This document shows positions 1-64,000 of a DNA stretch of 64,000 bases, piece by piece (position 1 is the first letter of the stretch; each line of letters opens with the position of its first letter). The notes below the pieces were generated by a model. It was not told the origin of the DNA. It did no database searches and saw nothing but the letters and a program-made list of their open reading frames with translations. Made by a program: the position numbers and the translations under genes. Location of the stretch: NCBI RefSeq assembly GCF_016623615.1, contig NZ_JAEHFX010000001.1, positions 310,001 through 374,000 of the forward strand, given 5' to 3'. This stretch comes from Adhaeribacter terrigena (GTDB taxonomy: Bacteria > Bacteroidota > Bacteroidia > Cytophagales > Hymenobacteraceae).

Positions 1-27
1 AATTTTATCGCCGGCTTGCAGGTTCAT
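1..27 (-). CDS. N-terminus of a possible peroxiredoxin (cut by window edge)
   Basis: An ATG at 25-27 on the minus strand opens a frame of nine codons before the window ends, reading MNLQAGDKI. This resembles the start of Bcp/AhpC-type peroxiredoxins, where GDK-(A/I)-P-D-F begins the thioredoxin-like fold. The catalytic cysteine lies outside the window, so the family is an inference from nine residues only. Confidence 0.3.
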
Positions 28-123
28 TTTGTTAATGATTGATTGAGTGAATTAGTGAATGATTGGGTTAGTGAATGAGAGAATAATTGAGTGTCAGCGT
101 GGATGAATTCCGGGGTAAATAAA

Positions 124-153
124 GACTTTTTTAGCGGAAAAGCATAGCGTTTT
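124..153 (+). repeat. 30-bp dispersed element
   Basis: Forward copy just 3' of the small membrane protein gene. The following GGGGCGTAAAACTACG reads like a partial second arm in the opposite direction. Confidence 0.8.
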
Positions 154-171
154 GGGGCGTAAAACTACGCT

Positions 172-348
172 TCAGGAACGTCTTTTTTTGAAGAAAAGGA
201 AATAGATGCCGAGTACCAGCGCCACTAACACAATGGCATAATAATAGAGCGGTTCGCGGTTTTTTTCCTGCACTATATCCGTCACGATCGCGTACAGGTT
301 TATACCGAAAAGGAGCAACAGGAAAATACCGGCAATTTTATAACGCAT
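172..348 (-). CDS. Small two-helix membrane protein
   Basis: A 58-residue frame runs from ATG at 346-348 to TGA at 172-174. It has two hydrophobic segments (about residues 5-22 and 35-53) separated by a short charged loop with QEKNRE, and a basic tail KKRRS. This is typical of small inner-membrane proteins, with the basic end probably cytoplasmic. I do not recognise a family. It lies between the NupC-like gene and the window-edge gene on the same strand, with dispersed elements on both sides. That the frame is real rests on its membrane pattern and clean start; the function is unknown. Confidence 0.6.
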   Translation of the reverse strand: MRYKIAGIFLLLLFGINLYAIVTDIVQEKNREPLYYYAIVLVALVLGIYFLFFKKRRS

Positions 349-363
349 GGGGAGCTTAATTAA

Positions 364-393
364 AAAACGGTAGGGTTTGGGGTGAAAAAACTA
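364..393 (-). repeat. 30-bp dispersed element
   Basis: Reverse copy in the spacer between the NupC-like gene and the small membrane protein gene. Confidence 0.8.
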
Positions 394-451
394 AAAGCTC
401 CTCTTTTATGCAAAAAGAGAAGCTTTCAGGTATTCGTTTTTTATTCTGGCA

Positions 452-1726
452 TTACATTAACAAACCCGCCAGCGTAGCCGACAGGTAAGAAGCCAGGGTA
501 CCGCAGATCAAGGCCCGCACGCCCAGGTTCGCCAAATCTTTACGGCGCGTTGGAGCCAGCTCGCCGATACCACCCACCTGAATGGCAATGGAGCTGAAGT
601 TGGCAAAACCGCAAAGCGCAAAACTGGCGATCAGGAAAGACTTCGGTTCGAGCTTGTCTTTTAAAGCCGTCAGGTCGAGGTAAGCTACGAATTCGTTCAG
701 CACCATTTTGGTACCCATTAAAGAACCGGCATCGAAAATATCTTTGGTAGGAACGCCCATGGCCCAGGCAAAACCGGCAAAAACGGCCCCCAGAATGGTT
801 TTCAGGCTTAGCTTACTCAGATCTACGCCTACGCCGGTAAGGTCTAAACCGGCGCTTACCAATAAACCACCAATGGAGCCCAGTAAATAATCTACCAGTG
901 CAATTAAGGCAATAAAACCGAGTAGCATGGCAATTACGTTCAGGCCTACGCGAAGGCCATCGGATGCGCCGTGCGAAATGGCATCGATCAGATTAGAGTG
1001 CTGTTTGGTTACTTCCAGTTTTACTGTGCCTTTTGTTTCGGAAGGTTCGGTTTCGGGGTACACGATTTTGGAAATCACGAGTGCTGCCGGGGCCGCCATT
1101 AAACTGGCCGCAATTAAATATTCGGCCGGAACACCCAGGGCAATGTAAACCGCCATTACGCCGCCGGCAATACAGGCCATACTTCCGGCCATGGAAGCTA
1201 AAAGTTCGGAACGCGTCATACCAGCCAGGTACGGTTTGATCATGATCTGCGCTTCTACCTGGCCCACAAAAGCACTCGCTACGTTACTCAACGCCTCGGA
1301 ACCGGAAACGCCCATGAGCCAGTGCACGGCTTTGGCAATTACGGCTACAATGCGCTGCATCAGGCCAATGTGGTATAGAATGTTTACCAGCACGGCCACA
1401 AAGATAATGGTAGGAATAATGTTGAAAAAGAAAACGAAGCTGTTGGAAGGACCGAAAACCTGAGCCATGAGTTCGCGGTTTACCAGCGGGCCAAAAACGA
1501 ATTCAGCGCCTTTACTCGAAAAATCCAGGAGTTTGGTTACGCCGGCGCCCAGTTTCCCGAAGATCACTTTACCAATGGGCACTTTCAGAATGAAAATTGC
1601 CAGACCTAACTGCACCAGTAAACCTACTATTACCAGCCGGTAGTTAATGGCTTTGCGATTATTCGACATTAAAAAAGCGATGCCTAAAATAAGTGCTACG
1701 CCAATAAGCCCGGTAAAACGGTCCAT
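452..1726 (-). CDS. nupC: Concentrative nucleoside transporter, NupC/CNT family
   Basis: The 424-residue protein has the size and helix-rich profile of cation-coupled nucleoside importers. An N-terminal trio of helices (residues 5-55) precedes the core with its gate and nucleoside-recognition regions, including VNILYHIGLMQ near 115 and GFANFSSIAIQVGGIG near 380. The last matches the conserved CNT C-terminal motif containing G-F-A-N. It probably uses a Na+ or H+ gradient to import nucleosides across the inner membrane. The gene stands alone. A candidate -7 box (CAAAGATA on the plus strand, 1816-1823) lies about 90 bases upstream. The family is secure; the coupling ion is not determined. Confidence 0.9.
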   Translation of the reverse strand: MDRFTGLIGVALILGIAFLMSNNRKAINYRLVIVGLLVQLGLAIFILKVPIGKVIFGKLGAGVTKLLDFSSKGAEFVFGPLVNRELMAQVFGPSNSFVFFFNIIPTIIFVAVLVNILYHIGLMQRIVAVIAKAVHWLMGVSGSEALSNVASAFVGQVEAQIMIKPYLAGMTRSELLASMAGSMACIAGGVMAVYIALGVPAEYLIAASLMAAPAALVISKIVYPETEPSETKGTVKLEVTKQHSNLIDAISHGASDGLRVGLNVIAMLLGFIALIALVDYLLGSIGGLLVSAGLDLTGVGVDLSKLSLKTILGAVFAGFAWAMGVPTKDIFDAGSLMGTKMVLNEFVAYLDLTALKDKLEPKSFLIASFALCGFANFSSIAIQVGGIGELAPTRRKDLANLGVRALICGTLASYLSATLAGLLM

Positions 1727-1864
1727 AAAATTTGGTTTGTTAAAAAAATAAAAACGCCGAAAATGCTTGCAGCAAGGAGAAAATCAAACTGTTATGCATG
1801 CAGTTTTTAAGCCGCCAAAGATAAGTAAAATTTGCTAGTTGCTTCACAATGCGTTAACATAAAA

Positions 1865-1896
1865 AAAAGTCTTCCGGCCACGGCCGAAAGACTTTT
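1865..1896 (-). terminator. Terminator after sodA
   Basis: AAAAGTCTT-C-CGGCC, loop AC, then GGCCG-A-AAGACTTTT: a stem with one mismatch and U-tracts on either strand, placed 26 bases past the sodA stop. Confidence 0.8.
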
Positions 1897-1921
1897 GGGT
1901 GCTGAAACAATACCGTTTTGC

Positions 1922-2542
1922 TTAGTTAGCGTTGTAGAGATTCTCTACTTCCTGCCAGTTAATGATGTTAAAAAACGCCGCAATATAATCCGGGCGACGA
2001 TTCTGGTAGTTCAGGTAATAAGCATGTTCCCAAACATCAAGGCCCAGAATTGGCTTGCCACCGCAGGTTTGTGCATCCGGCATCAGCGGGTTATCCTGGT
2101 TAGGCGTAGAGCAGATCTCCACGCTGCCGTCTGATAATTTGCAAAGCCAGGCCCAACCCGAACCAAAACGCGTCGTTGCCGCCGCAGTAAACTGGGTTTT
2201 AAATTCATCGAAAGAACCGAATTTGTTATTGATAGCCTGAAGCACATTGCCTGTTGGCAGTCCACCACCGTTGCCGCTCAGCAGTTTCCAGAAGAAGGTA
2301 TGGTTCCAGTGGCCGCCACCGTTATTACGCACTGGCATTGGTAAGCCCGCAGTTTTCATGATTTCATCCAAGGATTTACTTTCCAGTTCAGTGCCTTTAA
2401 CGGCATTGTTCAGGTTGGTTACGTAAGCCTGGTGGTGCTTGGTATAGTGAATTTCCATGGTGCGCGCATCGATGTGCGGTTCCAGGGCATCGTAGTTATA
2501 GCCAAGTTGAGGCAATAGAAATTCGTATTGCGTTACGCTCAT
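1922..2542 (-). CDS. sodA: Superoxide dismutase, Fe/Mn family
   Basis: A 206-residue cytoplasmic enzyme that dismutates superoxide to O2 and H2O2. The four metal ligands are visible as H32 (in EIHYTKHH), H81 ([10 protein letters not shown]), D170 and H174 (DVWEHAYY). GSGWAW near 128-133 and the TPNQDNPLM stretch near 147-155, with glutamine where Mn enzymes have it, favour manganese or cambialistic use. Start ATG at 2540-2542. A well-placed promoter (TACCTTTG at 2586-2593, TTTC at 2613-2616, both on the minus strand) lies inside the 3' end of tadA, so transcription is independent. It ends at the terminator at 1865-1896. Confidence 0.97.
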
Positions 2543-2585
2543 AGTTTTAAGGTTTAAAGGTTAAAGTTCCCAGTAGGGCTTATTT

Positions 2586-2616
2586 CAAAGGTATATTATT
2601 TTCGTTTATTCTGAAA
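2586..2616 (-). promoter_or_regulatory. sodA promoter
   Basis: Minus-strand TTTC-N19-TACCTTTG matches the Bacteroidota -33/-7 pattern (TTTG/TAnnTTTG) with one mismatch in the -33 box. The predicted start of transcription is about 35 bases before the sodA ATG. The site overlaps the end of tadA. Confidence 0.65.
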
Positions 2617-3039
2617 GAAACTGCTCATTAAATCTGCGCATTCGTGCTGCATTATGCCGGTTTCCAGCTCGGTTTTTGGGTGCAACAGATTGCCGAATTT
2701 CCGGTAGCCGCGTTTCGCATCGGGCGTAGCATACACTACGCGTTTTAACTGGCTCCAGTTCAGGGCGCCGGCGCACATGGGGCAGGGTTCTACGGTAACG
2801 TAAAGCGTGCAATCGTGGAGGTATTTATTGCCTAAGTTGTTCGCAGCAGCGGTTATGGCCAGCATTTCGGCGTGCGCGGTAACGTCGTTCAGTTTTTCGG
2901 TCTGGTTGTAGGCGCGCGCCAGTATCTTGTTGTTGCACACCACCACGGCGCCGATCGGAATTTCCCCTTCTTCCAGCGCGTATTGTGCCTGTTTAAAGGC
3001 TTCTTTCATAAAGGTTTCGTCGGAATATAAGCTCAGCAC
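2596..3039 (-). CDS. tadA: tRNA adenosine(34) deaminase TadA-type
   Basis: A 147-residue zinc deaminase. The catalytic HAE motif (in VTAHAEMLAI, near residue 57) and the PCPMCAGAL zinc motif (near 87) are intact and spaced as in TadA, which converts adenosine to inosine at the wobble position of tRNA-Arg. The N-terminal helix rich in Glu/Ala and the C-terminal helix ending FFQNKRK also fit. A guanine or other nucleoside deaminase of the same fold is the alternative; a lone essential copy would be expected to be tadA. It is followed closely by sodA, whose promoter sits in its 3' end. Confidence 0.85.
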   Translation of the reverse strand: MLSLYSDETFMKEAFKQAQYALEEGEIPIGAVVVCNNKILARAYNQTEKLNDVTAHAEMLAITAAANNLGNKYLHDCTLYVTVEPCPMCAGALNWSQLKRVVYATPDAKRGYRKFGNLLHPKTELETGIMQHECADLMSSFFQNKRK

Positions 3040-3090
3040 TTTTTTAGTGATTAATGATTAATGGATAACGATTCGTAAACCTGGCAGCTC

Positions 3091-3120
3091 CGGTTTTTGG
3101 GGTAAAAACGATAGCGTTTT
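3091..3120 (+). repeat. 30-bp dispersed element
   Basis: Forward copy between the secreted-protein gene and tadA. A half core AAAACGCTATCC follows at 3145-3156. Flanking ACGATTCGTAAACC (3067-3080) and GGTTTACGAAAAACG (3137-3151) form inverted arms around it. Confidence 0.8.
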
Positions 3121-3186
3121 CCGATTGCCAACGAGGGTTTACGAAAAACGCTATCCGGAATGCTTAAGAGGAAAGCTGGGAATTCA

Positions 3187-3816
3187 TTAAGAACTGACTT
3201 TGATGGAGTTCATCACTTTGTTGGCGGTTGCCTGCCATTTGTCTTTCAGCAGGGTTGGGGCATTGAAGGTGAAGATCATAAGTTTGCCACCTTTCAGGTA
3301 ATACTGCATGATGGTGTATTTTTTAACCGGGGCTTTGTTGCTGTTCGGGTTTTCGTCTTTTAGAGTAGAAACAAACTCGAACACGATCATCTGTTTTTTA
3401 TCGATCTCTTTGATCTCTTCTCTTATGAACTGCACTTCCGAGAAAGTGCGCATGATGGAGGCTTTGTAAATATCTTTTACTAAGGGCAGATCCCGGGCAA
3501 TGAACGTGGTTGGTTTTTCATTTACGCTGAAATCTATCTGGCCATTTTTACTGCTGTAAACGCCCAGTGGTTTGCGCGCCGCCGGGTATTTTACGGCAAT
3601 TCCTTCGTCGGGCATTACGGTAAATTCTTCGGGCAGGGAAACGGTTACGCGTTTAGCAATGGTTACTTTTTTAAGATTGATTGGCGCATCATAATTATAG
3701 TTGCGGTTAGCCGGAGCGGTTGGTTTGCCTTTACTGCCGTAACTGCTGCTCTGGGCATAGCCAACAGCGGTGTTTAAAAGGAAAAAAGATAATAGAATAA
3801 AAAATACGTTTTTCAT
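3187..3816 (-). CDS. Secreted protein of unknown function
   Basis: I place the start at ATG 3814-3816, giving 209 residues that open with a clear signal peptide (MKNVFFILLSFFLLNTAVGYAQ); a longer frame adds 23 residues without signal character. The mature part has a short Ser/Gly/Pro-rich linker and then a single domain with alternating beta-strand-like segments, including VTVSLPEEF and VKYPAARKPLGVYSS. It has no recognisable catalytic motif and no lipobox or sorting domain, so it is probably periplasmic. The middle and end (FVSTLKDENPN, KKYTIMQYYLKGGKLMIFTF) resemble small PsbP/DUF1795-like folds, but only weakly. Confidence 0.75.
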   Translation of the reverse strand: MKNVFFILLSFFLLNTAVGYAQSSSYGSKGKPTAPANRNYNYDAPINLKKVTIAKRVTVSLPEEFTVMPDEGIAVKYPAARKPLGVYSSKNGQIDFSVNEKPTTFIARDLPLVKDIYKASIMRTFSEVQFIREEIKEIDKKQMIVFEFVSTLKDENPNSNKAPVKKYTIMQYYLKGGKLMIFTFNAPTLLKDKWQATANKVMNSIKVSS

Positions 3817-3992
3817 TTCTGATAATAATTGAGACGGCAAGTTAGCCAAGAAACGTTGGTTTTTAAATTTTAGCGTTTCAACCACGACAAATTTGCGGCC
3901 AATTGTAGTTCAGTATGAAGGCTTTTTGATGCTTTTAAGGTTGGAAGGTTACCGTTTCTGATCGCGGATTTGCGGAGTTACTGGATTTTGCG

Positions 3993-4022
3993 GAGTTTTT
4001 TGGTTTGAAAAGATAGCGGTTT
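3993..4022 (+). repeat. 30-bp dispersed element
   Basis: Forward copy at the outer edge of composite repeat copy C, next to the GATGACG-type repeat at 4028-4057. Confidence 0.75.
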
Positions 4023-4027
4023 TTTAA

Positions 4028-4057
4028 TCGTCATTTCGACGATAGGAGGGATCTATT
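4028..4057 (-). repeat. AATAGATCCC-type repeat (composite copy C)
   Basis: Minus strand reads AATAGATCCCTCC-TATCGTCGAAATGACGA. The same block occurs at 45262-45291 and 51320-51349, each time next to a 30-bp element. CGTC and GACG can pair around a 5-base loop. Confidence 0.75.
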
Positions 4058-4083
4058 GGAGCTAAGTAAGAGCGGTTGCTCTT

Positions 4084-4113
4084 GAGTTTTTATACTTGAA
4101 AGGATAGCATTTT
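4084..4113 (+). repeat. 30-bp dispersed element
   Basis: Forward copy between the GATGACG-type block and the structured core of composite copy C. Confidence 0.75.
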
Positions 4114-4160
4114 CATAGATTGCTTCTGTTCTTAATTATTAATTTTTAATTATTAATTAA

Positions 4161-4450
4161 ACTTTCTCCCTCAAGCCGGGCGGCTTCGTTTAGCTACGCT
4201 GAATCTCCGATTTCTGCGTTCGCGGCTGCAACCCTTCCTGCCCTTGCGGGCTGCCTCCTGCGTCAGCACCGGAAGTCTTGGAGGCCGCTCTCACAGAAAC
4301 TGGTGTCAGTTCCCTTCGTAGCTCGCTTCTTTTTAATTTACTCTCTCAAATAACGTGATTTTCAGGAAACGCTGCGTTGGCGGGATGCGTAAAATCAGGT
4401 GTTAAAAATCATGTTCAGCATTTCAATCCCTAAAATCGTGTTCAGACCAT
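4161..4450 (-). repeat. Composite structured repeat, copy C
   Basis: Minus-strand copy of the noncoding element also present at 44869-45165 and 50697-51020. Read on the minus strand it carries the GTCTGAACACGATTTT block, the CGCCAACGCAGCG block, the multi-stem core (outer stem CACAGAAAC at 4292-4300 with TTTCTGCG at 4211-4218; tetraloop hairpin GCCC-GCAA-GGGC at 4240-4251) and the AGCC-GCCC-GGCT hairpin at 4174-4185. It differs from copy A by about 22 inserted bases between the outer stem and the last hairpin. No coding frame is apparent. Confidence 0.8.
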
Positions 4451-4475
4451 TGCCGGCTGCTTTTGCTGAAGAACA

Positions 4476-4505
4476 AAAATGCTAGGGTTTTACCCCGAAA
4501 AACTC
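4476..4505 (-). repeat. 30-bp dispersed element
   Basis: Reverse copy eight bases from the terminator of the permease/peptidase gene. Confidence 0.75.
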
Positions 4506-4512
4506 CACGCAT

Positions 4513-4545
4513 AAAAAAGCGCCAGGCAAATGCCTGACGCTTTTT
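4513..4545 (-). terminator. Terminator of the ABC permease/peptidase operon
   Basis: AAAAAGCG-C-CAGGCA, loop AA, TGCCTG-A-CGCTTTTT, with one internal mismatch, 29 bases past the stop at 4574. Confidence 0.8.
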
Positions 4546-4573
4546 AAAAAGTCTTCCCCTGAATTAGGGGAGG

Positions 4574-7500
4574 TTACACTTTCGTAACGACTTTTAAATT
4601 ATCGCCTGGTGTACGGTCGATTAATTTGTTGTAAGGGTCGATGCCGGCTTTGCTTGGTTTTTCTTTTACGAAAATTTCCAGTTTGTTCTGGCCGGTTTTA
4701 ATGCGTTGCTTTTCGAAATACACCGGAACGTCTTTGCCAACTTTCTGGCCTTTTTCTTTTTTGTACGTGAACACGGCAACGTCAACCAGGTCGTTCATTT
4801 TGGCTTCTTTTTCGTTGCCCAAGCTGTCGGCGTAGTATTTTTTGGCATCCAGGTTCAGGGTTACTTTATAGCGGCCGTCTTTCATTTGCTGGTAGGTTGG
4901 TTCGTTGGCTTTGTTTTCGTAAAGCGTAATGTTCTCAAACATATCGGCCACTAAATACTGCAATGAATCCGGGGTAGCTTTCTTGATGTATTTCAGGAAT
5001 TCTACTGATGTGGTGTAAGGTGCTTCCTGGAATTTAACGGCGTTCAGGTATTCTTTGATGGCACCGTTCAGTTTGTCTTCGCCTAAATAATCTGCTAGCG
5101 CATACATCACTACAGAGCCTTTCTGGTAATGAATGTATTGCTGGTTTTCTACTTTGTAAAGCGGCAATTCTTTCTGGTCTTCGCGGGCGCGGCCACTCAG
5201 GTATTTGTCCATTTCGTAGCGCAGAAATTTCTGCATCCGGTCGTCCCCGTAAGTTTTTTTCATCACCATTAAAGCGGAATACTGGCTCATGGTTTCTGAA
5301 AGCAATGTTCCGCCCTGAACGTTCGCGCCAATTACCTGATGCGCCCACCACTGATGCGCTACTTCGTGGGCTGTTATGTAAAACGGATAATCTACGTCTT
5401 CTTCGTCTGCATCATCGATATCGGCAATAAAACCAACGCTTTCAGAGAATGGAATGGTGTTCGGGAACGATTGCGCGAAGCTGGCGTAGCCCGGGAATTC
5501 CAGAATGCGAACCTGGCGGTGCTGGTAAGGGCCGAAATTTTTGGTGTAATAATCCAGCGACGCTTTCACACCTTTCATCATCCGGTCCAGGTTGTATTCG
5601 TGGCCTTTGTGGTAGTAAATTTCCAGCGCTACGTCGTTCCATTTATCTTTTTTTACCTTGTAATCGGCGCTCAGGAACGAATAGAAATTCAGGATCGGCG
5701 CGTCCATTTTGTAGTGGAAATACCGGCGGCCGTTTTCCATCCATTCTTTCTGCAAATAACCCGGCGCAATGGCGGTCTGGGTTGGAACGGTGCTCACGGT
5801 TGCTTCAAATCTAATCCAATCGGAATCGTGGGAAATGTAGGTGTTGCCGTAAGCGGTGGTGTCGTAAACCGATGGCATGCGGTCTTTCTTGGCTAACCCG
5901 TATTCCTTGCGGGCATCTTCGTCGCTGATCTCTGCTTCGGAATTATACCCGATGCTTGGCAAATAGCTGCTGTTGAAAAAAGAACCGTTGTAAACAATGT
6001 TGGTGTTAGAACCTTCGTTTTCGAAGCCTTTCGTTTCGTACAGCAAGTCCATTAATAACTGCACCGAATCGCCGGGCTGTAAGGCTTTGCTTAAGCGGTA
6101 AATGTAGTAGCCGTTCTTTTCGTCGCGGTGCACATTTTTATACGACCGGCTTAAGGCCAGCTTTTTGATGTCCATTTCGGTGTTGGTGTTCACGTGAATG
6201 GAATCGATGGAGACTTTAGTTTTATTTTTGAGCCAGAAATGGCCTTTCATCCGGAAATTACGCTCTTCTGGGAAAATATCAACGTTCAGGTTGGAAGCTA
6301 CAATTCTTGGTTGCGGCGACGTTTCGTATTGCTTGTACAGCTTTTCGTATTCCGCCATTTCCTTCTGCTCGTCTTTGCCGCCGGTGTATTCGTTCAGCAC
6401 GTTGGTGTTGTAGAAAATGAACCCGCCGGAAGTAAGGAAGATCAGAATAGCCGCTATCGAAACCAAACCAGATGACCGGCTGAATTGGGTGCGGGCCACT
6501 TTTAAGCGCCATTTCAATAGCGTTTCGGTGCCGCGTACGTACAGCGCGCTGGCTACAATGGCCAGGAGCACGGCAAACGCGGCCCAGTAAATTTTAAACG
6601 CCAGGAAAGGCACAATGAAATGTCCGTAGCCATTCATGGCCGAATACTGCACGCCCGGCCCGAAGTTGAAACGTAGCAGATTGTGCTCAATGCCCATTTG
6701 TCCCTGGAACAAAGTGAACAAATAGTAAGCCGCCATAATAAAGTGACCCAAATACTTATTATTCACCACCACCTGCACCAGCATGGCCAGCACGCAAAGA
6801 ATAAGCAAACCCGCCAGTTTCAGTCCGAAAAGACCTTTCAAATAAAGTAGCGGCTCGATGTCATAGAAACCTTTGGCAATCTGCACGATAATCCCGCAAA
6901 CCATAACCAAGGCCAGCAAAACTACCTGCACTAACATGAGGGCCGAAAGTTTGGAAGCAAACGGTACCCAGTTCGGAATTGGCAAAGCGTCGTAGATCTG
7001 GTTCATGCGGTTATCGCGTTCGCGCCACACCAGTTCGCCGGCGTAATAAATTATAATGATGAGCTGGAATAAATAGAATGAAGCGGTTAATCCGCCAATT
7101 ACTTCGGAAGTTACCGGGAAGGTGTTGGTGTCGTACATTTTGCCAACCTGCGCGCCAAAAGCTAATAAGGCCGCCAATCCGGCAAACACGATGGCAATAA
7201 AATAAACGCTTTTTACAATGCCCAGAAACTCCAGTTTGAGCAAGCGCCAGTATTGGCTCAAACTCTGGAAACCGGTGTAGGTTGGTTTGGCTTCGGGTAA
7301 AATGAAACGGGTAGTAGCCGAAACGTTGCTGATCTTTTCAGAAGCCGCTTTCCGGTTTACTTTGCCTTCGGAAGCGAAGAACGCGAAACTGAAACGGAAG
7401 TAACAGAAAGCCAGAATGCCTAAGCCCACCGAAACCCAGATCAGTCGGTTCAGCATAATTTCCGGGTTAAGGGGCAGCAGGTTATTGTTTTGTTCGGCTA

Positions 7501-8188
7501 CGGTCCAGTATTTGGTCGTGAATTCCGCCGCGGCAGAACCCATCGGATCGAGCAAAGTAACTAAGAATTGGTTGTCAAGATCCTGGGTCAGGTTCTGGGA
7601 GATCACGTACAAAACCAGGAACATGATGCTGCCAATGTAGGTGGAAAGAATATTGCGCGTAAGGGTTGCTAAGGAAAAAAAGATGGCCCCAATAAACAAC
7701 AAATTCGGCCACACAAAAAGCAGGTACGGTTGCACGTAAGCCATAATGTTGAACGGACCGAATTTCTCCGGTTGCAGCCAAGGCCACGGCAATTCGCCGG
7801 CCATTAATCCCAACCCAATTCCCATTAAAACCAGCATGGTTATCAGGAACGAACCTAAAAAGCGGCCGCCCAGGTATTCCCATTTTTTAATGGGCGTGGT
7901 ATAAAGTAACGAATGCGTGCGGTGCTCAAAATCGCGGTAAACCGCATTGCCCATAATGGCCGAAATAATAAGCACGCCCACAAAATTCAGGGCCATGATA
8001 ACCGGTGCTAAAGAAGCCGGGGAGTTCATGAAAACTTTACTGCCCGTGGTTACAGAAGCGCCTTTAAATGCTCCGCCCATGATGTTCATGAACAGGAAAC
8101 CCAGGAAAAAGAGCAGCGCAAAATATATATAGGTAACCGGCCGGCGGAGGCGGTATTTAAGTTCGAAAAGGAATATTTCTGAAAACAT
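4574..8188 (-). CDS. ABC-2 permease fused to M1 aminopeptidase
   Basis: This 1204-residue protein joins two systems. Residues 1-600 contain two blocks of about six hydrophobic helices, each like an ABC-2 exporter permease (first block about 15-270, second about 310-600), followed by a single helix near 580-600. The remainder is an exported M1-type peptidase domain with the zinc motif HEVAH at about residues 941-945, WW following it, and a candidate third ligand in LLSETMSQ near 965. The catalytic half should face the periplasm while the helices sit in the inner membrane. It is paired with the ATPase gene upstream (8372-9283), which would energise it. Such fusions are known in Bacteroidota; the substrate is unknown. 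Confidence 0.9.
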   Translation of the reverse strand: MFSEIFLFELKYRLRRPVTYIYFALLFFLGFLFMNIMGGAFKGASVTTGSKVFMNSPASLAPVIMALNFVGVLIISAIMGNAVYRDFEHRTHSLLYTTPIKKWEYLGGRFLGSFLITMLVLMGIGLGLMAGELPWPWLQPEKFGPFNIMAYVQPYLLFVWPNLLFIGAIFFSLATLTRNILSTYIGSIMFLVLYVISQNLTQDLDNQFLVTLLDPMGSAAAEFTTKYWTVAEQNNNLLPLNPEIMLNRLIWVSVGLGILAFCYFRFSFAFFASEGKVNRKAASEKISNVSATTRFILPEAKPTYTGFQSLSQYWRLLKLEFLGIVKSVYFIAIVFAGLAALLAFGAQVGKMYDTNTFPVTSEVIGGLTASFYLFQLIIIIYYAGELVWRERDNRMNQIYDALPIPNWVPFASKLSALMLVQVVLLALVMVCGIIVQIAKGFYDIEPLLYLKGLFGLKLAGLLILCVLAMLVQVVVNNKYLGHFIMAAYYLFTLFQGQMGIEHNLLRFNFGPGVQYSAMNGYGHFIVPFLAFKIYWAAFAVLLAIVASALYVRGTETLLKWRLKVARTQFSRSSGLVSIAAILIFLTSGGFIFYNTNVLNEYTGGKDEQKEMAEYEKLYKQYETSPQPRIVASNLNVDIFPEERNFRMKGHFWLKNKTKVSIDSIHVNTNTEMDIKKLALSRSYKNVHRDEKNGYYIYRLSKALQPGDSVQLLMDLLYETKGFENEGSNTNIVYNGSFFNSSYLPSIGYNSEAEISDEDARKEYGLAKKDRMPSVYDTTAYGNTYISHDSDWIRFEATVSTVPTQTAIAPGYLQKEWMENGRRYFHYKMDAPILNFYSFLSADYKVKKDKWNDVALEIYYHKGHEYNLDRMMKGVKASLDYYTKNFGPYQHRQVRILEFPGYASFAQSFPNTIPFSESVGFIADIDDADEEDVDYPFYITAHEVAHQWWAHQVIGANVQGGTLLSETMSQYSALMVMKKTYGDDRMQKFLRYEMDKYLSGRAREDQKELPLYKVENQQYIHYQKGSVVMYALADYLGEDKLNGAIKEYLNAVKFQEAPYTTSVEFLKYIKKATPDSLQYLVADMFENITLYENKANEPTYQQMKDGRYKVTLNLDAKKYYADSLGNEKEAKMNDLVDVAVFTYKKEKGQKVGKDVPVYFEKQRIKTGQNKLEIFVKEKPSKAGIDPYNKLIDRTPGDNLKVVTKV

Positions 8189-8225
8189 CTTATAAAAAAG
8201 TTAAGAGTTATGAGTTGAAAATTTT

Positions 8226-8255
8226 GAGTTTTTTAATCGGTTATGATAGCGTTCT
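8226..8255 (+). repeat. 30-bp dispersed element, degenerate
   Basis: GAG-TTTTT arm and GATAGCGTT core kept; the middle AAA tract is altered. Between the ATPase and permease/peptidase genes. Confidence 0.6.
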
Positions 8256-8262
8256 GCGATCA

Positions 8263-8357
8263 GGTCCCCCTTCGGAGGGGGTAGGGGGAGGATTTTTACG
8301 TTATCTAAATTTTATCAGAAATGCGTGGTCATCCCCCAACCCCCTTCAAAGGGGGAC
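8263..8357. repeat. Inverted repeat of C/G-tract type
   Basis: Arms of about 29 bases (8263-8292 and 8329-8357) built from TCCCCCTTCGGAGGGGG and CCCCCTTCAAAGGGGGA flank 36 AT-rich bases. Each arm is also a small hairpin. This kind of sequence recurs in spacers of many bacterial genomes. Here it separates the two genes of the ABC operon. Confidence 0.75.
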
Positions 8358-8371
8358 TTTCTTCTCAAAAC

Positions 8372-9283
8372 TTAACTCATGGCTTTCAGAACTTCATTCA
8401 CAGCCGGGGCGGCCTGCGCTTTGGTAATTTGGGTAAAGTACACATCTTCCAGGTCTGGCTGCACGGTTTCGAAGGTGTAATCGGGGCGGGTTTCTGAATA
8501 GATATGCACCAGGGTTTTGCCAGCAAACAGGCGCGACGAAATAACGTTGTATTGCAGTTGGTATTCCATCAATTCTTCCTTACCGATCATTCTTTTGAAG
8601 ATTTTGCCGCTCAGGTCGTCCATTACGCGCAGCGGATCGCCGGTTAATAGCACTTCGCCTTTGTTAATAATGGCCATCTGGCGGCACAGGTCGCTTACAT
8701 CGGAAACAATGTGAGTGGAAAGAATTACCACGCGGTCTTCGCCGATCTCGCAAAGTAAATTATGGAAACGATTCCGCTCCGCCGGGTCTAATCCTGCGGT
8801 TGGCTCATCTACGATAATAATTTTCGGGTTACCTAAAAGTGCCTGGGCAATACCAAAACGCTGTTTCATCCCGCCAGAATAACCACCCAGATTTTTCTTC
8901 CGCACATCGTATAAGTTGGTTTGCTGAAGCAACGCCGCGACTACCGCCTGCCGTTCTTTTTTATTGTGTAAACCTTTAAGCACCGCCATGTGATCCAGCA
9001 GATCTTCGGCGTTTACTTTCGGATACACCCCGAATTCCTGCGGCAGATAACCCAGCACTTTTCTGACTTCTTCTTTCTGTTTCAGCACATCCAGATCGCC
9101 GAGCATGATGCTCCCGCTGTCGGCTTCCTGCAGGGTAGCAATGGTGCGCATTAACGAAGATTTGCCGGCGCCGTTGGGGCCCAGTAAACCAAACATACCG
9201 GTTGGAATGGTGAGGTTTACATTTTTGAGGGCCTGGGTGCCGTTCGGATACGTTTTGGAAAGGTTGCGGATCTGTAATTCCAT
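8372..9283 (-). CDS. ABC exporter ATP-binding subunit
   Basis: A 303-residue ATPase with Walker A GPNGAGKSS (near residue 36), Q-loop region YLPQEFG, signature YSGGMKQR (near 140), Walker B IIIVDEPTAGLD (near 160) and switch histidine in ILSTHIV (near 197). The extra C-terminal 80 residues are typical of ATPases serving ABC-2 exporters. The next gene on the same strand is the permease/M1 peptidase fusion, separated by 183 bases that hold two repeats. The two products most likely form one inner-membrane complex. No clear promoter was recognised in the 462-base gap upstream. Confidence 0.93.
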   Translation of the reverse strand: MELQIRNLSKTYPNGTQALKNVNLTIPTGMFGLLGPNGAGKSSLMRTIATLQEADSGSIMLGDLDVLKQKEEVRKVLGYLPQEFGVYPKVNAEDLLDHMAVLKGLHNKKERQAVVAALLQQTNLYDVRKKNLGGYSGGMKQRFGIAQALLGNPKIIIVDEPTAGLDPAERNRFHNLLCEIGEDRVVILSTHIVSDVSDLCRQMAIINKGEVLLTGDPLRVMDDLSGKIFKRMIGKEELMEYQLQYNVISSRLFAGKTLVHIYSETRPDYTFETVQPDLEDVYFTQITKAQAAPAVNEVLKAMS

Positions 9284-9297
9284 GGGTTTAAAAGTCT

Positions 9298-9327
9298 AAA
9301 AGGGTAGGGTTTCGGGTAGAAAAACTA
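9298..9327 (-). repeat. 30-bp dispersed element
   Basis: Reverse copy 15 bases upstream of the ATPase start codon. Confidence 0.75.
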
Positions 9328-9707
9328 AAGGCGTTTGCGCAGTAGATGCGGTAAATGCTGCAATGGTTGCCCTGCCATCCGGAAATTATTTTCAGAAAGG
9401 TTTGGAGCCTAGAAATATAAAAATATTTTTTCGGAAGTGTGTTAAATGCAAGGTGGTTTTTTGTTAATGCTTTGTTTTTTAAGTTGAAGTGGGCGCAATG
9501 CTGGGTAAAAGGTGGTAAAATAATAGTGCTTTTCATGGGTTGGCTTCTAGCCTCGGAAACGGAAAAAGCGGCAGTTAGAATTTATTGAAACAAGTTGTAA
9601 CCCCTGCAAATACAAAATTTAAAAACTGTTATTTCTGGTAAAATGCTCTTTTACAGCAGCAAGGTTATTTGCTGAAAAAACGGCATCTTAATTCGGTGAT
9701 AAATCAG
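9328..9707. other. Noncoding gap between divergent genes
   Basis: The AT-rich 380-base stretch separates the leftward ATPase gene from rightward rlmI. A minus-strand frame of about 80 codons (9288-9536) lacks coding character and I do not call it. Nothing else was recognised apart from the rlmI -7 box just beyond it. Confidence 0.5.
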
Positions 9708-9715
9708 TAACTTTG
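9708..9715 (+). promoter_or_regulatory. rlmI -7 box
   Basis: TAACTTTG matches TAnnTTTG exactly and lies 31 bases before the ATG. No convincing -33 TTTG was found at the usual distance. Confidence 0.45.
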
Positions 9716-9745
9716 CACTTTCATTTTTTAAAGTAGTATTTAACG

Positions 9746-10936
9746 ATGAGTAATATTCCGCACATAATATTAGCCAAAGGGAAAGAGCATTCTTTATTGC
9801 GTTTTCACCCCTGGGTTTTTTCGGGTGCTGTTAAGAAAAAAGCTGACGGGCTGGCCGATGGCGATGTGGTAGAAGTTTATTCGGCGCAAAACGAATTTCT
9901 GGGAACCGGGCATTACCAGCAGGGCGGCTCTATTGTAGTGCGCGTTTTTTCTTTTGAACCGGTGGAAGTAAACCTGGCTTTCTGGGAATATAAAATTGGC
10001 CAGGCTTATACCTTTCGCACTACGCTGGGCTTAACGCACAACCCCAAAACGAACGTATATCGTTTGGTTTTTGCCGAAGGCGACGGGTTGCCGGGGCTGG
10101 TTATTGATGTGTACGGCGGAACGGCCGTTTTACAGGCGCACACCATTGGCATGTACCGCGCGCGCCACGAAATTGCGCAGGCTATTATGAATGTGCTGGG
10201 CGAAAACGTGAAAGCGGTTTACGATAAAAGTGCCGAATCGCTGAGCCAGAAAGCACCGGCCGATGCTGTGAATGGTTACCTGCTGGGTGATAACGGGGCC
10301 GAAACCATTGTAAAGGAAAACGGTAACGAGTTTTATATTGATTGGGTGAACGGACAAAAAACGGGCTTTTTTGTGGATCAGCGCGAAAACCGCGAACTGG
10401 TGGCGCGTTATTCCAAAGGCAAAAATGTGCTGAATACATTTTGTTACACCGGCGGTTTTTCGGTTTACGCGTTGAACGCAGGCGCTGAACTGGTACACTC
10501 GGTAGATTCGAGCAAACGCGCCATTGAACTGACCGAACGTAATGCCCAGCTTTCCGGCCACGCCGATAAGCACGAAGCTTTTGCGATCGATACGTTCGAT
10601 TTCCTGAAACGCCCACTGGATGAATACGACGTGGTGATTCTGGATCCGCCGGCTTTTGCCAAACACTTAAGCGCCCGCCACAATGCGGTTATGGGTTACA
10701 AACGCCTGAACGCCGAAGCGCTGAAGAAAATGAAAGCCGGCAGTATTTTATTTACGTTCTCGTGCTCACAGGTGGTAGATAAATACCTGTTCGAAAACAC
10801 CTTGATGGCAGCAGCCATAGAAGCCGGACGCAGCATTAAGATCATGCACCAGCTTTCGCAGCCTGCCGACCACCCGATCAGCATTTTCTGTCCGGAAGGC
10901 GAATATCTGAAAGGCCTGGTACTTTATGTGGAATAG
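9746..10936 (+). CDS. rlmI: 23S rRNA m5C methyltransferase, RlmI family
   Basis: A 396-residue SAM-dependent methyltransferase. An N-terminal PUA domain (about 1-75, with the typical HPWVFSGAV) binds RNA, followed by an EEHEE domain and a C-terminal Rossmann-fold methylase (about 200-396). Motif I-like VLNTFCYTGGFSVYA, motif IV DPPAFAK and the FSCSQ cysteine loop are all intact. RlmI methylates cytosine 1962 of E. coli 23S rRNA; the paralogue RlmK/RlmL-type activities are the alternative. The gene is single, with a -7 box at 9708-9715 and a strong bidirectional terminator at 11065-11105. Confidence 0.9.
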   Translation: MSNIPHIILAKGKEHSLLRFHPWVFSGAVKKKADGLADGDVVEVYSAQNEFLGTGHYQQGGSIVVRVFSFEPVEVNLAFWEYKIGQAYTFRTTLGLTHNPKTNVYRLVFAEGDGLPGLVIDVYGGTAVLQAHTIGMYRARHEIAQAIMNVLGENVKAVYDKSAESLSQKAPADAVNGYLLGDNGAETIVKENGNEFYIDWVNGQKTGFFVDQRENRELVARYSKGKNVLNTFCYTGGFSVYALNAGAELVHSVDSSKRAIELTERNAQLSGHADKHEAFAIDTFDFLKRPLDEYDVVILDPPAFAKHLSARHNAVMGYKRLNAEALKKMKAGSILFTFSCSQVVDKYLFENTLMAAAIEAGRSIKIMHQLSQPADHPISIFCPEGEYLKGLVLYVE

Positions 10937-10938
10937 GT

Positions 10939-11064
10939 TGATTGCTGATTGTTAATTGTTAATTGATTTCGGTAAACGCTATGGTTTTGAGATAAAAAAC
11001 TCTAAGCAAGTGATTCCGGAAATCAGATAAAATCTATCAGCAATCAGCAATTAACAATCAGCAA
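10939..11064. repeat. Self-complementary spacer around a 30-bp element
   Basis: TTGATTGCTGATTGTTAATT (10938-10957) and AATTAACAATCAGCAAT (11049-11065, preceded by ATCAGCAATCAGC) are inverted copies of the same simple repeat on either side of the 30-bp element at 10973-11002. Confidence 0.7.
10973..11002 (-). repeat. 30-bp dispersed element
   Basis: Reverse copy in the loop of the inverted spacer after rlmI. Confidence 0.8.
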
Positions 11065-11105
11065 TAAAAAAAAGCATCCTGTATTGCTACAGGATGCTTT
11101 TTTTA
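11065..11105. terminator. Bidirectional terminator
   Basis: AAAAAAAGCATCCTGTA, loop TTGC, TACAGGATGCTTTTTTT: a perfect stem with A and T tracts, between convergent rlmI and the acidic-protein gene. Confidence 0.92.
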
Positions 11106-11143
11106 TTTTCGGGGAAAAGATCAGGTCAGTTTTGGGGCTGCTC

Positions 11144-11416
11144 TTAGAATTCGTCGTCGTCGTCAACGTTCGAGAATTCATCGTCTTCATCCAGATCATC
11201 GAAATCGTCGTCCAGATCCAGGTCAAGATCATCAGCGTCTTTGAAGTCATCACCCTCGTAGTCATCGTCTACCAGCAATTCTTCTTCAAAATCATCTTCT
11301 TCTACGTCGTCGATATCATCGTCGCCGCCCGGCATCGCTTTTAGTACCGGGTAATTCATCATTACGATGTTGTTGTTCGGAGCGAACGGGTTGGTTAGGC
11401 TGGTGTTGGTGTACAT
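11144..11416 (-). CDS. Extremely acidic small protein
   Basis: This 90-residue protein has an ordinary N-terminal third (about 1-30, with NPFAPNNN and MMNYPVLKAMPGG) and then about 60 residues that are almost only Asp and Glu with scattered Phe, Leu, Tyr and Val. No lysine-rich compensation, signal peptide or membrane segment is present. Such tails are intrinsically disordered and can bind basic proteins or metal ions. The gene has its own -7 box (minus strand, 11464-11471) and terminator, which argues that it is real. I do not recognise the family. The acidic run reads as GAT/GAC/GAA codons and could be inflated by repeat expansion. Confidence 0.7.
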   Translation of the reverse strand: MYTNTSLTNPFAPNNNIVMMNYPVLKAMPGGDDDIDDVEEDDFEEELLVDDDYEGDDFKDADDLDLDLDDDFDDLDEDDEFSNVDDDDEF

Positions 11417-11463
11417 AATCTTCAGTTGAAAAATATGGGTTAATTCTGTGTGTTTTCTGAATG

Positions 11464-11471
11464 CAAAAATA
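11464..11471 (-). promoter_or_regulatory. -7 box of the acidic-protein gene
   Basis: Minus strand TATTTTTG, 48 bases before the start codon; a TTTG lies 14 bases further upstream, closer than usual. Confidence 0.4.
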
Positions 11472-11660
11472 GTAAGATGAACTTACAAAAAAACTGCTGC
11501 AAGCCGCCGGAGCACGATTTTTAAGCTAAATACGCAAATAAATCTCAAAGCGCTGTCCGGCCATAGAAAAAAATAATTCTGATGCAAGAAGCAGGCGCAG
11601 GAGCTTAAAGGCACATAAACTGAAATTTCGGAAATTAGTTCCCGGCTTCCGCCAAACAGT

Positions 11661-11690
11661 TACTTTTTCGGGCTGAACAGCTACCGTTTT
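11661..11690 (+). repeat. 30-bp dispersed element supplying a stop codon
   Basis: Positions 21-23 of this forward copy (CTA, 11681-11683) are the TAG stop of the HEAT-like gene on the other strand, and the TTTT end encodes its last lysines. Confidence 0.8.
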
Positions 11691-12220
11691 TTAGTGGCCT
11701 TAAAAGTTTTCAGCAAAATGCGTGCCCGGGCTCTAATCGCAGCGCTTTCGTGTTCCAACGCGGCGTGTAAAGCTTCCCGTACTTCGGGTTGAAGCCAGTC
11801 GTGCTGTCTGGCTAATACGGCCAGGGTTTGCAGGCAGTTCACTTTTACGAATTTATGCGGAAGGGTATGCAGCCAATTGAAAAGCGCATTTACGGCCAAA
11901 GCCAGATCATCTTCTTCCAGTTCCAGGTAACCTAAAAGTAAGGCTATGTGCCAGATTATTTCGTTTTCCTGCCTTTGGCTGGTAGCTGAAAGTATTTCTT
12001 TTTTATAGGGAATTAGCAAGGCAGGGGTTTTTCTGGCCGCTTTTTCTACCGCGTTGCCCATGCGGAGCCGTACTCTTGCGTCAGGATTATGGAGCATTTC
12101 CCGAAACATGACCGGAAACGTTTCGGGGTTTTCTTCCAGAAAATTATTGAGTTGGCTAACCGTTCCGGTATAATCGGAAAGATTATTGGAGGTTGGTGCC
12201 GGGTAGATTTTTGACGCCAT
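11681..12220 (-). CDS. HEAT-repeat-like protein
   Basis: A 179-residue, largely helical protein. Regular helix pairs such as MFREMLHNPDARVRLRMGNAVEKAARK (about 38-64) and HAALEHESAAIRARARILLKTFK (about 150-175) follow the HEAT/armadillo pattern, a scaffold for protein-protein contacts. It has no signal peptide and is presumably cytoplasmic. It starts five bases after the stop of nothing upstream and sits five bases in front of the metallo-beta-lactamase stop, so both may be read from the promoter before the lactamase gene. Its C-terminus KKR-stop is encoded by a dispersed 30-bp element. Confidence 0.7.
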   Translation of the reverse strand: MASKIYPAPTSNNLSDYTGTVSQLNNFLEENPETFPVMFREMLHNPDARVRLRMGNAVEKAARKTPALLIPYKKEILSATSQRQENEIIWHIALLLGYLELEEDDLALAVNALFNWLHTLPHKFVKVNCLQTLAVLARQHDWLQPEVREALHAALEHESAAIRARARILLKTFKATKKR

Positions 12221-12225
12221 AATTT

Positions 12226-12960
12226 CTACCGGCTTTTTACATTTCTCAGCAGGTTCAGCGTGTGCTGCAAAGCCATTTTATTGGACCAGTCCTGATGCCC
12301 GGGAATTACAAAATTCGGATCCGGGAATTCGGATATTACGGTATTCAGGGAGTTTGGCCAGGCTCGTAGGTTTGCATCGGCTACATTGCCAAGGTCTTTG
12401 GCGTGGGTGCTTTTTACAAAGCAGCCGCCGTAAAGTACTTTCTGGTCCGGAAACCATACCGTTATATTATCTTCTGTGTGTCCAGGTCCGGGGTAAAAAG
12501 TTCGGATATTGGTTCCTCCAACGGAAATAGTAGTATCGGCGGGTAAAATTCCGGCTGGTTGGGGGTGCTTGTTCCGGGCAGCGCTTTCGGCGGTAAGGCG
12601 GGTGCTGATCACCCGGATATTTTGCTTTTGCAGCGCTTTAATTCCCCCTAACCGGTCTTCGTGAGCATGTGAAACAACGCATAAAACCACCGGCTTGCGC
12701 AGATTGTTTTTCACCCAATCCAGAATTTCTTTGGTTGGTTTTTCGCCCCAGCCGGTATCGATTAAAACTACGCCTTCGGTGGTTTCTACCAGTAAGCCGT
12801 TAGAGGGAAAGGGCTGGCCGTTAAGCAATTTGTAAGATGTATGTACATAAATGCCGGTTGTTAAAGGAGTTACTTTTATGGCTAATTTATTATTGTTTTG
12901 GCTGAAACCATTCGGTAAAATTCCAAGAAGCGAAAGTAGAAAAAGGAAATAAAATTTCAT
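12226..12960 (-). CDS. bla: Subclass B1 metallo-beta-lactamase
   Basis: A 244-residue exported enzyme with a signal peptide (about 1-20, ending GFSQ). All B1 zinc ligands are present: H98, H100 and D102 in SHAHEDRLGG, H161 in GPGHTEDN, C180 in YGGCFVKS and H222 in IPGHQDW. This full 3H plus D-C-H set is characteristic of subclass B1, which hydrolyses penicillins, cephalosporins and carbapenems in the periplasm. N-linked features such as WGEKPT and NLGNVADAN fit as well. There is a -7 box 17 bases before the ATG, and the HEAT-like gene follows five bases downstream. Activity is inferred from the family. Confidence 0.93.
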   Translation of the reverse strand: MKFYFLFLLSLLGILPNGFSQNNNKLAIKVTPLTTGIYVHTSYKLLNGQPFPSNGLLVETTEGVVLIDTGWGEKPTKEILDWVKNNLRKPVVLCVVSHAHEDRLGGIKALQKQNIRVISTRLTAESAARNKHPQPAGILPADTTISVGGTNIRTFYPGPGHTEDNITVWFPDQKVLYGGCFVKSTHAKDLGNVADANLRAWPNSLNTVISEFPDPNFVIPGHQDWSNKMALQHTLNLLRNVKSR

Positions 12961-12977
12961 AAGGCCGGTTTATGTTT

Positions 12978-12985
12978 CAAACTTA
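12978..12985 (-). promoter_or_regulatory. -7 box of the metallo-beta-lactamase gene
   Basis: Minus strand TAAGTTTG, an exact TAnnTTTG, 17 bases before the start codon. No good -33 box was found. Confidence 0.5.
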
Positions 12986-13027
12986 ACAAGATTAACGGAA
13001 TTATCTGGGAGGAGAAAGCGCCTGCAT

Positions 13028-13057
13028 TAGTTTTTGGTCTGCAAACCATAGCATTTT
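13028..13057 (+). repeat. 30-bp dispersed element
   Basis: Forward copy in the spacer between the divergent lactamase and aspS genes, ending just before the aspS -7 box. Confidence 0.8.
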
Positions 13058-13061
13058 CCAT

Positions 13062-13069
13062 TAAATTTG
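13062..13069 (+). promoter_or_regulatory. aspS -7 box
   Basis: TAAATTTG, an exact TAnnTTTG match, 83 bases before the ATG and immediately after a 30-bp element whose T tract lies near the -33 position. Confidence 0.45.
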
Positions 13070-13152
13070 TGCTTTTTTCGCATGCAGGCTTCCGAAACTA
13101 TGTGTATTTTTACCTCTTAATTCTTTCCTGAAGCAAATAAGTAAATTCTGAT

Positions 13153-14913
13153 ATGTTGAGAACCCATACCTGTGGCGAATTACGCAGCGAGAATATTGGC
13201 GATAAAGTGGTTTTATGCGGTTGGGTGCAGCGCTCCCGCGACAAAGGCGGCATGCTTTGGATCGATCTGCGCGACCGCTACGGCATTACGCAGCTTTCTC
13301 TGGAAGAAGGCGTTACGGCGGAAGATGTATTGAAAACTGCCCGGGAGCTGGGTCGCGAATTTGTGCTGAAAGCCGAAGGAACCGTAATTGAACGCGAAAG
13401 CAAAAACGATAAAATGCCCACCGGCGCGGTAGAGATCAAGGTTTCTAACTTAGAAATCCTGAACGCAGCTAAATTGCCGCCTTTCATGATCGATGATGAA
13501 ACCGATGGCGGCGACGACCTGCGCATGAAATACCGTTACCTGGATCTGCGTCGTAACCCGGTGCGGAAGAATTTAGAGTTGCGCCACCGTATGATGCAGC
13601 AAACCCGCGCGTATCTCGATTCCCGTGAATTTATTGAAGTGGAAACACCGGTTCTGATCAAATCTACGCCGGAAGGTGCGCGCGATTTTGTGGTGCCGAG
13701 CCGCATGAACCCGGGTGAATTTTATGCCTTGCCGCAAAGCCCGCAAACGTTCAAGCAGCTTTTAATGGTTTCCGGGTTCGATAAATATTTCCAGATCGTG
13801 AAATGTTTTAGAGACGAAGACTTACGTGCCGACCGCCAACCAGAATTTACCCAGATAGACTGCGAACTTTCTTTTGTAACCCAGGAAGATATTCTGGATA
13901 TGTTCGAAGGCCTGGCCAAACATTTATTCAAGACCGTACGCGGCGTGGATATTGAAAAACTTCCGCGCATGACCTACGCCGATGCCATGAAATTCTACGG
14001 CAACGACAAACCCGATACGCGCTTCGATATGAAATTCGTGGAACTGACGGACGTGGTGAAAGGCAAAGATTTCAAGGTTTTTGAAGAAGCCGAACTGGTT
14101 ATTGGTATCAACGCGAAAGGCGCTGCAACTTACACGCGGAAGCAGATCGACGAGTTAATTGATTTTGTAAAGCGTCCGCAAATTGGAGGCACCGGCATTA
14201 TTTACGCCCGCGTGGAAGCCGACGGCAGCCTGAAATCTTCGGTAGATAAATTCTATGCGCCGGAAGACTTACTGAAGTGGAAAGCTGCCATGAATGCGGA
14301 ACCCGGCGATTTACTTTTATTGATGGCCGGCGGTGCGGATAAAACCCGTAAAGCGATGTCGGAGTTGCGTCTGGAAATGGGAACGAAACTCGGTTTGCGC
14401 GATAAAAATGTATTCAGCCCGCTGTGGGTGGTAGATTTCCCGCTGCTGGAATGGAACGACGAAGCGCAGCGTTATTTCGCCATGCACCACCCGTTCACGT
14501 CGCCAAAACCAGAAGATCTGCACCTGGTAGAAACGAACCCGGGTGCGATCAGAGCAAATGCTTACGACATGGTAATTAACGGGGTGGAAGTTGGCGGTGG
14601 TTCTATTCGTATCCATGACCGGGAGTTGCAGAGCCGCATGTTTAAATTGCTTGGTTTCTCGGAAGAAGAAGCCCAAAATCAGTTTGGTTTCCTGCTGAAT
14701 GCGTTTGAATACGGCGCGCCGCCGCACGGTGGTCTGGCGTTTGGTTTCGACCGTCTGTGCTCATTATTTGGCGGTTCCGATTCGATAAGAGATTACATTG
14801 CTTTCCCGAAAAACAATTCCGGCCGCGACGTGATGATCGATGCGCCTTCGCCGATCGCGCAGGAGCAGCTCCATGAACTGCAGATCAGGTTAAGAACGGA
14901 AGCCAAAGCTTAA
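13153..14913 (+). CDS. aspS: Aspartyl-tRNA synthetase
   Basis: The 586-residue class II synthetase charges tRNA-Asp. An N-terminal OB-fold anticodon-binding domain (1-105, with [11 protein letters not shown]), motif 1 region, motif 2 [18 protein letters not shown] (about 217-234), a bacterial GAD insertion (about 290-410) and motif 3 GLAFGFDRL (about 525-533) appear in order. The length is normal for the bacterial type. It could be discriminating or non-discriminating; the sequence alone does not decide this. The gene is single, preceded by a -7 box and followed by a short-stem terminator. Confidence 0.98.
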
Positions 14914-14914
14914 G

Positions 14915-14944
14915 CAGTTTTGTAGCGTTAAAGCATAGCGTTTT
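14915..14944 (+). repeat. 30-bp dispersed element
   Basis: Forward copy starting two bases after the aspS stop codon. Confidence 0.8.
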
Positions 14945-14953
14945 TATTATTCT

Positions 14954-14990
14954 AAACCTCACGGACCTTCGGGAACTGTGAGGTTTTTTT
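14954..14990 (+). terminator. aspS terminator
   Basis: AAACCTCAC, loop with GGACCTTCGGGAACT, GTGAGGTTT and a T run. Confidence 0.8.
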
Positions 14991-15013
14991 ATGCTTAAGA
15001 AATTAAGAAACAG

Positions 15014-15043
15014 GAGTTTTTAATATTAAAAGCATAGCATTTT
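15014..15043 (+). repeat. 30-bp dispersed element
   Basis: Forward copy in the spacer before the first GEVED protein. A half core (GATAGAGCG plus T run) follows at 15067-15080. The rest of this 350-base spacer shows no gene. Confidence 0.75.
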
Positions 15044-15319
15044 TTAAAAGTCTTGGCTGCATATAGATAGAGCGTTTTTTTTTGTTCTGATATTCAATTG
15101 GTTATGTGTTTTACGGAGCCTTTTGAGAATTTCAGGCAACCGGTTAGAACTTTGTGTTGTCTGTGTTTTTGTGAAAAATCATGTTTGAAGCACTGATAAG
15201 TTATGATGCTGAAAAATAAGACGTTGTGATCATCGGGCTTCATCCCGGATCAGTATTTTCAGCTTTTGCTAATACTTGCTTTCAACCTGTTCTTTAAACA
15301 TATAATTAAAACTCACCCT

Positions 15320-18300
15320 ATGAAAAGTAAATACACCGGTTTTAATTTCCTGCTGCTTATCTGCCTTTTTTGGCTGGCGGCTCTGCCCAAAACCCTGGCG
15401 CAGGCTCAGTATTGTACCAGCAATCTTTACACGACCGGTTGTTCGGCCAATGACCGGATTGATCGCTTTGAATTTGGGACGATAAATAATTTAACCACAG
15501 GTTGCGGTACCAACGGATATTCAGATTTTACTTCCATAAGTGCGAACGTGACCAGGAATAATAATTATACGTTACGGGTACAGGCTAACGCGGCATCTGC
15601 GCAGGGCTTTGGGGTCTGGATCGATTTCAACCAGGATCTGGATTTCGACGATGCCGGTGAATTTGTTTATGCCACGCCAACTACGGGTACCCAGTTATAT
15701 ACAAAGCAAATCCCCATTCCCGGCTCTGCTATGCTGGGGCAAACCAGATTACGGGTGCGTTCGGTAAAAAATGCCTTGCTGGTAGCAGGAAGTGCCTGTG
15801 TGCAGTTTGCTTTTGGTGAAACCGAAGATTATTCCCTGAACGTGCTGCCAAATACGCAATATTGCACAGATCTTTATCAGCTTGGTTGTACCGCACAAAC
15901 TATGATCTCAGCAGTAAAGCTTAATACCATCAATACCAACGATGTTTTTTGTACCAGTGGCTCCGGATATGTTAACCGTACTTCGATGAGCACAACCGTG
16001 CAGATGGGAGTTACTTATCCGTTGGAAGTAACGGTGGCCTACAACGCAGGCGCAGCAGCGGTTTGGGTAGATTATAATAATGACCTTGATTTTGATGATG
16101 CCGGTGAATTTATAATAAGTGATGTAGGAGGCATTGGTGGGTCTGCTGAAATAAACGGCACGATCACAATTCCTCAAAATATTACTCCGGGAAATAAACG
16201 GATGCGGGTTCGTTCGGCAAATACCTTATTCGGATTTCAGCCCACCGATGCCTGCAGATATGAAAGCAATGGCGAAACTGAAGATTATACCCTGAATGTG
16301 GTAGGGCAGCCAGGATATTGTACAATAGGGCTTTATCAGCAGGGTTGCAACGGGGGATCATCCAGCCCGAGTATAACTGCGGTAACGTTTGCCGGGATCA
16401 GTAATTTCAGTGCCTGCTCGCCCAATGGCTATGGCGATTTTACCAATCTGGCCGCCAGTGTTCGCCCCGCTACAAAATACCCGCTTAGCGTGGGCGTAGG
16501 CCGAACAAACCTGGCCATTGGCGTGTGGATAGATTTTAACCGCGATTTTCAGTTCAACGATGCCGATGAGTTTGTTTATCAATCTGCCGTGCAAACCGGC
16601 CAGGCTATTACCGATTCTATCCGAATCCCGGCAAATGCACCTTTGGGCAGTACCCGCATGCGTATCCGGACCTTTAGCACCAATCAGGTTCCTCAGGCTA
16701 ATCAGGCCTGCTTTATGGCTTCTTCCGGCGAAACAGAGGATTATACGATTATCATTACGCCGCCACCTGGCCCGGTAGACGTTGGGGTTAGCGAAATAAT
16801 CACGCCTAAAAGTTCCTGCGGTTTGGGCACTACGGAAACGGTAAGCATTGTGGTGAAAAACTACGGCACTACTACTCAAAGCAATTTCCCGGTGAACTAT
16901 GCCGTTAACGGGGTGCCAGCCGGAAATCAAACCGTAAGCCGAAGTCTGATTGCCGGCGATACTATTCATTTAAATTTCATTTCAAAAGCGAATCTCAGCG
17001 CACTTTCTAATTTTAATTTGAAATCATGGACCGGTTTATCTTCGGATGCCCAATTGCTGAATGATACTGCCAGCATAAGCGTTACAAATTTTGGCAATGG
17101 GGTTTCAGTTTATCCTTACACCGAAAATTTTGATTCCTTTGTGCCTTTGATAGCCAATAATGTGGTTTTAGCTGGCCTTTTTCAGAATGGCTGGAGTAAT
17201 ACAACGAATGATATTATCGATTGGCGGGTTTCTTCGACCTCTACGCGGCAATTGGCCAACGTAGGCCCGACCAGCGATCATACCACCGGCAGCGGACTTT
17301 ATGTAAATGTGATCAATACTACTCCCGGCGGTGCCACTGCTAATTTAGAATCGCCTTGTTTAAATTTTACCAATGTAAATAACCCAACCCTCGAATTCTG
17401 GTACCACATGTTTAATATTGGTTCTGGTTCGTTGGCGGTAGATGTGAACGACGGGGGAACCTGGAATCTGAATATTTTCACTCTGAATGGTTCGCAGCAA
17501 GGTGTTAGGCCTGACCCGTGGCTGAAAGCAACTGTTTCGTTATTGCCATATGCCGGAAAAGTGATCAGGCTGCGGTTCAGGGCTCAAAGCGGTACCACAG
17601 GTGCCATTGCCCTGGATGATATTGGTTTGTCAAATCCGCCTTTTCCGGTGCATAACATCGGGGTTTCGCTGCTTAGCTCGCCGCAAACGGGTTGCAGTTT
17701 AAAAGCCGCCGAAAATATTTGCTTACAGGTTACCAACCTCGGTAACCAGCCGGCCATCAATTTCCCGATAACGTATCAGGTAAATAATCTTGCGCCGGTT
17801 ACCCAGGCCTTTCCTGTAAATCCGCTGGCCCCGGGTGCTTCGGTTAGTTTCTGTTTTGGCACAAAAGCAAACCTGAGCGCGGCCGGAAATTATCAGCTTA
17901 AAGTCTATACTGCCTTACCAGCCGATTCGGATAAGAGCAATGATACTTTACAGGCTACGGTTACGAATACGCTTCCAGACCTCAATTTTACGTTTACACC
18001 AACTGCGCCGCAAACCTATCAGTTCACGGCCCAGAATTTAGGAGCCGGAAATATAAGCTGGGATTTCGGCGATGGTAACACCTCATCGGTTGCCAGCCCG
18101 GTGCACCAATTTACTACAGCCGGAAGCTATACCGTAAAGTTAACAGCGGCCAGCGCGAACGGTTGCGACGGTGAAGTGCAGCAAAGCGTTTCTGTAGTAG
18201 TGAACGGAATAAAGGAAGAATCAGGAAAAGCGTTCCAGGTCTATCCGAATCCGGCCAATGCCAACGTTACCATTTCGCTGGCTGAAAATAATGCGGGGAA

Positions 18301-18469
18301 GCAGGTTTTACTTATTTCGGCGTTGGGCGTTACTCTGAAAGAATACAGGATACCCGCCGGAATTCTGAAAACACAGTTCGCAGTAAACGAGCTGCCGGCC
18401 GGCGCCTATTTTATTAAAGTTTTCAGTGAGAAGCAAAGCTATCTGCAGCCACTTATCTTAACCCGCTAA
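15320..18469 (+). CDS. Large GEVED/PKD-domain T9SS-exported surface protein
   Basis: I choose ATG 15320, giving about 1049 residues that start with a signal peptide ending TLAQAQ. Three repeats of about 140 residues follow, each starting with YCT-N-LY-GC and ending GETEDY, which are GEVED domains. Each contains an EF-hand-like acidic loop (D-F-N-D-L-D-F-D-D-A-G-E) that probably binds calcium. CARDB-like and MAM-like segments (about 500-870), one PKD domain (about 885-960, WDFGDGN) and a C-terminal sorting domain (VYPNPANANVTISL onwards) complete it. The protein should cross the outer membrane by T9SS and stay on the surface or be released. Neighbour 18996-22718 is a paralogue. Confidence 0.9.
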   Translation: MKSKYTGFNFLLLICLFWLAALPKTLAQAQYCTSNLYTTGCSANDRIDRFEFGTINNLTTGCGTNGYSDFTSISANVTRNNNYTLRVQANAASAQGFGVWIDFNQDLDFDDAGEFVYATPTTGTQLYTKQIPIPGSAMLGQTRLRVRSVKNALLVAGSACVQFAFGETEDYSLNVLPNTQYCTDLYQLGCTAQTMISAVKLNTINTNDVFCTSGSGYVNRTSMSTTVQMGVTYPLEVTVAYNAGAAAVWVDYNNDLDFDDAGEFIISDVGGIGGSAEINGTITIPQNITPGNKRMRVRSANTLFGFQPTDACRYESNGETEDYTLNVVGQPGYCTIGLYQQGCNGGSSSPSITAVTFAGISNFSACSPNGYGDFTNLAASVRPATKYPLSVGVGRTNLAIGVWIDFNRDFQFNDADEFVYQSAVQTGQAITDSIRIPANAPLGSTRMRIRTFSTNQVPQANQACFMASSGETEDYTIIITPPPGPVDVGVSEIITPKSSCGLGTTETVSIVVKNYGTTTQSNFPVNYAVNGVPAGNQTVSRSLIAGDTIHLNFISKANLSALSNFNLKSWTGLSSDAQLLNDTASISVTNFGNGVSVYPYTENFDSFVPLIANNVVLAGLFQNGWSNTTNDIIDWRVSSTSTRQLANVGPTSDHTTGSGLYVNVINTTPGGATANLESPCLNFTNVNNPTLEFWYHMFNIGSGSLAVDVNDGGTWNLNIFTLNGSQQGVRPDPWLKATVSLLPYAGKVIRLRFRAQSGTTGAIALDDIGLSNPPFPVHNIGVSLLSSPQTGCSLKAAENICLQVTNLGNQPAINFPITYQVNNLAPVTQAFPVNPLAPGASVSFCFGTKANLSAAGNYQLKVYTALPADSDKSNDTLQATVTNTLPDLNFTFTPTAPQTYQFTAQNLGAGNISWDFGDGNTSSVASPVHQFTTAGSYTVKLTAASANGCDGEVQQSVSVVVNGIKEESGKAFQVYPNPANANVTISLAENNAGKQVLLISALGVTLKEYRIPAGILKTQFAVNELPAGAYFIKVFSEKQSYLQPLILTR

Positions 18470-18485
18470 ATACGCAGCACAATGG

Positions 18486-18515
18486 TAGTTTTTTAACTTG
18501 TAAGCATCCCGTTTC
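18486..18515 (+). repeat. 30-bp dispersed element, altered core
   Basis: Forward copy with CATCCCGTTT in place of CATAGCGTTT, 16 bases after the stop codon. Confidence 0.6.
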
Positions 18516-18522
18516 TAAACCC

Positions 18523-18560
18523 AAAACCTCACAGAACCCAAAGCTCTGTGGGGTTTTTTT
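18523..18560 (+). terminator. Terminator after the first GEVED gene
   Basis: AACCTCACAGA, loop ACCCAAAGC, TCTGTGGGGTT and seven T; same AACCTCAC-type stem as the aspS terminator. Confidence 0.8.
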
Positions 18561-18582
18561 ATGTTCGCCAGGCAGGTTAAAG

Positions 18583-18612
18583 GAGTTTTTCAGCCTGAAA
18601 GCATAGCGTTTT
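18583..18612 (+). repeat. 30-bp dispersed element
   Basis: Forward copy identical to the consensus at all fixed positions. A half copy (CATAGCGTTTTG) lies at 18822-18833. Confidence 0.85.
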
Positions 18613-18691
18613 ATACATGAGAATTTCCGGGTTTGACACCGGTTCTTTTCATAAAAAAAAATATGAAATTTAATGAAAAGCAATACAACCG

Positions 18692-18720
18692 TTTAACACA
18701 AATGCGTGTCTGTAGATTTG
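18692..18720 (+). promoter_or_regulatory. Candidate promoter of the second GEVED gene
   Basis: TTTA-N17-TAGATTTG: an exact -7 box and a one-mismatch -33 box. It would give a leader of about 270 bases before ATG 18996, in which I see no open frame. Confidence 0.5.
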
Positions 18721-18995
18721 TGAGAGTTTACTTGTAAATAGTAGGGAAGCGGGTTGCTTTAAATCTCGTCCTGTTTTGGTTTAAAGCTGCTGCGGTATTC
18801 CCTGCTTTTTCTCTCTTTTTCCATAGCGTTTTGAATTATTCAAAACAATAGTTAGCGTTGATTCTCGCATTCCAGAAGCCTATTTTCTTGAATTTTTTCA
18901 TAGTGCAGAAGCACCGTTGAAGGCTATTGCTTATTGAGCTTTACAGATTTTTCAGAATTATAAAAAAACATCACACATCTTAACCCTCAACTAAT

Positions 18996-21900
18996 ATGAT
19001 ACGATCACGCTATGGGAAACAAATTTGGGCTATAGTATGCTGGTTGCTGATTCAGACCTTCTTCCTGATGCCGGAAGCACGGGCGCAAACCTATTGTACC
19101 ACCAACCTTTATACCAATGGCTGTTCAACCAACGACCGGATCGATCTGTTTACCTTTGGTACCATTAATAACCCTAGCTCCACCTGCACCGCCGGCGGTT
19201 ATTCCGATTATACCAATCTGGTGGCAAATGTGAACAATAATGGTGTTTATAATATGAGCATGCAAGCCAATGCAGCTTCGGCTCAAGGTTTTGCGGTCTG
19301 GATCGATTATAACCAGGATAATGACTTTGACGATGTGGGGGAAATGGTTTATAGTACAACCACTACCGGAACCCAAATTTATGCTACAACGGTGCAGATT
19401 CCGGGAGCAGCTTTACCCGGTACCACCCGTTTAAGAGTACGATCCATTCGGGGCGGGCTGCTGATTGCCAGTAGTTCCTGCACGCCATTTTCATACGGAG
19501 AAACGGAAGACTATACGGTTACAATTGCCGCAAGTACGCAGTATTGTACTACCAGCCTTTATCAGAATGGCTGTAGCACTTCAAATATGATCAATGAGGT
19601 CCAGTTTGCCGGCATTAACACCTCTGATACGAATTGTAATGGTAGTAATGGGTACGCAAACCGTACCAATTTAAGTGCTACTGTGCAGATGGGGAGTACT
19701 TATCCGCTCTCGGTTAAAACCGGAGCAATTATTAGAGTTGGTGTTTGGATCGATTATAACCAGGATAATGATTTTGATGACCCGGGGGAGTTTATTGCTT
19801 TTAATCAGGGCGGTAACCTGAACAGGTCTGTCATAATCGCTCAGAACGCTTTACCCGGTACCACCAGAATGCGGGTAAGAACAAACCCTCATGCCTTTTT
19901 TCAGGCAGGGGATGCCTGTAGTCAAATGATCAGCGGCGAAACTGAAGACTTTACATTGCATATTACCGGCCAGACCCAATATTGCACCGCTAACCTACAT
20001 AATCTTAATTGTGGCATTGGCTCGAACCCTAACAATTATATTTCTTCCTTTAGTTTGGGTAGTATAAATAATAACTCCACATGTTCTGCCAACGGATACG
20101 GAGATTATACAAGTCAGTCGGTTGGAATAACCAGGGGGACTACCCAATCTTTTACTATTACTTCTCCGAATAACACGAATGCTTATGGAGTTTGGATCGA
20201 TTTAAACAAAAACCTGCAATTCGATATACAAGAGCTTGTTTACCAGTCACCGACCACCAGCAACGGGCTAAGCCAGACAGCATCTTTTACAATTCCTGCA
20301 ACTGCGGCCCTGGGAAATACACGGTTAAGGGTTCGGGCTTTTTCAGGTAGCATCCCGCAGGCTTCGGAAGGTTGTACTTTTAAATCGACAGGCGAAACCG
20401 AAGACTATACGCTTACCATATTAGCGCTGCCTAGCCCGATAGATGTTGGAGTAACTACTATTACCAGGCTGAAAGATGCGTGTGGGTTGGGTGCAGCAGA
20501 ACAAGTAAGCATAATTGTAAAGAACCTGGGAACCACAACCCAAACTAATTTTACTGTAGGTTATTCGGTAAATGGCACCTCAATAGCAACCCAAACAGTT
20601 TCTAAGGCAATGGCTCCCGGAGATACCACGCTGGTGAATTTCTCTTCTAAAGCAAACCTGAGCACTCCGGGCGTTCATACTATTAAGGCCTGGACTAACC
20701 TGGCTAACGATGCAGAAGCATACAACGATTCTACCAGGCTTAGTTTAACCAACTTTGGTAATGGTATTTCAACTTTCCCGGCTACAGAAACCTTCGAAAC
20801 TTTCGTGCCGCAATTAGATGCCTTAGGAAATAATATTATGGCAGGTACATTCAAAAACGGGTGGAGTAATATGAGCAACGATAACGGTGACTGGATGGTA
20901 TCCGGGCCGGTAACCCGGGCAAAACTGAATCTAAGTGCTTCCGGCGACCATACTACCGGTACCGGTAATTATCTGAATTTTTTCAGATACGGTTCCAATA
21001 CCGGCACTGCTGATCTGGAATCGCCTTGCATTACCCTAACTTCCCTGCAAACCCCAACGCTGGAATTCTGGTACCATTTGTATGGCGGCACCAACGGCTC
21101 CTTAGCGATAGATATAAACGAAGGCGGAAACTGGAACCTGAACGTTTTTACTTTAACCGGCAGTCAGCAATCAACAGCATCGTCGCCGTGGCTAAAAGCC
21201 GTTGTGCCTCTTACAGCTTATTCCGGCAAATCGGTGCGGCTGCGCTTCCGGGCGACAATAACCAGTACCAACTCCATAGCGGTGGCCATAGATGATTTAC
21301 GCATTCTGGACCTGGCGGCCGCTTTGAACGATGTAGGAGTAAGCCGGATAAACACACCCATTACAACTGGCTGTGACAAAAAAGCTGCTGAGGAAGTATG
21401 CGTAAACCTGACCAACTTTGGCAATACTACCAGAAAGAATTTTCAGGTTGGCTATAAGCTAAACAACCTGGCAATAGTATCAGAGACCTTTGCTGATTCC
21501 CTTTTACCGGGCCAGACCAAGCAATTCTGTTTTGCAACCAAAGCAAATTTGCTTGCCGCCGGAACTTACACAATAAGGGCATTTTCCAGCTTAGCCGGTG
21601 ATCAGGATCTGGTAAACGATACAGTGGAATCAGTTATCACAAACATTGTTTCCCAGGCAAACTTTACCTTCATGAATACCACCGGAACTACTTACCAATT
21701 TACTACACAGTCGGTAAACTCAGGTTCATTTATTAAATGGTATTTCGGCGACGGTGATTCCACTACTACCATGATGCCTACCCACCAGTATCAGGCCCCG
21801 GGAACTTACACCGTAACCATGAAGGCCGTTGATTTTCAGGGATGTCTCACAACCGTTCAGAAAGTGATAACGGTTACCGGTGGCACCGCCCTACACGATA

Positions 21901-22718
21901 TCGGGGCGGTATTAATGACCAAACCGGTTTCAGGTAGCCACTGCAGCCTTACAACCACAGAACAGGTATGCGTTAACTTAACCAATTATGGGAACGTGAA
22001 GCAGAAGAATTTCAGTGTGTACTATAAAGTTAACAACCAGGCAGCAGTTAGCCAGCAGTTTACCGATTCTATAATGCCGAATCAGACGAAGCCATTCTGT
22101 TTTTCTGCCCCAGCCAATTTAAGCGGAGCCGGTATTTACGCTATTAAATCATACACAAACCTGCCAAACGACCTGAACCGGAACAATGACACCGCACGGG
22201 TAAGCGTAACGAACAAAGTGCCGAATTTAACCTTTACTTTCAGCATCACTTCCCCTACAACTGTCCTGTTCACACCCCAAAATTTAAGCGCTACTGCTCC
22301 GGTAAAATGGTACTTTGGTGACGGCGATTCTGCTGTTACGGTATTGCCAACGCATACGTACCCGGCGGCTGGAACTTATACCGTAACCTTGAAGGGGACT
22401 GATCTGCAGGGGTGTATTGCTTCCGTGCAGCAAACAGTAAATACGCTAAACACTGGCATAAATGAAACTGTTGCAAATACTTTTAAACTTTACCCGAACC
22501 CGGCAACTACTTTTCTCATGCTAAAGTTTTCTGAAAGGAAGTCGGCAAAGGAAGTGGAGATCGTATCGGTTTTAGGGCAAAAAGTAAAATCGCAGAAAAT
22601 TGACGCTGGTTCAAAAGAAGTAAGATTGGGGGTGCAGGAACTGCCGGCCGGAACCTACCTGGTGCGCATCACCGAAGCCGATAAAACGGTTATTCAACGC
22701 CTGATCATTCAGAAGTAG
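18996..22718 (+). CDS. Giant GEVED/PKD-domain T9SS-exported surface protein
   Basis: A 1240-residue paralogue of the preceding protein. The signal peptide ends MPEARAQ; three GEVED repeats follow with the DYNQDNDFDD acidic loops and GETED ends, but in the third the loop is degenerate (DLNKNLQFDIQE). CARDB-like stretches, a MAM-like domain, two PKD domains (WYFGDGDST and WYFGDGDSA) and the T9SS sorting domain (LYPNPATTFLMLKF to the end) come next. It has one more CARDB-PKD unit than its neighbour, which accounts for its extra length. Role: probably adhesion or matrix; inferred from architecture only. Confidence 0.9.
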   Translation: MIRSRYGKQIWAIVCWLLIQTFFLMPEARAQTYCTTNLYTNGCSTNDRIDLFTFGTINNPSSTCTAGGYSDYTNLVANVNNNGVYNMSMQANAASAQGFAVWIDYNQDNDFDDVGEMVYSTTTTGTQIYATTVQIPGAALPGTTRLRVRSIRGGLLIASSSCTPFSYGETEDYTVTIAASTQYCTTSLYQNGCSTSNMINEVQFAGINTSDTNCNGSNGYANRTNLSATVQMGSTYPLSVKTGAIIRVGVWIDYNQDNDFDDPGEFIAFNQGGNLNRSVIIAQNALPGTTRMRVRTNPHAFFQAGDACSQMISGETEDFTLHITGQTQYCTANLHNLNCGIGSNPNNYISSFSLGSINNNSTCSANGYGDYTSQSVGITRGTTQSFTITSPNNTNAYGVWIDLNKNLQFDIQELVYQSPTTSNGLSQTASFTIPATAALGNTRLRVRAFSGSIPQASEGCTFKSTGETEDYTLTILALPSPIDVGVTTITRLKDACGLGAAEQVSIIVKNLGTTTQTNFTVGYSVNGTSIATQTVSKAMAPGDTTLVNFSSKANLSTPGVHTIKAWTNLANDAEAYNDSTRLSLTNFGNGISTFPATETFETFVPQLDALGNNIMAGTFKNGWSNMSNDNGDWMVSGPVTRAKLNLSASGDHTTGTGNYLNFFRYGSNTGTADLESPCITLTSLQTPTLEFWYHLYGGTNGSLAIDINEGGNWNLNVFTLTGSQQSTASSPWLKAVVPLTAYSGKSVRLRFRATITSTNSIAVAIDDLRILDLAAALNDVGVSRINTPITTGCDKKAAEEVCVNLTNFGNTTRKNFQVGYKLNNLAIVSETFADSLLPGQTKQFCFATKANLLAAGTYTIRAFSSLAGDQDLVNDTVESVITNIVSQANFTFMNTTGTTYQFTTQSVNSGSFIKWYFGDGDSTTTMMPTHQYQAPGTYTVTMKAVDFQGCLTTVQKVITVTGGTALHDIGAVLMTKPVSGSHCSLTTTEQVCVNLTNYGNVKQKNFSVYYKVNNQAAVSQQFTDSIMPNQTKPFCFSAPANLSGAGIYAIKSYTNLPNDLNRNNDTARVSVTNKVPNLTFTFSITSPTTVLFTPQNLSATAPVKWYFGDGDSAVTVLPTHTYPAAGTYTVTLKGTDLQGCIASVQQTVNTLNTGINETVANTFKLYPNPATTFLMLKFSERKSAKEVEIVSVLGQKVKSQKIDAGSKEVRLGVQELPAGTYLVRITEADKTVIQRLIIQK

Positions 22719-22851
22719 AATCTGACTCTGACTCTAGCACTAACTCGTTTCAGGATGCTCTACAATTGAATCCAAACCTAAAGAAGCCGAAATTTAGGAC
22801 TGCTCTGAATTTGTGATTCAGGCAAAAACTCTTCTGAACAGGGGAAATAAC

Positions 22852-22892
22852 AAAAAAGTGCGGCCGGTAAAAATTACCGGCCGCACTTTTTT
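22852..22892. terminator. Bidirectional terminator between GEVED gene and nuoN
   Basis: AAAAAAGTGCGGCCGGTAA, loop AAA, TTACCGGCCGCACTTTTTT: a perfect 19-bp stem. Its T tract is also the T tract of the overlapping 30-bp element. Confidence 0.95.
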
Positions 22893-22913
22893 GGCTTAAA
22901 ACCCTACCGTTTT
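22884..22913 (+). repeat. 30-bp dispersed element fused to a terminator
   Basis: Forward copy that starts inside the right arm of the terminator. Confidence 0.8.
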
Positions 22914-22928
22914 CCGGCAGTGAAATTC

Positions 22929-24308
22929 CTATAACCAGTTGTTGAACCAGCCCGGGAAAATACCCATAATGAAGGTGAAAATGCTCAGGAAGATCAGCAT
23001 GAAAGCAGCAAAGCCATCTACGGCCACTTTTTCGCCGACCGGCTCTTTCATGTACATGGCCATTACCACGCGGAAGTAGTAATAAATGCTTACTGCCGAC
23101 ATTAAAATGGCTACTACTACTAACCAAACCGCTCCAGCCTCAATAGCAGAACCGAATATGAAGAACTTGGCAAAGAACCCACCGGTTAGCGGAATACTGG
23201 CCAGGGAACACATGGCCACGGTCATGGCGAAAGCCAGCAGCGGATTGGTGCGGCCCAGGCCGTTGAACATTTCATAAGTTTCGCCCTCGCGCTGATCGGA
23301 AACCAGTTTCAGTACCCCGAAAGCAGCCACGGTGGCAACGGTGTAAGAAAGTGCGTAGAATAAAACGGCATTCTCGGAATAATCGTTGAATGAAGTTAAG
23401 GCAATTAACAGGTAACCGGCATGCGCAATGCTGGAATAAGCCATCATGCGTTTAAAGCTGGTTTGAATGGCGGCGCCAATGTTTCCGATAACCAAAGTCA
23501 GTACCGTGATGGCTACCAGTGTTGGGTACCAGAATTCGTTCAGGCCCGGGAAAACGGCCCAAACCAGTTTGTAAAAAGCAGCAATACCGGCCGTTTTTAC
23601 CACGGTGCTCATGTAAGTCGTGAAAAGGGTAGGCGTGCCTTCGTATACGTCCGGGGTCCAGAAGTGGAACGGCGCGGCACCAATTTTAAAGCAGATCCCT
23701 ACCAGCACCAGCAGTACGCCAATTTCCATCATCGGAAGAAGGTCGGTAGCAGTGGTATTAGATGAAAAAGAAGCGATTTCGGCAATGTTGAAGCTGCCGC
23801 TAGCGCCGTAGATCAAAGCAAAACCGAAAAGCAAAATACCGGTAGCAAATGAGCCCATCAGTAAATATTTCAGGGCGGCTTCGTTCGAACGCAATTCTTT
23901 TTTGTGGCTGCCGGCCATTACGTACATGGCAATGGAAAGAATTTCGATGCCCAGGAAGAGCATGATGATGTTTTCGTAGCTCACCATCATGATGGCGCCC
24001 ACCAGCGAGAACATTAAAATGGAATAGAATTCGGCTAAATGCGGGTTGCCGCTGTTAATATAGCTCCGGGAAAAAGGTAAGATCAACGCCAGCGAAAGCA
24101 CCATTACCGCGCTGAAAGCCACCGCAAAATTATCGATGGTGAGCATGTTGTTGAAATGGCTTTGCGGGTTATTCCAATCCAGGAAATTTACTCCGAAAAC
24201 AATTGCCAGGAAAATGATTACCGCCGGCAAAAGAATCTTGTTCGACTTCAGAAAGCCGAGGAAAAGATTGATGATGCCGAAAACTGATAAAAGAATTATT
24301 GAAGTCAT
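22929..24308 (-). CDS. nuoN: NADH-quinone oxidoreductase subunit N
   Basis: A 459-residue antiporter-like membrane subunit of complex I with about 13-14 helices. The conserved proton-path lysines of this family sit in stretches such as KIGAAPFHFWTPDVYEG (near 208-224) and TSFKRMMAYSSIAHAGYLL (near 285-303). Last gene of the nuo operon. It ends in the perfect bidirectional terminator. Upstream it is separated from nuoM by 164 bases with ATTCGAA-type repeats next to the start. Confidence 0.96.
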   Translation of the reverse strand: MTSIILLSVFGIINLFLGFLKSNKILLPAVIIFLAIVFGVNFLDWNNPQSHFNNMLTIDNFAVAFSAVMVLSLALILPFSRSYINSGNPHLAEFYSILMFSLVGAIMMVSYENIIMLFLGIEILSIAMYVMAGSHKKELRSNEAALKYLLMGSFATGILLFGFALIYGASGSFNIAEIASFSSNTTATDLLPMMEIGVLLVLVGICFKIGAAPFHFWTPDVYEGTPTLFTTYMSTVVKTAGIAAFYKLVWAVFPGLNEFWYPTLVAITVLTLVIGNIGAAIQTSFKRMMAYSSIAHAGYLLIALTSFNDYSENAVLFYALSYTVATVAAFGVLKLVSDQREGETYEMFNGLGRTNPLLAFAMTVAMCSLASIPLTGGFFAKFFIFGSAIEAGAVWLVVVAILMSAVSIYYYFRVVMAMYMKEPVGEKVAVDGFAAFMLIFLSIFTFIMGIFPGWFNNWL

Positions 24309-24472
24309 TTTTTTTTAGATTGTTCGAATTTCCGAATGTTCGAATTTTCGAATTTTTAAAGGAGAAAATCTAAAATAACGTTATTCTAAATTTTTAAAGT
24401 TAGGCCTTATGTAAGTTCAGATCTATTATATCGAACCTCGAACATTCGAACCTCGAAAATTCGAAAAGAGGA
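24309..24472. repeat. Simple repeats in the nuoM-nuoN spacer
   Basis: ATTCGAA-type units occur at both ends (24318-24356 and 24430-24468), with the two ends partly complementary. No 30-bp element was recognised here, unlike most spacers. Confidence 0.6.
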
Positions 24473-25921
24473 CTACCTTTTAATAATGCTCAGCAGGTTT
24501 TGCACCGCCGGTTCCGAAATGTTCAGAAACGTGTTCGGGTGCAGACCGATCCAGAAAACCAGGATGATCAGCGGGATCAATACGGCCAGTTCGGAAGCAG
24601 TCAGGTCGGTAAACTTGGCCGTAGTAGTATTTGCTTCGCCGAACATCACGCGCTGGAACATGCGGAACAAATAAACTGACCCTAAAATGATGGTTAAACC
24701 GGCAACCGCGCCCATGATGTAGTTGTACTGGAACACGCCGCTCAGCAACAGGAATTCGCCTACGAAACCGTTGGTCAGTGGCAATGCTACCGTACCAAGC
24801 AACAGGATCATGAAAGCAATGGTGAAGAATTTAGCATATTGCGTAATGCCGCCCAATGCTTTAATCTCTCTGGTACCGGTGCGGCGGAAAATGATATCGA
24901 TCAGGAAGAACATGCCCACTACGTTGATACCGTGGCTCAACATCTGGATCATGGCGCCTTGTAGGCCTTGCATGTTCAGCGTAAACAAACCGGCCGCAAT
25001 TAAACCCACGTGCGAAATGGAAGAGAAAGCGGTTAAGCGTTTCAGATCGTTCTGACGAATGGCGATGATGGCACCGTAAATAATGCCGATGATCGCTAAA
25101 ACCAATACGACATCAGCCCATTGCGCTACGCCAGCCGGAACGACCGGTAATAACCAGCGGATCACGCCGTAGATACCCATTTTCAGCATGATACCGGAAA
25201 GGAGCATAGTGCCCGGCGTCGGGGCTTCGGTATACGTATCGGGCTGCCAGGTATGGAACGGGAAAACCGGCATTTTAATGGCAAACGCCAGGAAAATGAA
25301 CCAGAAAACCCAGCTTTGATTTTCCGGAGAAAGCGCTAAGTTGTAGAACGCGGAGATATCGGAAGTGTGCGTGCCCGGGGTCTGGAAGTATAAATACACA
25401 AACCCAACCAACATGAACAAGGAACCGAAAATGGTATAGATAAAGAACTTAAAAGTAACCGGCACGCGACGTTCTCCGCCCCAGATCCCGCAGATAAAGT
25501 AAATCGGAATTAAAGCAACTTCCCAGAAGAAATAGAACACGAACGCATCCAAGGCCACAAACGAACCGATCATGCCCATTTGCATGAACAGGATGAGGGC
25601 GTAGAACGTACCGGCGTTATTGTAGGTGTGTTTAAAGCTGGAAAGGATGATCAACGGTACTAAAAACGCCGTTAAAAGTACCAGCAGCAAACTGATGCCA
25701 TCCATACCGATATGGAAACTAATGCCGGCATTCTGGATCCAGGGCTGGTTTATTTCGAATTGGGTAGCAGCGTTGGGCTCAAAGGAAACCGCCGCGTAAA
25801 CCGCGATCAGGAATTCGATTACTGCCGCGCCGAAAGCTGTTTTTTTGGCAGCTTCGCCTTTCATTAACAGTACCAGTAAACCAGCTAAGGCCGGCCAGAA
25901 AAGTAAGAGTGCAGTTAACAT
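24473..25921 (-). CDS. nuoM: NADH-quinone oxidoreductase subunit M
   Basis: A 482-residue proton-pumping subunit of the complex I membrane arm. Antiporter-family features include the conserved glutamate in FYFFWEVALIPIYFICGIWGG (near 130-150), KMPVFPFHTWQPDTYTEAPTPG (near 217-238) and NDLKRLTAFSSISHVG (near 293-308). Its length is usual. The leader just upstream carries tandem CTGATACTTGTGTC units that recur before nuoF. Confidence 0.97.
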   Translation of the reverse strand: MLTALLLFWPALAGLLVLLMKGEAAKKTAFGAAVIEFLIAVYAAVSFEPNAATQFEINQPWIQNAGISFHIGMDGISLLLVLLTAFLVPLIILSSFKHTYNNAGTFYALILFMQMGMIGSFVALDAFVFYFFWEVALIPIYFICGIWGGERRVPVTFKFFIYTIFGSLFMLVGFVYLYFQTPGTHTSDISAFYNLALSPENQSWVFWFIFLAFAIKMPVFPFHTWQPDTYTEAPTPGTMLLSGIMLKMGIYGVIRWLLPVVPAGVAQWADVVLVLAIIGIIYGAIIAIRQNDLKRLTAFSSISHVGLIAAGLFTLNMQGLQGAMIQMLSHGINVVGMFFLIDIIFRRTGTREIKALGGITQYAKFFTIAFMILLLGTVALPLTNGFVGEFLLLSGVFQYNYIMGAVAGLTIILGSVYLFRMFQRVMFGEANTTTAKFTDLTASELAVLIPLIILVFWIGLHPNTFLNISEPAVQNLLSIIKR

Positions 25922-25938
25922 TTTCTATTTTTAATGTT

Positions 25939-26000
25939 AGACACAAGTATCAGGACACAAGTATCAGGACTTTTTATTTTCTGACACAAGTGTCAGGACT
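25939..26000 (-). repeat. Tandem CTGATACTTGTGTC repeats before nuoM
   Basis: Two direct units (25939-25973) and a third, perfectly palindromic variant CTGACAC-AA-GTGTCAG (25981-25996) start 18 bases upstream of the nuoM ATG. An almost identical 35-base block lies 16 bases upstream of nuoF (34104-34138). Confidence 0.8.
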
Positions 26001-26026
26001 TTTTTATCTTAAAACGATAGCGGTTT
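25997..26026 (+). repeat. 30-bp dispersed element
   Basis: Forward copy directly abutting the palindromic unit in the nuoL-nuoM spacer. Confidence 0.75.
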
Positions 26027-26111
26027 GGGCTGTTCGTTCTTTTTAAATTCTAATCTGATCTTTTAATTCTTCGATCTGAATTTTTAAATCTCCAAATCGG
26101 AAAATCGGCAG

Positions 26112-28058
26112 TTAGCGCATAATATAGTTCAGCACCAGGATCAGGATAATGCCCGCTACCATGGTAAGCAGGTAAGAGCCAATCGCCCCGCTTTGCAGCA
26201 CGCGCAGGCCGCGGCCACCACCCATCGTAATGCGGCCGAAACCATGCACTACCGGATCGATGATGCCTTTTTCCACGAAACGGTAGAGGCCAGTTGAAAG
26301 ACCCATCACCGGTTTCACAATAATGGAATCGTAAAGTTCGTCGATGTAATATTTGTTGTAAATTAGCTTGTGGAGGCCGGTTTCGGTTCCTTCGGCGGCT
26401 GGCACCGACTTTTTGCTCACGTAAATCACGTAGGCGATTATCGCGGCAATTAAAGCAACTACTACCGAAATGCCCATCAGCATGTATTCCGTAGCGTGAT
26501 CCATGTGATGACCGAATGCTTCCGGATTAAGCTGCTGTGAGGCGGTGAATAACGGGGCTAAGAAATTACCTAAGCTATGATTTTCGGAGAATACCGGCGG
26601 CAGGCCCATAAAACCGCCAATGGTAGATAGAATGGCCAGAATGATCAACGGAAGGGTCATGCTTTTCGGCGATTCGTGTAAGTGGTGGCGTTGCTCTTCC
26701 GTACCTCTGAAACCGCCGAAGAAGGTCAGGAACATTAAGCGGAACATGTAGAAGGAAGTCATGAAAGAAGCCAGCAGACCGAAGGCCCACATGATCTTGT
26801 TATGCTCAAAAACATGCGCCAGAATTTCGTCTTTCGAGAAGAAACCGGCAAACGGCGGAATACCCGAAATGGCCAGCGTACCGATGAGCATGGTGATGAA
26901 GGTAACCGGCAAAGCCTTGCGTAAACCACCCATGTTGCGCATATCCTGTTCGCCGCTCATGGCGTGAATAACCGAACCGGCACCTAAGAAAAGAAGCGCT
27001 TTAAAGAAAGCGTGCGTTAATACGTGGAAGAAAGACGTGCTGTAAGCCATTACGCCCAAAGCCAGGAACATATAACCCAGCTGCGAAACGGTAGAGTAAG
27101 CCAGAACTTTCTTAATATCGTTCTGGAAAAGGCCGATGCTGGCGGCAAAAACTGCCGTAGCCAGACCAATGATCGCTACAAATTCCAGCGTGATCGGAGC
27201 CATGGTATACAGCACATTCGAACGCAGCACCATGTAAATACCGGCGGTAACCATGGTAGCGGCGTGAATCAGGGCAGAAACCGGGGTAGGACCCGCCATC
27301 GCATCCGGGAGCCAGGTGTAAAGCGGCAGCTGGGCACTTTTACCCATCGCACCTACAAAAAGCAACAGCGTAATAGCCGTGATCATTTCGGAAGAAACCG
27401 GTAAAGTAGGGGCCTGCGTGAAAACCTCGGAATACGTTACGCTGCCGTAGGTCATGAAGATGAGGAAGATCGCTAACAGAAAACCTAAATCCCCGATGCG
27501 GTTCATGATAAAGGCTTTCTTAGCGGCATTGTTGTATGGCGTTACTTTGTTCCAGAAACCGATCAGCAGGTAGGAGCAAAGCCCTACACCTTCCCAGCCG
27601 ATGAACATCATGGCGTAGTTGGCGCCCATTACGAGCAGCAACATCGAGAAAATAAACAGGTTCAGGAAAGCAAAGAATTTCCCGAAACCCGGATCGTGGC
27701 TCATGTAACCGGCCGAATACACGTGAATGATGAAACCAACGCCCGTAACCAGCAGCAACATGATCAGGGAAAGCTGGTCGATCTGGAAGGCGAACGGAAT
27801 GCTTAAGGAACCAACTTTTATCCAGTTAAAAATTTCGGTGGTATACCCAACCGAGCCCGCCGGGAAGCTGATGAAGAGGTAAATAGAAAGCAGGAAGGAA
27901 ACCAGCACAGAGCCGCAGCCAACCAGCGTAACCACAGATTTGGGAAGTTTACCGTTGCCGAGGCCATTGATAACGAAGCCAATAAACGGCAACAACGGGA
28001 TCAGCAGGCAGATAAGCGCCATGGCTGCGTTGTTTTCCGGTACTTGAATTTGTTGCAT
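26112..28058 (-). CDS. nuoL: NADH-quinone oxidoreductase subunit L
   Basis: A 648-residue antiporter-like subunit that carries the long lateral helix at its C-terminus. Conserved landmarks are FIGWEGVGLCSYLLIGFW (near 155-172), GKSAQLPLYTWLPDAMAGPTPVSALIHAATMVTAG (near 240-275) and HAFFKALLFLGAGS (near 350). The lateral helix region with YNKYYIDELYD lies near 580-590. It is usual for nuoL to follow nuoK as here. Confidence 0.97.
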   Translation of the reverse strand: MQQIQVPENNAAMALICLLIPLLPFIGFVINGLGNGKLPKSVVTLVGCGSVLVSFLLSIYLFISFPAGSVGYTTEIFNWIKVGSLSIPFAFQIDQLSLIMLLLVTGVGFIIHVYSAGYMSHDPGFGKFFAFLNLFIFSMLLLVMGANYAMMFIGWEGVGLCSYLLIGFWNKVTPYNNAAKKAFIMNRIGDLGFLLAIFLIFMTYGSVTYSEVFTQAPTLPVSSEMITAITLLLFVGAMGKSAQLPLYTWLPDAMAGPTPVSALIHAATMVTAGIYMVLRSNVLYTMAPITLEFVAIIGLATAVFAASIGLFQNDIKKVLAYSTVSQLGYMFLALGVMAYSTSFFHVLTHAFFKALLFLGAGSVIHAMSGEQDMRNMGGLRKALPVTFITMLIGTLAISGIPPFAGFFSKDEILAHVFEHNKIMWAFGLLASFMTSFYMFRLMFLTFFGGFRGTEEQRHHLHESPKSMTLPLIILAILSTIGGFMGLPPVFSENHSLGNFLAPLFTASQQLNPEAFGHHMDHATEYMLMGISVVVALIAAIIAYVIYVSKKSVPAAEGTETGLHKLIYNKYYIDELYDSIIVKPVMGLSTGLYRFVEKGIIDPVVHGFGRITMGGGRGLRVLQSGAIGSYLLTMVAGIILILVLNYIMR

Positions 28059-28084
28059 TTATAAAGGTTTAAAAATGAACGGTA

Positions 28085-28114
28085 TAGTTTTCAGGCGAAA
28101 AAGCCTACCATTTT
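28085..28114 (+). repeat. 30-bp dispersed element supplying the nuoK stop codon
   Basis: CTA at element positions 21-23 (28105-28107) is the TAG stop of nuoK on the other strand. A reverse partial copy (AACGGTATAGTTTT) overlaps at 28078-28091. Confidence 0.8.
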
Positions 28115-28434
28115 AGTTTGTTGAGTAAATGCACATCGGTGCTCTGCAGGTTGCGGTAGATCATTACAATAATGGCCAGGCCCACGCAAACTTCCGCCGC
28201 GGCCACTGCCATAATGAAAAACACGAAAACCTGCCCGTTCGGGTCGGAACGGTAGGCAGAGAAAGATACCAAAAGCAGGTTTACTGCGTTCAGCATCAGT
28301 TCTATACACATAAAGATGATGATGGCATTGCGGCGAAGTAAAACGCCTGTTACCCCAATTACAAAGAGCGCGGTGCTCAGAAAGAGGTAATAATTTAACG
28401 GAATGGTCCGGATGACCTCTGGAATTTCGTTCAT
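28105..28434 (-). CDS. nuoK: NADH-quinone oxidoreductase subunit K
   Basis: A 109-residue three-helix subunit at the heel of the membrane arm. The two conserved acidic residues of the proton path are in [13 protein letters not shown] (near 40-52) and [13 protein letters not shown] (near 75-87). It is separated from nuoJ by 745 bases containing an unrelated gene and a strong terminator, so it heads a separate nuoKLMN block. The last residues L-K-W and the stop are encoded by a 30-bp element. Confidence 0.96.
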
Positions 28435-28561
28435 AGCCGATAAACGCTTGCGCGGTTACGTTGAGTTAATTGCGTAGAAAATGCAGCCGCAAAGTTATCC
28501 GCATTTTTCAATTTTACACAATTTATCGGCAATCTTCTTTCAACAGTATCGATTAAAAGGG

Positions 28562-28591
28562 CAGTTTTTTAGTCCAAAATCCTAGCGTTTC
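28562..28591 (+). repeat. 30-bp dispersed element abutting a stop codon
   Basis: Its last two bases overlap the TGA (28590-28592) of the STAS-like gene on the other strand. Confidence 0.75.
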
Positions 28592-29006
28592 AATTTACTG
28601 TAGCCAGCCAGACTTCCGCATCGGCTTTGTTTATAAAACGCTCCACGATCACATAATCATTTACTGCCTGTTCAAATTTGCCAAAAACAGTTTCTTCGGA
28701 CGTTAAATAATATTCTTCCGGCGAAACGACCATGGCCAGAAAGAGCGTATTCCCGATCAGCTTTAAGGCTTCATTAAAAAGATCTTTAAACAACGGGTCC
28801 GGACTGAAAGCCAGGTTGAGGCGCCGCCGGGACTGATCGATGAGAATACGTTGTACGGGGTTTTGTTCGATAACCACCAGGGCCGCCTTATAGCCGTCCA
28901 GGAGTTCCTTTTCTGAAACGGTGCCCTGCCAGCTGATGCGGATCAGGGAATTAGCTGGTTCGAAACAAACACTGAAATTGGGTTTGGGAAGCGGTTTTTC
29001 TGCCAT
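28590..29006 (-). CDS. STAS/SpoIIAA-like protein inserted in the nuo operon
   Basis: A 138-residue soluble protein with alternating strands and helices (VCFEPANSLIRISWQGTVSEKELLDG; ILIDQSRRRLNLAF) that resembles the small SpoIIAA/STAS-like family common in Cytophagales. No catalytic residues or signal peptide are visible. It sits between nuoJ and nuoK on the same strand, isolated upstream by a perfect terminator and downstream by a 155-base spacer. It has no obvious link to complex I chemistry. A role is not known; a regulatory partner-switching role would be speculation from the fold. Confidence 0.7.
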   Translation of the reverse strand: MAEKPLPKPNFSVCFEPANSLIRISWQGTVSEKELLDGYKAALVVIEQNPVQRILIDQSRRRLNLAFSPDPLFKDLFNEALKLIGNTLFLAMVVSPEEYYLTSEETVFGKFEQAVNDYVIVERFINKADAEVWLATVN

Positions 29007-29108
29007 ACGGGTGAGATAAGGTAGATTGATGGCCTTAAAATAACATAAATCTTTTAGAATTACGCCGTAAAAAATGGTTTTATAGAAAATGAAATGCCAT
29101 TGGTTCTA

Positions 29109-29154
29109 TAACATAAAAAGCCGGCCACTTTGCGGCAGCCGGCTTTTTATGTTA
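29109..29154. terminator. Perfect terminator inside the nuo cluster
   Basis: TAACATAAAAAGCCGGC and GCCGGCTTTTTATGTTA form a 17-bp perfect stem around a 12-base loop, 25 bases past the nuoJ stop. Confidence 0.92.
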
Positions 29155-29178
29155 CAAAATTCAGGTATCCCCGGAAGA

Positions 29179-29691
29179 TTAGAAATGGCGTTCGCCGGTT
29201 TCTTTTTTACCCAGCATCACGGCACCGGCCATGGCTACTAAAAAGAGCACCGAAGCCAATTCGAAGGGCAGGAGGTAGTTTTTGAAAAGCACCATACCCA
29301 GGTTCTGTACCATTCCGATCTGCGAATCAAAACCTTCTGCTTTATACGTTCCGGCGTCTACATCTTTCAATGCGGCTACCATAATTACCAGTAAAATGCC
29401 GCCGGCAATTACGGCAGCAAACTTCGAAAGATTCGATTTATGCGTTTCGTTTTCTTTATTCAGGTTCAGGAACATGATCACGAACAGGAACAATACCATA
29501 ATGGCGCCGGCGTACACAATAATATTAACGGCGGCCAGGAACTGCGCATTCAGCAAAATATAGTGGCCCGAGATCGAGAAAAAAGTCAGGATCAGGAAAA
29601 GCACCGAGTAAACCGGGTTCCGCGAGAAAACCACCATGCTGCCACTGATCAAAGTCAGGAAACAAAGGAAATAAAAAACGTTCTGGATCAT
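29179..29691 (-). CDS. nuoJ: NADH-quinone oxidoreductase subunit J
   Basis: A 170-residue five-helix membrane subunit near the quinone channel. The conserved VNIIVYAGAIMVLFLFVIM segment (near 56-74) is intact and the length is normal. It is the last gene of the nuoA-J block, since a perfect terminator follows directly. Upstream of the ATG are AATTCTTAATTTCTAATT-type simple repeats and a 30-bp element. Confidence 0.95.
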   Translation of the reverse strand: MIQNVFYFLCFLTLISGSMVVFSRNPVYSVLFLILTFFSISGHYILLNAQFLAAVNIIVYAGAIMVLFLFVIMFLNLNKENETHKSNLSKFAAVIAGGILLVIMVAALKDVDAGTYKAEGFDSQIGMVQNLGMVLFKNYLLPFELASVLFLVAMAGAVMLGKKETGERHF

Positions 29692-29748
29692 TTAATTCAA
29701 TTAAGAATTAGAAATTAAGAATTAGAAATTGAGGCAATATTACGCATA

Positions 29749-29778
29749 AAAATGCTATGGTTTTAAGGCTAAAAAGTC
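29749..29778 (-). repeat. 30-bp dispersed element
   Basis: Reverse copy in the nuoI-nuoJ spacer, next to TTAGAAATTAAGAA-type repeats (29697-29731). Confidence 0.8.
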
Positions 29779-29812
29779 AGATCAACCATTCAGCCATTAA
29801 ATCCTTTAGCAA

Positions 29813-30352
29813 TTAATACTGGTAGTTGATATTGTCTTTCGTGTTTTTGTGCGTATCGGTGTTCAAAGGTTCCAGCAAACGGTCTTTGCCGTAGATGAAT
29901 TCTTCGCGTTCGTAACGCGGCGGCGTAATTTTGTCGTTCTGTAAAAACACGGCTTCTTTCGGACAAGCTTCTTCGCAGAGGCCGCAGAAAATGCAGCGCA
30001 GCATGTTGATCTCGTACGTTACTGCGTATTTTTCTTCGCGGTACAAATGCTCTTCGCCTTTCACGCGTTCGCCGGCTACGATCGTGATCGCTTCGGCAGG
30101 GCAGGCTACGGCGCAAAGCCCGCAGGCAGTGCAGCGTTCCCGGTTCTGTTCGTCGCGTTTCAGCACGTGCAGCCCCCGGAAAACGTTACTCATCGGGCGG
30201 ATCTGCTCAGGATACTGAATGGTAGCTTTTTTCTTGAAAAAGTGGCGCAGCGTAATGGAAAGTCCCTGGAAAATAGCCGGCAAATAAGCTCTCTCAGCGA
30301 AAGTCATTTCCTTGGGTTCCAGTTTTTTTACTCTATTGGTTAAAGGTTGCAT
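29813..30352 (-). CDS. nuoI: NADH-quinone oxidoreductase subunit I
   Basis: A 179-residue peripheral-arm subunit with two [4Fe-4S] ferredoxin motifs, CTACGLCAVACP (near 75-86) and CIFCGLCEEACP (near 119-130). These bind clusters N6a and N6b, which pass electrons to N2 in NuoB. The N-terminal amphipathic part fits attachment to the membrane arm. It is 22 bases downstream of nuoH. Confidence 0.97.
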   Translation of the reverse strand: MQPLTNRVKKLEPKEMTFAERAYLPAIFQGLSITLRHFFKKKATIQYPEQIRPMSNVFRGLHVLKRDEQNRERCTACGLCAVACPAEAITIVAGERVKGEEHLYREEKYAVTYEINMLRCIFCGLCEEACPKEAVFLQNDKITPPRYEREEFIYGKDRLLEPLNTDTHKNTKDNINYQY

Positions 30353-30374
30353 AATGCTCCTTTCAGTTTAAAAT

Positions 30375-31469
30375 TTAAAACATTGCTTTAAGTTGTGGCC
30401 AGAACAGAATAGCTGCTCCGGTTAAAACCACGTTCATGATGGCCAGCGGAATTAAGATCTTCCAGCCCAGGCGCATCAGTTGGTCGTAACGGAAACGCGG
30501 CAAGGTCCAGCGCACCCACATAAAGAAGAAAATAAAGGCGAAGATCTTTCCGAAGAACACCACTATGCCCAGAATCGTTACCAGGTTATGCGCCAGCGTT
30601 GGATCGGAAGCAATGTTTGCTCTAACCCAATCCTGGCCCGGAAAGTTGAACCCGCCGAAATAAAGCACGCTCATTACCGCGGAAACCACAATAATGTTTA
30701 CGTACTCAGCAAACAGGTACAAGCCCAGTTTCATGGCCGAATACTCCGTATGGTAACCGCCAATTAATTCGGTTTCGCATTCGGGTAAGTCGAAAGGGGT
30801 ACGGTTGGTTTCAGCAAAAGCGCAGGTTAAGAAAATGATGAAGCCCAGCGGCTGGTAGAAAATATTCCAGTCTAAACCGGAAAGCCCCAGGAACTCGCCG
30901 CCCTGCTGCAACGTGATCTGGCGTAAAGAAAGCGAGCCACTCATCATTAAAAGCGCAATGATGGAAAGACCCATGGCTAGTTCGTAGCTGATATTCTGCG
31001 AAGCAGCGCGGATAGCCCCTAATAATGAGAACTTGTTGTTCGAAGCCCAGCCCCCGATCATGATGCCGTAAACGCCCAGCGCTACCACACCAAAAATGTA
31101 AAGCAGACCAATGTTCGTTTCAATGCCCTGCACCCGAATGTGGTTGCCGTTAATGATCAGGGTATTGCCAAACGGAATTACCGCCGAGCTCATACAGGCC
31201 GTTAACATGGCCAGCGAAGGACCCGCCACGAATAAAAATTTATGCGCATTGGCAGGAATGAATTCTTCTTTGAAGAACATTTTTACCGCATCGGCCAGGG
31301 GCTGTGCCAAACCGAACGGACCCGCGCGGTTCGGACCGATCCGGTCCTGGATAAAGGCAGCAATTTTACGTTCCGCATAGGTGCAGTACGTAGCAATCAG
31401 CAGCGTGATCCCGAAGATCCCGAGGATGATCATTGCATTTATTGAAAAGGGTTCTAACAGAAATTCCAT
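30375..31469 (-). CDS. nuoH: NADH-quinone oxidoreductase subunit H
   Basis: A 364-residue, eight-helix subunit that connects the peripheral and membrane arms and forms much of the quinone site. The conserved ERKIAAFIQDRIGPNRAGPFGLAQPLADAVK (near 33-63, split by charged residues) and FAETNRTPFDLPECETELIGGYHTEYS (near 230-256) loops are intact. The length is slightly above the E. coli protein. Confidence 0.97.
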   Translation of the reverse strand: MEFLLEPFSINAMIILGIFGITLLIATYCTYAERKIAAFIQDRIGPNRAGPFGLAQPLADAVKMFFKEEFIPANAHKFLFVAGPSLAMLTACMSSAVIPFGNTLIINGNHIRVQGIETNIGLLYIFGVVALGVYGIMIGGWASNNKFSLLGAIRAASQNISYELAMGLSIIALLMMSGSLSLRQITLQQGGEFLGLSGLDWNIFYQPLGFIIFLTCAFAETNRTPFDLPECETELIGGYHTEYSAMKLGLYLFAEYVNIIVVSAVMSVLYFGGFNFPGQDWVRANIASDPTLAHNLVTILGIVVFFGKIFAFIFFFMWVRWTLPRFRYDQLMRLGWKILIPLAIMNVVLTGAAILFWPQLKAMF

Positions 31470-31576
31470 TTTACTTAATTAGAAATTAGAAATTACGAAT
31501 CAGGAATTTTTAACGAGTTCTGAATTCATAATGCAGTATTTTTCCGAATAACGAGCAACGAAAAACGACCAACGAT
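31470..31576. repeat. Simple repeats in the nuoG-nuoH spacer
   Basis: TTAGAAATTAGAAATTACGA precedes nuoH; ATAACGAGCAACGAAAAACG follows nuoG and is complementary to the CGTTGTTCGTTGTT tract on the other side of nuoG (32573-32604). Confidence 0.6.
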
Positions 31577-32569
31577 TTAGTTCTGATCCTGAATCTGCGT
31601 ATCCACCACGTGTGCCGGCAGATCCGGAACCAAATGCGGGTTAATAACCGGCAGTTCGTAATGGTTAGCTGCAATTACCGAAGCGCGGGCAATGTGGCGC
31701 GGACCGTCGATGATCCAGTCGCTCATTTCCTTTTTATCGAAACGGCAGGTATTACAGATGAATTCTTCTACTTCGCCGTATTCGTTTTTGCGGGCAGTAA
31801 CGCGCAGCACTTCTTCGCCACGGCTCCAAAGCACTACTTTCCCGCAGCAGCCCGGCGTTTCACATTCGCGGTGCGCATCCATGGGCTTGGTAAACCAAAC
31901 GCGGTTTTTAAAGCGGAAAGTCTTGTCGGTCAACGCACCCACCGGACAAACGTCGATCACGTTGCCTATAAATTCGTTTTCCAGGGAGTTCTCGATATAC
32001 GTGCCAATTTCAGAAGCATCGCCGCGGCCTAAAACCCCGTGAACGCGCTTTTCGGTTAACTGGTCGGCGGTGTACACGCAACGGTAGCACAAAATGCAGC
32101 GCGTCATGTGCAGCTGAATCAACGGACCGATGTCTATTTTATCGAAGGTGCGGCGGTCTTCTTCGTAACGGGTGCCGGAAGTGCCATGCTCGTAGCTCAG
32201 GTTCTGCAGATCGCACTCACCGGCCTGGTCGCAAACCGGGCAGTCGAGCGGATGGTTGATCAAAAGCATTTCCACGATTCCCTTCCGGGCTTCCATGGCC
32301 TGTTCCGATAAAGTGTTTTCTACCACCATACCATCCTGAACCGGGGTAATGCACGAGGCAACCAGCTTGGGCATCGGGCGCGGATCCTTAGCCGAACCAG
32401 CCGTTACTTTTACTAAGCACACGCGGCATTTACCGCCGCTGCCTTTTAAAGGCGTATAGTAGCACATGGCAGGCGGCACAACGTTGCCACCAATTTTGCG
32501 GGCAGCATTCAGAATGGTGGTGCCATCTTCCACTTCTACCTCAATGCCGTCAAAAGTTATTTTAGCCAT
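31577..32569 (-). CDS. nuoG: NADH-quinone oxidoreductase subunit G, short form
   Basis: A 330-residue NuoG that keeps only the electron-transfer part. The N-terminal [2Fe-2S] ferredoxin domain has C-YYTPLKGSGGKC-RVC and a fourth cysteine in ASC (near 38-75). The His/Cys cluster motif H-PLDCPVCDQAGEC is near 108-121, the RCILCYRCVYT motif near 157-167, and a partial extra cluster region CCGK...CNTC near 235-275. The molybdopterin-oxidoreductase-like domain of about 500 residues found in E. coli NuoG is absent; the frame ends cleanly. Short forms appear normal in Bacteroidota. Confidence 0.93.
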   Translation of the reverse strand: MAKITFDGIEVEVEDGTTILNAARKIGGNVVPPAMCYYTPLKGSGGKCRVCLVKVTAGSAKDPRPMPKLVASCITPVQDGMVVENTLSEQAMEARKGIVEMLLINHPLDCPVCDQAGECDLQNLSYEHGTSGTRYEEDRRTFDKIDIGPLIQLHMTRCILCYRCVYTADQLTEKRVHGVLGRGDASEIGTYIENSLENEFIGNVIDVCPVGALTDKTFRFKNRVWFTKPMDAHRECETPGCCGKVVLWSRGEEVLRVTARKNEYGEVEEFICNTCRFDKKEMSDWIIDGPRHIARASVIAANHYELPVINPHLVPDLPAHVVDTQIQDQN

Positions 32570-32610
32570 TATTTCGTTGTTCGTTGTTGGTTGTTCGTTG
32601 TTCGAATTTT
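32570..32610. repeat. CGTTGTT-type simple repeats before nuoG
   Basis: CGTTGTTCGTTGTTGGTTG and another CGTTGTTCG unit lie immediately upstream of the nuoG ATG (reading ACAACGAACAACGA on the minus strand). Confidence 0.6.
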
Positions 32611-32667
32611 AATAGGAGCAACTACAACGTAAAACCTGTAATCTATTTAATTCAGCAGCAGTTTTCT

Positions 32668-32697
32668 GACTTTTGAAGGTTGAAACCCTACCGTTTT
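32668..32697 (+). repeat. 30-bp dispersed element (tandem pair, first)
   Basis: Forward copy; with 32712-32741 it forms a direct pair 44 bases apart, both preceded by TTCT. Confidence 0.8.
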
Positions 32698-32711
32698 TTG
32701 TTTTCGGTTCT

Positions 32712-32741
32712 GACTTTTTTAGCCTGAAACCCTAGCGTTTT
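32712..32741 (+). repeat. 30-bp dispersed element (tandem pair, second)
   Basis: Forward copy ending four bases from the nuoF stop codon. Confidence 0.85.
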
Positions 32742-32744
32742 CCT

Positions 32745-34088
32745 TTATGCCAGCACGGCTTCCGATTTATTGAAAACGGCCCCTGGTTTGGTAGCTTCCT
32801 GCGGGTTACGCACGTGCCACTCAAATTCCTCGCGGAAATGACGAACCGCACTGGCAACCGGCCAGGCCGCAGCGTCGCCAAGTGGGCAAATGGTATTTCC
32901 TTCAATTTGTTTCGAAATGCTCACCAGCAGATCGATATCGTGCATGGAGCCGTGTCCGTGCTCTAAACGGTGCAGTACTTTTTCCATCCAGCCGGTACCT
33001 TCGCGGCATGGCGAGCATTGTCCGCAGGATTCGTGGTGGTAGAAACGCGCGAAATTCCAGGTATTGCGCACTACGCAGGTTGTATCGTCCATGGCAATAA
33101 AACCGCCGGAGCCCAGCATGGTACCACTCACAAAGCCACCTTCAGATAATGATTCGTAGGTCATTACGCGGGGAACGCCTTCAGCTGTTTTCAGGAATAA
33201 TTCGGCAGGAAGAATTGGAACCGATGAACCACCGGCAACCACCGCTTTAAATTTCCGGCCTTTCCAGATGCCGCCGCAATATTCGTCGGAGTACAGGAAT
33301 TCTTCTACCGGTAAACCTAATTCAATTTCGTAAACACCCGGCTTGTTTAAATGTCCGCCCGCAGAAATTAACTTGGTACCGGTGGAACGGCCTACGCCAA
33401 TTTTTGCGTATTCATCGCCGGTGTTGTTCACGATCCACGGCACGGTAGCAATCGATTCTACGTTGTTTACCACGGTAGGAGAGCCATAAAGGCCCCAAAC
33501 TGCCGGGAAAGGCGGTTTATTACGCGGGTTTCCGCGTTTGCCTTCCAGCGATTCCAACAAGGCTGTTTCTTCGCCGCAAATGTAAGCGCCACCGCCCGGG
33601 TGCACGTGTAAGTCTAAAGAATAACCGGAACCTAAAATGTTTTCGCCCAGCATGCCGTTCGCGTACGCTTCAGCAATAGCTTTCTCTAAAATCCGCAACA
33701 CGAACATCAGCTCACCGCGGATGTAGATATAAGAAGTTCGCGCACCCAAAGCAAAGCTGGAAGTGATCATGCCTTCAATAAGCGCGTGCGGGATCTTCTC
33801 CATCAGTACGCGGTCTTTGAAAGTACCTGGTTCCGATTCGTCGGCGTTGCAAACGAGGTAGCGTGGCTTGCCTTCTGGTTTTGCCAGGAAGCTCCATTTC
33901 ATACCCGTAGGGAAACCGGCGCCACCGCGACCACGAAGACCGGATTTTTTTACTTCTTCCACCACTTCGTCGGGCGTCATGGTTTTCAGGGCTTTTTCCA
34001 CCGAACGGTAACCTCCCATTTTGCGGTAGGTTTCGTAGGTTTCAATGCCTGGTACGTTAATATGTTCGGTTAATATTTTAAGTCCCAT
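32745..34088 (-). CDS. nuoF: NADH-quinone oxidoreductase subunit F
   Basis: I choose ATG 34086-34088 (MGLKILTEH); the frame extends seven codons further to a GTG inside the upstream repeat. The 447-residue protein binds FMN through GLRGRGGAGFPTGMKW (near 50-65) and NADH through PGGGAYICGEETAL (near 165-178), and ligates cluster N3 with SCGQCSPCREG (near 350-360) plus a later cysteine in NTICPLGD. It accepts electrons from NADH and passes them to NuoE and NuoG. Confidence 0.97.
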   Translation of the reverse strand: MGLKILTEHINVPGIETYETYRKMGGYRSVEKALKTMTPDEVVEEVKKSGLRGRGGAGFPTGMKWSFLAKPEGKPRYLVCNADESEPGTFKDRVLMEKIPHALIEGMITSSFALGARTSYIYIRGELMFVLRILEKAIAEAYANGMLGENILGSGYSLDLHVHPGGGAYICGEETALLESLEGKRGNPRNKPPFPAVWGLYGSPTVVNNVESIATVPWIVNNTGDEYAKIGVGRSTGTKLISAGGHLNKPGVYEIELGLPVEEFLYSDEYCGGIWKGRKFKAVVAGGSSVPILPAELFLKTAEGVPRVMTYESLSEGGFVSGTMLGSGGFIAMDDTTCVVRNTWNFARFYHHESCGQCSPCREGTGWMEKVLHRLEHGHGSMHDIDLLVSISKQIEGNTICPLGDAAAWPVASAVRHFREEFEWHVRNPQEATKPGAVFNKSEAVLA

Positions 34089-34103
34089 TTTCTTCGCTTT
34101 CTT

Positions 34104-34138
34104 AGACACAAGTATCAGGACACAAGTATCAAGACTTT
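34104..34138 (-). repeat. Tandem CTGATACTTGTGTC repeats before nuoF
   Basis: Two units, differing at one base from those upstream of nuoM (25939-25973) and in the same position relative to the start codon. Confidence 0.8.
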
Positions 34139-34178
34139 AAAATGATATTCAAATTTTCCGTTACCGGAATTTCGTTCT

Positions 34179-34208
34179 TAGTTTTTCGGGTGAAAAGGCT
34201 AGCGTTTT
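34179..34208 (+). repeat. 30-bp dispersed element (triple array, first)
   Basis: Forward copy; the nuoE-nuoF spacer holds three in the same direction. Confidence 0.8.
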
Positions 34209-34226
34209 TAACGTTCGCTTTTTCAG

Positions 34227-34256
34227 TAGTTTTTATAGTCGAAACAATAGCGTTTC
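34227..34256 (+). repeat. 30-bp dispersed element (triple array, second)
   Basis: Forward copy, 48 bases after the first. Confidence 0.8.
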
Positions 34257-34302
34257 AAAACCTGGCCTCTTAAGTTTCCTCAAAAAACTTGGGAAATACG
34301 TT

Positions 34303-34332
34303 GAGTTTTTTCGCTAAAACCCTGGAGTTTTC
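34303..34332 (+). repeat. 30-bp dispersed element (triple array, third, degenerate)
   Basis: T and A tracts kept, core changed to CCTGGAGTTTT. Confidence 0.5.
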
Positions 34333-34345
34333 CTACTTGAAAAGC

Positions 34346-34876
34346 TTAATTGCTTTGTTTCACCGCCGCTTTATTCCGCAGGTCTTCCAGCAGTTTATCC
34401 ACTTTTTCCGGATCGAGGTTTTCGTGGTAATCTTCGTGGATCTGGAGCATTGGGCCCATGCCACAAGCCGCTAAACATTCAACCGTTTTCAGGGTGAACA
34501 TGCCATCCGGCGACGTTTCGCCCACTTTGCAACCGATGCGGTTTTCGATGTGCTCGATCAGTTGGTCAGAGCCGCGCAGCATGCAAGGTCCGGTGCGGCA
34601 AACTTCCAGCACGTAATTTCCAACTGGTTTTAAGTTGAACATGGTATAGAAAGTTGCTACTTCATATACCTCTATCGGTTCTATGCCTAAAATTTCGGCT
34701 ACTTTATCTTGTACCGCCGGGCTCACCCAACCGCCAAATTCCGCCTGCGCAATGTGCAACACCGGCAGAACTGCCGATTTTTTACGATCGGCCGGATAGT
34801 GGCTGATGTAGCGTTCTATTTCTTTCTGAGCGGCTTCGGAAAATTTAACCTCCGATTTATCTTTAAAATCAACCAT
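34346..34876 (-). CDS. nuoE: NADH-quinone oxidoreductase subunit E
   Basis: A 176-residue thioredoxin-fold subunit binding [2Fe-2S] cluster N1a. The four cysteine ligands are in VCRTGPCMLRG (near 95-105) and ECLAACGMGPM (near 131-141). A helical N-terminal part (AAQKEIERYISHYP) contacts NuoF. Three dispersed elements lie between it and nuoF downstream. Confidence 0.96.
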   Translation of the reverse strand: MVDFKDKSEVKFSEAAQKEIERYISHYPADRKKSAVLPVLHIAQAEFGGWVSPAVQDKVAEILGIEPIEVYEVATFYTMFNLKPVGNYVLEVCRTGPCMLRGSDQLIEHIENRIGCKVGETSPDGMFTLKTVECLAACGMGPMLQIHEDYHENLDPEKVDKLLEDLRNKAAVKQSN

Positions 34877-34916
34877 TTCTAGTATTTCAGTTAACAGTTT
34901 TTCGGTTTCGGATTTT

Positions 34917-34946
34917 GACTTTTTAAGCCTTAATGCCTACCGTTTT
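34917..34946 (+). repeat. 30-bp dispersed element
   Basis: Forward copy in the nuoD-nuoE spacer. Confidence 0.8.
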
Positions 34947-34967
34947 CTGTTCTTATTTCACTGTAAA

Positions 34968-36215
34968 TTAAGCGTCTAATTCGCCGGCAATTACGTTCAT
35001 CGAGCTCAGGATCACGATCGCATCCGAAAGCTGCGTGCCAATTACCATTTCCGGGTAAGCCTGGTAATAAATAAAGCACGGACGACGGAAGTGCATGCGG
35101 TAAGGCGTGCGGCCACCATCGGAAACCAAGTAGAAACCAAGTTCGCCGTTGCCACCTTCTACACTCTGATAAACTTCGCCAACCGGCGCATCGATTTCAC
35201 CCATCACAATTTTGAAATGGTAGATCAAAGCTTCCATGTTGCGGTAAACCGCTTGTTTCGGAGGCAGGTAATATTCAGGAGCATCAGCGTGGTAAGGTCC
35301 TTCGGGAAGGTTTTCCAACGCTTGTTTGATGATGCGTAAGCTTTGCCAAACCTCTTCGTTACGAACCATGAAGCGGTCGTAGGTATCGCCTTTGGTACCA
35401 ACCGGAATTTCGAATTCGAAATCTTCGTAAGAAGAATAAGGGTTCATCACGCGCACATCGTAGTCAACGCCGGCGGCACGGAGGTTAGGTCCGGTAAAAC
35501 CGTAGTTCAGGGCACGTTCAGCGGTAATACCACCTACGTTCTGAGTGCGATCCATGAAAATGCGGTTGCGGTTGAACATTTTTTCAAACTCGGCCCACAC
35601 TTTCGGGAATTCATCTAACCACTTGCGCAGTTTTTCAATAGCAATCGGCGAAAGATCGCGTTCCATCCCGCCAATGCGACCCATATTGGTCGTTAAGCGG
35701 CTGCCGCAGATCTCTTCGTAGATCTCGTAAACTTTTTCGCGTTCCTGGAAAACGTAAAGGAAACCGGTAAAAGCGCCCGTATCTACGCCCAGAATAGAAT
35801 TACAGATCAAATGGTCGGTGATACGCGCTAATTCCATGGCAATTACCCGGATATAATCGGCACGTTTCGGAGTTTTTACGCCCAGCAGTTTTTCTACTGT
35901 CAGCCACCAGCCAATATTGTTGATCGGAGCAGAGCAATAGTTCATGCGGTCGGTAAGCGGGGTAATCTGGTAAAACGGACGACGTTCGCAGATCTTTTCG
36001 TAGGCGCGGTGAATATAACCGATCGTGGGCACGCCCGAAACGATCTTTTCACCGTCCATCTGAAGGATATTCTGGAAAATACCGTGCGTAGCCGGGTGCG
36101 TAGGTCCCAAGTTCAGCGTGGTAAGTTCGTTATTAAATTCATCAGCAGTCTGAAGCGAACCGTGCACCTGATTGATCGGGTGCTTTACTTCTTCTGCTTT
36201 TTTAATTTCTGCCAT
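34968..36215 (-). CDS. nuoD: NADH-quinone oxidoreductase subunit D
   Basis: A 415-residue subunit related to [NiFe]-hydrogenase large subunits without the metal site. It forms the quinone pocket with NuoB. Landmarks are LGPTHPATHGIFQ (near 36-48), GYIHRAYEKICERRP (near 66-80) and the C-terminal DAIVILSSMNVIAGELD. A separate nuoC precedes it, so the two are not fused as they are in E. coli. Confidence 0.97.
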   Translation of the reverse strand: MAEIKKAEEVKHPINQVHGSLQTADEFNNELTTLNLGPTHPATHGIFQNILQMDGEKIVSGVPTIGYIHRAYEKICERRPFYQITPLTDRMNYCSAPINNIGWWLTVEKLLGVKTPKRADYIRVIAMELARITDHLICNSILGVDTGAFTGFLYVFQEREKVYEIYEEICGSRLTTNMGRIGGMERDLSPIAIEKLRKWLDEFPKVWAEFEKMFNRNRIFMDRTQNVGGITAERALNYGFTGPNLRAAGVDYDVRVMNPYSSYEDFEFEIPVGTKGDTYDRFMVRNEEVWQSLRIIKQALENLPEGPYHADAPEYYLPPKQAVYRNMEALIYHFKIVMGEIDAPVGEVYQSVEGGNGELGFYLVSDGGRTPYRMHFRRPCFIYYQAYPEMVIGTQLSDAIVILSSMNVIAGELDA

Positions 36216-36318
36216 TTTTGGGTTCGTTATTCGTTGTTCGTTGTTCGTTGTTCGAATTCAGAAATTTAAAATTCCGTCATTTGAAAAACTCCAACGGCTA
36301 ACTCACTTTACTTTTCGT

Positions 36319-36348
36319 TTTTTTTTGCCCTTGAAACGCTATCGTTTT
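36319..36348 (+). repeat. 30-bp dispersed element (overlapping pair, forward)
   Basis: Shares its core AAACGCTATCGTTT with the reverse copy at 36333-36362. Confidence 0.8.
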
Positions 36349-36362
36349 TCCCTTAAAAAGCA
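36333..36362 (-). repeat. 30-bp dispersed element (overlapping pair, reverse)
   Basis: Together the two copies make a symmetric element: T tract, shared palindromic core, A tract. Confidence 0.8.
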
Positions 36363-36394
36363 GAACAACGAAAAACGAACAACGAGCAACGAAA

Positions 36395-36904
36395 TTATCT
36401 TCCGAAGAAGAGGTCTACTTTATCTTCCCGGGTGCCGTCTTCCAGCGGGTAATGCTTCAGCATCGGGTGATAATCCATGTCTTCCACGTTCAGGATGCGA
36501 ATTAAATTCGGGTGACCTTCGAACTTGATGCCGTAAAAGTCAAAAGCTTCACGTTCCATCCAGTTAGCGGTGGCGTAAAGCTTCGTGGCGGTTGGTACCA
36601 CCGGATCGGCGATAGGGAAGAAGATCTTGATGCGCAGGCGAACGTTATGAACCAGGCTGTGAACATGGTAGATCATGCCCAGTTCCTGGTCTTTGCTGCT
36701 TGGATAATGAATGCCGCACATGGTGGTGAGGAAATTCATTTGTAAAAACTCATCCGCGTGCAGAAACTCCAGAATTGGAATGATCTGCTCGCGGGTGGTA
36801 GTAACAGTCAGCAGGCCGTATGGTTCGCCTATATCGGTAAATGTTTGTTCACCGAATTTCTGCGTTAAGCGCTCTAAAACTGCCTGATTGGTAAGTTCGG
36901 CCAT
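36395..36904 (-). CDS. nuoC: NADH-quinone oxidoreductase subunit C
   Basis: A 169-residue 30-kDa-type subunit of the peripheral arm. The signature ANWMEREAFDFYGIKFEGHPNL (near 110-131) and the adjacent HYPLEDG are conserved. It starts two bases after the nuoB stop, which implies translational coupling. Confidence 0.96.
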   Translation of the reverse strand: MAELTNQAVLERLTQKFGEQTFTDIGEPYGLLTVTTTREQIIPILEFLHADEFLQMNFLTTMCGIHYPSSKDQELGMIYHVHSLVHNVRLRIKIFFPIADPVVPTATKLYATANWMEREAFDFYGIKFEGHPNLIRILNVEDMDYHPMLKHYPLEDGTREDKVDLFFGR

Positions 36905-36906
36905 GC

Positions 36907-37461
36907 TTATTTGATGTTGTAAGAAGCTAAAAGTTCCTGGTACTCCGGAGAGTTACGACGACGCAATGATTCGTTGGCGGCAAGATCCTGCACACGCAGC
37001 AACCCATCTAAAACGGCTTCCGGACGCGGCGGGCAACCCGGCACGTACACGTCAACCGGAATAATGCGGTCGATGCCCTGTAAAACGGAATAGGTATCGA
37101 AAATACCACCCGAGGAAGCACACGCACCCATGGCTAAAACCCAGCGCGGCTCGGCCATCTGCTCATAAACCTGCTTTACAATGGGCGCCATTTTCTTGGC
37201 AATTGTTCCCATAACCATCAGCAAATCGGCCTGGCGCGGGGAAAAACTTGGGCGCTCAGAACCGAAACGGGAAATATCGTAGTTGGCACCCATAGTAGCC
37301 ATAAACTCAATGCCGCAGCAGGAAGTAGCAAAAGGCAGCGGCCACAGCGAGTTTTTACGCGCCATGCCAACCACTTTTTCTAATGAGGTTGCGAAGAAAC
37401 CGGCGCCTTCGTGGCCATCCGGAGCTTCAATCATTCTGATATTGCTATTTAAATTGCTCAT
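36907..37461 (-). CDS. nuoB: NADH-quinone oxidoreductase subunit B
   Basis: A 184-residue subunit binding cluster N2, the direct electron donor to quinone. The ligands are the tandem cysteines in [11 protein letters not shown] (near 46-56), the cysteine in GACASSGG (near 113) and VPGCPPRPE (near 143). Length and motifs are standard. It lies between nuoA and nuoC. Confidence 0.97.
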
Positions 37462-37557
37462 AAATCTCTAAACTTTAATCGAAAATCGGGCTAAAAGCAC
37501 TTTCTTCTCAACACGCAGGAATTTTTAAAAGTTTATTCCGTTTCGGTTTCCGTTAAT

Positions 37558-37932
37558 TTATTCCCACTTCAGAATGCCTTTTTTGATAACGTACACGAAA
37601 CCAGCCATTAACAGGCCCATGAACGTGATCATCTGCAGGAAACCTTCGGTGCCCAGTACTTTGAAATTCACGGCCCAGGGATACATGAAAATGATCTCGA
37701 TATCGAAGATCACGAACAGGATCGCCGTCATGAAGTACTTATAGGAAATAGGCGTACGGGCGTTTCCAACGGTTGGAATACCGCATTCCCAGGCTTCGTC
37801 TTTTACTTTGGAATGGCGTTTCGGGCCGATCAGGTGGGTTACACCCATGGCAAAAGCCACAAAACCAGCCGCTGCCAGAAATTGTACAATAATCGGGAGG
37901 TAATCGTATGGGGTATATATTGCTTGTTCCAT
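37558..37932 (-). CDS. nuoA: NADH-quinone oxidoreductase subunit A
   Basis: A 124-residue three-helix membrane subunit and first gene of the operon. The acidic loop with KVKDEAWECGIPTVGNARTPIS (42-63, in two halves) and the FVIFDIEIIFMYPWAV helix are the family hallmarks. An exact -7 box lies 32 bases upstream on the same strand. Confidence 0.96.
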   Translation of the reverse strand: MEQAIYTPYDYLPIIVQFLAAAGFVAFAMGVTHLIGPKRHSKVKDEAWECGIPTVGNARTPISYKYFMTAILFVIFDIEIIFMYPWAVNFKVLGTEGFLQMITFMGLLMAGFVYVIKKGILKWE

Positions 37933-37963
37933 TTTAAATGCGTTCTGAGGCGAAATTTGGGAG

Positions 37964-37971
37964 CAAAATTA
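37964..37971 (-). promoter_or_regulatory. nuo operon promoter (-7 box)
   Basis: Minus strand TAATTTTG, an exact TAnnTTTG, with CTTG 20 bases upstream as a partial -33 box. The leader before nuoA would be about 25 bases. Confidence 0.65.
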
Positions 37972-38055
37972 GAGATTAATCAGAAACATTACAAGCTAAT
38001 AATCGGATTAGACTGTTTCTAAATAAGGCTTACGGTGGCAGGTTTTGTTCTCATA

Positions 38056-38085
38056 AAAAAGCTATGGTTTTGCTCCTGAAAAGTA
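38056..38085 (-). repeat. 30-bp dispersed element
   Basis: Reverse copy upstream of the nuo promoter. Confidence 0.7.
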
Positions 38086-38128
38086 TAACGTTAAAATGTA
38101 GTTTTATTGAGCGTAACGTGCTGATAAT

Positions 38129-38174
38129 AAAAAAGCTACCGCCTTTCCTTGGTTTCGGAAAACGGTAGCTTTTT
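38129..38174. terminator. Terminator built from inverted element cores
   Basis: AAAAAAGCTACCG and CGGTAGCTTTTT are two opposed cores of the 30-bp element making a hairpin with a 21-base loop. It ends the T9SS gene 38199-39545. Confidence 0.85.
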
Positions 38175-38188
38175 GAGCTCATAAAGTA
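38159..38188 (-). repeat. 30-bp dispersed element
   Basis: Reverse copy whose core is the right arm of the terminator. Confidence 0.75.
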
Positions 38189-38198
38189 TAAGTAAGCC

Positions 38199-39545
38199 TT
38201 ACTGCTTCACAATGCGTTTTGTAATGGTTCCGCTTTCGGTTTGCAGTTGCAGCAGGTAAATGCCTTTGGGTAAAGCTTCTATGTATACCGAATTTTCCTC
38301 ACCGGCCTGGAAAGTTTTGGTCAGCCAGGTTTTGCCGGTTACGTCAGCCACTATAGCAGTAAAAGCCGCTTTGTTTGCGGGGATAGAAACCGTTACCATT
38401 TTGCTGGCCGGGTTCGGATAAACGTTTACCGCAGCTTCGGCCAACTGATCTTGTACCCCGGAAACATTGAAAGTCTGGAAATTGCTGTAAACTTCTTTCA
38501 CGCGGTCTTCCAGCGTAGTTGTGCCTGAACTCCACGAGTCCTGGTAAATGCGCTGCGTTACATCAATGCCCGAATAGGTGAGCACCTGCCGGTCTTCGCC
38601 TTCATAGTCCCAGGCATTATTCATCTGGTTCCAGTCTTCATCCAGCCAGCCGGTATAGTTTTTATTATTATCGTAAGTCTCGGTTTCGCGCATAAAGTTC
38701 TCCCAGGCGGTGCCGTTCCAGTTTTCATAGGTACCTACGTGGCCGCCGTTGGCATCGTAAACTGCGGTATATTTTTCGTCTTGCACCCAAACGTTATTAT
38801 CGAAAGTTTCCAGCACATATGCCGAAGGAATTTCGTAAAGTACATGCCAGGTCAGGTTTAAGGCCCGGTAAGCATCCGTCCAAACGCCGCTGTTGTATTC
38901 CTGTATAACCGCGCTCGTAGCAACCCCGCCCACATTATTCAACACTATCCGTTCTTCCGGTTGCCAGGTAGTGCCATCCCAGCTGGAATTAGTAAACGAC
39001 GTTGCCAGGTTGTTGGCATCGTAAACGGTTTGTTCGCGGGCTTCCCGTACCCAGGTGTTCTGAACGTTATCCCAATACTCGGAAATGAGCTCGGTTTTGT
39101 TGCCTTTCTGATCATAGCTGATCAGGGTCATATAACCATCTATCAGTTCCCAGGCGCTGCCATTCCAGCCTTCTACCCGGTATTCAATTTCGTTGCCCCG
39201 GGCATCGTACGTTGTTTTTTCGCGGCCCAGGTTCTGGTTGGTAGCCGGGTCGGTGTAGAGACGTTGCGTTAAGCGTCCCTGGGTATCGTAAGTATAGGTG
39301 CTGTGGCTTTGGATCTGCCAGTTGCCGCCACCCGACGCCACATAATCCTGGCTGTTGCCCGGCCGCGATACCAGCGCATTTATTCTGGCGTGGCTGCCGG
39401 TTGGTGCATCGGCTGGTTTAACGGTTAATTTTCCCGGCCGGAATTTCGTGGAGTTTCCCTGGGCCAATACGTTGATGCCAACGCCGGCCAGCAACCATAC
39501 GGCTAAGGCCGCAGTTAAAAATCTGGATGTAAATAATGCAGTCAT
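38199..39545 (-). CDS. T9SS-exported protein, paralogue of 40600-41958
   Basis: ATG 39543-39545 gives 448 residues; a TTG two codons earlier is unlikely. A signal peptide ends VLAQ. The body consists of about eight degenerate repeats of 30-45 residues with W-x-N-x-W-x-x-x and Y-D-x-x-G patterns (for example YDTQGRLTQRLY, WNGSAWELID), suggestive of a beta-repeat fold related to YD/RHS-like repeats. A T9SS sorting domain (VYPNPASKMVTVSI to the end) follows. It should be exposed on or released from the cell surface. No enzyme motif is seen. It is one of three adjacent T9SS genes. Confidence 0.85.
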   Translation of the reverse strand: MTALFTSRFLTAALAVWLLAGVGINVLAQGNSTKFRPGKLTVKPADAPTGSHARINALVSRPGNSQDYVASGGGNWQIQSHSTYTYDTQGRLTQRLYTDPATNQNLGREKTTYDARGNEIEYRVEGWNGSAWELIDGYMTLISYDQKGNKTELISEYWDNVQNTWVREAREQTVYDANNLATSFTNSSWDGTTWQPEERIVLNNVGGVATSAVIQEYNSGVWTDAYRALNLTWHVLYEIPSAYVLETFDNNVWVQDEKYTAVYDANGGHVGTYENWNGTAWENFMRETETYDNNKNYTGWLDEDWNQMNNAWDYEGEDRQVLTYSGIDVTQRIYQDSWSSGTTTLEDRVKEVYSNFQTFNVSGVQDQLAEAAVNVYPNPASKMVTVSIPANKAAFTAIVADVTGKTWLTKTFQAGEENSVYIEALPKGIYLLQLQTESGTITKRIVKQ

Positions 39546-39667
39546 AATCAAAAATGAAATGAATTTACAATAACTAAAAGTTACGGTATGTTTCCGGGAA
39601 GGTGCTGAAAATGTGGTGAATAGCTTTTTTTATGAGTGACAGGTTCAGGCCAGGCTTTCCCGACGAT

Positions 39668-39697
39668 AAAACGGTAGGCTTTTAAGCTGAAAAACTG
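39668..39697 (-). repeat. 30-bp dispersed element
   Basis: Reverse copy directly 3' of the 39707-40360 gene. Confidence 0.8.
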
Positions 39698-39706
39698 CTG
39701 TTTGGC

Positions 39707-40360
39707 TTATTGTTTTATGAATTTTTGCGAAACAACACCTTTTTCAGTCTGCAATTGCAGCACGTAAATACCGGCCGGCAGCGCAGCAACCGAGAACCGG
39801 TTTTTCTGACTGGTTTCGGTTTTTTCTGTAAGGCAGGTCTTTCCGGTCAGGTCTTTTATGGTAGCTACCGCAGCTGAGCCGGTAATTCCAGTTGCTTCAA
39901 AGCTTATAAAATCCTGCGCCGGGTTCGGGTAAAGCTTTATCTTCATCGCTTTCTTATCGGTTTTCGGCAAGCCGGAAACACCCGAGCAAATGGAGATCCG
40001 GGAGTTAATGGTTTGGTGTACCTGCCCGTTATAAATGCCCTGCGCCACAATTTTATAGGGTCCGAAAGTCCAGGGAGCCGGCACGTTTATTTTGCGGTAA
40101 AGCGGGTAGGGCATGGCCGGGCCGGGGCCGGCTACAAAATAGAACTGCACCAAAATGGTATCGTTTCGCACCGAAAAACTCTGGGTCCCATACTGGATGC
40201 TGCCATCGGCCACGGTTCCGAAAACTTCCACATCGAAATGGCTGGCCTGGCAGATATACGGCGGTGCCCAAATGCTGTCGAAAGCGAAGACTACGCTCTG
40301 CGCAGCACTGATCCGTGAAAAGCCGGCAACAAAAAGCAAAAGCAATAAAATTTTTTTCAT
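39707..40360 (-). CDS. Small T9SS-exported protein
   Basis: A 217-residue protein with a signal peptide ending ISAAQ, a single beta-rich domain of about 110 residues (residues 20-130, with two cysteines in YICQASH and ISICSG that could pair) and a C-terminal T9SS sorting domain starting LYPNPAQDFISFEA. The linker between the parts is LPKTDKKAMK. I do not recognise the main domain. It lies between two related YD-repeat T9SS genes and may belong with them. Confidence 0.8.
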   Translation of the reverse strand: MKKILLLLLFVAGFSRISAAQSVVFAFDSIWAPPYICQASHFDVEVFGTVADGSIQYGTQSFSVRNDTILVQFYFVAGPGPAMPYPLYRKINVPAPWTFGPYKIVAQGIYNGQVHQTINSRISICSGVSGLPKTDKKAMKIKLYPNPAQDFISFEATGITGSAAVATIKDLTGKTCLTEKTETSQKNRFSVAALPAGIYVLQLQTEKGVVSQKFIKQ

Positions 40361-40537
40361 AGTTCAGGTAGCATCATGTTTAAGAATGACGCCGGTTTCA
40401 GTAATTCCGTTGCAGGCATTTGCTGGTTTCTGAAGCAAAGACAAAAGAAATATTTGCTACCCTTAGCCGCGCAAATAATATTTTGCCAACGACAATATTC
40501 AGATACAGGAATTTTAGCAACCGTTGCCATCGGTAAC

Positions 40538-40580
40538 AAAAAAAGCTACCGCTCTCCTTTTCAGAAAACGGTAGCTTTTT
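40538..40580. terminator. Terminator built from inverted element cores
   Basis: AAAAAAGCTACCG, loop, CGGTAGCTTTTT, 20 bases past the T9SS gene stop. Confidence 0.85.
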
Positions 40581-40594
40581 GGCACTAAAAAGTC
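40565..40594 (-). repeat. 30-bp dispersed element
   Basis: Reverse copy overlapping the terminator's right arm. Confidence 0.8.
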
Positions 40595-40599
40595 TGCGT

Positions 40600-41958
40600 T
40601 TAGTTTTTTATGATCTTCCGAACCGCCTGTCCTTTTTCAGTTTGCAGCGTGAGCAGGTAAATGCCGGGTTTCAAGTTTTGTATGTTCAGTTGTTTTGCTT
40701 CCGTAGCTTTGAAATTACGGCTCAATATTACTTTACCGGTGATATCAGAAAGCAGGGCAGTTACATTTTGCGTTTTTTCAGCGATCTCGATGTTCAGGAG
40801 GTTTTCAGTTGGGTTGGGATAAACCTTGGCGGTTATTTCCTGAGGGATTTCGTTTTTCAGGCCGGTTACCCATTGCGTTGTGTAAACTTCCCTTAACTGG
40901 TTATTCCAACCAGGTTGAGAAAAAGACCAGCTGCGATAGATCCGTTCTGTAATTTCATCTGCCTGGTTATAAGTTAGCACTTGCGCTGATTCAAATCTGG
41001 ACCACCAAGCACCATTTAACCATTCTTCGTTTTTAGAACCAATGTAATTTTTTTTTGTGTCTAAAATTGTGGAAATGCGGTAAACATTTTCCCAGGCACC
41101 ATTATACCATTGCTGTTCTGTATAAATTGACCCTCCAAGAGAATCGTAAGAGATGTTAATTTGGGCGTAATCTTCCCATGTATTATTAATCCACTGTTGC
41201 ACTTTCAGGGCGGTTGGCTGCATTTTTGAAAAATTATGCCAGGTAATATTTACATGTCTTTCGTGATTTGTAAGCGTGCCATTTAAATAGCGCTCAATCG
41301 TAATTTCAGTTGCAGGCCCAGTAGGAACACTGTAGGTAAATGTTGTGTTTTTATTCTGAATCGGATTGTGAAGATAAGTTTCAGAAATCTGGACAACATT
41401 CATTGCCGTATCATAACCGTAAAGATCCCATCTATAGGACTGCCAGCTACCATTTATGAGTCGTTCATGATCAGCTAAAATTTCATTACCATTTCTATCA
41501 TAATTTCGCTGAATTCTATACCCGGCAATAGGTGTCCATTGGTTGCCATTCCATTGGAAGTTTGCCTTTATCAATTCTTTGCCATTTCTGTCATATCGGA
41601 CTGAATCTTTTTCCAGCGGCCATCCTTTAAGATCAAAAACTGTACGGGATGTATACCAGCCTAAGGAATCATAGGTGTAAAATCCCCGATTAGTCAGATT
41701 CCAGCCAGAATTACTTGAATCAGGAAGATAAATATCGCAAAACGGTAAATTAGTATTGGTGCGCAGATTTCCGTAACCCCTTTTTTGTTCCCGTTTTTTA
41801 AAAGTTTGTTGAAGATCTTTCCATGAACTCAGGACCGTATGGCTAATATTGGGTTGAGGAGTTATCTGCGCAAAACTCGAAAAGCATATGAAAAAATGAA
41901 TAATTATTAAACTGAAAATGGGTCTCAACAGTAAAGTTGGAGTAAGTTGTATTCTCAT
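40600..41958 (-). CDS. T9SS-exported protein, paralogue of 38199-39545
   Basis: I start at ATG 41956-41958, which places the hydrophobic signal segment (FSLIIIHFFICFSSFAQ) near the front; an earlier TTG at 42001 falls inside a repeat. The 452-residue protein has the same series of Y-D-x-x-G and W-x-N repeats as its neighbour (YDRNGKELIKANFQWNG, YDSLGGSIYTEQQWYNG), and a T9SS sorting domain starting VYPNPTENLLNIEI. It is more AT-rich than the neighbour, so divergence is substantial. Function unknown; surface exposure is the safe inference. Confidence 0.85.
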   Translation of the reverse strand: MRIQLTPTLLLRPIFSLIIIHFFICFSSFAQITPQPNISHTVLSSWKDLQQTFKKREQKRGYGNLRTNTNLPFCDIYLPDSSNSGWNLTNRGFYTYDSLGWYTSRTVFDLKGWPLEKDSVRYDRNGKELIKANFQWNGNQWTPIAGYRIQRNYDRNGNEILADHERLINGSWQSYRWDLYGYDTAMNVVQISETYLHNPIQNKNTTFTYSVPTGPATEITIERYLNGTLTNHERHVNITWHNFSKMQPTALKVQQWINNTWEDYAQINISYDSLGGSIYTEQQWYNGAWENVYRISTILDTKKNYIGSKNEEWLNGAWWSRFESAQVLTYNQADEITERIYRSWSFSQPGWNNQLREVYTTQWVTGLKNEIPQEITAKVYPNPTENLLNIEIAEKTQNVTALLSDITGKVILSRNFKATEAKQLNIQNLKPGIYLLTLQTEKGQAVRKIIKN

Positions 41959-42020
41959 AGATCGAAAGGCTTCATTAATAACAAGTCGTAGAAATTTCTG
42001 CAACCGTTGCCTTAGGTAAC

Positions 42021-42064
42021 AAAAAAAAAGCTACCGCCTTCTTTTCCAGAAAACGGTAGCTTTT
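42021..42064. terminator. pruA terminator built from inverted element cores
   Basis: AAAAAAAGCTACCG and CGGTAGCTTTT stem, 24 bases past the pruA stop. Confidence 0.85.
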
Positions 42065-42079
42065 CAGCACTAAAAAGTC
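42050..42079 (-). repeat. 30-bp dispersed element
   Basis: Reverse copy overlapping the pruA terminator. Confidence 0.8.
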
Positions 42080-42087
42080 AGATTAAC

Positions 42088-43719
42088 TTATTTCGCCAGG
42101 AACGGGTAACGGTAATCTACCGGCGGCACAAAGGTTTCTTTAATGGTGCGGGTAGATGTCCAGCGGATCAGGTTGAATACCGAACCGGCTTTATCGTTGG
42201 TACCCGAAGCTCTGGAACCACCAAACGGCTGCTGACCAACTACGGCGCCGGTCGGCTTATCGTTAATGTAAAAGTTACCGGCCGCGTGAACCAGTTTTTT
42301 AGTGGCCAGCTCAATAGCATAACGATCCTGCGCGAAAACGGCACCCGTCAACGCGTAAGGCGAAGTAGAATCTACCAGCGTCAGCGTATCTTCAAAGCTG
42401 CCTTTTTCATCATACACGTAAACCGTTAAAACCGGGCCGAACAATTCCTCGCACATGGTTACGTAAGCCGGGTCTTTGGAAAGAATAATGGTTGGCTCAA
42501 TGAAATAACCTTTCGATTTGTCGCATTTGCCACCGGCAATAATTTCCACTTCCGGATCTTTCTTCGCCGCTTCAATAAATTTCTCCAGCTTATCAAACGA
42601 TTTTTCGTCGATCACCGCGTTAATGTAATTGCTGAAATCTTCCGGGTCGCCCATTTTAAAGCTTTTCAGGTCTTCCAGCACGTAGCCTTTAATTTCTTCC
42701 CACAGGTTAGAAGGAATATACGCGCGGCTGGCTGCCGAACATTTCTGACCCTGGAATTCGAACGCGCCCCGCGAAATAGCCACCGCTACTTCTTTGGCAT
42801 TAGCCGAATGATGCGCCAGGATAAAGTCTTTTCCGCCGGTTTCGCCCACAATTCTTGGGTAGGTGCGGTAACGCGAAACATTCTCGCCAATGTTTTTCCA
42901 GATGTTATTGAAAACGCCCGTAGAGCCCGTAAAGTGAATGCCGGCAAAATCGCGGTGCTTGAAAATTACGTCGCCCGCAGTCGGGCCTTCTACATAAACC
43001 AGGTTAATAACGCCGTCCGGCACGCCGGCTTCGCGGAACAATTCCATCAGCACATTAGCTGAATAGATCTGCGTGTTGGCTGGTTTCCAAACCACTACGT
43101 TACCCATTAAAGCAGGCGCAGCTGGTAAGTTACCGGCAATAGAAGTAAAGTTGAAAGGCGTAAGGGCAAATACAAAACCTTCCAGCGGACGGTGCTCCAA
43201 ACGGTTCCACATGCCCGGCATGCTTTCTGGCTGAATGGCATAAATATCCATCATGAACTTCACGTTGAAACGGAAAAAGTCGATCAGTTCGCAAGCCGCA
43301 TCAATTTCAGCCTGGTAGGCATTTTTGCTCTGGCCCAGCATGGTAGCCGCGTTCATTTTCGCCCGGAACGGACCCGCCAGTAATTCGGCCGCTTTTAAAA
43401 AGATCGCTGCGCGGCTCTGCCAGGGCATATTGGCCCATTCTTCGCGCGCCGCCAAAGCCGCATTAATGGCCTGCGTAACGTGCTCGGCCTCGCCCTGGTG
43501 GAAATGACCCAGCACGTGTTTATGATCGTGCGGAGGGGCAACAGCCACTTTGTTATCGGTACGAACTTCTTCGCCGCCAATGTACATGGGAATATCTAAC
43601 TTCTGGCCTTTCAGCTCTTTATAAGCTTTCTGCAGTTCTTCTCTTTCTTTGGAACCCGGCGCGTAGCTTTTTACAGGCTCGTTTACCGGGGTAGGTACAT
43701 TAAAAAATCCGTTCGACAT
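42088..43719 (-). CDS. pruA: L-glutamate gamma-semialdehyde dehydrogenase
   Basis: A 543-residue NAD-dependent aldehyde dehydrogenase that oxidises glutamate semialdehyde (P5C) to glutamate, the second step of proline breakdown. The catalytic cysteine is in EFQGQKCSAASRAYIP (near 318-333) and the general base in VGETGGKDF (near 288-296). The N-terminal YAPGSKEREELQKAYKELK is the family type found in monofunctional P5C dehydrogenases. No proline dehydrogenase gene is adjacent. A -7 box lies at 43776-43783. Confidence 0.95.
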   Translation of the reverse strand: MSNGFFNVPTPVNEPVKSYAPGSKEREELQKAYKELKGQKLDIPMYIGGEEVRTDNKVAVAPPHDHKHVLGHFHQGEAEHVTQAINAALAAREEWANMPWQSRAAIFLKAAELLAGPFRAKMNAATMLGQSKNAYQAEIDAACELIDFFRFNVKFMMDIYAIQPESMPGMWNRLEHRPLEGFVFALTPFNFTSIAGNLPAAPALMGNVVVWKPANTQIYSANVLMELFREAGVPDGVINLVYVEGPTAGDVIFKHRDFAGIHFTGSTGVFNNIWKNIGENVSRYRTYPRIVGETGGKDFILAHHSANAKEVAVAISRGAFEFQGQKCSAASRAYIPSNLWEEIKGYVLEDLKSFKMGDPEDFSNYINAVIDEKSFDKLEKFIEAAKKDPEVEIIAGGKCDKSKGYFIEPTIILSKDPAYVTMCEELFGPVLTVYVYDEKGSFEDTLTLVDSTSPYALTGAVFAQDRYAIELATKKLVHAAGNFYINDKPTGAVVGQQPFGGSRASGTNDKAGSVFNLIRWTSTRTIKETFVPPVDYRYPFLAK

Positions 43720-43775
43720 ATTTTTTCAGTTATCAGTTAAGGTTGAACAGTTATCAGTTCGTTTAAACTCTAAAG

Positions 43776-43783
43776 CAAAGGTA
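43776..43783 (-). promoter_or_regulatory. pruA -7 box
   Basis: Minus strand TACCTTTG, exact TAnnTTTG, about 57 bases before the start codon; the usual -33 position falls in an AACAATCAAC simple repeat. Confidence 0.5.
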
Positions 43784-43785
43784 TT

Positions 43786-43919
43786 TATAATTGTTGATTG
43801 TTGATTGCTAATTGTTGATTGAGCTGAAGGTTCGGAGCAGTTTTTACTTCGATGATCCTACCGTTTTTAACTCCAAATGCTAACAATTCAATTATTGAAA
43901 TCAATCAGCAATCAGCAAT
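43786..43919. repeat. Self-complementary spacer upstream of pruA
   Basis: TTGTTGATTGTTGATTGCTAATTG (43789-43812, two joined units) and CAATCAGCAATCAGCAATT (43902-43920) are inverted copies around the 30-bp element at 43838-43867. Confidence 0.7.
43838..43867 (+). repeat. 30-bp dispersed element
   Basis: Forward copy at the centre of the inverted spacer. Confidence 0.8.
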
Positions 43920-44612
43920 TTAAAGAATCCGCTGCAGCTCGCTCAGGCAGGAAATTTCGTAAGTTGCTTTCAGCGGGTGCTTTTTCTTTTCAGGGTTGAA
44001 GAAAACCTGATCGATGCCGGCATTTTGCGCGCCCAGGATATCGGCTTCCAGGTTATCGCCTACCATCAGGCAGTTTTTAGCCGTGCAGTTGGCGCGTTCC
44101 AGGGCGTGCTGAAAAATGCGTTTATCGGGCTTGGCAAAACCCGTACATTCCGAAGTGATCACTTCGCCAAAATAAGGATGCAGGTTCGAGCTCGTAATTT
44201 TCTGCGCCTGCGAATCTTTAAACCCGTTGGTAATGATATGCAGTTCGTATTTGCTTTTCAGGTAAGTAAGCGTTTCGTAAGTGAACGGGAAAACTGCCGA
44301 TTTGGTAGGGCAGATGCGCAGGTATTCTTCCTCCAGTTCAAACGGGATTTCGCTTTGCGGCACGCCCAGGTCGCGGAGGGTTTTGGTGAAACGCGTGCGC
44401 CGCAACTGTTCCTGGTTTACCTTACCGGCATTATAAAGCTGCCACAAACGTTTGTTTACGTAGCTGTATTTCTTAAAAAAATCGGAACAGGTAAAATCGT
44501 AACGACTTAACTTGAATTCCTCGAAAAGGTGGTAAATGGTTTCTTCGGAGTTCTTTTCAAAATCCCAGAGCGTATGGTCCAGGTCGAAGAAAATATGGGT
44601 ATACGTTTTCAT
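43920..44612 (-). CDS. yjjG: YjjG-type HAD nucleotidase
   Basis: ATG 44610-44612 (MKTYTHIFFDLDHTLWDF) is preferred because it puts HAD motif I (DLDHT, residues 10-14) at the front; the frame continues 19 codons upstream without conservation. Motif II ITNGF (near 115), the lysine in FAKPDKRIF (near 147) and motif IV GDNLEADILGAQNAG (near 172-186) are intact. The 230-residue length fits YjjG house-cleaning 5'-nucleotidases that hydrolyse noncanonical pyrimidine nucleotides; other HAD phosphatases are possible. The last bases overlap the inverted spacer arm. Confidence 0.8.
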   Translation of the reverse strand: MKTYTHIFFDLDHTLWDFEKNSEETIYHLFEEFKLSRYDFTCSDFFKKYSYVNKRLWQLYNAGKVNQEQLRRTRFTKTLRDLGVPQSEIPFELEEEYLRICPTKSAVFPFTYETLTYLKSKYELHIITNGFKDSQAQKITSSNLHPYFGEVITSECTGFAKPDKRIFQHALERANCTAKNCLMVGDNLEADILGAQNAGIDQVFFNPEKKKHPLKATYEISCLSELQRIL

Positions 44613-44669
44613 GTTCAGGTAAGTAGGCGCAAAAGTTAAAACCGGTCCGCGCCCTGTTTGGTTCGGCAA

Positions 44670-44868
44670 AGGTAGGGTTAATTGGTGAATGGCTTAATTG
44701 TTAAATGGTTAAATTGTTGATTCCTGCCTGCAGCGGGATTTACGGAAAGATTCCCATTAAATAGCGAAGGTCAACCCCCGGCACCTCTCCTTAAAGCCAC
44801 GAAGTTATAACCCCACCCTGATTCAGAGGAGGGAGCTTTTTTCTCCTGTGTACCGTCAGCTAAAGCAG
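44670..44868. other. Noncoding spacer before composite copy A
   Basis: Contains a half core of the 30-bp element (AAAGGTAGGGTT at 44668-44679) and AATTGTTAAATGG simple repeats. No gene or hairpin of note. Confidence 0.5.
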
Positions 44869-45165
44869 ATGGCAATGAATGTCTGAATTTGGATTTATAG
44901 GATTCAGGGATTTAAGGATTTCTTGTCTGAACACGATTTCCAGGATTATCAATTTCACGCCAATCGCCAGCGCAGCGTACCTTGAAAATCACGTTCTGAA
45001 GAAAGCTAAACTAAAAAGAAGTTAGCTACAAAGGGAAACAGATACCAGTTTCTGTGAGAGCGGCCTCCAAGACTTCCGGTGCCACAGGCAGCCCGCAAGG
45101 GCAGGAAGGGTTGCAGCCGCGAACGCAGAAACGAAGCCACCCGGCTGGAGTGAGAAAGCTACCTA
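44869..45165 (+). repeat. Composite structured repeat, copy A
   Basis: In order: GTCTGAATTTGGATTTATAG and GTCTGAACACGATTTCCAG tracts, CGCCAGCGCAGCG (44960-44972), then a fold. P1 pairs 45048-45056 with 45124-45132; P2 is GCGGC (45060-45064) with GCCGC (45116-45120); P3 is CAA-GA-CTTCC (45068-45077) with GGAAG-GG-TTG (45104-45113). It closes two small hairpins, TGCC-ACA-GGCA (45080-45090) and GCCC-GCAA-GGGC (45091-45102). A last hairpin AGCC-ACCC-GGCT lies at 45135-45146. No reading frame. Confidence 0.82.
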
Positions 45166-45207
45166 TGAAAGTAAAAAGTTATTAGTTAAGATCGAAAGCA
45201 AGCTATA

Positions 45208-45237
45208 AAAACGGTATCGTTTCAGGCTCAAAAACTC
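45208..45237 (-). repeat. 30-bp dispersed element
   Basis: Reverse copy between copy A's folded core and its GATGACG block. Confidence 0.8.
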
Positions 45238-45261
45238 ATTAACAAACTTTCTTATTAACTT

Positions 45262-45291
45262 AAATAGATCCCTTCCATCGTCGAGATGACG
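45262..45291 (+). repeat. AATAGATCCC-type repeat (composite copy A)
   Basis: AAATAGATCCCTTCC-ATCGTCGAGATGACG, the counterpart of 4028-4057 and 51320-51349. Confidence 0.75.
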
Positions 45292-45296
45292 GAAAA

Positions 45297-45326
45297 AAAA
45301 CGCTATGCTTTTAAGCTTAAAAACTC
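45297..45326 (-). repeat. 30-bp dispersed element
   Basis: Reverse copy closing composite copy A. Confidence 0.8.
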
Positions 45327-45341
45327 AGAGCAAACCAAAAA

Positions 45342-45725
45342 TCACCCCTGCCACCTTCTACTATGCAATTTGCAAACCGCCAGTTCCCGGTTCGAATAAA
45401 GTACATTGTAAACTTCCTGGTCTTTCAGCAAAAGCGCATCTTTTTCCAGGTACCCGAAGATCTGGCTCAGCAGGTCTTCCGTTTCTTCCTTTAAATAATA
45501 ATACGCCCAGTTATCTACCCTTCTAAAACTTACCAGACCGGCATTTTTCAGGTAGATCAGGTGCCGCGAAACTTTGGTCTGGGTAAAATCGAGGATCTGT
45601 TCCAGGTCAGAAATACACATCTCTTTGTTGCGGTAGATCAGGTTCAGCAGGCGGATCCTGGACTCATCGCCGAGCGCTTTGAATACTTGTTCGCCGAAAG
45701 CTACGTTAAAGTGTTTGAGCCGCAT
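45342..45725 (-). CDS. ArsR/SmtB-type winged-helix regulator
   Basis: A 127-residue DNA-binding protein with the ArsR fold: FKALGDESRIRLLNLIYRNKEMCISDLEQILDFTQTKVSRHLIYLKNAGLVSFRR (in parts about 15-70), where TQTKVSRHLIYLKNAG is the recognition helix. The metal-binding box ELCVCDL of ArsR is only EMCISDL here, with one cysteine, so metal sensing in that site is doubtful; a second cysteine is near the C-terminus (AVCKLH). An exact -7 box and a 10-bp inverted repeat lie upstream, suggesting autoregulation and control of the divergent gene. Confidence 0.85.
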   Translation of the reverse strand: MRLKHFNVAFGEQVFKALGDESRIRLLNLIYRNKEMCISDLEQILDFTQTKVSRHLIYLKNAGLVSFRRVDNWAYYYLKEETEDLLSQIFGYLEKDALLLKDQEVYNVLYSNRELAVCKLHSRRWQG

Positions 45726-45745
45726 GTTGTGGAATTAAGGTGAAA

Positions 45746-45753
45746 CAAATTTA
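45746..45753 (-). promoter_or_regulatory. -7 box of the ArsR-type gene
   Basis: Minus strand TAAATTTG, 20 bases before the start codon. Confidence 0.5.
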
Positions 45754-45765
45754 GCCGGCTTGCAT

Positions 45766-45793
45766 CAATAATACCAGAAATGCGGTATTATTG
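45766..45793. promoter_or_regulatory. Inverted repeat, candidate operator
   Basis: CAATAATACC-N8-GGTATTATTG, perfect 10-bp arms, 41 bases upstream of the ArsR-type start, between it and the divergent secreted-protein gene. Confidence 0.55.
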
Positions 45794-45860
45794 TATAGCG
45801 GCGAAGCAAACGCTGTATTTCCGGCAAAACTGCCTTTACAACATTAACGTACCTGCCAGT

Positions 45861-46526
45861 ATGCATTTTTTTACAGGTTTCAGAAATATTTTTACCGCTT
45901 TGGTTTTTACCGTGGCAGCTTTTTTACTGGTACTTTCTCCTCAAAAAGCGGCTGCCCAGGGCAGAGCCAAAGTGGTGCAGCTAACCGGTATCGTTACCGC
46001 CGGCGACAGTTTATACGGCCTGGTAGGCGCTAGCGTATACGTGCCCAAAGCGGGCCGCGGAACCACCACCAACCAGTATGGTTATTTTTCCCTGGCCGTA
46101 CTGGCCGGCGACAGCGTGGTTTTCAGTTCGGTAGGGTTCAAATCGCAGTTCATTAAAATACCCAGAACGTTCCGCGGCGATAGTTATTCGGTGATCATTG
46201 AAATGAAAGAAGACCAGACGGCGCTGCCCGAAGTCCGGATTTTCCCTTATTCTACCGAAGAACTTTTCAAACGCGCATTCCTTTCGCTTAAACTGCCGGA
46301 CGAAGACCAGAAAGCCGTAGCCAAAAACCTGAACGAAGCCATTATAGAACGCATGATGCTCGATGCACCGGCTTCTCCGGGCGTTAACTTCCGGGAGCGG
46401 ATGCGCCTGCAGGATGCGAATATCGAACGCCGCTACATGGCCCCAACCATACCGCTTACCGCCTGGTACGACCTGATCCAGGCCATAAAACGCGGCGATC
46501 TGAAAAATCAGAAAACCGACAAGTAA
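45861..46526 (+). CDS. Secreted protein with CarboxypepD_reg-like domain
   Basis: ATG 45861 opens a 221-residue protein with a signal peptide (MHFFTGFRNIFTALVF up to KAAAQG). Residues about 38-115 form a carboxypeptidase regulatory-like beta sandwich: LTGIVTAGDSLYGLVGASVYVPKAGRGTTTNQYGYFSLAVLAGDSVVFSSVGFK, in parts, the same module that opens many SusC-like receptors. The rest is helical and charged (FKRAFLSLKLPDEDQKAVAKNL), without a TonB plug or barrel. A periplasmic or outer-membrane-associated role is likely. It is divergent from the ArsR-type gene and may share its operator. Confidence 0.8.
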   Translation: MHFFTGFRNIFTALVFTVAAFLLVLSPQKAAAQGRAKVVQLTGIVTAGDSLYGLVGASVYVPKAGRGTTTNQYGYFSLAVLAGDSVVFSSVGFKSQFIKIPRTFRGDSYSVIIEMKEDQTALPEVRIFPYSTEELFKRAFLSLKLPDEDQKAVAKNLNEAIIERMMLDAPASPGVNFRERMRLQDANIERRYMAPTIPLTAWYDLIQAIKRGDLKNQKTDK

Positions 46527-46540
46527 CCCTGCTGAATAAA

Positions 46541-46570
46541 GACTTTTAACGCCTGAAAACCTACCGTTTT
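46541..46570 (+). repeat. 30-bp dispersed element inside a terminator
   Basis: Its core CTACC forms the loop of the terminator at 46548-46586. Confidence 0.85.
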
Positions 46571-46586
46571 CAGGCGTTATTTTTTG
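46548..46586 (+). terminator. Terminator with element core as loop
   Basis: AACGCCTGAAAAC, loop CTACC, GTTTTCAGGCGTT, then ATTTTTT: a perfect 13-bp stem after the CarboxypepD_reg-like gene. Confidence 0.9.
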
Positions 46587-46605
46587 TGCCCTGCAGGCTG
46601 CTTCG

Positions 46606-46635
46606 TACTTTTTAAGGACAAAACCATAGCGTTTT
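46606..46635 (+). repeat. 30-bp dispersed element
   Basis: Forward copy, 65 bases after the previous one, in the spacer before ndh. ATATTCGA-type simple repeats (46683-46767) follow. Confidence 0.8.
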
Positions 46636-46790
46636 TCAGCAACCTCTTTCCTTATTTTGAGTAAGCCTAGTAAGAAAATCCGATATTCGAATTTTTGAAT
46701 ATTCGATGATCTGATGATTTAATAATCAGCTTGTATTTGATAATCGGACAACCGAATATCGAATAATCTAAAAATCTTAAAAACGAACGT

Positions 46791-48266
46791 ATGAACGTAA
46801 ATATTCCGGCTACCAATTTGCCCCGCGTGGTAGTTATCGGTTGCGGTTTTGGCGGGTTGGAGCTTGTGAAAAAACTGCGGCACGCTCCGGTGCAGGTAGT
46901 GCTTTTAGATCGCAACAATTACCACAACTTTCAGCCTTTACTCTACCAGGTAGCCACCGGCAGCCTGGAGCCCGATACCATTGTGGCCCCGATCCGCAAA
47001 ATGTTCAAGGGCCAGAAAAATTTCATTTACCGCTACTGCGAAGTTACCCGAATCAATGCCGGCAGTAACCAGTTAGAAACCAACATCGGCCCGATCAGTT
47101 ACGATTATTTAGTGATTGCCACCGGCAGCCAGACCAACTTTTTCGGCAATAAAACCATCGAAAAAGCGGCTATGCAGATCAAAACCATTCCGAGCGCGTT
47201 GAATTTGCGGAGCTATATTTTCCAGAATTTCGAGAAGGCGCTTTTAATGAACACCACTTACGAGAAAGAAGAACTCATGAACGTGGTGGTGGTAGGAGGT
47301 GGCCCCACGGGCGTGGAAGTAAGCGGCGCGATTGCGGAATTAAAAGCCAACGTGTTGCCCAAAGATTACCCCGAGCTCGATTTTCGCAGCATGCAGGTTT
47401 ACCTGATCGAAGCCGGCCCGGTTTTACTCAACGGCATGAGCGCCGAAGCTTCGGCCAAAGCCAAGGAATACCTAGAAGAAATGGACGTGCACGTCTGGAT
47501 AAATGCGCCGGTAGAAAAATACGAAGACGGCAAAGTTTATTTCGGGCAGGGGCAGAGCATTCACGCCGAAACCCTGATCTGGGCGGCCGGCGTGAGTGGT
47601 ACCGCTTTGCCGGGCTTGCAGGAAACTGCCGTAGCCAAAAACCAGCGCATAAACGTAAACCAATTCAATAAAGTAGAAGGCTACGAAAACATTTTTGCCA
47701 TCGGCGATTGTGCCCAGATAGTTACCGAAGATACGCCGCGCGGCCACCCCATGGTAGCACCGGTGGCCATGCAACAAGCCAAATTGCTGGCCAAAAACCT
47801 GGTACGCATCCTCAACCAAGAAACGCCCGAAAACTTCGTTTATCACAACCAGGGTGCCATGGCAACCGTGGGCCGCAACAAAGCGGTGGTAGATCTGCCG
47901 AAGTTCAAGTTTCAGGGCTTTTTTGCCTGGCTGGTCTGGCTTTTTGTGCACTTAATGAGTCTGGCCGGCCACCGCAACCGGGTAATAACTTTCTTTACCT
48001 GGGTATGGAATTATTTTACCTACGACCAATCGTTGCGCCTCATTATCCGGCCGTACTGGAAAGAACCGCGCAAGAAAAAAGGCGACGCCAGCCCGGAGGC
48101 CCAAGGCAACGAAACCCCGCAGGAAAAACCGCAACCGCTAGCTTCGCCTGATCTGCAATCTGCGAAACCAGCCGAGCCGCTTCCGCCGGCTACAGATACC
48201 AGTCCGCCGGAAGCCCCGAAAGAACAGCAGAACCAACCGCCGCAAAATCTGCCGCCAGTGGCTTAA
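46791..48266 (+). CDS. ndh: Type II NADH dehydrogenase (NDH-2)
   Basis: A 491-residue flavoprotein with two dinucleotide folds: FAD-binding VVIGCGFGGLELVKKL (near 11-26) and NAD-binding VVVGGGPTGVEVSGAIAEL (near 165-183). FAIGDCAQ (near 303-310) contacts the flavin. NDH-2 oxidises NADH and reduces quinone without pumping protons. The C-terminal helices after residue 375 (FFAWLVWLFVHL) anchor it to the inner membrane. The last about 65 residues form a Pro/Glu/Gln-rich disordered tail, which is longer than usual. The organism therefore has both NADH dehydrogenase types. Confidence 0.93.
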   Translation: MNVNIPATNLPRVVVIGCGFGGLELVKKLRHAPVQVVLLDRNNYHNFQPLLYQVATGSLEPDTIVAPIRKMFKGQKNFIYRYCEVTRINAGSNQLETNIGPISYDYLVIATGSQTNFFGNKTIEKAAMQIKTIPSALNLRSYIFQNFEKALLMNTTYEKEELMNVVVVGGGPTGVEVSGAIAELKANVLPKDYPELDFRSMQVYLIEAGPVLLNGMSAEASAKAKEYLEEMDVHVWINAPVEKYEDGKVYFGQGQSIHAETLIWAAGVSGTALPGLQETAVAKNQRINVNQFNKVEGYENIFAIGDCAQIVTEDTPRGHPMVAPVAMQQAKLLAKNLVRILNQETPENFVYHNQGAMATVGRNKAVVDLPKFKFQGFFAWLVWLFVHLMSLAGHRNRVITFFTWVWNYFTYDQSLRLIIRPYWKEPRKKKGDASPEAQGNETPQEKPQPLASPDLQSAKPAEPLPPATDTSPPEAPKEQQNQPPQNLPPVA

Positions 48267-48295
48267 AAACGGTAGGCTTTTAAAGCAAAAAACTC
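48266..48295 (-). repeat. 30-bp dispersed element overlapping a terminator
   Basis: Reverse copy starting at the last base of the ndh stop; its AAAAAACTC end is the left arm of the next terminator. Confidence 0.85.
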
Positions 48296-48327
48296 CGCAA
48301 CCAGTACAGGCAGCAGAGTTTTTTTTT
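48287..48327. terminator. Bidirectional terminator ndh / OmpA-like gene
   Basis: AAAAAACTC-C-GC and GC-A-GAGTTTTTT with one mismatch, between convergent genes. Confidence 0.8.
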
Positions 48328-48344
48328 ATTCCGGTTTTCAGAAA

Positions 48345-49166
48345 TTACTTTTTCGGTTCCATCAATTTAAAGAACTGATCCAGTTGCGGCAGAATTACAA
48401 TGCGGGTCCGGCGGTTGCGCGAACGGTTTTCATCCGTGTTATTCGTTACCAGCGGCTGGTATTCAGAACGGCCTGCGGCAATCATGCGTTTGGCATCTAC
48501 GCCGTAGTTCTGTTGTAGAACCCGCACTACAGCTGTAGAACGAAGCACGCTCAGATCCCAGTTGTCTTTAATGAAAGTGGTTTTAATCGGTTTGTTATCG
48601 GTATGGCCTTCCACCATGAACTGCACATCGGGCTGGGCTTTCACCACGGCGGCTACTTTGCCTAAAACATCCTTAGCGCGCGGGGTAATTTCGTAGCTGC
48701 CACTTTTAAACAACATTTTGTCTGAAATAGAAATGAAAACGGCGCTGCCATCTACTTTCACTTCCACGTCCTGGTCGTTTACGTCTTTCAGGGCGCCTTT
48801 CAGGTTCATGACCAAAGCCAGGTTCAGCGAATCTTTTTTCTGCAGCGAGATCTGCATATTCTTGATATAGGCGTCTTTCTGGTTGATGTTCTCGATCGAC
48901 TGGCGGATATTATCGGCTTGTTGCTGGCTGATCACCGAGAAATTGCTCAGCTGGTTGAGCAACGCTGTGCTGTTAGCTTTCAGGTTATCGATCTCCGATT
49001 GCATGGCGCTGATCTTAGCCGTTTGTCTTTCCTTTTCGGTATTACAATCGTTGAACTGTTTTTGCAGGGCTTCATATTTGGCCGTCTGGCCTTTGTATTT
49101 TTTGGAGCTTACGCACCCGGTGAAGGCCATTGAGATTGCCAGTGCCGGCAATACTAATTTTTTCAT
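48345..49166 (-). CDS. OmpA-family lipoprotein
   Basis: A 273-residue protein with a lipoprotein signal (MKKLVLPALAISMAFTGC, lipobox cysteine at 18), a long coiled-coil (about 28-125, repeating Q/E/K/L) and a C-terminal OmpA domain (about 145-265). The peptidoglycan-binding signature is VEGHTDNKPI and the NWDLSVLRSTAVVRVL helix. It would tether the outer membrane to the cell wall. It has a promoter with both boxes at 49199-49226. It is similar in layout to MotB/TolR-free OmpA lipoproteins common in this phylum. Confidence 0.92.
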   Translation of the reverse strand: MKKLVLPALAISMAFTGCVSSKKYKGQTAKYEALQKQFNDCNTEKERQTAKISAMQSEIDNLKANSTALLNQLSNFSVISQQQADNIRQSIENINQKDAYIKNMQISLQKKDSLNLALVMNLKGALKDVNDQDVEVKVDGSAVFISISDKMLFKSGSYEITPRAKDVLGKVAAVVKAQPDVQFMVEGHTDNKPIKTTFIKDNWDLSVLRSTAVVRVLQQNYGVDAKRMIAAGRSEYQPLVTNNTDENRSRNRRTRIVILPQLDQFFKLMEPKK

Positions 49167-49198
49167 GTTGATTTAGGATGGTTTGATTACTTGTACGA

Positions 49199-49226
49199 CA
49201 AAGTTAGCATTCTATTGCCTTTCAAA
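49199..49226 (-). promoter_or_regulatory. Promoter of the OmpA-like gene
   Basis: Minus strand TTTG-N16-TAACTTTG: both boxes exact, spacing slightly short, 33 bases before the ATG. Confidence 0.65.
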
Positions 49227-49260
49227 CATTATTTCCCGGCAAAATGTACTCTTTCAATGC

Positions 49261-49290
49261 AAAACGCTATGGTTTTCGCCCTGAAAAGTG
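49261..49290 (-). repeat. 30-bp dispersed element
   Basis: Reverse copy followed by an opposing partial core (GTGTAGCGTTCT, 49288-49299). Confidence 0.8.
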
Positions 49291-49340
49291 TAGCGTTCTG
49301 CCTTTTTAAGTTCCGTACTGAAATTGTTAAAACGGTAAGC

Positions 49341-49754
49341 TCAGGCTTTCTTCGATCGCATGCCGGGCAGTACTTTTACGTTTTCCTGCGCCAGCAATTG
49401 CTGGTATTCCGATGAACCCAGCGGATAAACGGCAATTTTTCCGGCCTCGTCGTAATGCGCGCCAAAGCCGTAACGTTTCACCAAAGCCGACGCCCGCATG
49501 CACGGGTGCCCTTTCGAAAACAGTTGTGCTTTTATTTCTTCGCCTTCCGTTTCCAGCACTTCCTTCGGAATCTCTTTTTGCTGCACATATACTTCCCAGA
49601 TCAGTTCCTCATGCCCGAAACGGTAGGGATTCCGGGTTAAAATCTCGTACTGAATGAAATGCGCCGGTCTTTTGCCGTTTTTAGCCACCGGAATTTCAGC
49701 AACGGTAACCGGGCAATCTTCCGAAACTTTAACGAACGCGTTCTTATAGCTCAT
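49341..49754 (-). CDS. DUF6157-like protein
   Basis: A 137-residue cytoplasmic protein. MSYKNAFVKVSEDCPVT, the HFIQYEILTRNPYRFGHEELIWEV stretch (about 32-55, in parts) and the CMRASALVKRYGFGAHYDEAGKIAVYP region (about 86-112) match a small family of unknown function that I recall as DUF6157. No catalytic residues are assigned; the conserved C-M-R and Y-G-F-G-x-H could be important. It is 57 bases downstream of the hydrolase gene on the same strand and may be cotranscribed. Confidence 0.7.
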   Translation of the reverse strand: MSYKNAFVKVSEDCPVTVAEIPVAKNGKRPAHFIQYEILTRNPYRFGHEELIWEVYVQQKEIPKEVLETEGEEIKAQLFSKGHPCMRASALVKRYGFGAHYDEAGKIAVYPLGSSEYQQLLAQENVKVLPGMRSKKA

Positions 49755-49811
49755 AGAATTTCTTAGTTGGTATCCATAAGTTCTCAGCCGGGTTTTGCTT
49801 TCCCGTTCAGT

Positions 49812-50651
49812 TTATTTTCCAGCCGTAAGCGCTACTATTTCCTGTATGATCAGTTCCCAATCCTGCTCGTGCAGTTCGTGCCCAACGCCTTCCAGCCTGA
49901 GCAGTTTGGCTCCCGGAAAAGCTTCCTGCAAAGCCAGCGCGTGGGGGTAGGGCAGGATCGGGTCTTCGGTGCCGTGAATAATCAATACCGGCGCTTTAAT
50001 TTCGGAACTGCGATCATAATACGCTTCGCCGCCACCCAGCATAGCATGATTAAACATGCTGATAAGGCTATTCGCGCGGTCAATTTCCCGGAAAGCGAGC
50101 TGACTGGACCGCACTACGTCAAACTTCCTTGCCGAGCCATTTACCAGTTTCCAGCCGCCAACCAGGTAATCCTGTACTTCGGCTTTATCTTCCCAGTCTA
50201 AAGTTGCGGCCCGGCTATGGTATTGCAGAAATTTGGGATCTATCTGCGGCAGTTCCGGACGGTTGGCCCACACACTGGAAGCAATAAGCGTTAAACTCAA
50301 AACCCGTTCCGGTTGCTGCAAAGCCATGATCTGCGCCAGCATTCCACCCAGCGACATGCCCACCAGGTGCGCTTTTTCTATTGCGTAAAAGTCCAGTACC
50401 CCAAACGCATCGGCCGCCATATCGGTAACGTCGTAATTGAGTTCCTCAAATACCGAAGAACGCCCCACATCGCGATTGTCGTAGCGGATCACGAAACGGT
50501 TTTGCGCCCCCAGTTTCCGGCAAAATGCCTCATCCCACCAGATCATGGAAGCCGTGGCACCCATGATCAGCAAAATGCAGGGATCAGTAGCGTTGCCAAA
50601 CGTTTCCGTACAAATTTCAACGCCGTTGGTTTCTATTATTTTTTCAGCCAT
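49812..50651 (-). CDS. Alpha/beta-fold hydrolase
   Basis: A 279-residue serine hydrolase with nucleophile elbow GMSLGGM (Ser near 98), an acid in IHGTEDPILPY (Asp near 225) and the catalytic histidine in EGVGHELHEQ (near 254). The LLIMGATASMIWWDEAFCRKL opening is characteristic of a subgroup annotated as alpha/beta hydrolases related to aclacinomycin methylesterase and haloperoxidase-like enzymes. The substrate cannot be read from sequence. No signal peptide is present. It is followed by the DUF6157-like gene. Confidence 0.85.
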   Translation of the reverse strand: MAEKIIETNGVEICTETFGNATDPCILLIMGATASMIWWDEAFCRKLGAQNRFVIRYDNRDVGRSSVFEELNYDVTDMAADAFGVLDFYAIEKAHLVGMSLGGMLAQIMALQQPERVLSLTLIASSVWANRPELPQIDPKFLQYHSRAATLDWEDKAEVQDYLVGGWKLVNGSARKFDVVRSSQLAFREIDRANSLISMFNHAMLGGGEAYYDRSSEIKAPVLIIHGTEDPILPYPHALALQEAFPGAKLLRLEGVGHELHEQDWELIIQEIVALTAGK

Positions 50652-50696
50652 GGTCGCAGCAGTTTTGAAAAAATGAAGTTACGAATTTCACGCTTT

Positions 50697-51020
50697 CAGC
50701 AAAAGCAGACGGCTGTGAATTTGTCTGAATTGGGATTTATAGGATTCATGGATTTTTGTCTGAACACGATTTTTAAGATTAAAGGATAGGCAGGATTTTC
50801 AAAAACAAGATTTCACGCTTATCGCCAGCGCAGCGTATCCTGAAGATCACGTTATCTGAGAAACTAAAATAAAGAAAGCTTACTACGGAGGAAACCGACA
50901 CCAGTTTCTGCGTGCGCGGCCTCCTATTCGTACGGTGCCTTTAGGCAGGCCGCAAGGCCAGTTTGAATAGAAGACGCGAACGCAGAAACGAAGCCACCCG
51001 GCTCGAGGGAGAAAGCTCTT
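50697..51020 (+). repeat. Composite structured repeat, copy B
   Basis: Same order of blocks as copy A. P1 is a perfect 10 bp (GTTTCTGCGT 50904-50913 with ACGCAGAAAC 50980-50989); P2 CGCG (50915-50918) with CGCG (50975-50978); P3 CTATTCG (50924-50930) with TGAATAG (50964-50970). Hairpins TGCC-TTTA-GGCA (50936-50947) and GGCC-GCAA-GGCC (50948-50959) and the final AGCC-ACCC-GGCT (50992-51003) are kept. P3 shares almost no sequence with copy A but pairs equally well. Confidence 0.82.
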
Positions 51021-51064
51021 TTGAAAGTTAAAAGTTAGAGGTTGAAAGCGAAAAGCAAGCTATG

Positions 51065-51094
51065 AAAAAGAACTCCTTTCAGGCTGAAAAACTC
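51065..51094 (-). repeat. 30-bp dispersed element, degenerate core
   Basis: Aligns with the copy at 45208-45237 (same place in the composite) but the core reads AAAGAACTCCTTTC. Confidence 0.6.
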
Positions 51095-51185
51095 AATATG
51101 CTGCAGTAATGCTCCACGGGTTAAAACCAGTGGCAATCAGCTTTGACATTCAGCGAAATCTTTAATCAGTTTAATCAGCGATCAA

Positions 51186-51215
51186 AAAACGGTATCCATT
51201 CAAAGTAAAAAACTC
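51186..51215 (-). repeat. 30-bp dispersed element
   Basis: Reverse copy in the spacer after composite copy B. Confidence 0.75.
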
Positions 51216-51272
51216 AATAGCAAACATAACTACCAACAGTATGAGGTTTCTCCTAATGTCGAGATAACGCAA

Positions 51273-51302
51273 AGAACGGTATGTTTTCACACTTAAAAAG
51301 TC
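51273..51302 (-). repeat. 30-bp dispersed element
   Basis: Reverse copy following a partial GATGACG-type block (TCTCCTAATGTCGAGATAACG, 51249-51269). Confidence 0.75.
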
Positions 51303-51319
51303 AATAGGTTACTTTCTTA

Positions 51320-51349
51320 AAATAGATCTCTCCTATCGTCGAGATGACG
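51320..51349 (+). repeat. AATAGATCCC-type repeat (composite copy B)
   Basis: AAATAGATCTCTCC-TATCGTCGAGATGACG, counterpart of 45262-45291. Confidence 0.75.
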
Positions 51350-51352
51350 TGG

Positions 51353-51382
51353 AATACGCTATCCTTCCAACCCCAAAAACCA
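51353..51382 (-). repeat. 30-bp dispersed element, weak
   Basis: Reverse copy with AATACGCTATCC core and AAAAACCA end, just 3' of the DUF3037 gene. Confidence 0.6.
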
Positions 51383-51384
51383 CT

Positions 51385-51768
51385 TTACAAAACCTGCTCC
51401 GCCAACAACCTCTCCAATTTTCCTGCCGGATCATTACACAAACCCGGATGCACTTTAGAAGTTTGTACCACGGTGCTGCGAGTAGCCGTAAGCCACCGGA
51501 AACGACTCGCCAAAGGCAATTCTCCAATGGTTCCGCCAGCTTTGCCGCCCTGGCAAATCCGTTCGAAAGCCTGCAAACGTTCCTTTATTTCTTCCAGGTC
51601 CAGTTCAGCAGAAAAAGCACGCAAGCGAGGCTCGTCTAAATGAAAAACCGTTTGTAGAAAACCCTGCGACGCGCAGTATAAAATCACCCCCACGTTCAGG
51701 AATTCTTCGCGTTCTACCCTGGGCATTACGCGGAGCACGGCGTACTCAAATAAGTGCTTCTCTTGCAT
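51385..51768 (-). CDS. DUF3037 protein
   Basis: ATG 51766-51768 (MQEKHLFEYAVLRVMPRVER) gives 127 residues; a TTG six codons earlier is less likely. EYAVLRVMPRVEREEFLNVGVILYC, the LDLEEI helix and the closing SRFRWLTATRSTVVQTSKVHPGLC are typical of DUF3037, usually found beside HipA-like kinases, as here. The start overlaps the end of the HipA-like gene by 23 bases, so the two are translationally coupled. Function is unknown. Confidence 0.85.
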   Translation of the reverse strand: MQEKHLFEYAVLRVMPRVEREEFLNVGVILYCASQGFLQTVFHLDEPRLRAFSAELDLEEIKERLQAFERICQGGKAGGTIGELPLASRFRWLTATRSTVVQTSKVHPGLCNDPAGKLERLLAEQVL

Positions 51769-52540
51769 TTTTCGCCTCCTGCACAAATATTTCCGAATGC
51801 GCGATCCGGGTGTTTAAAAAATTAGCGTACATCTGCCGGTTTTCCTCCGCATCTTCAAAAGCCGATGTAGCCAGCCAGTCTTCCGGCAGCAAATTAACGA
51901 TGGCCTGAATGCGTTCCGGCGTCAGTATTTTCCGGAATTCCGCATCAACAGTTTCGAGTTCAGAAGCTTTTGGCAGCAGCACATGGTCTTTTATCTGCAC
52001 GAAAGGCCGTTTGGCCTGCTCTTCCCAGTTCTGGCCCGAATGGTGAAAATAAAGCGCCGCACCGTGGTCTATGAGCCAGAGTTCTTTGTGCCAGATCAGC
52101 ATGTTGGTGTTGCGCGCCGTGCGGTCTACGTTGGTTACCAGGCAATCGAGCCACACAATGCCAGAAGCTGTTTTGGCATCTACCTGGTTCACCAGCGCAT
52201 CGAAAGTAATGGCGCCGCTCAGGTAATGCACCGCTAAATTAAGGCCTTCGGAAGCGCGCAAAAGATCCTGAATTTCTTCGTCAGGTTCGGTGCGGCCAAA
52301 AGCTTCGTCAACGTTTGCAAACACAATTTCGGGCACCCGGAAACCCAGCAAACGCGCAATTTCGCCGGCTACCAGTTCCGCGATCAGCGCTTTTACGCCC
52401 TGGCCCGCCCCGCGGAACTTCAGGGCGTATAAAAAAGCGTCGTCGGCTTCCACAATGGCCGGCAGCGAACCACCCTCGCGCAAGGGCGTTAAGTAACGGG
52501 TAACTTCCACAGACCTGATCTCAGGCGGATAATAATTCAT
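51746..52540 (-). CDS. HipA-like kinase-domain protein
   Basis: A 264-residue protein with a kinase-like core. ALKFRGAGQGVKALIAELVAGEIARLLGFRVPEIVF (about 35-72) holds the nucleotide-binding lysine region and helix C; WLDCLVTNVDRTARNTNMLIWHKELWLIDHGAALYFHH (about 128-165) has the catalytic D-x-x-x-x-N and the metal-binding D-H-G. This matches the short HipA-like (PI3/4-kinase-fold) family, not full HipA with its N-terminal lobe, and no HipB antitoxin is next to it. It is coupled to the DUF3037 gene. Confidence 0.82.
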   Translation of the reverse strand: MNYYPPEIRSVEVTRYLTPLREGGSLPAIVEADDAFLYALKFRGAGQGVKALIAELVAGEIARLLGFRVPEIVFANVDEAFGRTEPDEEIQDLLRASEGLNLAVHYLSGAITFDALVNQVDAKTASGIVWLDCLVTNVDRTARNTNMLIWHKELWLIDHGAALYFHHSGQNWEEQAKRPFVQIKDHVLLPKASELETVDAEFRKILTPERIQAIVNLLPEDWLATSAFEDAEENRQMYANFLNTRIAHSEIFVQEAKNAREALI

Positions 52541-52567
52541 ATTTACTTTCTATCGTTACACCAAAAA

Positions 52568-52575
52568 CAAAAATA
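52568..52575 (-). promoter_or_regulatory. -7 box of the HipA-like/DUF3037 operon
   Basis: Minus strand TATTTTTG, 28 bases before the start codon, lying 24 bases before the ABC ATPase gene's stop. Confidence 0.4.
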
Positions 52576-52598
52576 CGCACTTAAATAAAACGGAAGCA

Positions 52599-53582
52599 TT
52601 ACACGTACCAGACGTCTTCCGCCGCCACCGTAATGCAAACCTTTTCGCCTTTTTTGCCCTTAAATCCTACCGTTTTCACAATCACCGGAATGCCCGCAAG
52701 CTGCACTTCTACTTCCGAATAACTGCCAAAGAACTGCACCCTATTTATTGTGCCCGGAATACCGTTTTCAGCGGCGTCTTTAATTTTTATACACTCCGGC
52801 CTGATCAGCAAACTTTTTTCCGATAAGGCAATCCGGAGCATGGCTTCGAACCCGAACGCTAAGGGCGGGGGAATTAAATTGTAGCTTCCGAAAAGGCCGG
52901 CGGTATATTGGTTTACCGGCCGGCGGTAGATCTCCTGCGGCGTGCCGCGCTGCACGATCTGGCCATTTTCGAGCACCAGAATTTTATCGGCCCACGAAAG
53001 CGTATCCAACGGGTCGTGAGAAACCAGCAGGCTGGTAATTTTCAGCTCTTCACCAATGTCGTGTAATACGGTTTTCAGCAGTTTTTTATGGCCGTTGTCC
53101 AGGTTCGAAAAAGGTTCGTCGAGCAGCAGCAGTTTGGGCGCGCCCAGCAGCAGTTTGGCCAGCGCAATGCGTTGCCGTTCGCCCCCCGAAAGTTCGCTGG
53201 TTTTGCGTTTCAGCAAATGCCCGATCCGGCAGAGCTCATACAAGTTTTCGGCGTCATTTTCGGCAAAGGTGTTGGCGTATTTTAACACCTGTTCAACCCG
53301 TAAAAACTGCGGTAATTCAAAATGCTGGCTTAAATAAGCAATGCCTGCCTGCCCCGGCACCAAAACTTCCTGCGGACCGCGCACGCGCGTGCCATCAAAA
53401 AAGACTTCGCCCGCATTAGGTTGCACCAGCCCGGCAATGATCTGCAAAAGCGTACTTTTTCCCGAACCCGTTTCGCCGGCAATTACCAGTTTCTGAAATT
53501 CCTGCTGGGTAAAGCTGATGTCTTCCAGAACGGTATGGTTTCGCTCCTGAAAACTAATGTTCTGTACTTCTAATAAGGGCAT
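52599..53582 (-). CDS. ABC ATPase with TOBE domain (orphan)
   Basis: A 327-residue ATPase of the iron/sulfate/polyamine importer type: Walker A GETGSGKST (near 36), Q-loop YLSQHF, signature LSGGERQRIALAK (near 134-146), Walker B LLLLDEPFSN (near 153), switch histidine in LLVSHDP, and a C-terminal TOBE domain (about 255-325, LLIRPECIKI and VEVQLAGIPVIV). No permease or binding protein is adjacent, so its partner must be elsewhere. Remarkably, both ends of the gene contain complete copies of the 30-bp spacer element. Confidence 0.88.
   Translation of the reverse strand: MPLLEVQNISFQERNHTVLEDISFTQQEFQKLVIAGETGSGKSTLLQIIAGLVQPNAGEVFFDGTRVRGPQEVLVPGQAGIAYLSQHFELPQFLRVEQVLKYANTFAENDAENLYELCRIGHLLKRKTSELSGGERQRIALAKLLLGAPKLLLLDEPFSNLDNGHKKLLKTVLHDIGEELKITSLLVSHDPLDTLSWADKILVLENGQIVQRGTPQEIYRRPVNQYTAGLFGSYNLIPPPLAFGFEAMLRIALSEKSLLIRPECIKIKDAAENGIPGTINRVQFFGSYSEVEVQLAGIPVIVKTVGFKGKKGEKVCITVAAEDVWYV
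52647..52676 (+). repeat. 30-bp dispersed element inside a coding region (3' part)
   Basis: Forward copy; on the gene's strand it encodes KTVGFKGKKG in the TOBE domain. Confidence 0.75.
53527..53556 (-). repeat. 30-bp dispersed element inside a coding region (5' part)
   Basis: Reverse copy within the first 20 codons of the same gene, encoding FQERNHTVL. Confidence 0.7.
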
Positions 53583-53875
53583 TTTTTGGTATTTTATTTA
53601 CGAAGCTTACGCAACAAAGAGAGAGATCTCCTTATGAGGCTAACGTAGCAGGGTTAAATTTAGATTGCCCGATTCCTCTCTTCGGAGGGAACTTTTGCTC
53701 CTGGAAAGCCTTTTCAGAAACCTGTTTTTCCGGCCAAGTTAGTTTTGCGGGGTAACGGCTTGCTGTTTACCGTGGTCTGTAGCGCACAGAACACCTTGCT
53801 GCCGGTTATTAAAGCACTCAACTTTTAACGGCTGCGCTTCCGGCAACTGCAATGCTAAAAGGGTAAACGTAAAAA
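53583..53875. other. Noncoding spacer
   Basis: About 290 bases without a credible frame. Contains CTCTCTTCGGAGGGAA, reminiscent of half of the C/G-tract inverted repeat at 8263-8357. No promoter for the ABC ATPase was recognised. Confidence 0.5.
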
Positions 53876-54253
53876 TTACGCCTGGTAAAGCTGAATTAAA
53901 TTGCCGCAGCCATCTTCAAAAAGCGCCTGCGTGCCGGCTTCGGTTTTAATGGGTGCCTGCCGGAAAGTTACGCCTTTGGCAACCAGTTTTTCATATTCCG
54001 CTTTCATATTGGTTACGCCAAAAACAATGCACGGAATACCGGCGGCATATAAACCGGTTTGGTAAGCTTTCGCCAGCTTGCTTTCGTTGGGTTCCAGCAA
54101 AAGCCCGGTGCCATTGGGTTCTTCTGGCGAGGCTACAATGGCCAGGTTTTGTTCCGGCAGGTAGAGCTTTTCTATAAAACCCAGCACCTGGGTGTAGAAC
54201 TTAAAAGCGGTAACCGGGTCGTTTACAAAGATGCTGGTTAAGGCAATTTTCAT
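53876..54253 (-). CDS. VOC (glyoxalase-fold) family protein
   Basis: A 125-residue protein made of two beta-alpha-beta-beta-beta modules: MKIALTSIFVNDPVTAFKFYTQVLGFIEKLYLPEQNLAIVAS and KAEYEKLVAKGVTFRQAPIKTEAGTQALFEDGCGNLIQLYQ (each in parts). The final F-E-D-G-C-G-N-L-I-Q-L is the typical closing strand; the glutamate or glutamine there may ligand a metal. Members range from glyoxalases to antibiotic-binding proteins. It follows the SRPBCC gene at 19 bases, and the pair is frequent in Bacteroidota. Confidence 0.88.
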   Translation of the reverse strand: MKIALTSIFVNDPVTAFKFYTQVLGFIEKLYLPEQNLAIVASPEEPNGTGLLLEPNESKLAKAYQTGLYAAGIPCIVFGVTNMKAEYEKLVAKGVTFRQAPIKTEAGTQALFEDGCGNLIQLYQA

Positions 54254-54282
54254 GGTTTTTTGAGCTAAATCCCTACCGTTTT
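54253..54282 (+). repeat. 30-bp dispersed element supplying a stop codon
   Basis: CTA at element positions 21-23 (54273-54275) is the SRPBCC stop on the minus strand. The element runs to the last base of the VOC start codon and so occupies the whole intergenic gap. Confidence 0.85.
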
Positions 54283-54719
54283 GTTTCCGGAGCGCCTTCC
54301 AGAAATTGCTTTAACGATACGCCGATGATCTGCTGCCAGCCTTCCACGAAATTCGGTCTGGCTAGTGCCGGTTCGTTTGCCGGAAAGGTATCCAGGCCGG
54401 CGTGCGTCAGTTTTAAACGGGTTTTTTCGCCTTCCGGAAATAGTTCGAACGTTACCAGCGAATTGCCGGAAAATCCATCGTAGCGCCAGCTGTAAGCCAG
54501 TTTTCGCTCCGGAATTACTTCGGTTACTTCGCACAAATGCAGGAATTTCCGGTTTTCCGCACCGCCTTCAAATTTAAACACAAAACCCGGTTCCGGCTTA
54601 AATTCTGCCAGGTCGAAATACCATTTTTTCATCTGGTCTTTATCGGTAAGAGCCAGCCATACGGTTTGGGCAGGAGCGTTAAAAGTGCGTTCTATTTCAA
54701 TGGATTGGTTTGCGTGCAT
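54273..54719 (-). CDS. SRPBCC/AHSA1-domain protein
   Basis: ATG 54717-54719 (MHANQSIEIERTFNAPAQTVW) is preferred; the frame runs 15 codons further but over the promoter. The 148-residue protein has the AHSA1-like helix-grip fold: I-E-I-E-R-T-F-N-A-P, WYFDLAEFKPEPGFVFKFEGG, CEVTEVIPERKLAYSWRYDG and WQQIIGVSLKQFLEG. Such proteins bind hydrophobic ligands. Its last codons (T-K-R-stop) come from a 30-bp element. Cotranscribed with the VOC gene. Confidence 0.87.
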   Translation of the reverse strand: MHANQSIEIERTFNAPAQTVWLALTDKDQMKKWYFDLAEFKPEPGFVFKFEGGAENRKFLHLCEVTEVIPERKLAYSWRYDGFSGNSLVTFELFPEGEKTRLKLTHAGLDTFPANEPALARPNFVEGWQQIIGVSLKQFLEGAPETKR

Positions 54720-54761
54720 AGGTTTTTCCGGAAAAGAATAAGAAGCATTACCGGCATTCTG

Positions 54762-54769
54762 CAAATGTA
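54762..54769 (-). promoter_or_regulatory. -7 box of the SRPBCC-VOC operon
   Basis: Minus strand TACATTTG, exact TAnnTTTG, 43 bases before the chosen ATG. It would lie in the coding region if the longer frame were used, which supports the shorter start. Confidence 0.5.
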
Positions 54770-54824
54770 GCCCGGAAGCTTGGTTTACCCAATTTTAAGG
54801 CCATTATTTCCCCGGGCTTCATAG

Positions 54825-54854
54825 AAAACGCTATGGATTTGACCGCTAAAACTG
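54825..54854 (-). repeat. 30-bp dispersed element
   Basis: Reverse copy between divergent SRPBCC and CHU_C-type genes; a half core (ATCCATAGCGTTTATGG) sits at 55058-55074. The remaining spacer to 55146 has no recognisable gene. Confidence 0.75.
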
Positions 54855-55146
54855 CTGCAGTTAAAGCAGGCGCATAAAATATTTATCCAACGGAAGCAAC
54901 CATTTGCGAATAGTTTGCGACCTGTTATTAGAAAGCCTTTCCACGCAGCAGCACAACCGAACAAGCAATGCATGGCTTCCCCATAGCTTGTGCGCTGTCT
55001 TACTGAACTCCGGCTCCGGCAATGAAAGGCCTGCATTGCCCGGATGCAAAAGAGTAGATCCATAGCGTTTATGGTAGCCAAATTTTGAAACAGAACCCTG
55101 TTTCGGAGGAATGCTATTGCCTTTTTTCTAACCTAACAAAAGAAAC

Positions 55147-57438
55147 ATGAAAACCAAGATAAAATTGATGGCCCTATTAGTAGCATGCGTGCTCTTCGGG
55201 CTTTCTTCCCGCGTTTTAGCCACTCACTTTCAGGGCGGCGACCTTACTTACAACTGCATTTCGCCAAATGTGTACATCGTAACGGCCAAAGTTTACCGCG
55301 ATTGCACCGGGGCGGCTGCCTATACCTACAATGATCTGAAAGTCTGGTCGCCGGGCTGTAATACCGGCCGCGTCATTCCCATGACCATGCAGGGCGGGCT
55401 CATAACCGGCACCCCGTATTGCCCTGCTGTGGGCAACCCTTGCACCACTTCCGGAAGGCCAAATTACCAGGAAGTTACGTTTACCGCGCTGGTGGTTTTA
55501 AACGCCGCCGAAATAGCCTGTAACGACTTAATATTCAGTACCCGCAACAGCGCCCGCAACACCAACGAAAACATTACAGGCCAGGATTATATTTATACCG
55601 AAGCATTTGTAAAACTGCGTCCGACGGTTAATTCGCAGGTGCAATTTTATAATTCATCGCCGCAGTTCAGCGGCAACAATATTCCTATTCCCATTGTGTG
55701 TTTCGGGCAGCAGACCCGTTTCAGCCTCAATGCCAACGAGCTGGAAGGAGATTCTCTGTCGTACGAGTTAATTGCCGCACAATCGAATTATAATACGCCC
55801 ATTGCTTATAAACCCAACCCTTTGGTACTCAATCCCGGAACTACTTTTAACAATCCAAATCCGAAAAGCCCTTATTCCAATCCCTTGCGCCCGCAGGTTG
55901 CGCTCGTGCAGGGCGCAATGCCGCCTGTTTTCACGCCCACCTATCCCATGCCTTCGGTAACGGTTAACTGGAACGGCCCGGCCACGGTGCCCATGCAGGA
56001 CCCTAATTCGCCCACCGGAACGACCCTGGTTTGGGCGGCCACGCCAGCTTTTAGCCTCAACCCTTTGAGCGGCGAACTGATCTTTACGCCTTCGGCTTAT
56101 TACCCGGGCACGGATCCGGACCTGGGGCGCAACAAATATGTGGTAGTGGTGCAGATAAACGAATTCAGAAAAGTAAACGGCAGCATGGTTAAAGTTGGTC
56201 ACGTGCGGCGCGATATGCTGTTCATTGTGGAAGATTGCTCCGGAAACCAGACCACTCAACCGGATGTTCCGGCGCCGGCACCAATTTTCAATGCCACCAT
56301 CAAGAGCGATACCATTATTGAAGTGCAGACCTGTAACTCCACGCCGCTCCGCTTCCTTTTCTCCGACCCGAACCCGGGCGATAAGCTTACGGTAACTTTC
56401 GATACCAAAGTGGTAGACCAAATGCCGAACAGCCATTTAAGCATCCGGAATAACGGTTCGGCGGTAGTAGAAGCCCTGCTTTATATCACGCCTGAACCGC
56501 AGCACGTGGGCCGCGATTATTACCTGCCCGTAACCATTACCGACGACCATTGCCCGATAAAAGGAACCGCCACCTACATCTACCGCATTCACGTAGTGGA
56601 AAATAACTTTGCCGAACCGGATGGCGGTTTAAAGCAACGCACCCTTTGCCTCGGCGACCAGACCGATCTGAAAGTAGTATTGCTGCGGCCCGATTCCCTG
56701 CTTATTCCGCCGGCAACGAAGCCGCAAAAAGCCAGTTACACCTACCAGTGGCGTTTAGGTGCCGGCTCCGATCCCCTGCATGCCGGCTTCGATCCTAATA
56801 CCAGTAACCAGAAAGATATCACTATAAAACCAACTTTGCCGGGAAACTACCGCTACAACCTGATGGTTACCAGTGCTATTTCCGGTTGCGTCGATACGAT
56901 TTCCTTTGCAGTGAAGGTGCAGCCTTTGCCGGTTATTAACGATTTGCAGGTGCTGTACGCCCGGGGGCAGGAAGAAATTAGGTTCGGACGTTCTGCCCCG
57001 CTGCAGGTAAGCTTAGGAAACGCAGATCCGGCAACTTACACGTATTCCTGGTCGCCGGGCACCGGTTTATCAGATTCCACAGTTATGAACCCGATTGCTT
57101 CGCCGCTGAAAACCACCACTTACAAGCTTACGGTTTCCAGCAAAGAAGCCAATTGCAAAGCCGAGCGCGAAGTAACCGTAAAAGTGGGGCCTTTCTTCCT
57201 GCCCAACATCATTACGCCAAACAACGACGGCAGCAACGATGCTTTTGTTTACAAGGGCATCCAACCCAATACCTCGCTCAAAATTTACAACCGCTGGGGC
57301 GTGCTCCTGAAAGCTTACAGCAATTACGATAACAGTTTCAACGGCCAGGGCATCAGCGACGGCACGTATTATTACGTGATCAAAGAACCGAACAACGGCA
57401 AAACCTATAAAGGCTGGTTCGAAATTGTCCGCGATTAA
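55147..57438 (+). CDS. Gliding-motility-type (CHU_C) T9SS protein
   Basis: A 763-residue exported protein. The signal peptide (MKTKIKLMALLVACVLFGLSS, cut near VLA) is followed by ATHFQGGDLTYNCISPNVYIVTAKVYRDC, a beginning shared by many large Bacteroidota surface proteins. A long beta-rich region with Ig/PKD-like segments (SYTYQWRLGAGSD near 525; TYTYSWSPGTGLSD near 630) precedes the C-terminal CHU_C or type B sorting domain (about 680-763, FLPNIITPNNDGSNDAF and LKIYNRWGVLL). It should be secreted by T9SS and anchored at the surface. Possibly adhesive. Confidence 0.9.
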   Translation: MKTKIKLMALLVACVLFGLSSRVLATHFQGGDLTYNCISPNVYIVTAKVYRDCTGAAAYTYNDLKVWSPGCNTGRVIPMTMQGGLITGTPYCPAVGNPCTTSGRPNYQEVTFTALVVLNAAEIACNDLIFSTRNSARNTNENITGQDYIYTEAFVKLRPTVNSQVQFYNSSPQFSGNNIPIPIVCFGQQTRFSLNANELEGDSLSYELIAAQSNYNTPIAYKPNPLVLNPGTTFNNPNPKSPYSNPLRPQVALVQGAMPPVFTPTYPMPSVTVNWNGPATVPMQDPNSPTGTTLVWAATPAFSLNPLSGELIFTPSAYYPGTDPDLGRNKYVVVVQINEFRKVNGSMVKVGHVRRDMLFIVEDCSGNQTTQPDVPAPAPIFNATIKSDTIIEVQTCNSTPLRFLFSDPNPGDKLTVTFDTKVVDQMPNSHLSIRNNGSAVVEALLYITPEPQHVGRDYYLPVTITDDHCPIKGTATYIYRIHVVENNFAEPDGGLKQRTLCLGDQTDLKVVLLRPDSLLIPPATKPQKASYTYQWRLGAGSDPLHAGFDPNTSNQKDITIKPTLPGNYRYNLMVTSAISGCVDTISFAVKVQPLPVINDLQVLYARGQEEIRFGRSAPLQVSLGNADPATYTYSWSPGTGLSDSTVMNPIASPLKTTTYKLTVSSKEANCKAEREVTVKVGPFFLPNIITPNNDGSNDAFVYKGIQPNTSLKIYNRWGVLLKAYSNYDNSFNGQGISDGTYYYVIKEPNNGKTYKGWFEIVRD

Positions 57439-57473
57439 GTTGTTTTGTTTCAAGAGGATAGTTTCAAGTGAAG

Positions 57474-57514
57474 AAAAATACTCCGCCGGTCCAGCGTCTG
57501 CGGAGTATTTTTTT
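57474..57514 (+). terminator. Terminator of the CHU_C-type gene
   Basis: AAAAATACTCCGC, 13-base loop, GCGGAGTATTTTTTT: perfect stem. Confidence 0.9.
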
Positions 57515-57516
57515 GA

Positions 57517-57546
57517 AAAACGGTATGTATTTGGGGGTAAAAACTG
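57517..57546 (-). repeat. 30-bp dispersed element
   Basis: Reverse copy immediately after the terminator. Confidence 0.8.
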
Positions 57547-57580
57547 CTTATTCAAAAAGGCTAAAATTTATCTCATAAGC

Positions 57581-57632
57581 CAGAATTTTTCCGTAGCGCA
57601 GGGTTTAAACCCTGCGCTACGGAAAAATTCTG
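57581..57632. repeat. 52-bp perfect palindrome
   Basis: Each 26-base half is the exact reverse complement of the other; centre GGGTTTAAACCC. It lies between convergent genes but after a separate terminator, so it is not needed for termination there. Confidence 0.9.
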
Positions 57633-57764
57633 TTTACCGAAGCAATTTCAGAAACTGATCAGCGTATTTGCGAGATAGCTCCTAAAAATTGGTTCCTGAA
57701 ACCCGGGATTTTCTAAAAAAAGGAACGATATAAACCCGGAATACAAGGAACAATCGCTAAGCCA

Positions 57765-58373
57765 TCAATCAATGATCGTCCGGAAAGTGAGGTTTACGCG
57801 GGGCTTAAAAATTGTTTTGGTAGGCGGTAAGCGGTGCAGCCAGTTGGTTTGCGTGGCATCTTTCATCACCAGTAAACTGCCGTGCCCCAGCACCAGCGAA
57901 ACCACTTGTTTGGTTTGTTTGTGTTTGAAAGCGAATTTCCGCTCTGCTCCAAAACTCAGCGAAGCAATGGTCGTGTTCCGGCCCAAAGCTTTTTCGTCGT
58001 CGGAATGCCAGGCCATGCCTTCCTCGCCCGAATGGTACAGATTCAGCAGGCAGGAATTAAACGTGGTGCCGGTTTTGGCTTCCGTCAGCGCTTTCAGTTC
58101 CAGCAATGCCGGCGTCCAGGGCAGGGCTTGTTTGGTGGTGTTGGAGTAAGTATAAGCAAATTCGCGGTCGCCGTACCAGGCCACTTTTCGTTTGGTAATA
58201 AAATGCTTCCCGAAAATATTAGCCTCATCGTTTTTCCATTCGATCTGGTGCAGCAGCAAATCATAAAACCGGTCTGCTTCCTGAAGCGGCATGATCTTCC
58301 CGAAATAATTTACCGTGCCGCCTTCGGGCAATAAATTGGTTTTTTCGTCTACCAGATTTCCAAACAGATCCAT
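57765..58373 (-). CDS. alkB: AlkB-type 2-oxoglutarate/Fe(II) dioxygenase
   Basis: A 202-residue oxidative demethylase of the AlkB family that repairs 1-methyladenine and 3-methylcytosine in nucleic acids. Iron ligands are H and D in MAWHSDDE (near 134-141) and H in WLHRLPPT (near 183); RVNLTFRTI (near 192-200) holds the arginines binding 2-oxoglutarate. GSLLVMKDATQ is conserved as well. The length fits the short ALKBH2-like bacterial type. A distant -7 box may lie at 58508-58515. Confidence 0.93.
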   Translation of the reverse strand: MDLFGNLVDEKTNLLPEGGTVNYFGKIMPLQEADRFYDLLLHQIEWKNDEANIFGKHFITKRKVAWYGDREFAYTYSNTTKQALPWTPALLELKALTEAKTGTTFNSCLLNLYHSGEEGMAWHSDDEKALGRNTTIASLSFGAERKFAFKHKQTKQVVSLVLGHGSLLVMKDATQTNWLHRLPPTKTIFKPRVNLTFRTIID

Positions 58374-58392
58374 TTTCGTTTTTTTCTAGATG

Positions 58393-58470
58393 TGGGCGTG
58401 TCCCTGCGGGCCGGGCTATCCGCTGCAAGTCCTCGCTGCGCTGCGGGCTTTCCGCTGCTATCCCTCACGC
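58393..58470. repeat. GC-rich repeat-like sequence
   Basis: A GC-rich stretch with CCTGCGGGCCGGGCTATCC and CGCTGCGGGCTTTCCGCTGC blocks that can fold on itself, in an otherwise AT-rich spacer upstream of alkB. Similar phrases are, from memory, common between genes of this phylum. No other copy is in the window. Confidence 0.5.
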
Positions 58471-58565
58471 AAATGCAGCAACCCGGTTCCTTTCCCGGAT
58501 TATTAAGCAAAATTAACGAACCCTGCACCACAAAACCAGCTCAAATTTGTTTTACCCCAAGAATA

Positions 58566-58595
58566 AAAACGCTATGCTTTAGCTCTTAAAAAGTC
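58566..58595 (-). repeat. 30-bp dispersed element
   Basis: Reverse copy between divergent alkB and padR genes. Confidence 0.8.
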
Positions 58596-58658
58596 AGGTA
58601 AGGGTGTTTTAAATGTAAACAGCATGGTTCTGAAACTTTTTTAATACCTATGAGTACA

Positions 58659-58679
58659 ATACATAAGAAAATTATGTAT
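58659..58679. promoter_or_regulatory. Inverted repeat, candidate PadR operator
   Basis: ATACATAA-N5-TTATGTAT, perfect 8-bp arms in the PadR style (ACAT/ATGT), 30 bases before the padR ATG; a near -7 box (TATCATTG, 58677-58684) overlaps it, so binding would block transcription. Confidence 0.65.
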
Positions 58680-58708
58680 CATTGCGTTCTCCTTTCAACC
58701 TCCTGAAA

Positions 58709-59050
58709 ATGATCTATTCCTCCGAACTCATAAAAGGCACCTTAAAAACCATTATCCTGAAGCTTTTAGCCGACAACAAGCGCATGTACGGCTACGAAAT
58801 CACCCAGAAAGTAAAAGAACTGACCTCGGAAAAAATTCAGATAACGGAAGGCGCTTTGTACCCAACTTTACACGCGCTGGAAGACAGCGGCCTGGTAACC
58901 ACCGAAACTGAATACATTGGCAAGCGCGTGCGCAAGTATTACAGTCTGAGCCAGACCGGCAAAACCCAGGCCCAGGAAAAAGTAAGCGAGCTGGCCGACT
59001 TTATGGAAACCATGAAATTTCTGTTAGACCTCAAACCGCAGCAAATTTAA
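58709..59050 (+). CDS. PadR-family transcriptional regulator
   Basis: ATG 58709 gives 113 residues; an in-frame TTG upstream would overlap the operator region. The winged-helix domain is complete: LIKGTLKTIILKLLADNKRMYGYEITQKV, ITEGALYPTLHALEDSGLVTTE and RKYYSLSQTGK (in parts), followed by a C-terminal dimer helix. The next gene starts at the base after the stop codon, so it is coupled to a membrane protein. PadR regulators of this small type usually repress their own operon, which fits the inverted repeat upstream. Confidence 0.93.
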   Translation: MIYSSELIKGTLKTIILKLLADNKRMYGYEITQKVKELTSEKIQITEGALYPTLHALEDSGLVTTETEYIGKRVRKYYSLSQTGKTQAQEKVSELADFMETMKFLLDLKPQQI

Positions 59051-60220
59051 ATGTACCAGCTTTCGGAAGAACAGATCGATTTCATCAGCCGCGACATCCA
59101 AAGCCGGGGGCTGGAAATGGAAAGCCTGCAGCAGGATCTGCTCGATCATGTGTGCTGCATCATTGAGCAAAACCTGGAAGCAACCGGTAATTTCGAAGGC
59201 TTTTATTTGGCAACCATCCGCACTTTTTACAAAACCGAACTAAAGGAAATAGAGGAGGAAACGCTTTTTTTACTAACCCATAAAAACTATTATGCCATGA
59301 AAAAGATTATGCTTGCCAGCGGGGCTTTTTCCGCCATTGTGCTCAGTATTGGTATCGTATTTAAATTTATGCATTGGCCCGGCGCCGGCGTATTGATTGT
59401 GATTGGTATTGCCTTGTTCAGCCTGCTTTTCCTGCCGCTGCTTTTCACCCTGAAAATAAAGGAAAAAGAACAGGCGCAAAGTCCGTTTATTTTAGCGGCC
59501 GGCACGCTCAGCGCCATTTTGTTCAGCCTCAGTACGCTTTTTAAACTCATGCACTGGCCCCTGGCAAATGTGCTCGGGTTAACGGCCATCGGCATTATGC
59601 TGCTGCTGTTCCTGCCGGTTTACTTTTTCACCGGCATCCGCAACGCCGAAACCAAAGTGAATTCGATTGTAACGTCTATTTTAATTGTAGCCGGTTCGGG
59701 ATTGTTAATGTCTTTGGTGCGGTCGCCGGGAGGTTCTACCAGGCTCAACGAGCTTAATACGAGCTATTTTTTGCGCAACGAACAGATCCTGCACCAGGAA
59801 CAAAAACAAGTTGCTGATTTCCTGAAAACGAACCCCGGAAAACAGGATGCTTTCGCGCAAAGCCAGAAAATAAACGCGCTATGCGAAGAATTGAAAGCCT
59901 ACATTTTAGAAAGGGAAACCGGCCGTAAAATCCTTCCGTCCGAGCTGGAAAAGGAAAACACCTTGCTAACCGACGGTTGGGTACGCGATTATTTCAAAGA
60001 TGATCTGCCGGCTGCTCAAAAACTAAAAACCTTAAGCAGTTTGGTAGAAACCTATAATCAAATAAACGCCAAAACCGGAAACCCCAATTTTGTACCCATT
60101 CCGGTAAAAGAAACCGTGCTCGATAAAAGCGAAGAAAGAACGTTGGCCGCCCTGAATGGTTTTACTCAGATCCAGATCATGGTTTTGCAAAATGAGCAAA
60201 ATTTGCTGGCGCAGAAATAA
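59051..60220 (+). CDS. Membrane protein partner of PadR regulator
   Basis: A 389-residue protein. The N-terminal about 70 residues (LSEEQIDFISRDIQSRGLEMESLQQDLLDHVCCIIEQ, in parts) look like the helical HAAS-type domain typical of PadR-linked genes. Four or five membrane helices follow between about 78 and 220, with KFMHWPGAGVLIVIG and FKLMHWPLANVLGLTAIG forming a duplicated motif like that in GldL of the gliding/T9SS motor. The C-terminal 170 residues are soluble and helical. A membrane-stress sensing role with PadR is inference; it is too different from GldL to call it that. Confidence 0.8.
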   Translation: MYQLSEEQIDFISRDIQSRGLEMESLQQDLLDHVCCIIEQNLEATGNFEGFYLATIRTFYKTELKEIEEETLFLLTHKNYYAMKKIMLASGAFSAIVLSIGIVFKFMHWPGAGVLIVIGIALFSLLFLPLLFTLKIKEKEQAQSPFILAAGTLSAILFSLSTLFKLMHWPLANVLGLTAIGIMLLLFLPVYFFTGIRNAETKVNSIVTSILIVAGSGLLMSLVRSPGGSTRLNELNTSYFLRNEQILHQEQKQVADFLKTNPGKQDAFAQSQKINALCEELKAYILERETGRKILPSELEKENTLLTDGWVRDYFKDDLPAAQKLKTLSSLVETYNQINAKTGNPNFVPIPVKETVLDKSEERTLAALNGFTQIQIMVLQNEQNLLAQK

Positions 60221-60223
60221 GAA

Positions 60224-60253
60224 AAAACGCTAGGATTTTAAATGAATAAACTC
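60224..60253 (-). repeat. 30-bp dispersed element overlapping a terminator
   Basis: Reverse copy; its AAACTC end is the start of the terminator's left arm. Confidence 0.8.
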
Positions 60254-60284
60254 CGCTGCAGTAGAAGTAGCGGAGTTTTTTTAT
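60248..60284. terminator. Bidirectional terminator
   Basis: AAACTCCGCT, 12-base loop, AGCGGAGTTT plus T run, between convergent genes. Confidence 0.85.
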
Positions 60285-60315
60285 TGAATTCTCATAAGAT
60301 ATTTCAGTTACCTGA

Positions 60316-61719
60316 TCAATGCTGGATCACCAGTTTTTCGGTAACCGTTCCGGCTTCGGAAATCAGATTCAGCAGGTAAATCCCGTTCGGATATTTTTCC
60401 ACGTTCAGCAATAATTCGGTTTCAGCAATTAAAGTTTCGTGCAGCAATTTGCCGGTCAGGTCGCGGAGTTGCAGCGTGGTCTGCGGGCGTTTTTCCGGGA
60501 AGAAAAAGTTTACGGTCTGGCTGGCCGGGTTCGGATAATAGGCAAACGTTGGTTTCGCTACATCATCGGAGAGCCCGGTTACAGTTTGCAGTACGGTAGC
60601 CATAAAATCGCGGGCCGGGTTCGGCGAAATAATATCCTGGTTAATGAGCATGCCAATGGCCACGCTATCCTGCGGCGAATACAACATGCAGGCCGCATAC
60701 CCGAAATAATTTCCCGCGTGGCCCCAATAGGTTTTACCGGCCGTTGGAAAACGCATCACGCCCAGGCCATATCCGTTAAAATAACTGCCATTCACGTTCG
60801 TAAAAGCAAGCATTTCATTCAGCGAACCAGGGGAAAGCACCTTGCCTGAATACAGATCATGGGCCCATTTTGCCAGATCGAACGCATCGGTAAAATAACC
60901 GCCATCCGCCTCCGCCGAACTCCACAACGCGATCCGTGAATAACCCGAAACATCTACCGCCTGCAACGGATTCATGTTAGGTGCAGCCCAGTTATGGGCC
61001 GTCGGGTTCGGGTATTGCTCAAAAACTTCCATGTGCGTGTTCTGCAATGTGCGCGGCACCAGCAGATCCTGACGCAAAACTTTGTGCAACGAATCTGCCG
61101 TAACCGCTTCGATCACTTCGCCGAGCAGCACGTAATTGGCGTTGCAGTAACTCCAGGGGCCGCCCGGCACACCGACCGGTGGCGTTAAAAAAGAATCGAT
61201 CACGGCGGGTATGTACCAGATCTTATTCAGATCGCGGAACATGGCGTCTTCCCAGGCTACGTTCGTTACGTCGCCCAGGCCGCTTTTATGGTTAAGCAAT
61301 TGCCGGATGGTCAGGTTCGGATTTACGTACTGGTGCGAGCCGATAAATTCATGCAGCGAATCGGAAAGTTGTAATTGATTAGCATCTACCAACTTCATGA
61401 TCTGGGCGGCAATAAAGGTTTTGGTAACGCTGCCCGCGCCCAGCAGCATGGCTGTATCCATGGCTACTCCCCCGTGCGAAATCCCGCTCACACCTTTCCA
61501 GGTGCCCTGTTTCTGACTGTAAACCGCCGCCGAAATACCTTTTACCCGGTACTGGGTTCGCAGATTATCGACCGAATTTTGCAGCACTGCAGCCTTGGCG
61601 CCGGTTATGCGCTGCTGGGCATTGGCGGTAAGCAAAGAACCCGAAAAAAGGAGGACGGCTAAAAGAACGCCTAAAAAGCGTAGCGGGAAATAACCATTTC
61701 GGAAGTAAAGTTTTCTCAT
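60316..61719 (-). CDS. Serine hydrolase (class C beta-lactamase-like) with T9SS domain
   Basis: A 467-residue exported enzyme. The signal peptide ends LTANAQ. The beta-lactamase/DD-peptidase fold occupies about 40-370: S-x-x-K in GAGSVTKTFIAAQ, Y-x-N in WSYCNANYVLLGE, and H-A-G in WGHAGNYFGY in place of KTG. A T9SS sorting domain (YYPNPASQTVNFFF on) ends the protein, so it is sent to the surface or medium, unlike periplasmic lactamases. Likely an esterase or D-amino peptidase; beta-lactam hydrolysis is not implied. It is preceded by a 405-base gap. Confidence 0.9.
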   Translation of the reverse strand: MRKLYFRNGYFPLRFLGVLLAVLLFSGSLLTANAQQRITGAKAAVLQNSVDNLRTQYRVKGISAAVYSQKQGTWKGVSGISHGGVAMDTAMLLGAGSVTKTFIAAQIMKLVDANQLQLSDSLHEFIGSHQYVNPNLTIRQLLNHKSGLGDVTNVAWEDAMFRDLNKIWYIPAVIDSFLTPPVGVPGGPWSYCNANYVLLGEVIEAVTADSLHKVLRQDLLVPRTLQNTHMEVFEQYPNPTAHNWAAPNMNPLQAVDVSGYSRIALWSSAEADGGYFTDAFDLAKWAHDLYSGKVLSPGSLNEMLAFTNVNGSYFNGYGLGVMRFPTAGKTYWGHAGNYFGYAACMLYSPQDSVAIGMLINQDIISPNPARDFMATVLQTVTGLSDDVAKPTFAYYPNPASQTVNFFFPEKRPQTTLQLRDLTGKLLHETLIAETELLLNVEKYPNGIYLLNLISEAGTVTEKLVIQH

Positions 61720-61989
61720 GCAGTTTTAGTTAAATAGTAGCCAATCAGGTTTGTCCGGAAGCAGGTTATTCAGGTGGGAGGAAGCAGTGAAAATTTGCTT
61801 GGAAAGCCCGTTTCAGAAGAGGGTTTTACCAGTCTTAAAACAGTTCAACAGCAATTCCGGACACCTGTCTCTTACAACCGCTATGCCAGAGTAAGCTTTC
61901 ATTTAAAACAGCTTTTAAAAATGGTTTCTGAGAAGTATTCCGGCAAAACACTGTACTGTTTCCGGACGGTAAATGTCTGTTTTCGATGC
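61720..61989. other. Noncoding gap upstream of the serine hydrolase
   Basis: Two opposed frames of 78 and 97 codons overlap here (61774-62071), but neither has coding character. No promoter box of good quality was seen. Confidence 0.5.
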
Positions 61990-62019
61990 AGTTTTCTCCT
62001 GCAAAACCATACCGTTTTA
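61990..62019 (+). repeat. 30-bp dispersed element
   Basis: Forward copy 60 bases from an opposed copy at 62050-62079. Confidence 0.8.
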
Positions 62020-62049
62020 GGGCTTTTTTACCCCCAAGGAAGGTCGCTT

Positions 62050-62079
62050 GAAACGCTATGGTTTTAAGCAAAAAAAAAC
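62050..62079 (-). repeat. 30-bp dispersed element overlapping a terminator
   Basis: Reverse copy running into the A tract of the DinB terminator. Confidence 0.75.
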
Positions 62080-62108
62080 GCCGCCAGGTAAATCCGGCAG
62101 CGTTTAAT
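62070..62108 (-). terminator. Terminator of the DinB gene
   Basis: AAACGC-C-GCC and GGC-A-GCGTTT with one mismatch, A/T tracts on both sides, 17 bases past the stop. Confidence 0.75.
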
Positions 62109-62124
62109 TTCCTTTCAAAGTCGG

Positions 62125-62598
62125 TTAAACCAGCACTTTATTTTTTATCACTTTCTTCAGCGCCATTACGTAGCCCAGGTGAATGCCTTCGTGGAATGGC
62201 AGGAATGAAATGGCCTCGTCGATATTCTGAATGGCTACGCCGTAGCGGGTAGTCCAGGGCGTATAATTGGTGAAAATATTTTGCCCATAATCGGTTTCCA
62301 GTTGGTCTAACGTAGTGAAAAGCATTTCTTTGATCTTTTCTACTTCTTCCGCAGTAACACGCTGCTCGGGTTTGCTTTCGGGTTTGTAAGCCAGGAAAAA
62401 TGCATTTTCAATTTTTAAAGGCAGACCCGCCCGGAAATAGCAAACGCCTTGCTGCGCCGCAATCAGGTGCGCCACGTTCCAGATAATATTGTTATTAAAG
62501 CCGGCCGGAATTTCGTTTATTTCTTCTATTGTAAGATCATGGATGAGGTTAAGTAAAGCCTCACGGGTTTTGCGAATGGTTTCTATTTGCGGGTGCAT
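62125..62598 (-). CDS. DinB-family four-helix protein
   Basis: A 157-residue protein with the DinB/YfiT-like bundle. Three metal-binding histidines characteristic of the fold can be picked out: NVAHLIAAQQG (near 46), and FHEGIHLGYVMALKK (near 134-148), where H-x-G-x-H is the paired motif. Members act as metal-dependent thiol transferases or nucleases of unknown substrate; this one cannot be assigned. Single gene with its own terminator. Confidence 0.87.
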   Translation of the reverse strand: MHPQIETIRKTREALLNLIHDLTIEEINEIPAGFNNNIIWNVAHLIAAQQGVCYFRAGLPLKIENAFFLAYKPESKPEQRVTAEEVEKIKEMLFTTLDQLETDYGQNIFTNYTPWTTRYGVAIQNIDEAISFLPFHEGIHLGYVMALKKVIKNKVLV

Positions 62599-62685
62599 TT
62601 TCAGACGAATGTAGGTTAAAAATAAGGATAAATGGTGCCCGAATTTAGAAGAAAGTTAAGCAAATGCAAAGCTAAGTTTGTAAAG

Positions 62686-62715
62686 AAAACGATAGGGTTT
62701 AGATGAAAAAACGCT
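62686..62715 (-). repeat. 30-bp dispersed element overlapping a terminator
   Basis: Reverse copy whose end (AAAAAACGCT) is the left arm of the toxin gene terminator. Confidence 0.75.
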
Positions 62716-62740
62716 GATGAAATATTACCGCAGCGTTTAA
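62706..62740 (-). terminator. Terminator of the toxin-antitoxin operon
   Basis: AAAACGCTG, 14-base loop, CAGCGTTT. Confidence 0.7.
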
Positions 62741-62741
62741 A

Positions 62742-63050
62742 TCACATTTTAATGTTCCTTAATTTATCAGGATCCTGGCGGGTATCGAATAGCGCACCTA
62801 TAAAAATGATGTCTTTTTCAACCCAGTAAATGAGCTTGTAATTCCCCTCGACCAAATATCAATATTCGTTTTTCTTGCTTTTCAATAAAACTTCATGCTG
62901 CCCCATTGTTGGTTGACTGGGCAATAATTTCGTTTTACTAACCAGATCTTTTGAAATTTTCCGGGCTACGTCCAGGCTGGCAGTTGTTTTATAAAAGTCG
63001 AAAATTGCTTCAAGTTGCACAATTGCACTATCGGTCCAGACAATTTTCAT
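62742..63050 (-). pseudogene. parE: RelE/ParE toxin gene with in-frame TGA
   Basis: The frame begins MKIVWTDSAIVQLEAIFDFYK and continues as a ParE-like toxin for 102 codons to a TGA at 62742-62744, but codon 64 is TGA (in K-N-E-Y-stop-Y-L-V-E-G-N-Y-K). The part after the stop (Y-K-L-I-Y-W-V...F-D-T-R-Q-D-P) is the normal C-terminal strand pair, with the conserved R-Q-D-P. Family members usually have Y-R-Y-L-V here, so a CGA to TGA transition explains it. The truncated product lacks the active-site strands and should be inactive. It overlaps the antitoxin gene by four bases (ATGA). Confidence 0.85.
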
Positions 63051-63289
63051 GACCAGGAATCAATATCCTTTTCCAGGTCTTCGGCGCTTCTGAAACGGCC
63101 ATTGGCAGCATCGTCTTCGGCGCTGTCTATCATTTTATTGAACTCCTCCATGGACATGGGATTTACTTCGGCCGCGTATAATTTCTGTTTTTCTGATTGC
63201 AGGATTTGTTCGAATTTAGCTACGATTTTTTCGTTGTTCAGCCGCAAGAATTCTTGTACAAAATGTATTTTCCGAGCTTGTATGTCCAT
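63047..63289 (-). CDS. Antitoxin of a ParE-type pair
   Basis: An 80-residue helical protein of the kind that precedes ParE/RelE toxins in Bacteroidota. NEKIVAKFEQILQSEKQKL forms a long helix, while the acidic end MSMEEFNKMIDSAEDDAANGRFRSAEDLEKDIDSW is the usual toxin-wrapping segment. It has no clear N-terminal DNA-binding domain, so it probably works by direct binding. The 4-base overlap with the toxin start implies coupled translation. It still looks intact even though the toxin is broken. Confidence 0.8.
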   Translation of the reverse strand: MDIQARKIHFVQEFLRLNNEKIVAKFEQILQSEKQKLYAAEVNPMSMEEFNKMIDSAEDDAANGRFRSAEDLEKDIDSWS

Positions 63290-63361
63290 AATGAAATCTT
63301 TTCAAGTAAAATTAAATTGAAAATTACGCTTTTGTTTAGAACAATTTTTGAGAACTTTTAA

Positions 63362-63745
63362 TTAAAAAATAAACTCTAAAATTTTAGGTGAAAGCCACCC
63401 AACAATTCCAATTAATGTACCTATTACAATAGAGTAAATTGCAATCTTACGAGTTTTGATATTTTCCTCATAAGTTCTATAGTATTCTCTTCCTTTTTGT
63501 TTAATCCTTGATTTAACAAAAATATTCTCAGTTGAATCTTCCGGGAAATCACGACCCAGCATACGTAATCCTTTGTAATTGTAGATGCTTTCTTGCTCTA
63601 TATAGTCTTGGGCTTCTTCAAGAATTGTTTCTAAATATTCTTTTGATGGTATATCTTTTTTACCAAAAGCATTTCTAACGTCATAAAAATTTCCATCATC
63701 ATGCTTAGATAAATATTTTAAGATTTTTAATTGAACTTGGTTCAT
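63362..63745 (-). CDS. Hypothetical protein with C-terminal membrane helix
   Basis: A 127-residue protein. The first 55 residues (MNQVQLKILKYLSKHDDGNFYDVRNAFGKKDIPSKEYLETIL, in parts) could be a winged-helix-like domain; a charged linker (KSRIKQKGREYYRTYEENIKTRK) leads to one hydrophobic helix (about 102-122), so it is likely a tail-anchored membrane protein. The gene is markedly more AT-rich than its neighbours, with AAA/AAT/ATA-biased codons, which suggests recent transfer together with the toxin-antitoxin genes. I do not recognise the family. Confidence 0.65.
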   Translation of the reverse strand: MNQVQLKILKYLSKHDDGNFYDVRNAFGKKDIPSKEYLETILEEAQDYIEQESIYNYKGLRMLGRDFPEDSTENIFVKSRIKQKGREYYRTYEENIKTRKIAIYSIVIGTLIGIVGWLSPKILEFIF

Positions 63746-63766
63746 CTTATAAATATTTTAACCACT

Positions 63767-63796
63767 AAAACGCTATCCTTTTTCCTCCAGACCTAC
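63767..63796 (-). repeat. 30-bp dispersed element, degenerate
   Basis: AAAACGCTATCC core kept, A-tract arm lost. It overlaps the last codon of the edge gene. Confidence 0.5.
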
Positions 63797-64000
63797 TCCC
63801 CACTACTACCACCAGCTCCACCAGAACCCTGCTGCTTCAACTGCTCCCGCATCGGATTCGTACCGCGTTCATTCCGGTCTTTAAACAACTCAAACCGCGA
63901 AGGCGCTAAACGTCTTGGAAAACTATTATTATTCAGATCAATATCCGCCGTTTCTAAAAACGGATCCAGCGTAAACGACACTACCGGCTTTTCAGTAATG
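63793..64000 (-). CDS. C-terminal end of a probable M1-family metallopeptidase (cut by window edge)
   Basis: The open frame runs from the window edge to the stop at 63793 with no need for an internal start. The readable 68 residues begin ITEKPVVSFTLDPFLETADIDLNNNSFPRR, then APSRFELFKDRN. A V-x-L-D-P-x-x-x-T-A-D-x-x-x-x-N-N-x-(F/W)-P closing strand is typical of the C-terminus of Bacteroidota M1 peptidases. The final 15 residues form a Gln/Gly/Ser-rich tail. The catalytic part lies outside, so the family is an inference. Confidence 0.5.
   Translation of the reverse strand, partial: ITEKPVVSFTLDPFLETADIDLNNNSFPRRLAPSRFELFKDRNERGTNPMREQLKQQGSGGAGGSSGE

Follow-up and report, generated by a model that had tools for sequence, protein, structure and literature searches.

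A folded, high-copy repeat of the Hymenobacteraceae that is probably a non-autonomous mobile element

What is a noncoding repeat whose stems change in sequence while their pairing is kept: an RNA, the end of a transposon or a mobile unit in its own right? The question is raised by a 64,000-nt stretch of the Adhaeribacter terrigena genome (GCF_016623615.1, contig NZ_JAEHFX010000001.1, positions 310,001–374,000, forward strand), here called the window, in which a first-pass annotation marked 44869–45165 as one of three copies of a candidate structured RNA. The sequence, the helices and the three copies (A, B and C) are as it described them, down to the letters of P3 and P5 in copies A and B; the folded part of that interval is only ~45038–45163, and 44869–45037 is mostly 5′ flank, made in part of another dispersed repeat. 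The folded unit, which we call the arm, consists of a three-segment hairpin and two capping hairpins followed by a GGCC-type 3′ hairpin. In copy A (type A; 45038–45163, plus strand; 133.9 bits with covariance model R1, among whose own sequences it is) these elements are, all on the plus strand, the outer stem P1 (GTTTCTG 45048–45054 / CAGAAAC 45126–45132), P2 (45060–45064 / 45116–45120), P3 (CAA-GA-CTTCC 45068–45077 / GGAAG-GG-TTG 45104–45113), P4 (TGCC-ACA-GGCA, 45080–45090; stem 45080–45083/45087–45090), P5 with its GCAA loop (GCCC-GCAA-GGGC, 45091–45102; stem 45091–45094/45099–45102) and the 3′ hairpin AGCC-ACCC-GGCT (45135–45146), which together with its tail spans 45135–45152. Copy B (50894–51020, plus strand; 125.9 bits, also in R1) is of type B, with the same fold in other stem sequence (stems CTATTCG / TGAATAG, hairpin GGCC-GCAA-GGCC). 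Copy C (4157–4310, minus strand; type A), which lies outside R1, scores 94.2 bits and carries a 22-base insertion ahead of the 3′ hairpin.

Several other repeats surround the arm. A 5′ region that travels with it in the genus (CGCCAGCGCAGCG ... AAAAAGAAG ... AGCTAC) occupies 44955–45045 on the plus strand of the window, as delimited in an alignment of 32 copies, and a dispersed repeat lying outside the folded unit (GTCTGAATT..GGATTTATAGGATTC; D11, D12) precedes it at 44880–44948 on the same strand. On the 3′ side a short plus-strand repeat of the AAAACGGTATC..AAAAACTC type (45203–45239; families D1–D4) belongs to a type found 3′ of the aligned arms and also alone at many places in the window. 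Repeats of the types TCTGAATCAGGATTTTCAGGATT and CGTCATCTCGACG..AGGAGAGATCT are found upstream of arms (window 44880–44948 and 50722–50781; locus L032, 1760–2090), where the intergenic DNA is a mosaic built from several dispersed repeat types. A 30–45-bp repeat of type AAAACGGTAGGCTTTTAAGCTTAAAAACTC (families D1–D4) occurs at 23 sites between 32658 and 62081 of the window, on both strands, alone or after arms, and looks like a separate REP-like family of the source genus. The window also holds a perfect inverted repeat of 26 + 26 bp with no spacer at 57581–57632 (I9).

The proposal that the multi-stem fold is kept by compensatory change is borne out in larger alignments. Among 30 copies of the genus (alignment A1; 19 rows from the source genome and 11 from its relative G001), 98.2% of 1110 pair cells are standard, against at most 46.2% for slid structures, and 11 of 37 pairs have changed on both sides, a result reached by none of 500 shuffles. 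When arms of a further relative, G028, are added (alignment A4; 75 rows, including one truncated and one antisense row, L063 and L138:1165–1262), 24 of 32 pairs have changed on both sides (0 of 500 shuffles as high), and the share of cells that pair is 92.7%, with at most 46.7% for slid structures; RNAalifold predicts 27 pairs on these rows, 20 of them with double changes. Alignments A3–A5 were fitted to R1, a model made with 13 copies from two genera, and their P2 counts are low because P2 of R1 is misaligned for one genus group (g3). Since A4 was fitted to the model, we also parsed the arms independently by sequence anchors alone: 244 aligned matches gave 241 unique sequences, of which 202 were parsed and 39 were not. 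P1 pairs 1–8 are standard in 190–202 of these 202 arms, with several pair types at pairs 5–8, and between genera the middle stems can differ wholly in sequence (e.g., L034, with a perfect 30-bp stem).

The parsed arms also contain a 3-bp loop–tail pseudoknot that the first-pass annotation had not noted: the loop of the 3′ hairpin pairs through its last three bases with the three tail bases after GA. It pairs in 184 of the 197 parsed arms that yielded a tail (five gave none), whereas 2000 shuffles averaged 64.8 and never exceeded 86; the shuffles ignore relatedness and hence yield no probability. Five CCT/GGG rows scored as paired look mis-parsed onto an inserted segment, and minus these the count is 179 of 192. 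The pairing is realized as CCC/GGG (72), GCC/GGC (45), CGC/GCG (33), CTC/GAG (25) and a few others, and four different three-base solutions across subtypes would be hard to explain otherwise than by pseudoknot pairing. Copy A itself has a broken pseudoknot (ACCC against tail GTG), and seven arms with a CAGC loop fail the three-base rule. Some arms hold an inserted GGGGAGGAG hairpin (L039, 1392–1560) or a GAGGGCCCCTACCCC-type stretch (among L147, L175 and L189); arms therefore serve as targets of other small repeats.

How widespread is the arm? A covariance-model search of the genome, as the first-pass annotation had proposed, returned 78 R1 matches at E ≤ 0.01 in the source genome (150 of 1443 candidates scored), copy A among them; 66 of the 78 were listed, every one at E ≤ 2.5e-22. 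G028 has at least 150 matches (150 of 150 scored candidates), 84 of them listed. A DNA search of the source genome with copy A gave 57 matching pieces (40 of 295 candidates scored), and DNA search alone detects little beyond the genus, with matches in 5 of 59 relatives, the source genome counted; a DNA match in G045 was rejected as a 30-nt piece with no arm. With R1, arms were found in 63 of 200 genomes of a family sample, in four of six genera (groups g1, g2, g3 and g6), in 24 of 390 genomes of an order sample, of which only G251 (best E 1e-8) lies beyond the family, and in three of 395 genomes of a phylum sample, namely the source genome and two with weak matches that are probably false. Judged from these sequence searches, the folded repeat appears almost absent beyond the family. 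An exact-pattern scan of named genomes yielded 83 stretches, and the 80 listed are all titled Pontibacter, Rufibacter or Sabulibacter; Sabulibacter and Pontibacter belong to the Hymenobacteraceae, and we infer that g2 is mainly Pontibacter and g6 Rufibacter. Viral contigs, plasmids and phages gave no arm match (exact pattern; blastn with one query each). The earlier statement that no described family matches also stands at Rfam's gathering level: Rfam 15 has no match in the 64-kb window, and the 451 bp around copy A, searched up to E 10, give four matches, all at chance level (best E 0.64) and well short of their thresholds. Literature searches found no paper describing the folded arm family.

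The first-pass interpretation is hence partly supported: the conserved fold of the candidate structured RNA is real, and its carrier is no stand-alone RNA gene but a high-copy dispersed repeat. We think it probable, with appreciable room for doubt, that copy A belongs to a family of dispersed, non-autonomous mobile elements in the Hymenobacteraceae, a family with the folded arm of ~125–220 nt as its unit. The arms are scattered for the most part between genes. Most likely the arms are a REPIN-like or MITE-borne repeat, resembling a giant REPIN, because in G028 they form divergent pairs within elements whose inverted ends are shared with arm-less elements. Among the 84 arms listed there, all 25 neighbours closer than 3 kb are divergent, with spacers of 184–291 bp in 23 and of 419 and 479 bp in two, and by eye most pairs combine two subtypes. 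Farther out, each pair is followed by a second small hairpin (by eye) and, beyond it, by the ends TWATACC..GGTATWA, a motif with 30 exact copies in G028 (reversed control, 0) that also bounds arm-less elements of ~127, 225 and 365 bp. The arm-carrying elements measure ~700–900 bp with short inverted ends, and no ORF of ≥90 aa occurs in the three with ends and ORFs listed (L255, L256 and L265). Miniature elements of ~127–365 bp were observed at L248–L263 of this genome, several with an inner hairpin like AACCCGGCAGGTTTTGAAAACCTGCCGGGTT. A G028 paralogue with 92% identity over 593 bp indicates recent spread, and one element (L125) interrupts, at its loop, an inverted repeat with the look of a terminator (by eye). 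Terminal inverted repeats, the lack of an ORF and many copies, as in MITEs, thus occur together in G028 only. Among the outcomes that the first-pass annotation set against its own reading, an Rfam match was not found, and a transposon end is partly true, because the G028 arms sit as divergent pairs inside miniature elements with inverted ends.

Outside G028 the arrangement is looser. Eleven distinct pairs closer than 1 kb are all divergent (spacers 35–535 bp), including one in the same-genus G001 (L032, spacer 535); the longer-range exceptions are a tandem neighbour at 1.7 kb (L199) and a convergent one at 2.8 kb (L173). Near most of the fetched arms of Pontibacter, Rufibacter and Sabulibacter, R1 detects no second arm, though it may miss divergent ones, and in genera other than that of G028 the arms are without TWATACC..GGTATWA ends. 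None of the 66 listed source-genome copies has a divergent neighbour within 3 kb, the only neighbours at that range being convergent; these arms are solo and flanked by other dispersed repeats. Empty sites sought against relatives gave no clean site and no readable junction, and by-eye inspection of G028 elements gave no consistent target-site duplication. The gene order at copies A and B and at one G028 copy differs from that of relatives, and the G001 loci corresponding to copies A and B have no arm. Mobility of the arms is supported, but not proved, by their scatter, their paired architecture and the young G028 copy.

How might such a unit move and persist? We infer that a protein supplied in trans recognizes the arm in single-stranded form (an ssDNA hairpin or a transcript); this would explain why the arm keeps its shape while its letters drift. 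The carrier elements would be moved by a transposase acting on their ends. No transposase linked to the arms was found in the flanks of 35 loci, in 18 G028 end-motif stretches examined by ORF lists or at 14 Y1_Tnp loci; at the 35 loci, all in other genomes, no ORF family recurs in more than three flanks, frames across the arm aside, with one family in three (L088, L091 and L095) and several in two. The solo copies of the source genome would be old units, with selection or homogenization between copies still preserving their fold. In 32 of them mean pairwise identity is 0.947 in the arm, 0.793 in the 5′ flank and 0.699 in the AT-rich 3′ flank; either selection in place or homogenization between copies would account for the high arm identity, and the latter could proceed by recombination.

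Which strand folds, and as which molecule? In the 1616 cells of P1 pairs 1–8, G.T occurs 159 times and A.C 12 times; hence one strand folds, namely the strand given. Strand-specific G.T wobble fits RNA and single-stranded DNA alike. The first-pass annotation had stressed a GNRA tetraloop, and GCAA is indeed present in copies A, B and C; family-wide, the apical loops are GNNA or GNA rather than GNRA. With a mechanical hairpin finder (≥4 Watson–Crick pairs), which takes in chance hairpins, 123 of 187 apical tetraloops are GNNA (59 GNRA and 64 GNYA) and 98 of 152 triloops are GNA, closed mostly by C-G; in the form GCC-GA-x-GNA-y-GA-GGC, x-y is complementary in 40 of 40 cases (G..C 24, C..G 16). 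In RNA GNRA loops the third base is limited to purines. We therefore rejected the apical loops as evidence for RNA, as the third base of GNNA is free. GNA and GNNA loops are described as those of extraordinarily stable DNA mini-hairpins (PMC4686876), and by this analogy the loop rules (GNA, GNNA, free third base) would suit DNA mini-hairpins at least as well as RNA GNRA loops. For 43 of 64 source-genome arms, the strand that folds is the one opposed to the local intergenic GC skew. Across several skew measures applied to 64 of the 66 listed arms, r ranges from −0.26 to −0.53, with codon bias confounding the strongest value, and a regression including gene bias (64 arms) gives p 0.038; this is a weak hint of a link to replication. 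A more specific proposal, which we put forward tentatively and consider doubtful, would make the repeat a novel class of mobile unit: REPIN-like with giant arms, recognized as a folded single DNA strand under the loop rules of DNA mini-hairpins, in which the closing pair can swap freely, with the loop–tail pairing as guide for a cleaving enzyme and a mover other than a RAYT.

Alternatively, the arm may work as RNA, as a structured 3′-untranslated or read-through RNA acting in the protection or processing of the upstream gene's mRNA. Such a role is reported for ERIC (PMC2267715) and, with RNase III, for Correia/NEMIS elements (PMC2649163), and the single folding strand speaks for it. Gene context leans the same way: of 202 classified arms, 76 lie between convergent genes and only 13 between divergent genes, and with co-directional neighbours 69 are sense and 44 antisense (56 vs 32 outside g3), counts that rest on heuristic gene calls, leave 42 arms unclassifiable, include both arms of pairs and are slightly affected by loci that are the same place twice (L113 = L165). 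Copies A and B are, however, antisense to both neighbouring genes, the loops break the GNRA rule, and a Bacteroidota-type promoter was looked for by eye and none was seen; we regard an RNA role as unlikely, if well short of negligible.

The resemblance to REPINs calls for asking whether the arm is simply the REP or REPIN of a RAYT. Like REPINs and BIMEs as described, the arms occur as inverted doublets and singlets, mix subtypes within a doublet, are intergenic and of high copy number and have no inner gene (PMC3116915; PMC3733652; PMC6006769), and three of four genomes searched for Y1_Tnp (G001, G008 and G028) have 14 matches in all, several of ~180 aa. However, the fourth, the source genome, has no Y1_Tnp match and 78 arm matches, and none of the 14 loci has an arm within ~1.5 kb (search E up to 10); a separate check of the loci found only matches of 13–22 nt (best E 0.003). 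Ten of these loci were tried and five genes parsed: four have YIHQNP, and four, by eye, lie between short hairpins whose sequence is not that of the arm. The ~180-aa Y1 transposase genes at L050, L052, L054 and L055 (G001 and G028), with YIHQNP and flanking short hairpins such as TTCGGACACAGATGTCCGAA, are an observation in their own right; the hairpins are probably their own atypical REPs. Bacteroidetes-type RAYT genes are described as flanked by atypical structures that are found elsewhere in the genome (PMC6006769); at the examined loci the arms are not those structures. Furthermore, the arm differs from REPs and REPINs in build: its foot reads CCAG / CGA[AG]GCC rather than GT[AG]G, its 125–220 nt exceed the 21–65 nt given for REPs (PMC6006769), and it has three stacked helices, two apical hairpins and a pseudoknot. 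One REP subclass, 2.6, is also listed without GT[AG]G (PMC6006769). With Y1_Tnp searched in four genomes, the RAYT reading is largely refuted and very improbable, and as neither the defining GT[AG]G foot nor an adjacent RAYT was found, we do not file the arm family under REPs.

It is just as hard to credit that a reverse transcriptase or a TnpB/IscB-like nuclease uses the arm as a guide-type or template RNA, a role that the compact multi-stem fold and the pseudoknot beside the 3′ hairpin would suit. In a search that covered two protein families, TnpB (PF07282) is present in none of ten genomes, eight of them from arm-bearing genera, and reverse transcriptase (PF00078, RVT_1) in five of the ten and in none of the arm-bearing G001, G106 and G016, so reverse transcriptase does not track the arms. 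That the arm is the inert remains of a palindromic repeat with a merely inherited shape fits the 78–88% identity to copy A of other source-genome copies over a longer unit (DNA search) and the broken pairs of some copies, A included, but is most improbable given that stems differ between genera with pairing kept and that conservation of the arm far exceeds that of its flanks in the single set for which it was measured.

We return to the non-autonomous mobile repeat and its place among known systems. ERIC, YPAL and NEMIS/Correia elements are likewise dispersed, ~70–170 nt long and capable of stable hairpins, with ERIC common to several genera (PMC2267715). Unlike ERIC, for which one long stem-loop is predicted (PMC2267715), the arm has several helices and a covarying pseudoknot, and its fold is kept as stem sequences change between genera, compensatory change having been measured for the arms only. 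The G028 elements, standing beside shorter arm-less ones, recall MITEs; they differ from MITEs in containing two self-folding arms, and no target-site duplication was seen by eye and no autonomous partner found in the ORF lists of the end-motif stretches. With the ends of IS200/IS605 elements, where a short pairing beside a hairpin joins guide and cleavage site (PMC6006769), the arms share strand-specific folding; they differ in being mutually inverted, in pairing loop to 3′ tail, in the absence of TnpB from the ten genomes searched and in the lack of a Y1 transposase in the source genome.

Bacterial intergenic repeats with a shared fold are, in the account of PMC2267715, mostly predicted single or double stem-loops. 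The arm has a complex fold that includes a covarying pseudoknot; several genera retain it, and the two genomes counted contain 78 and at least 150 copies, with no visible enzyme. The molecule that is folded (RNA or single-stranded DNA), its recognizer and the persistence of such repeats in compact genomes are now testable, and the arm family would be a new entry for Rfam and for the annotation of mobile elements in the Hymenobacteraceae.
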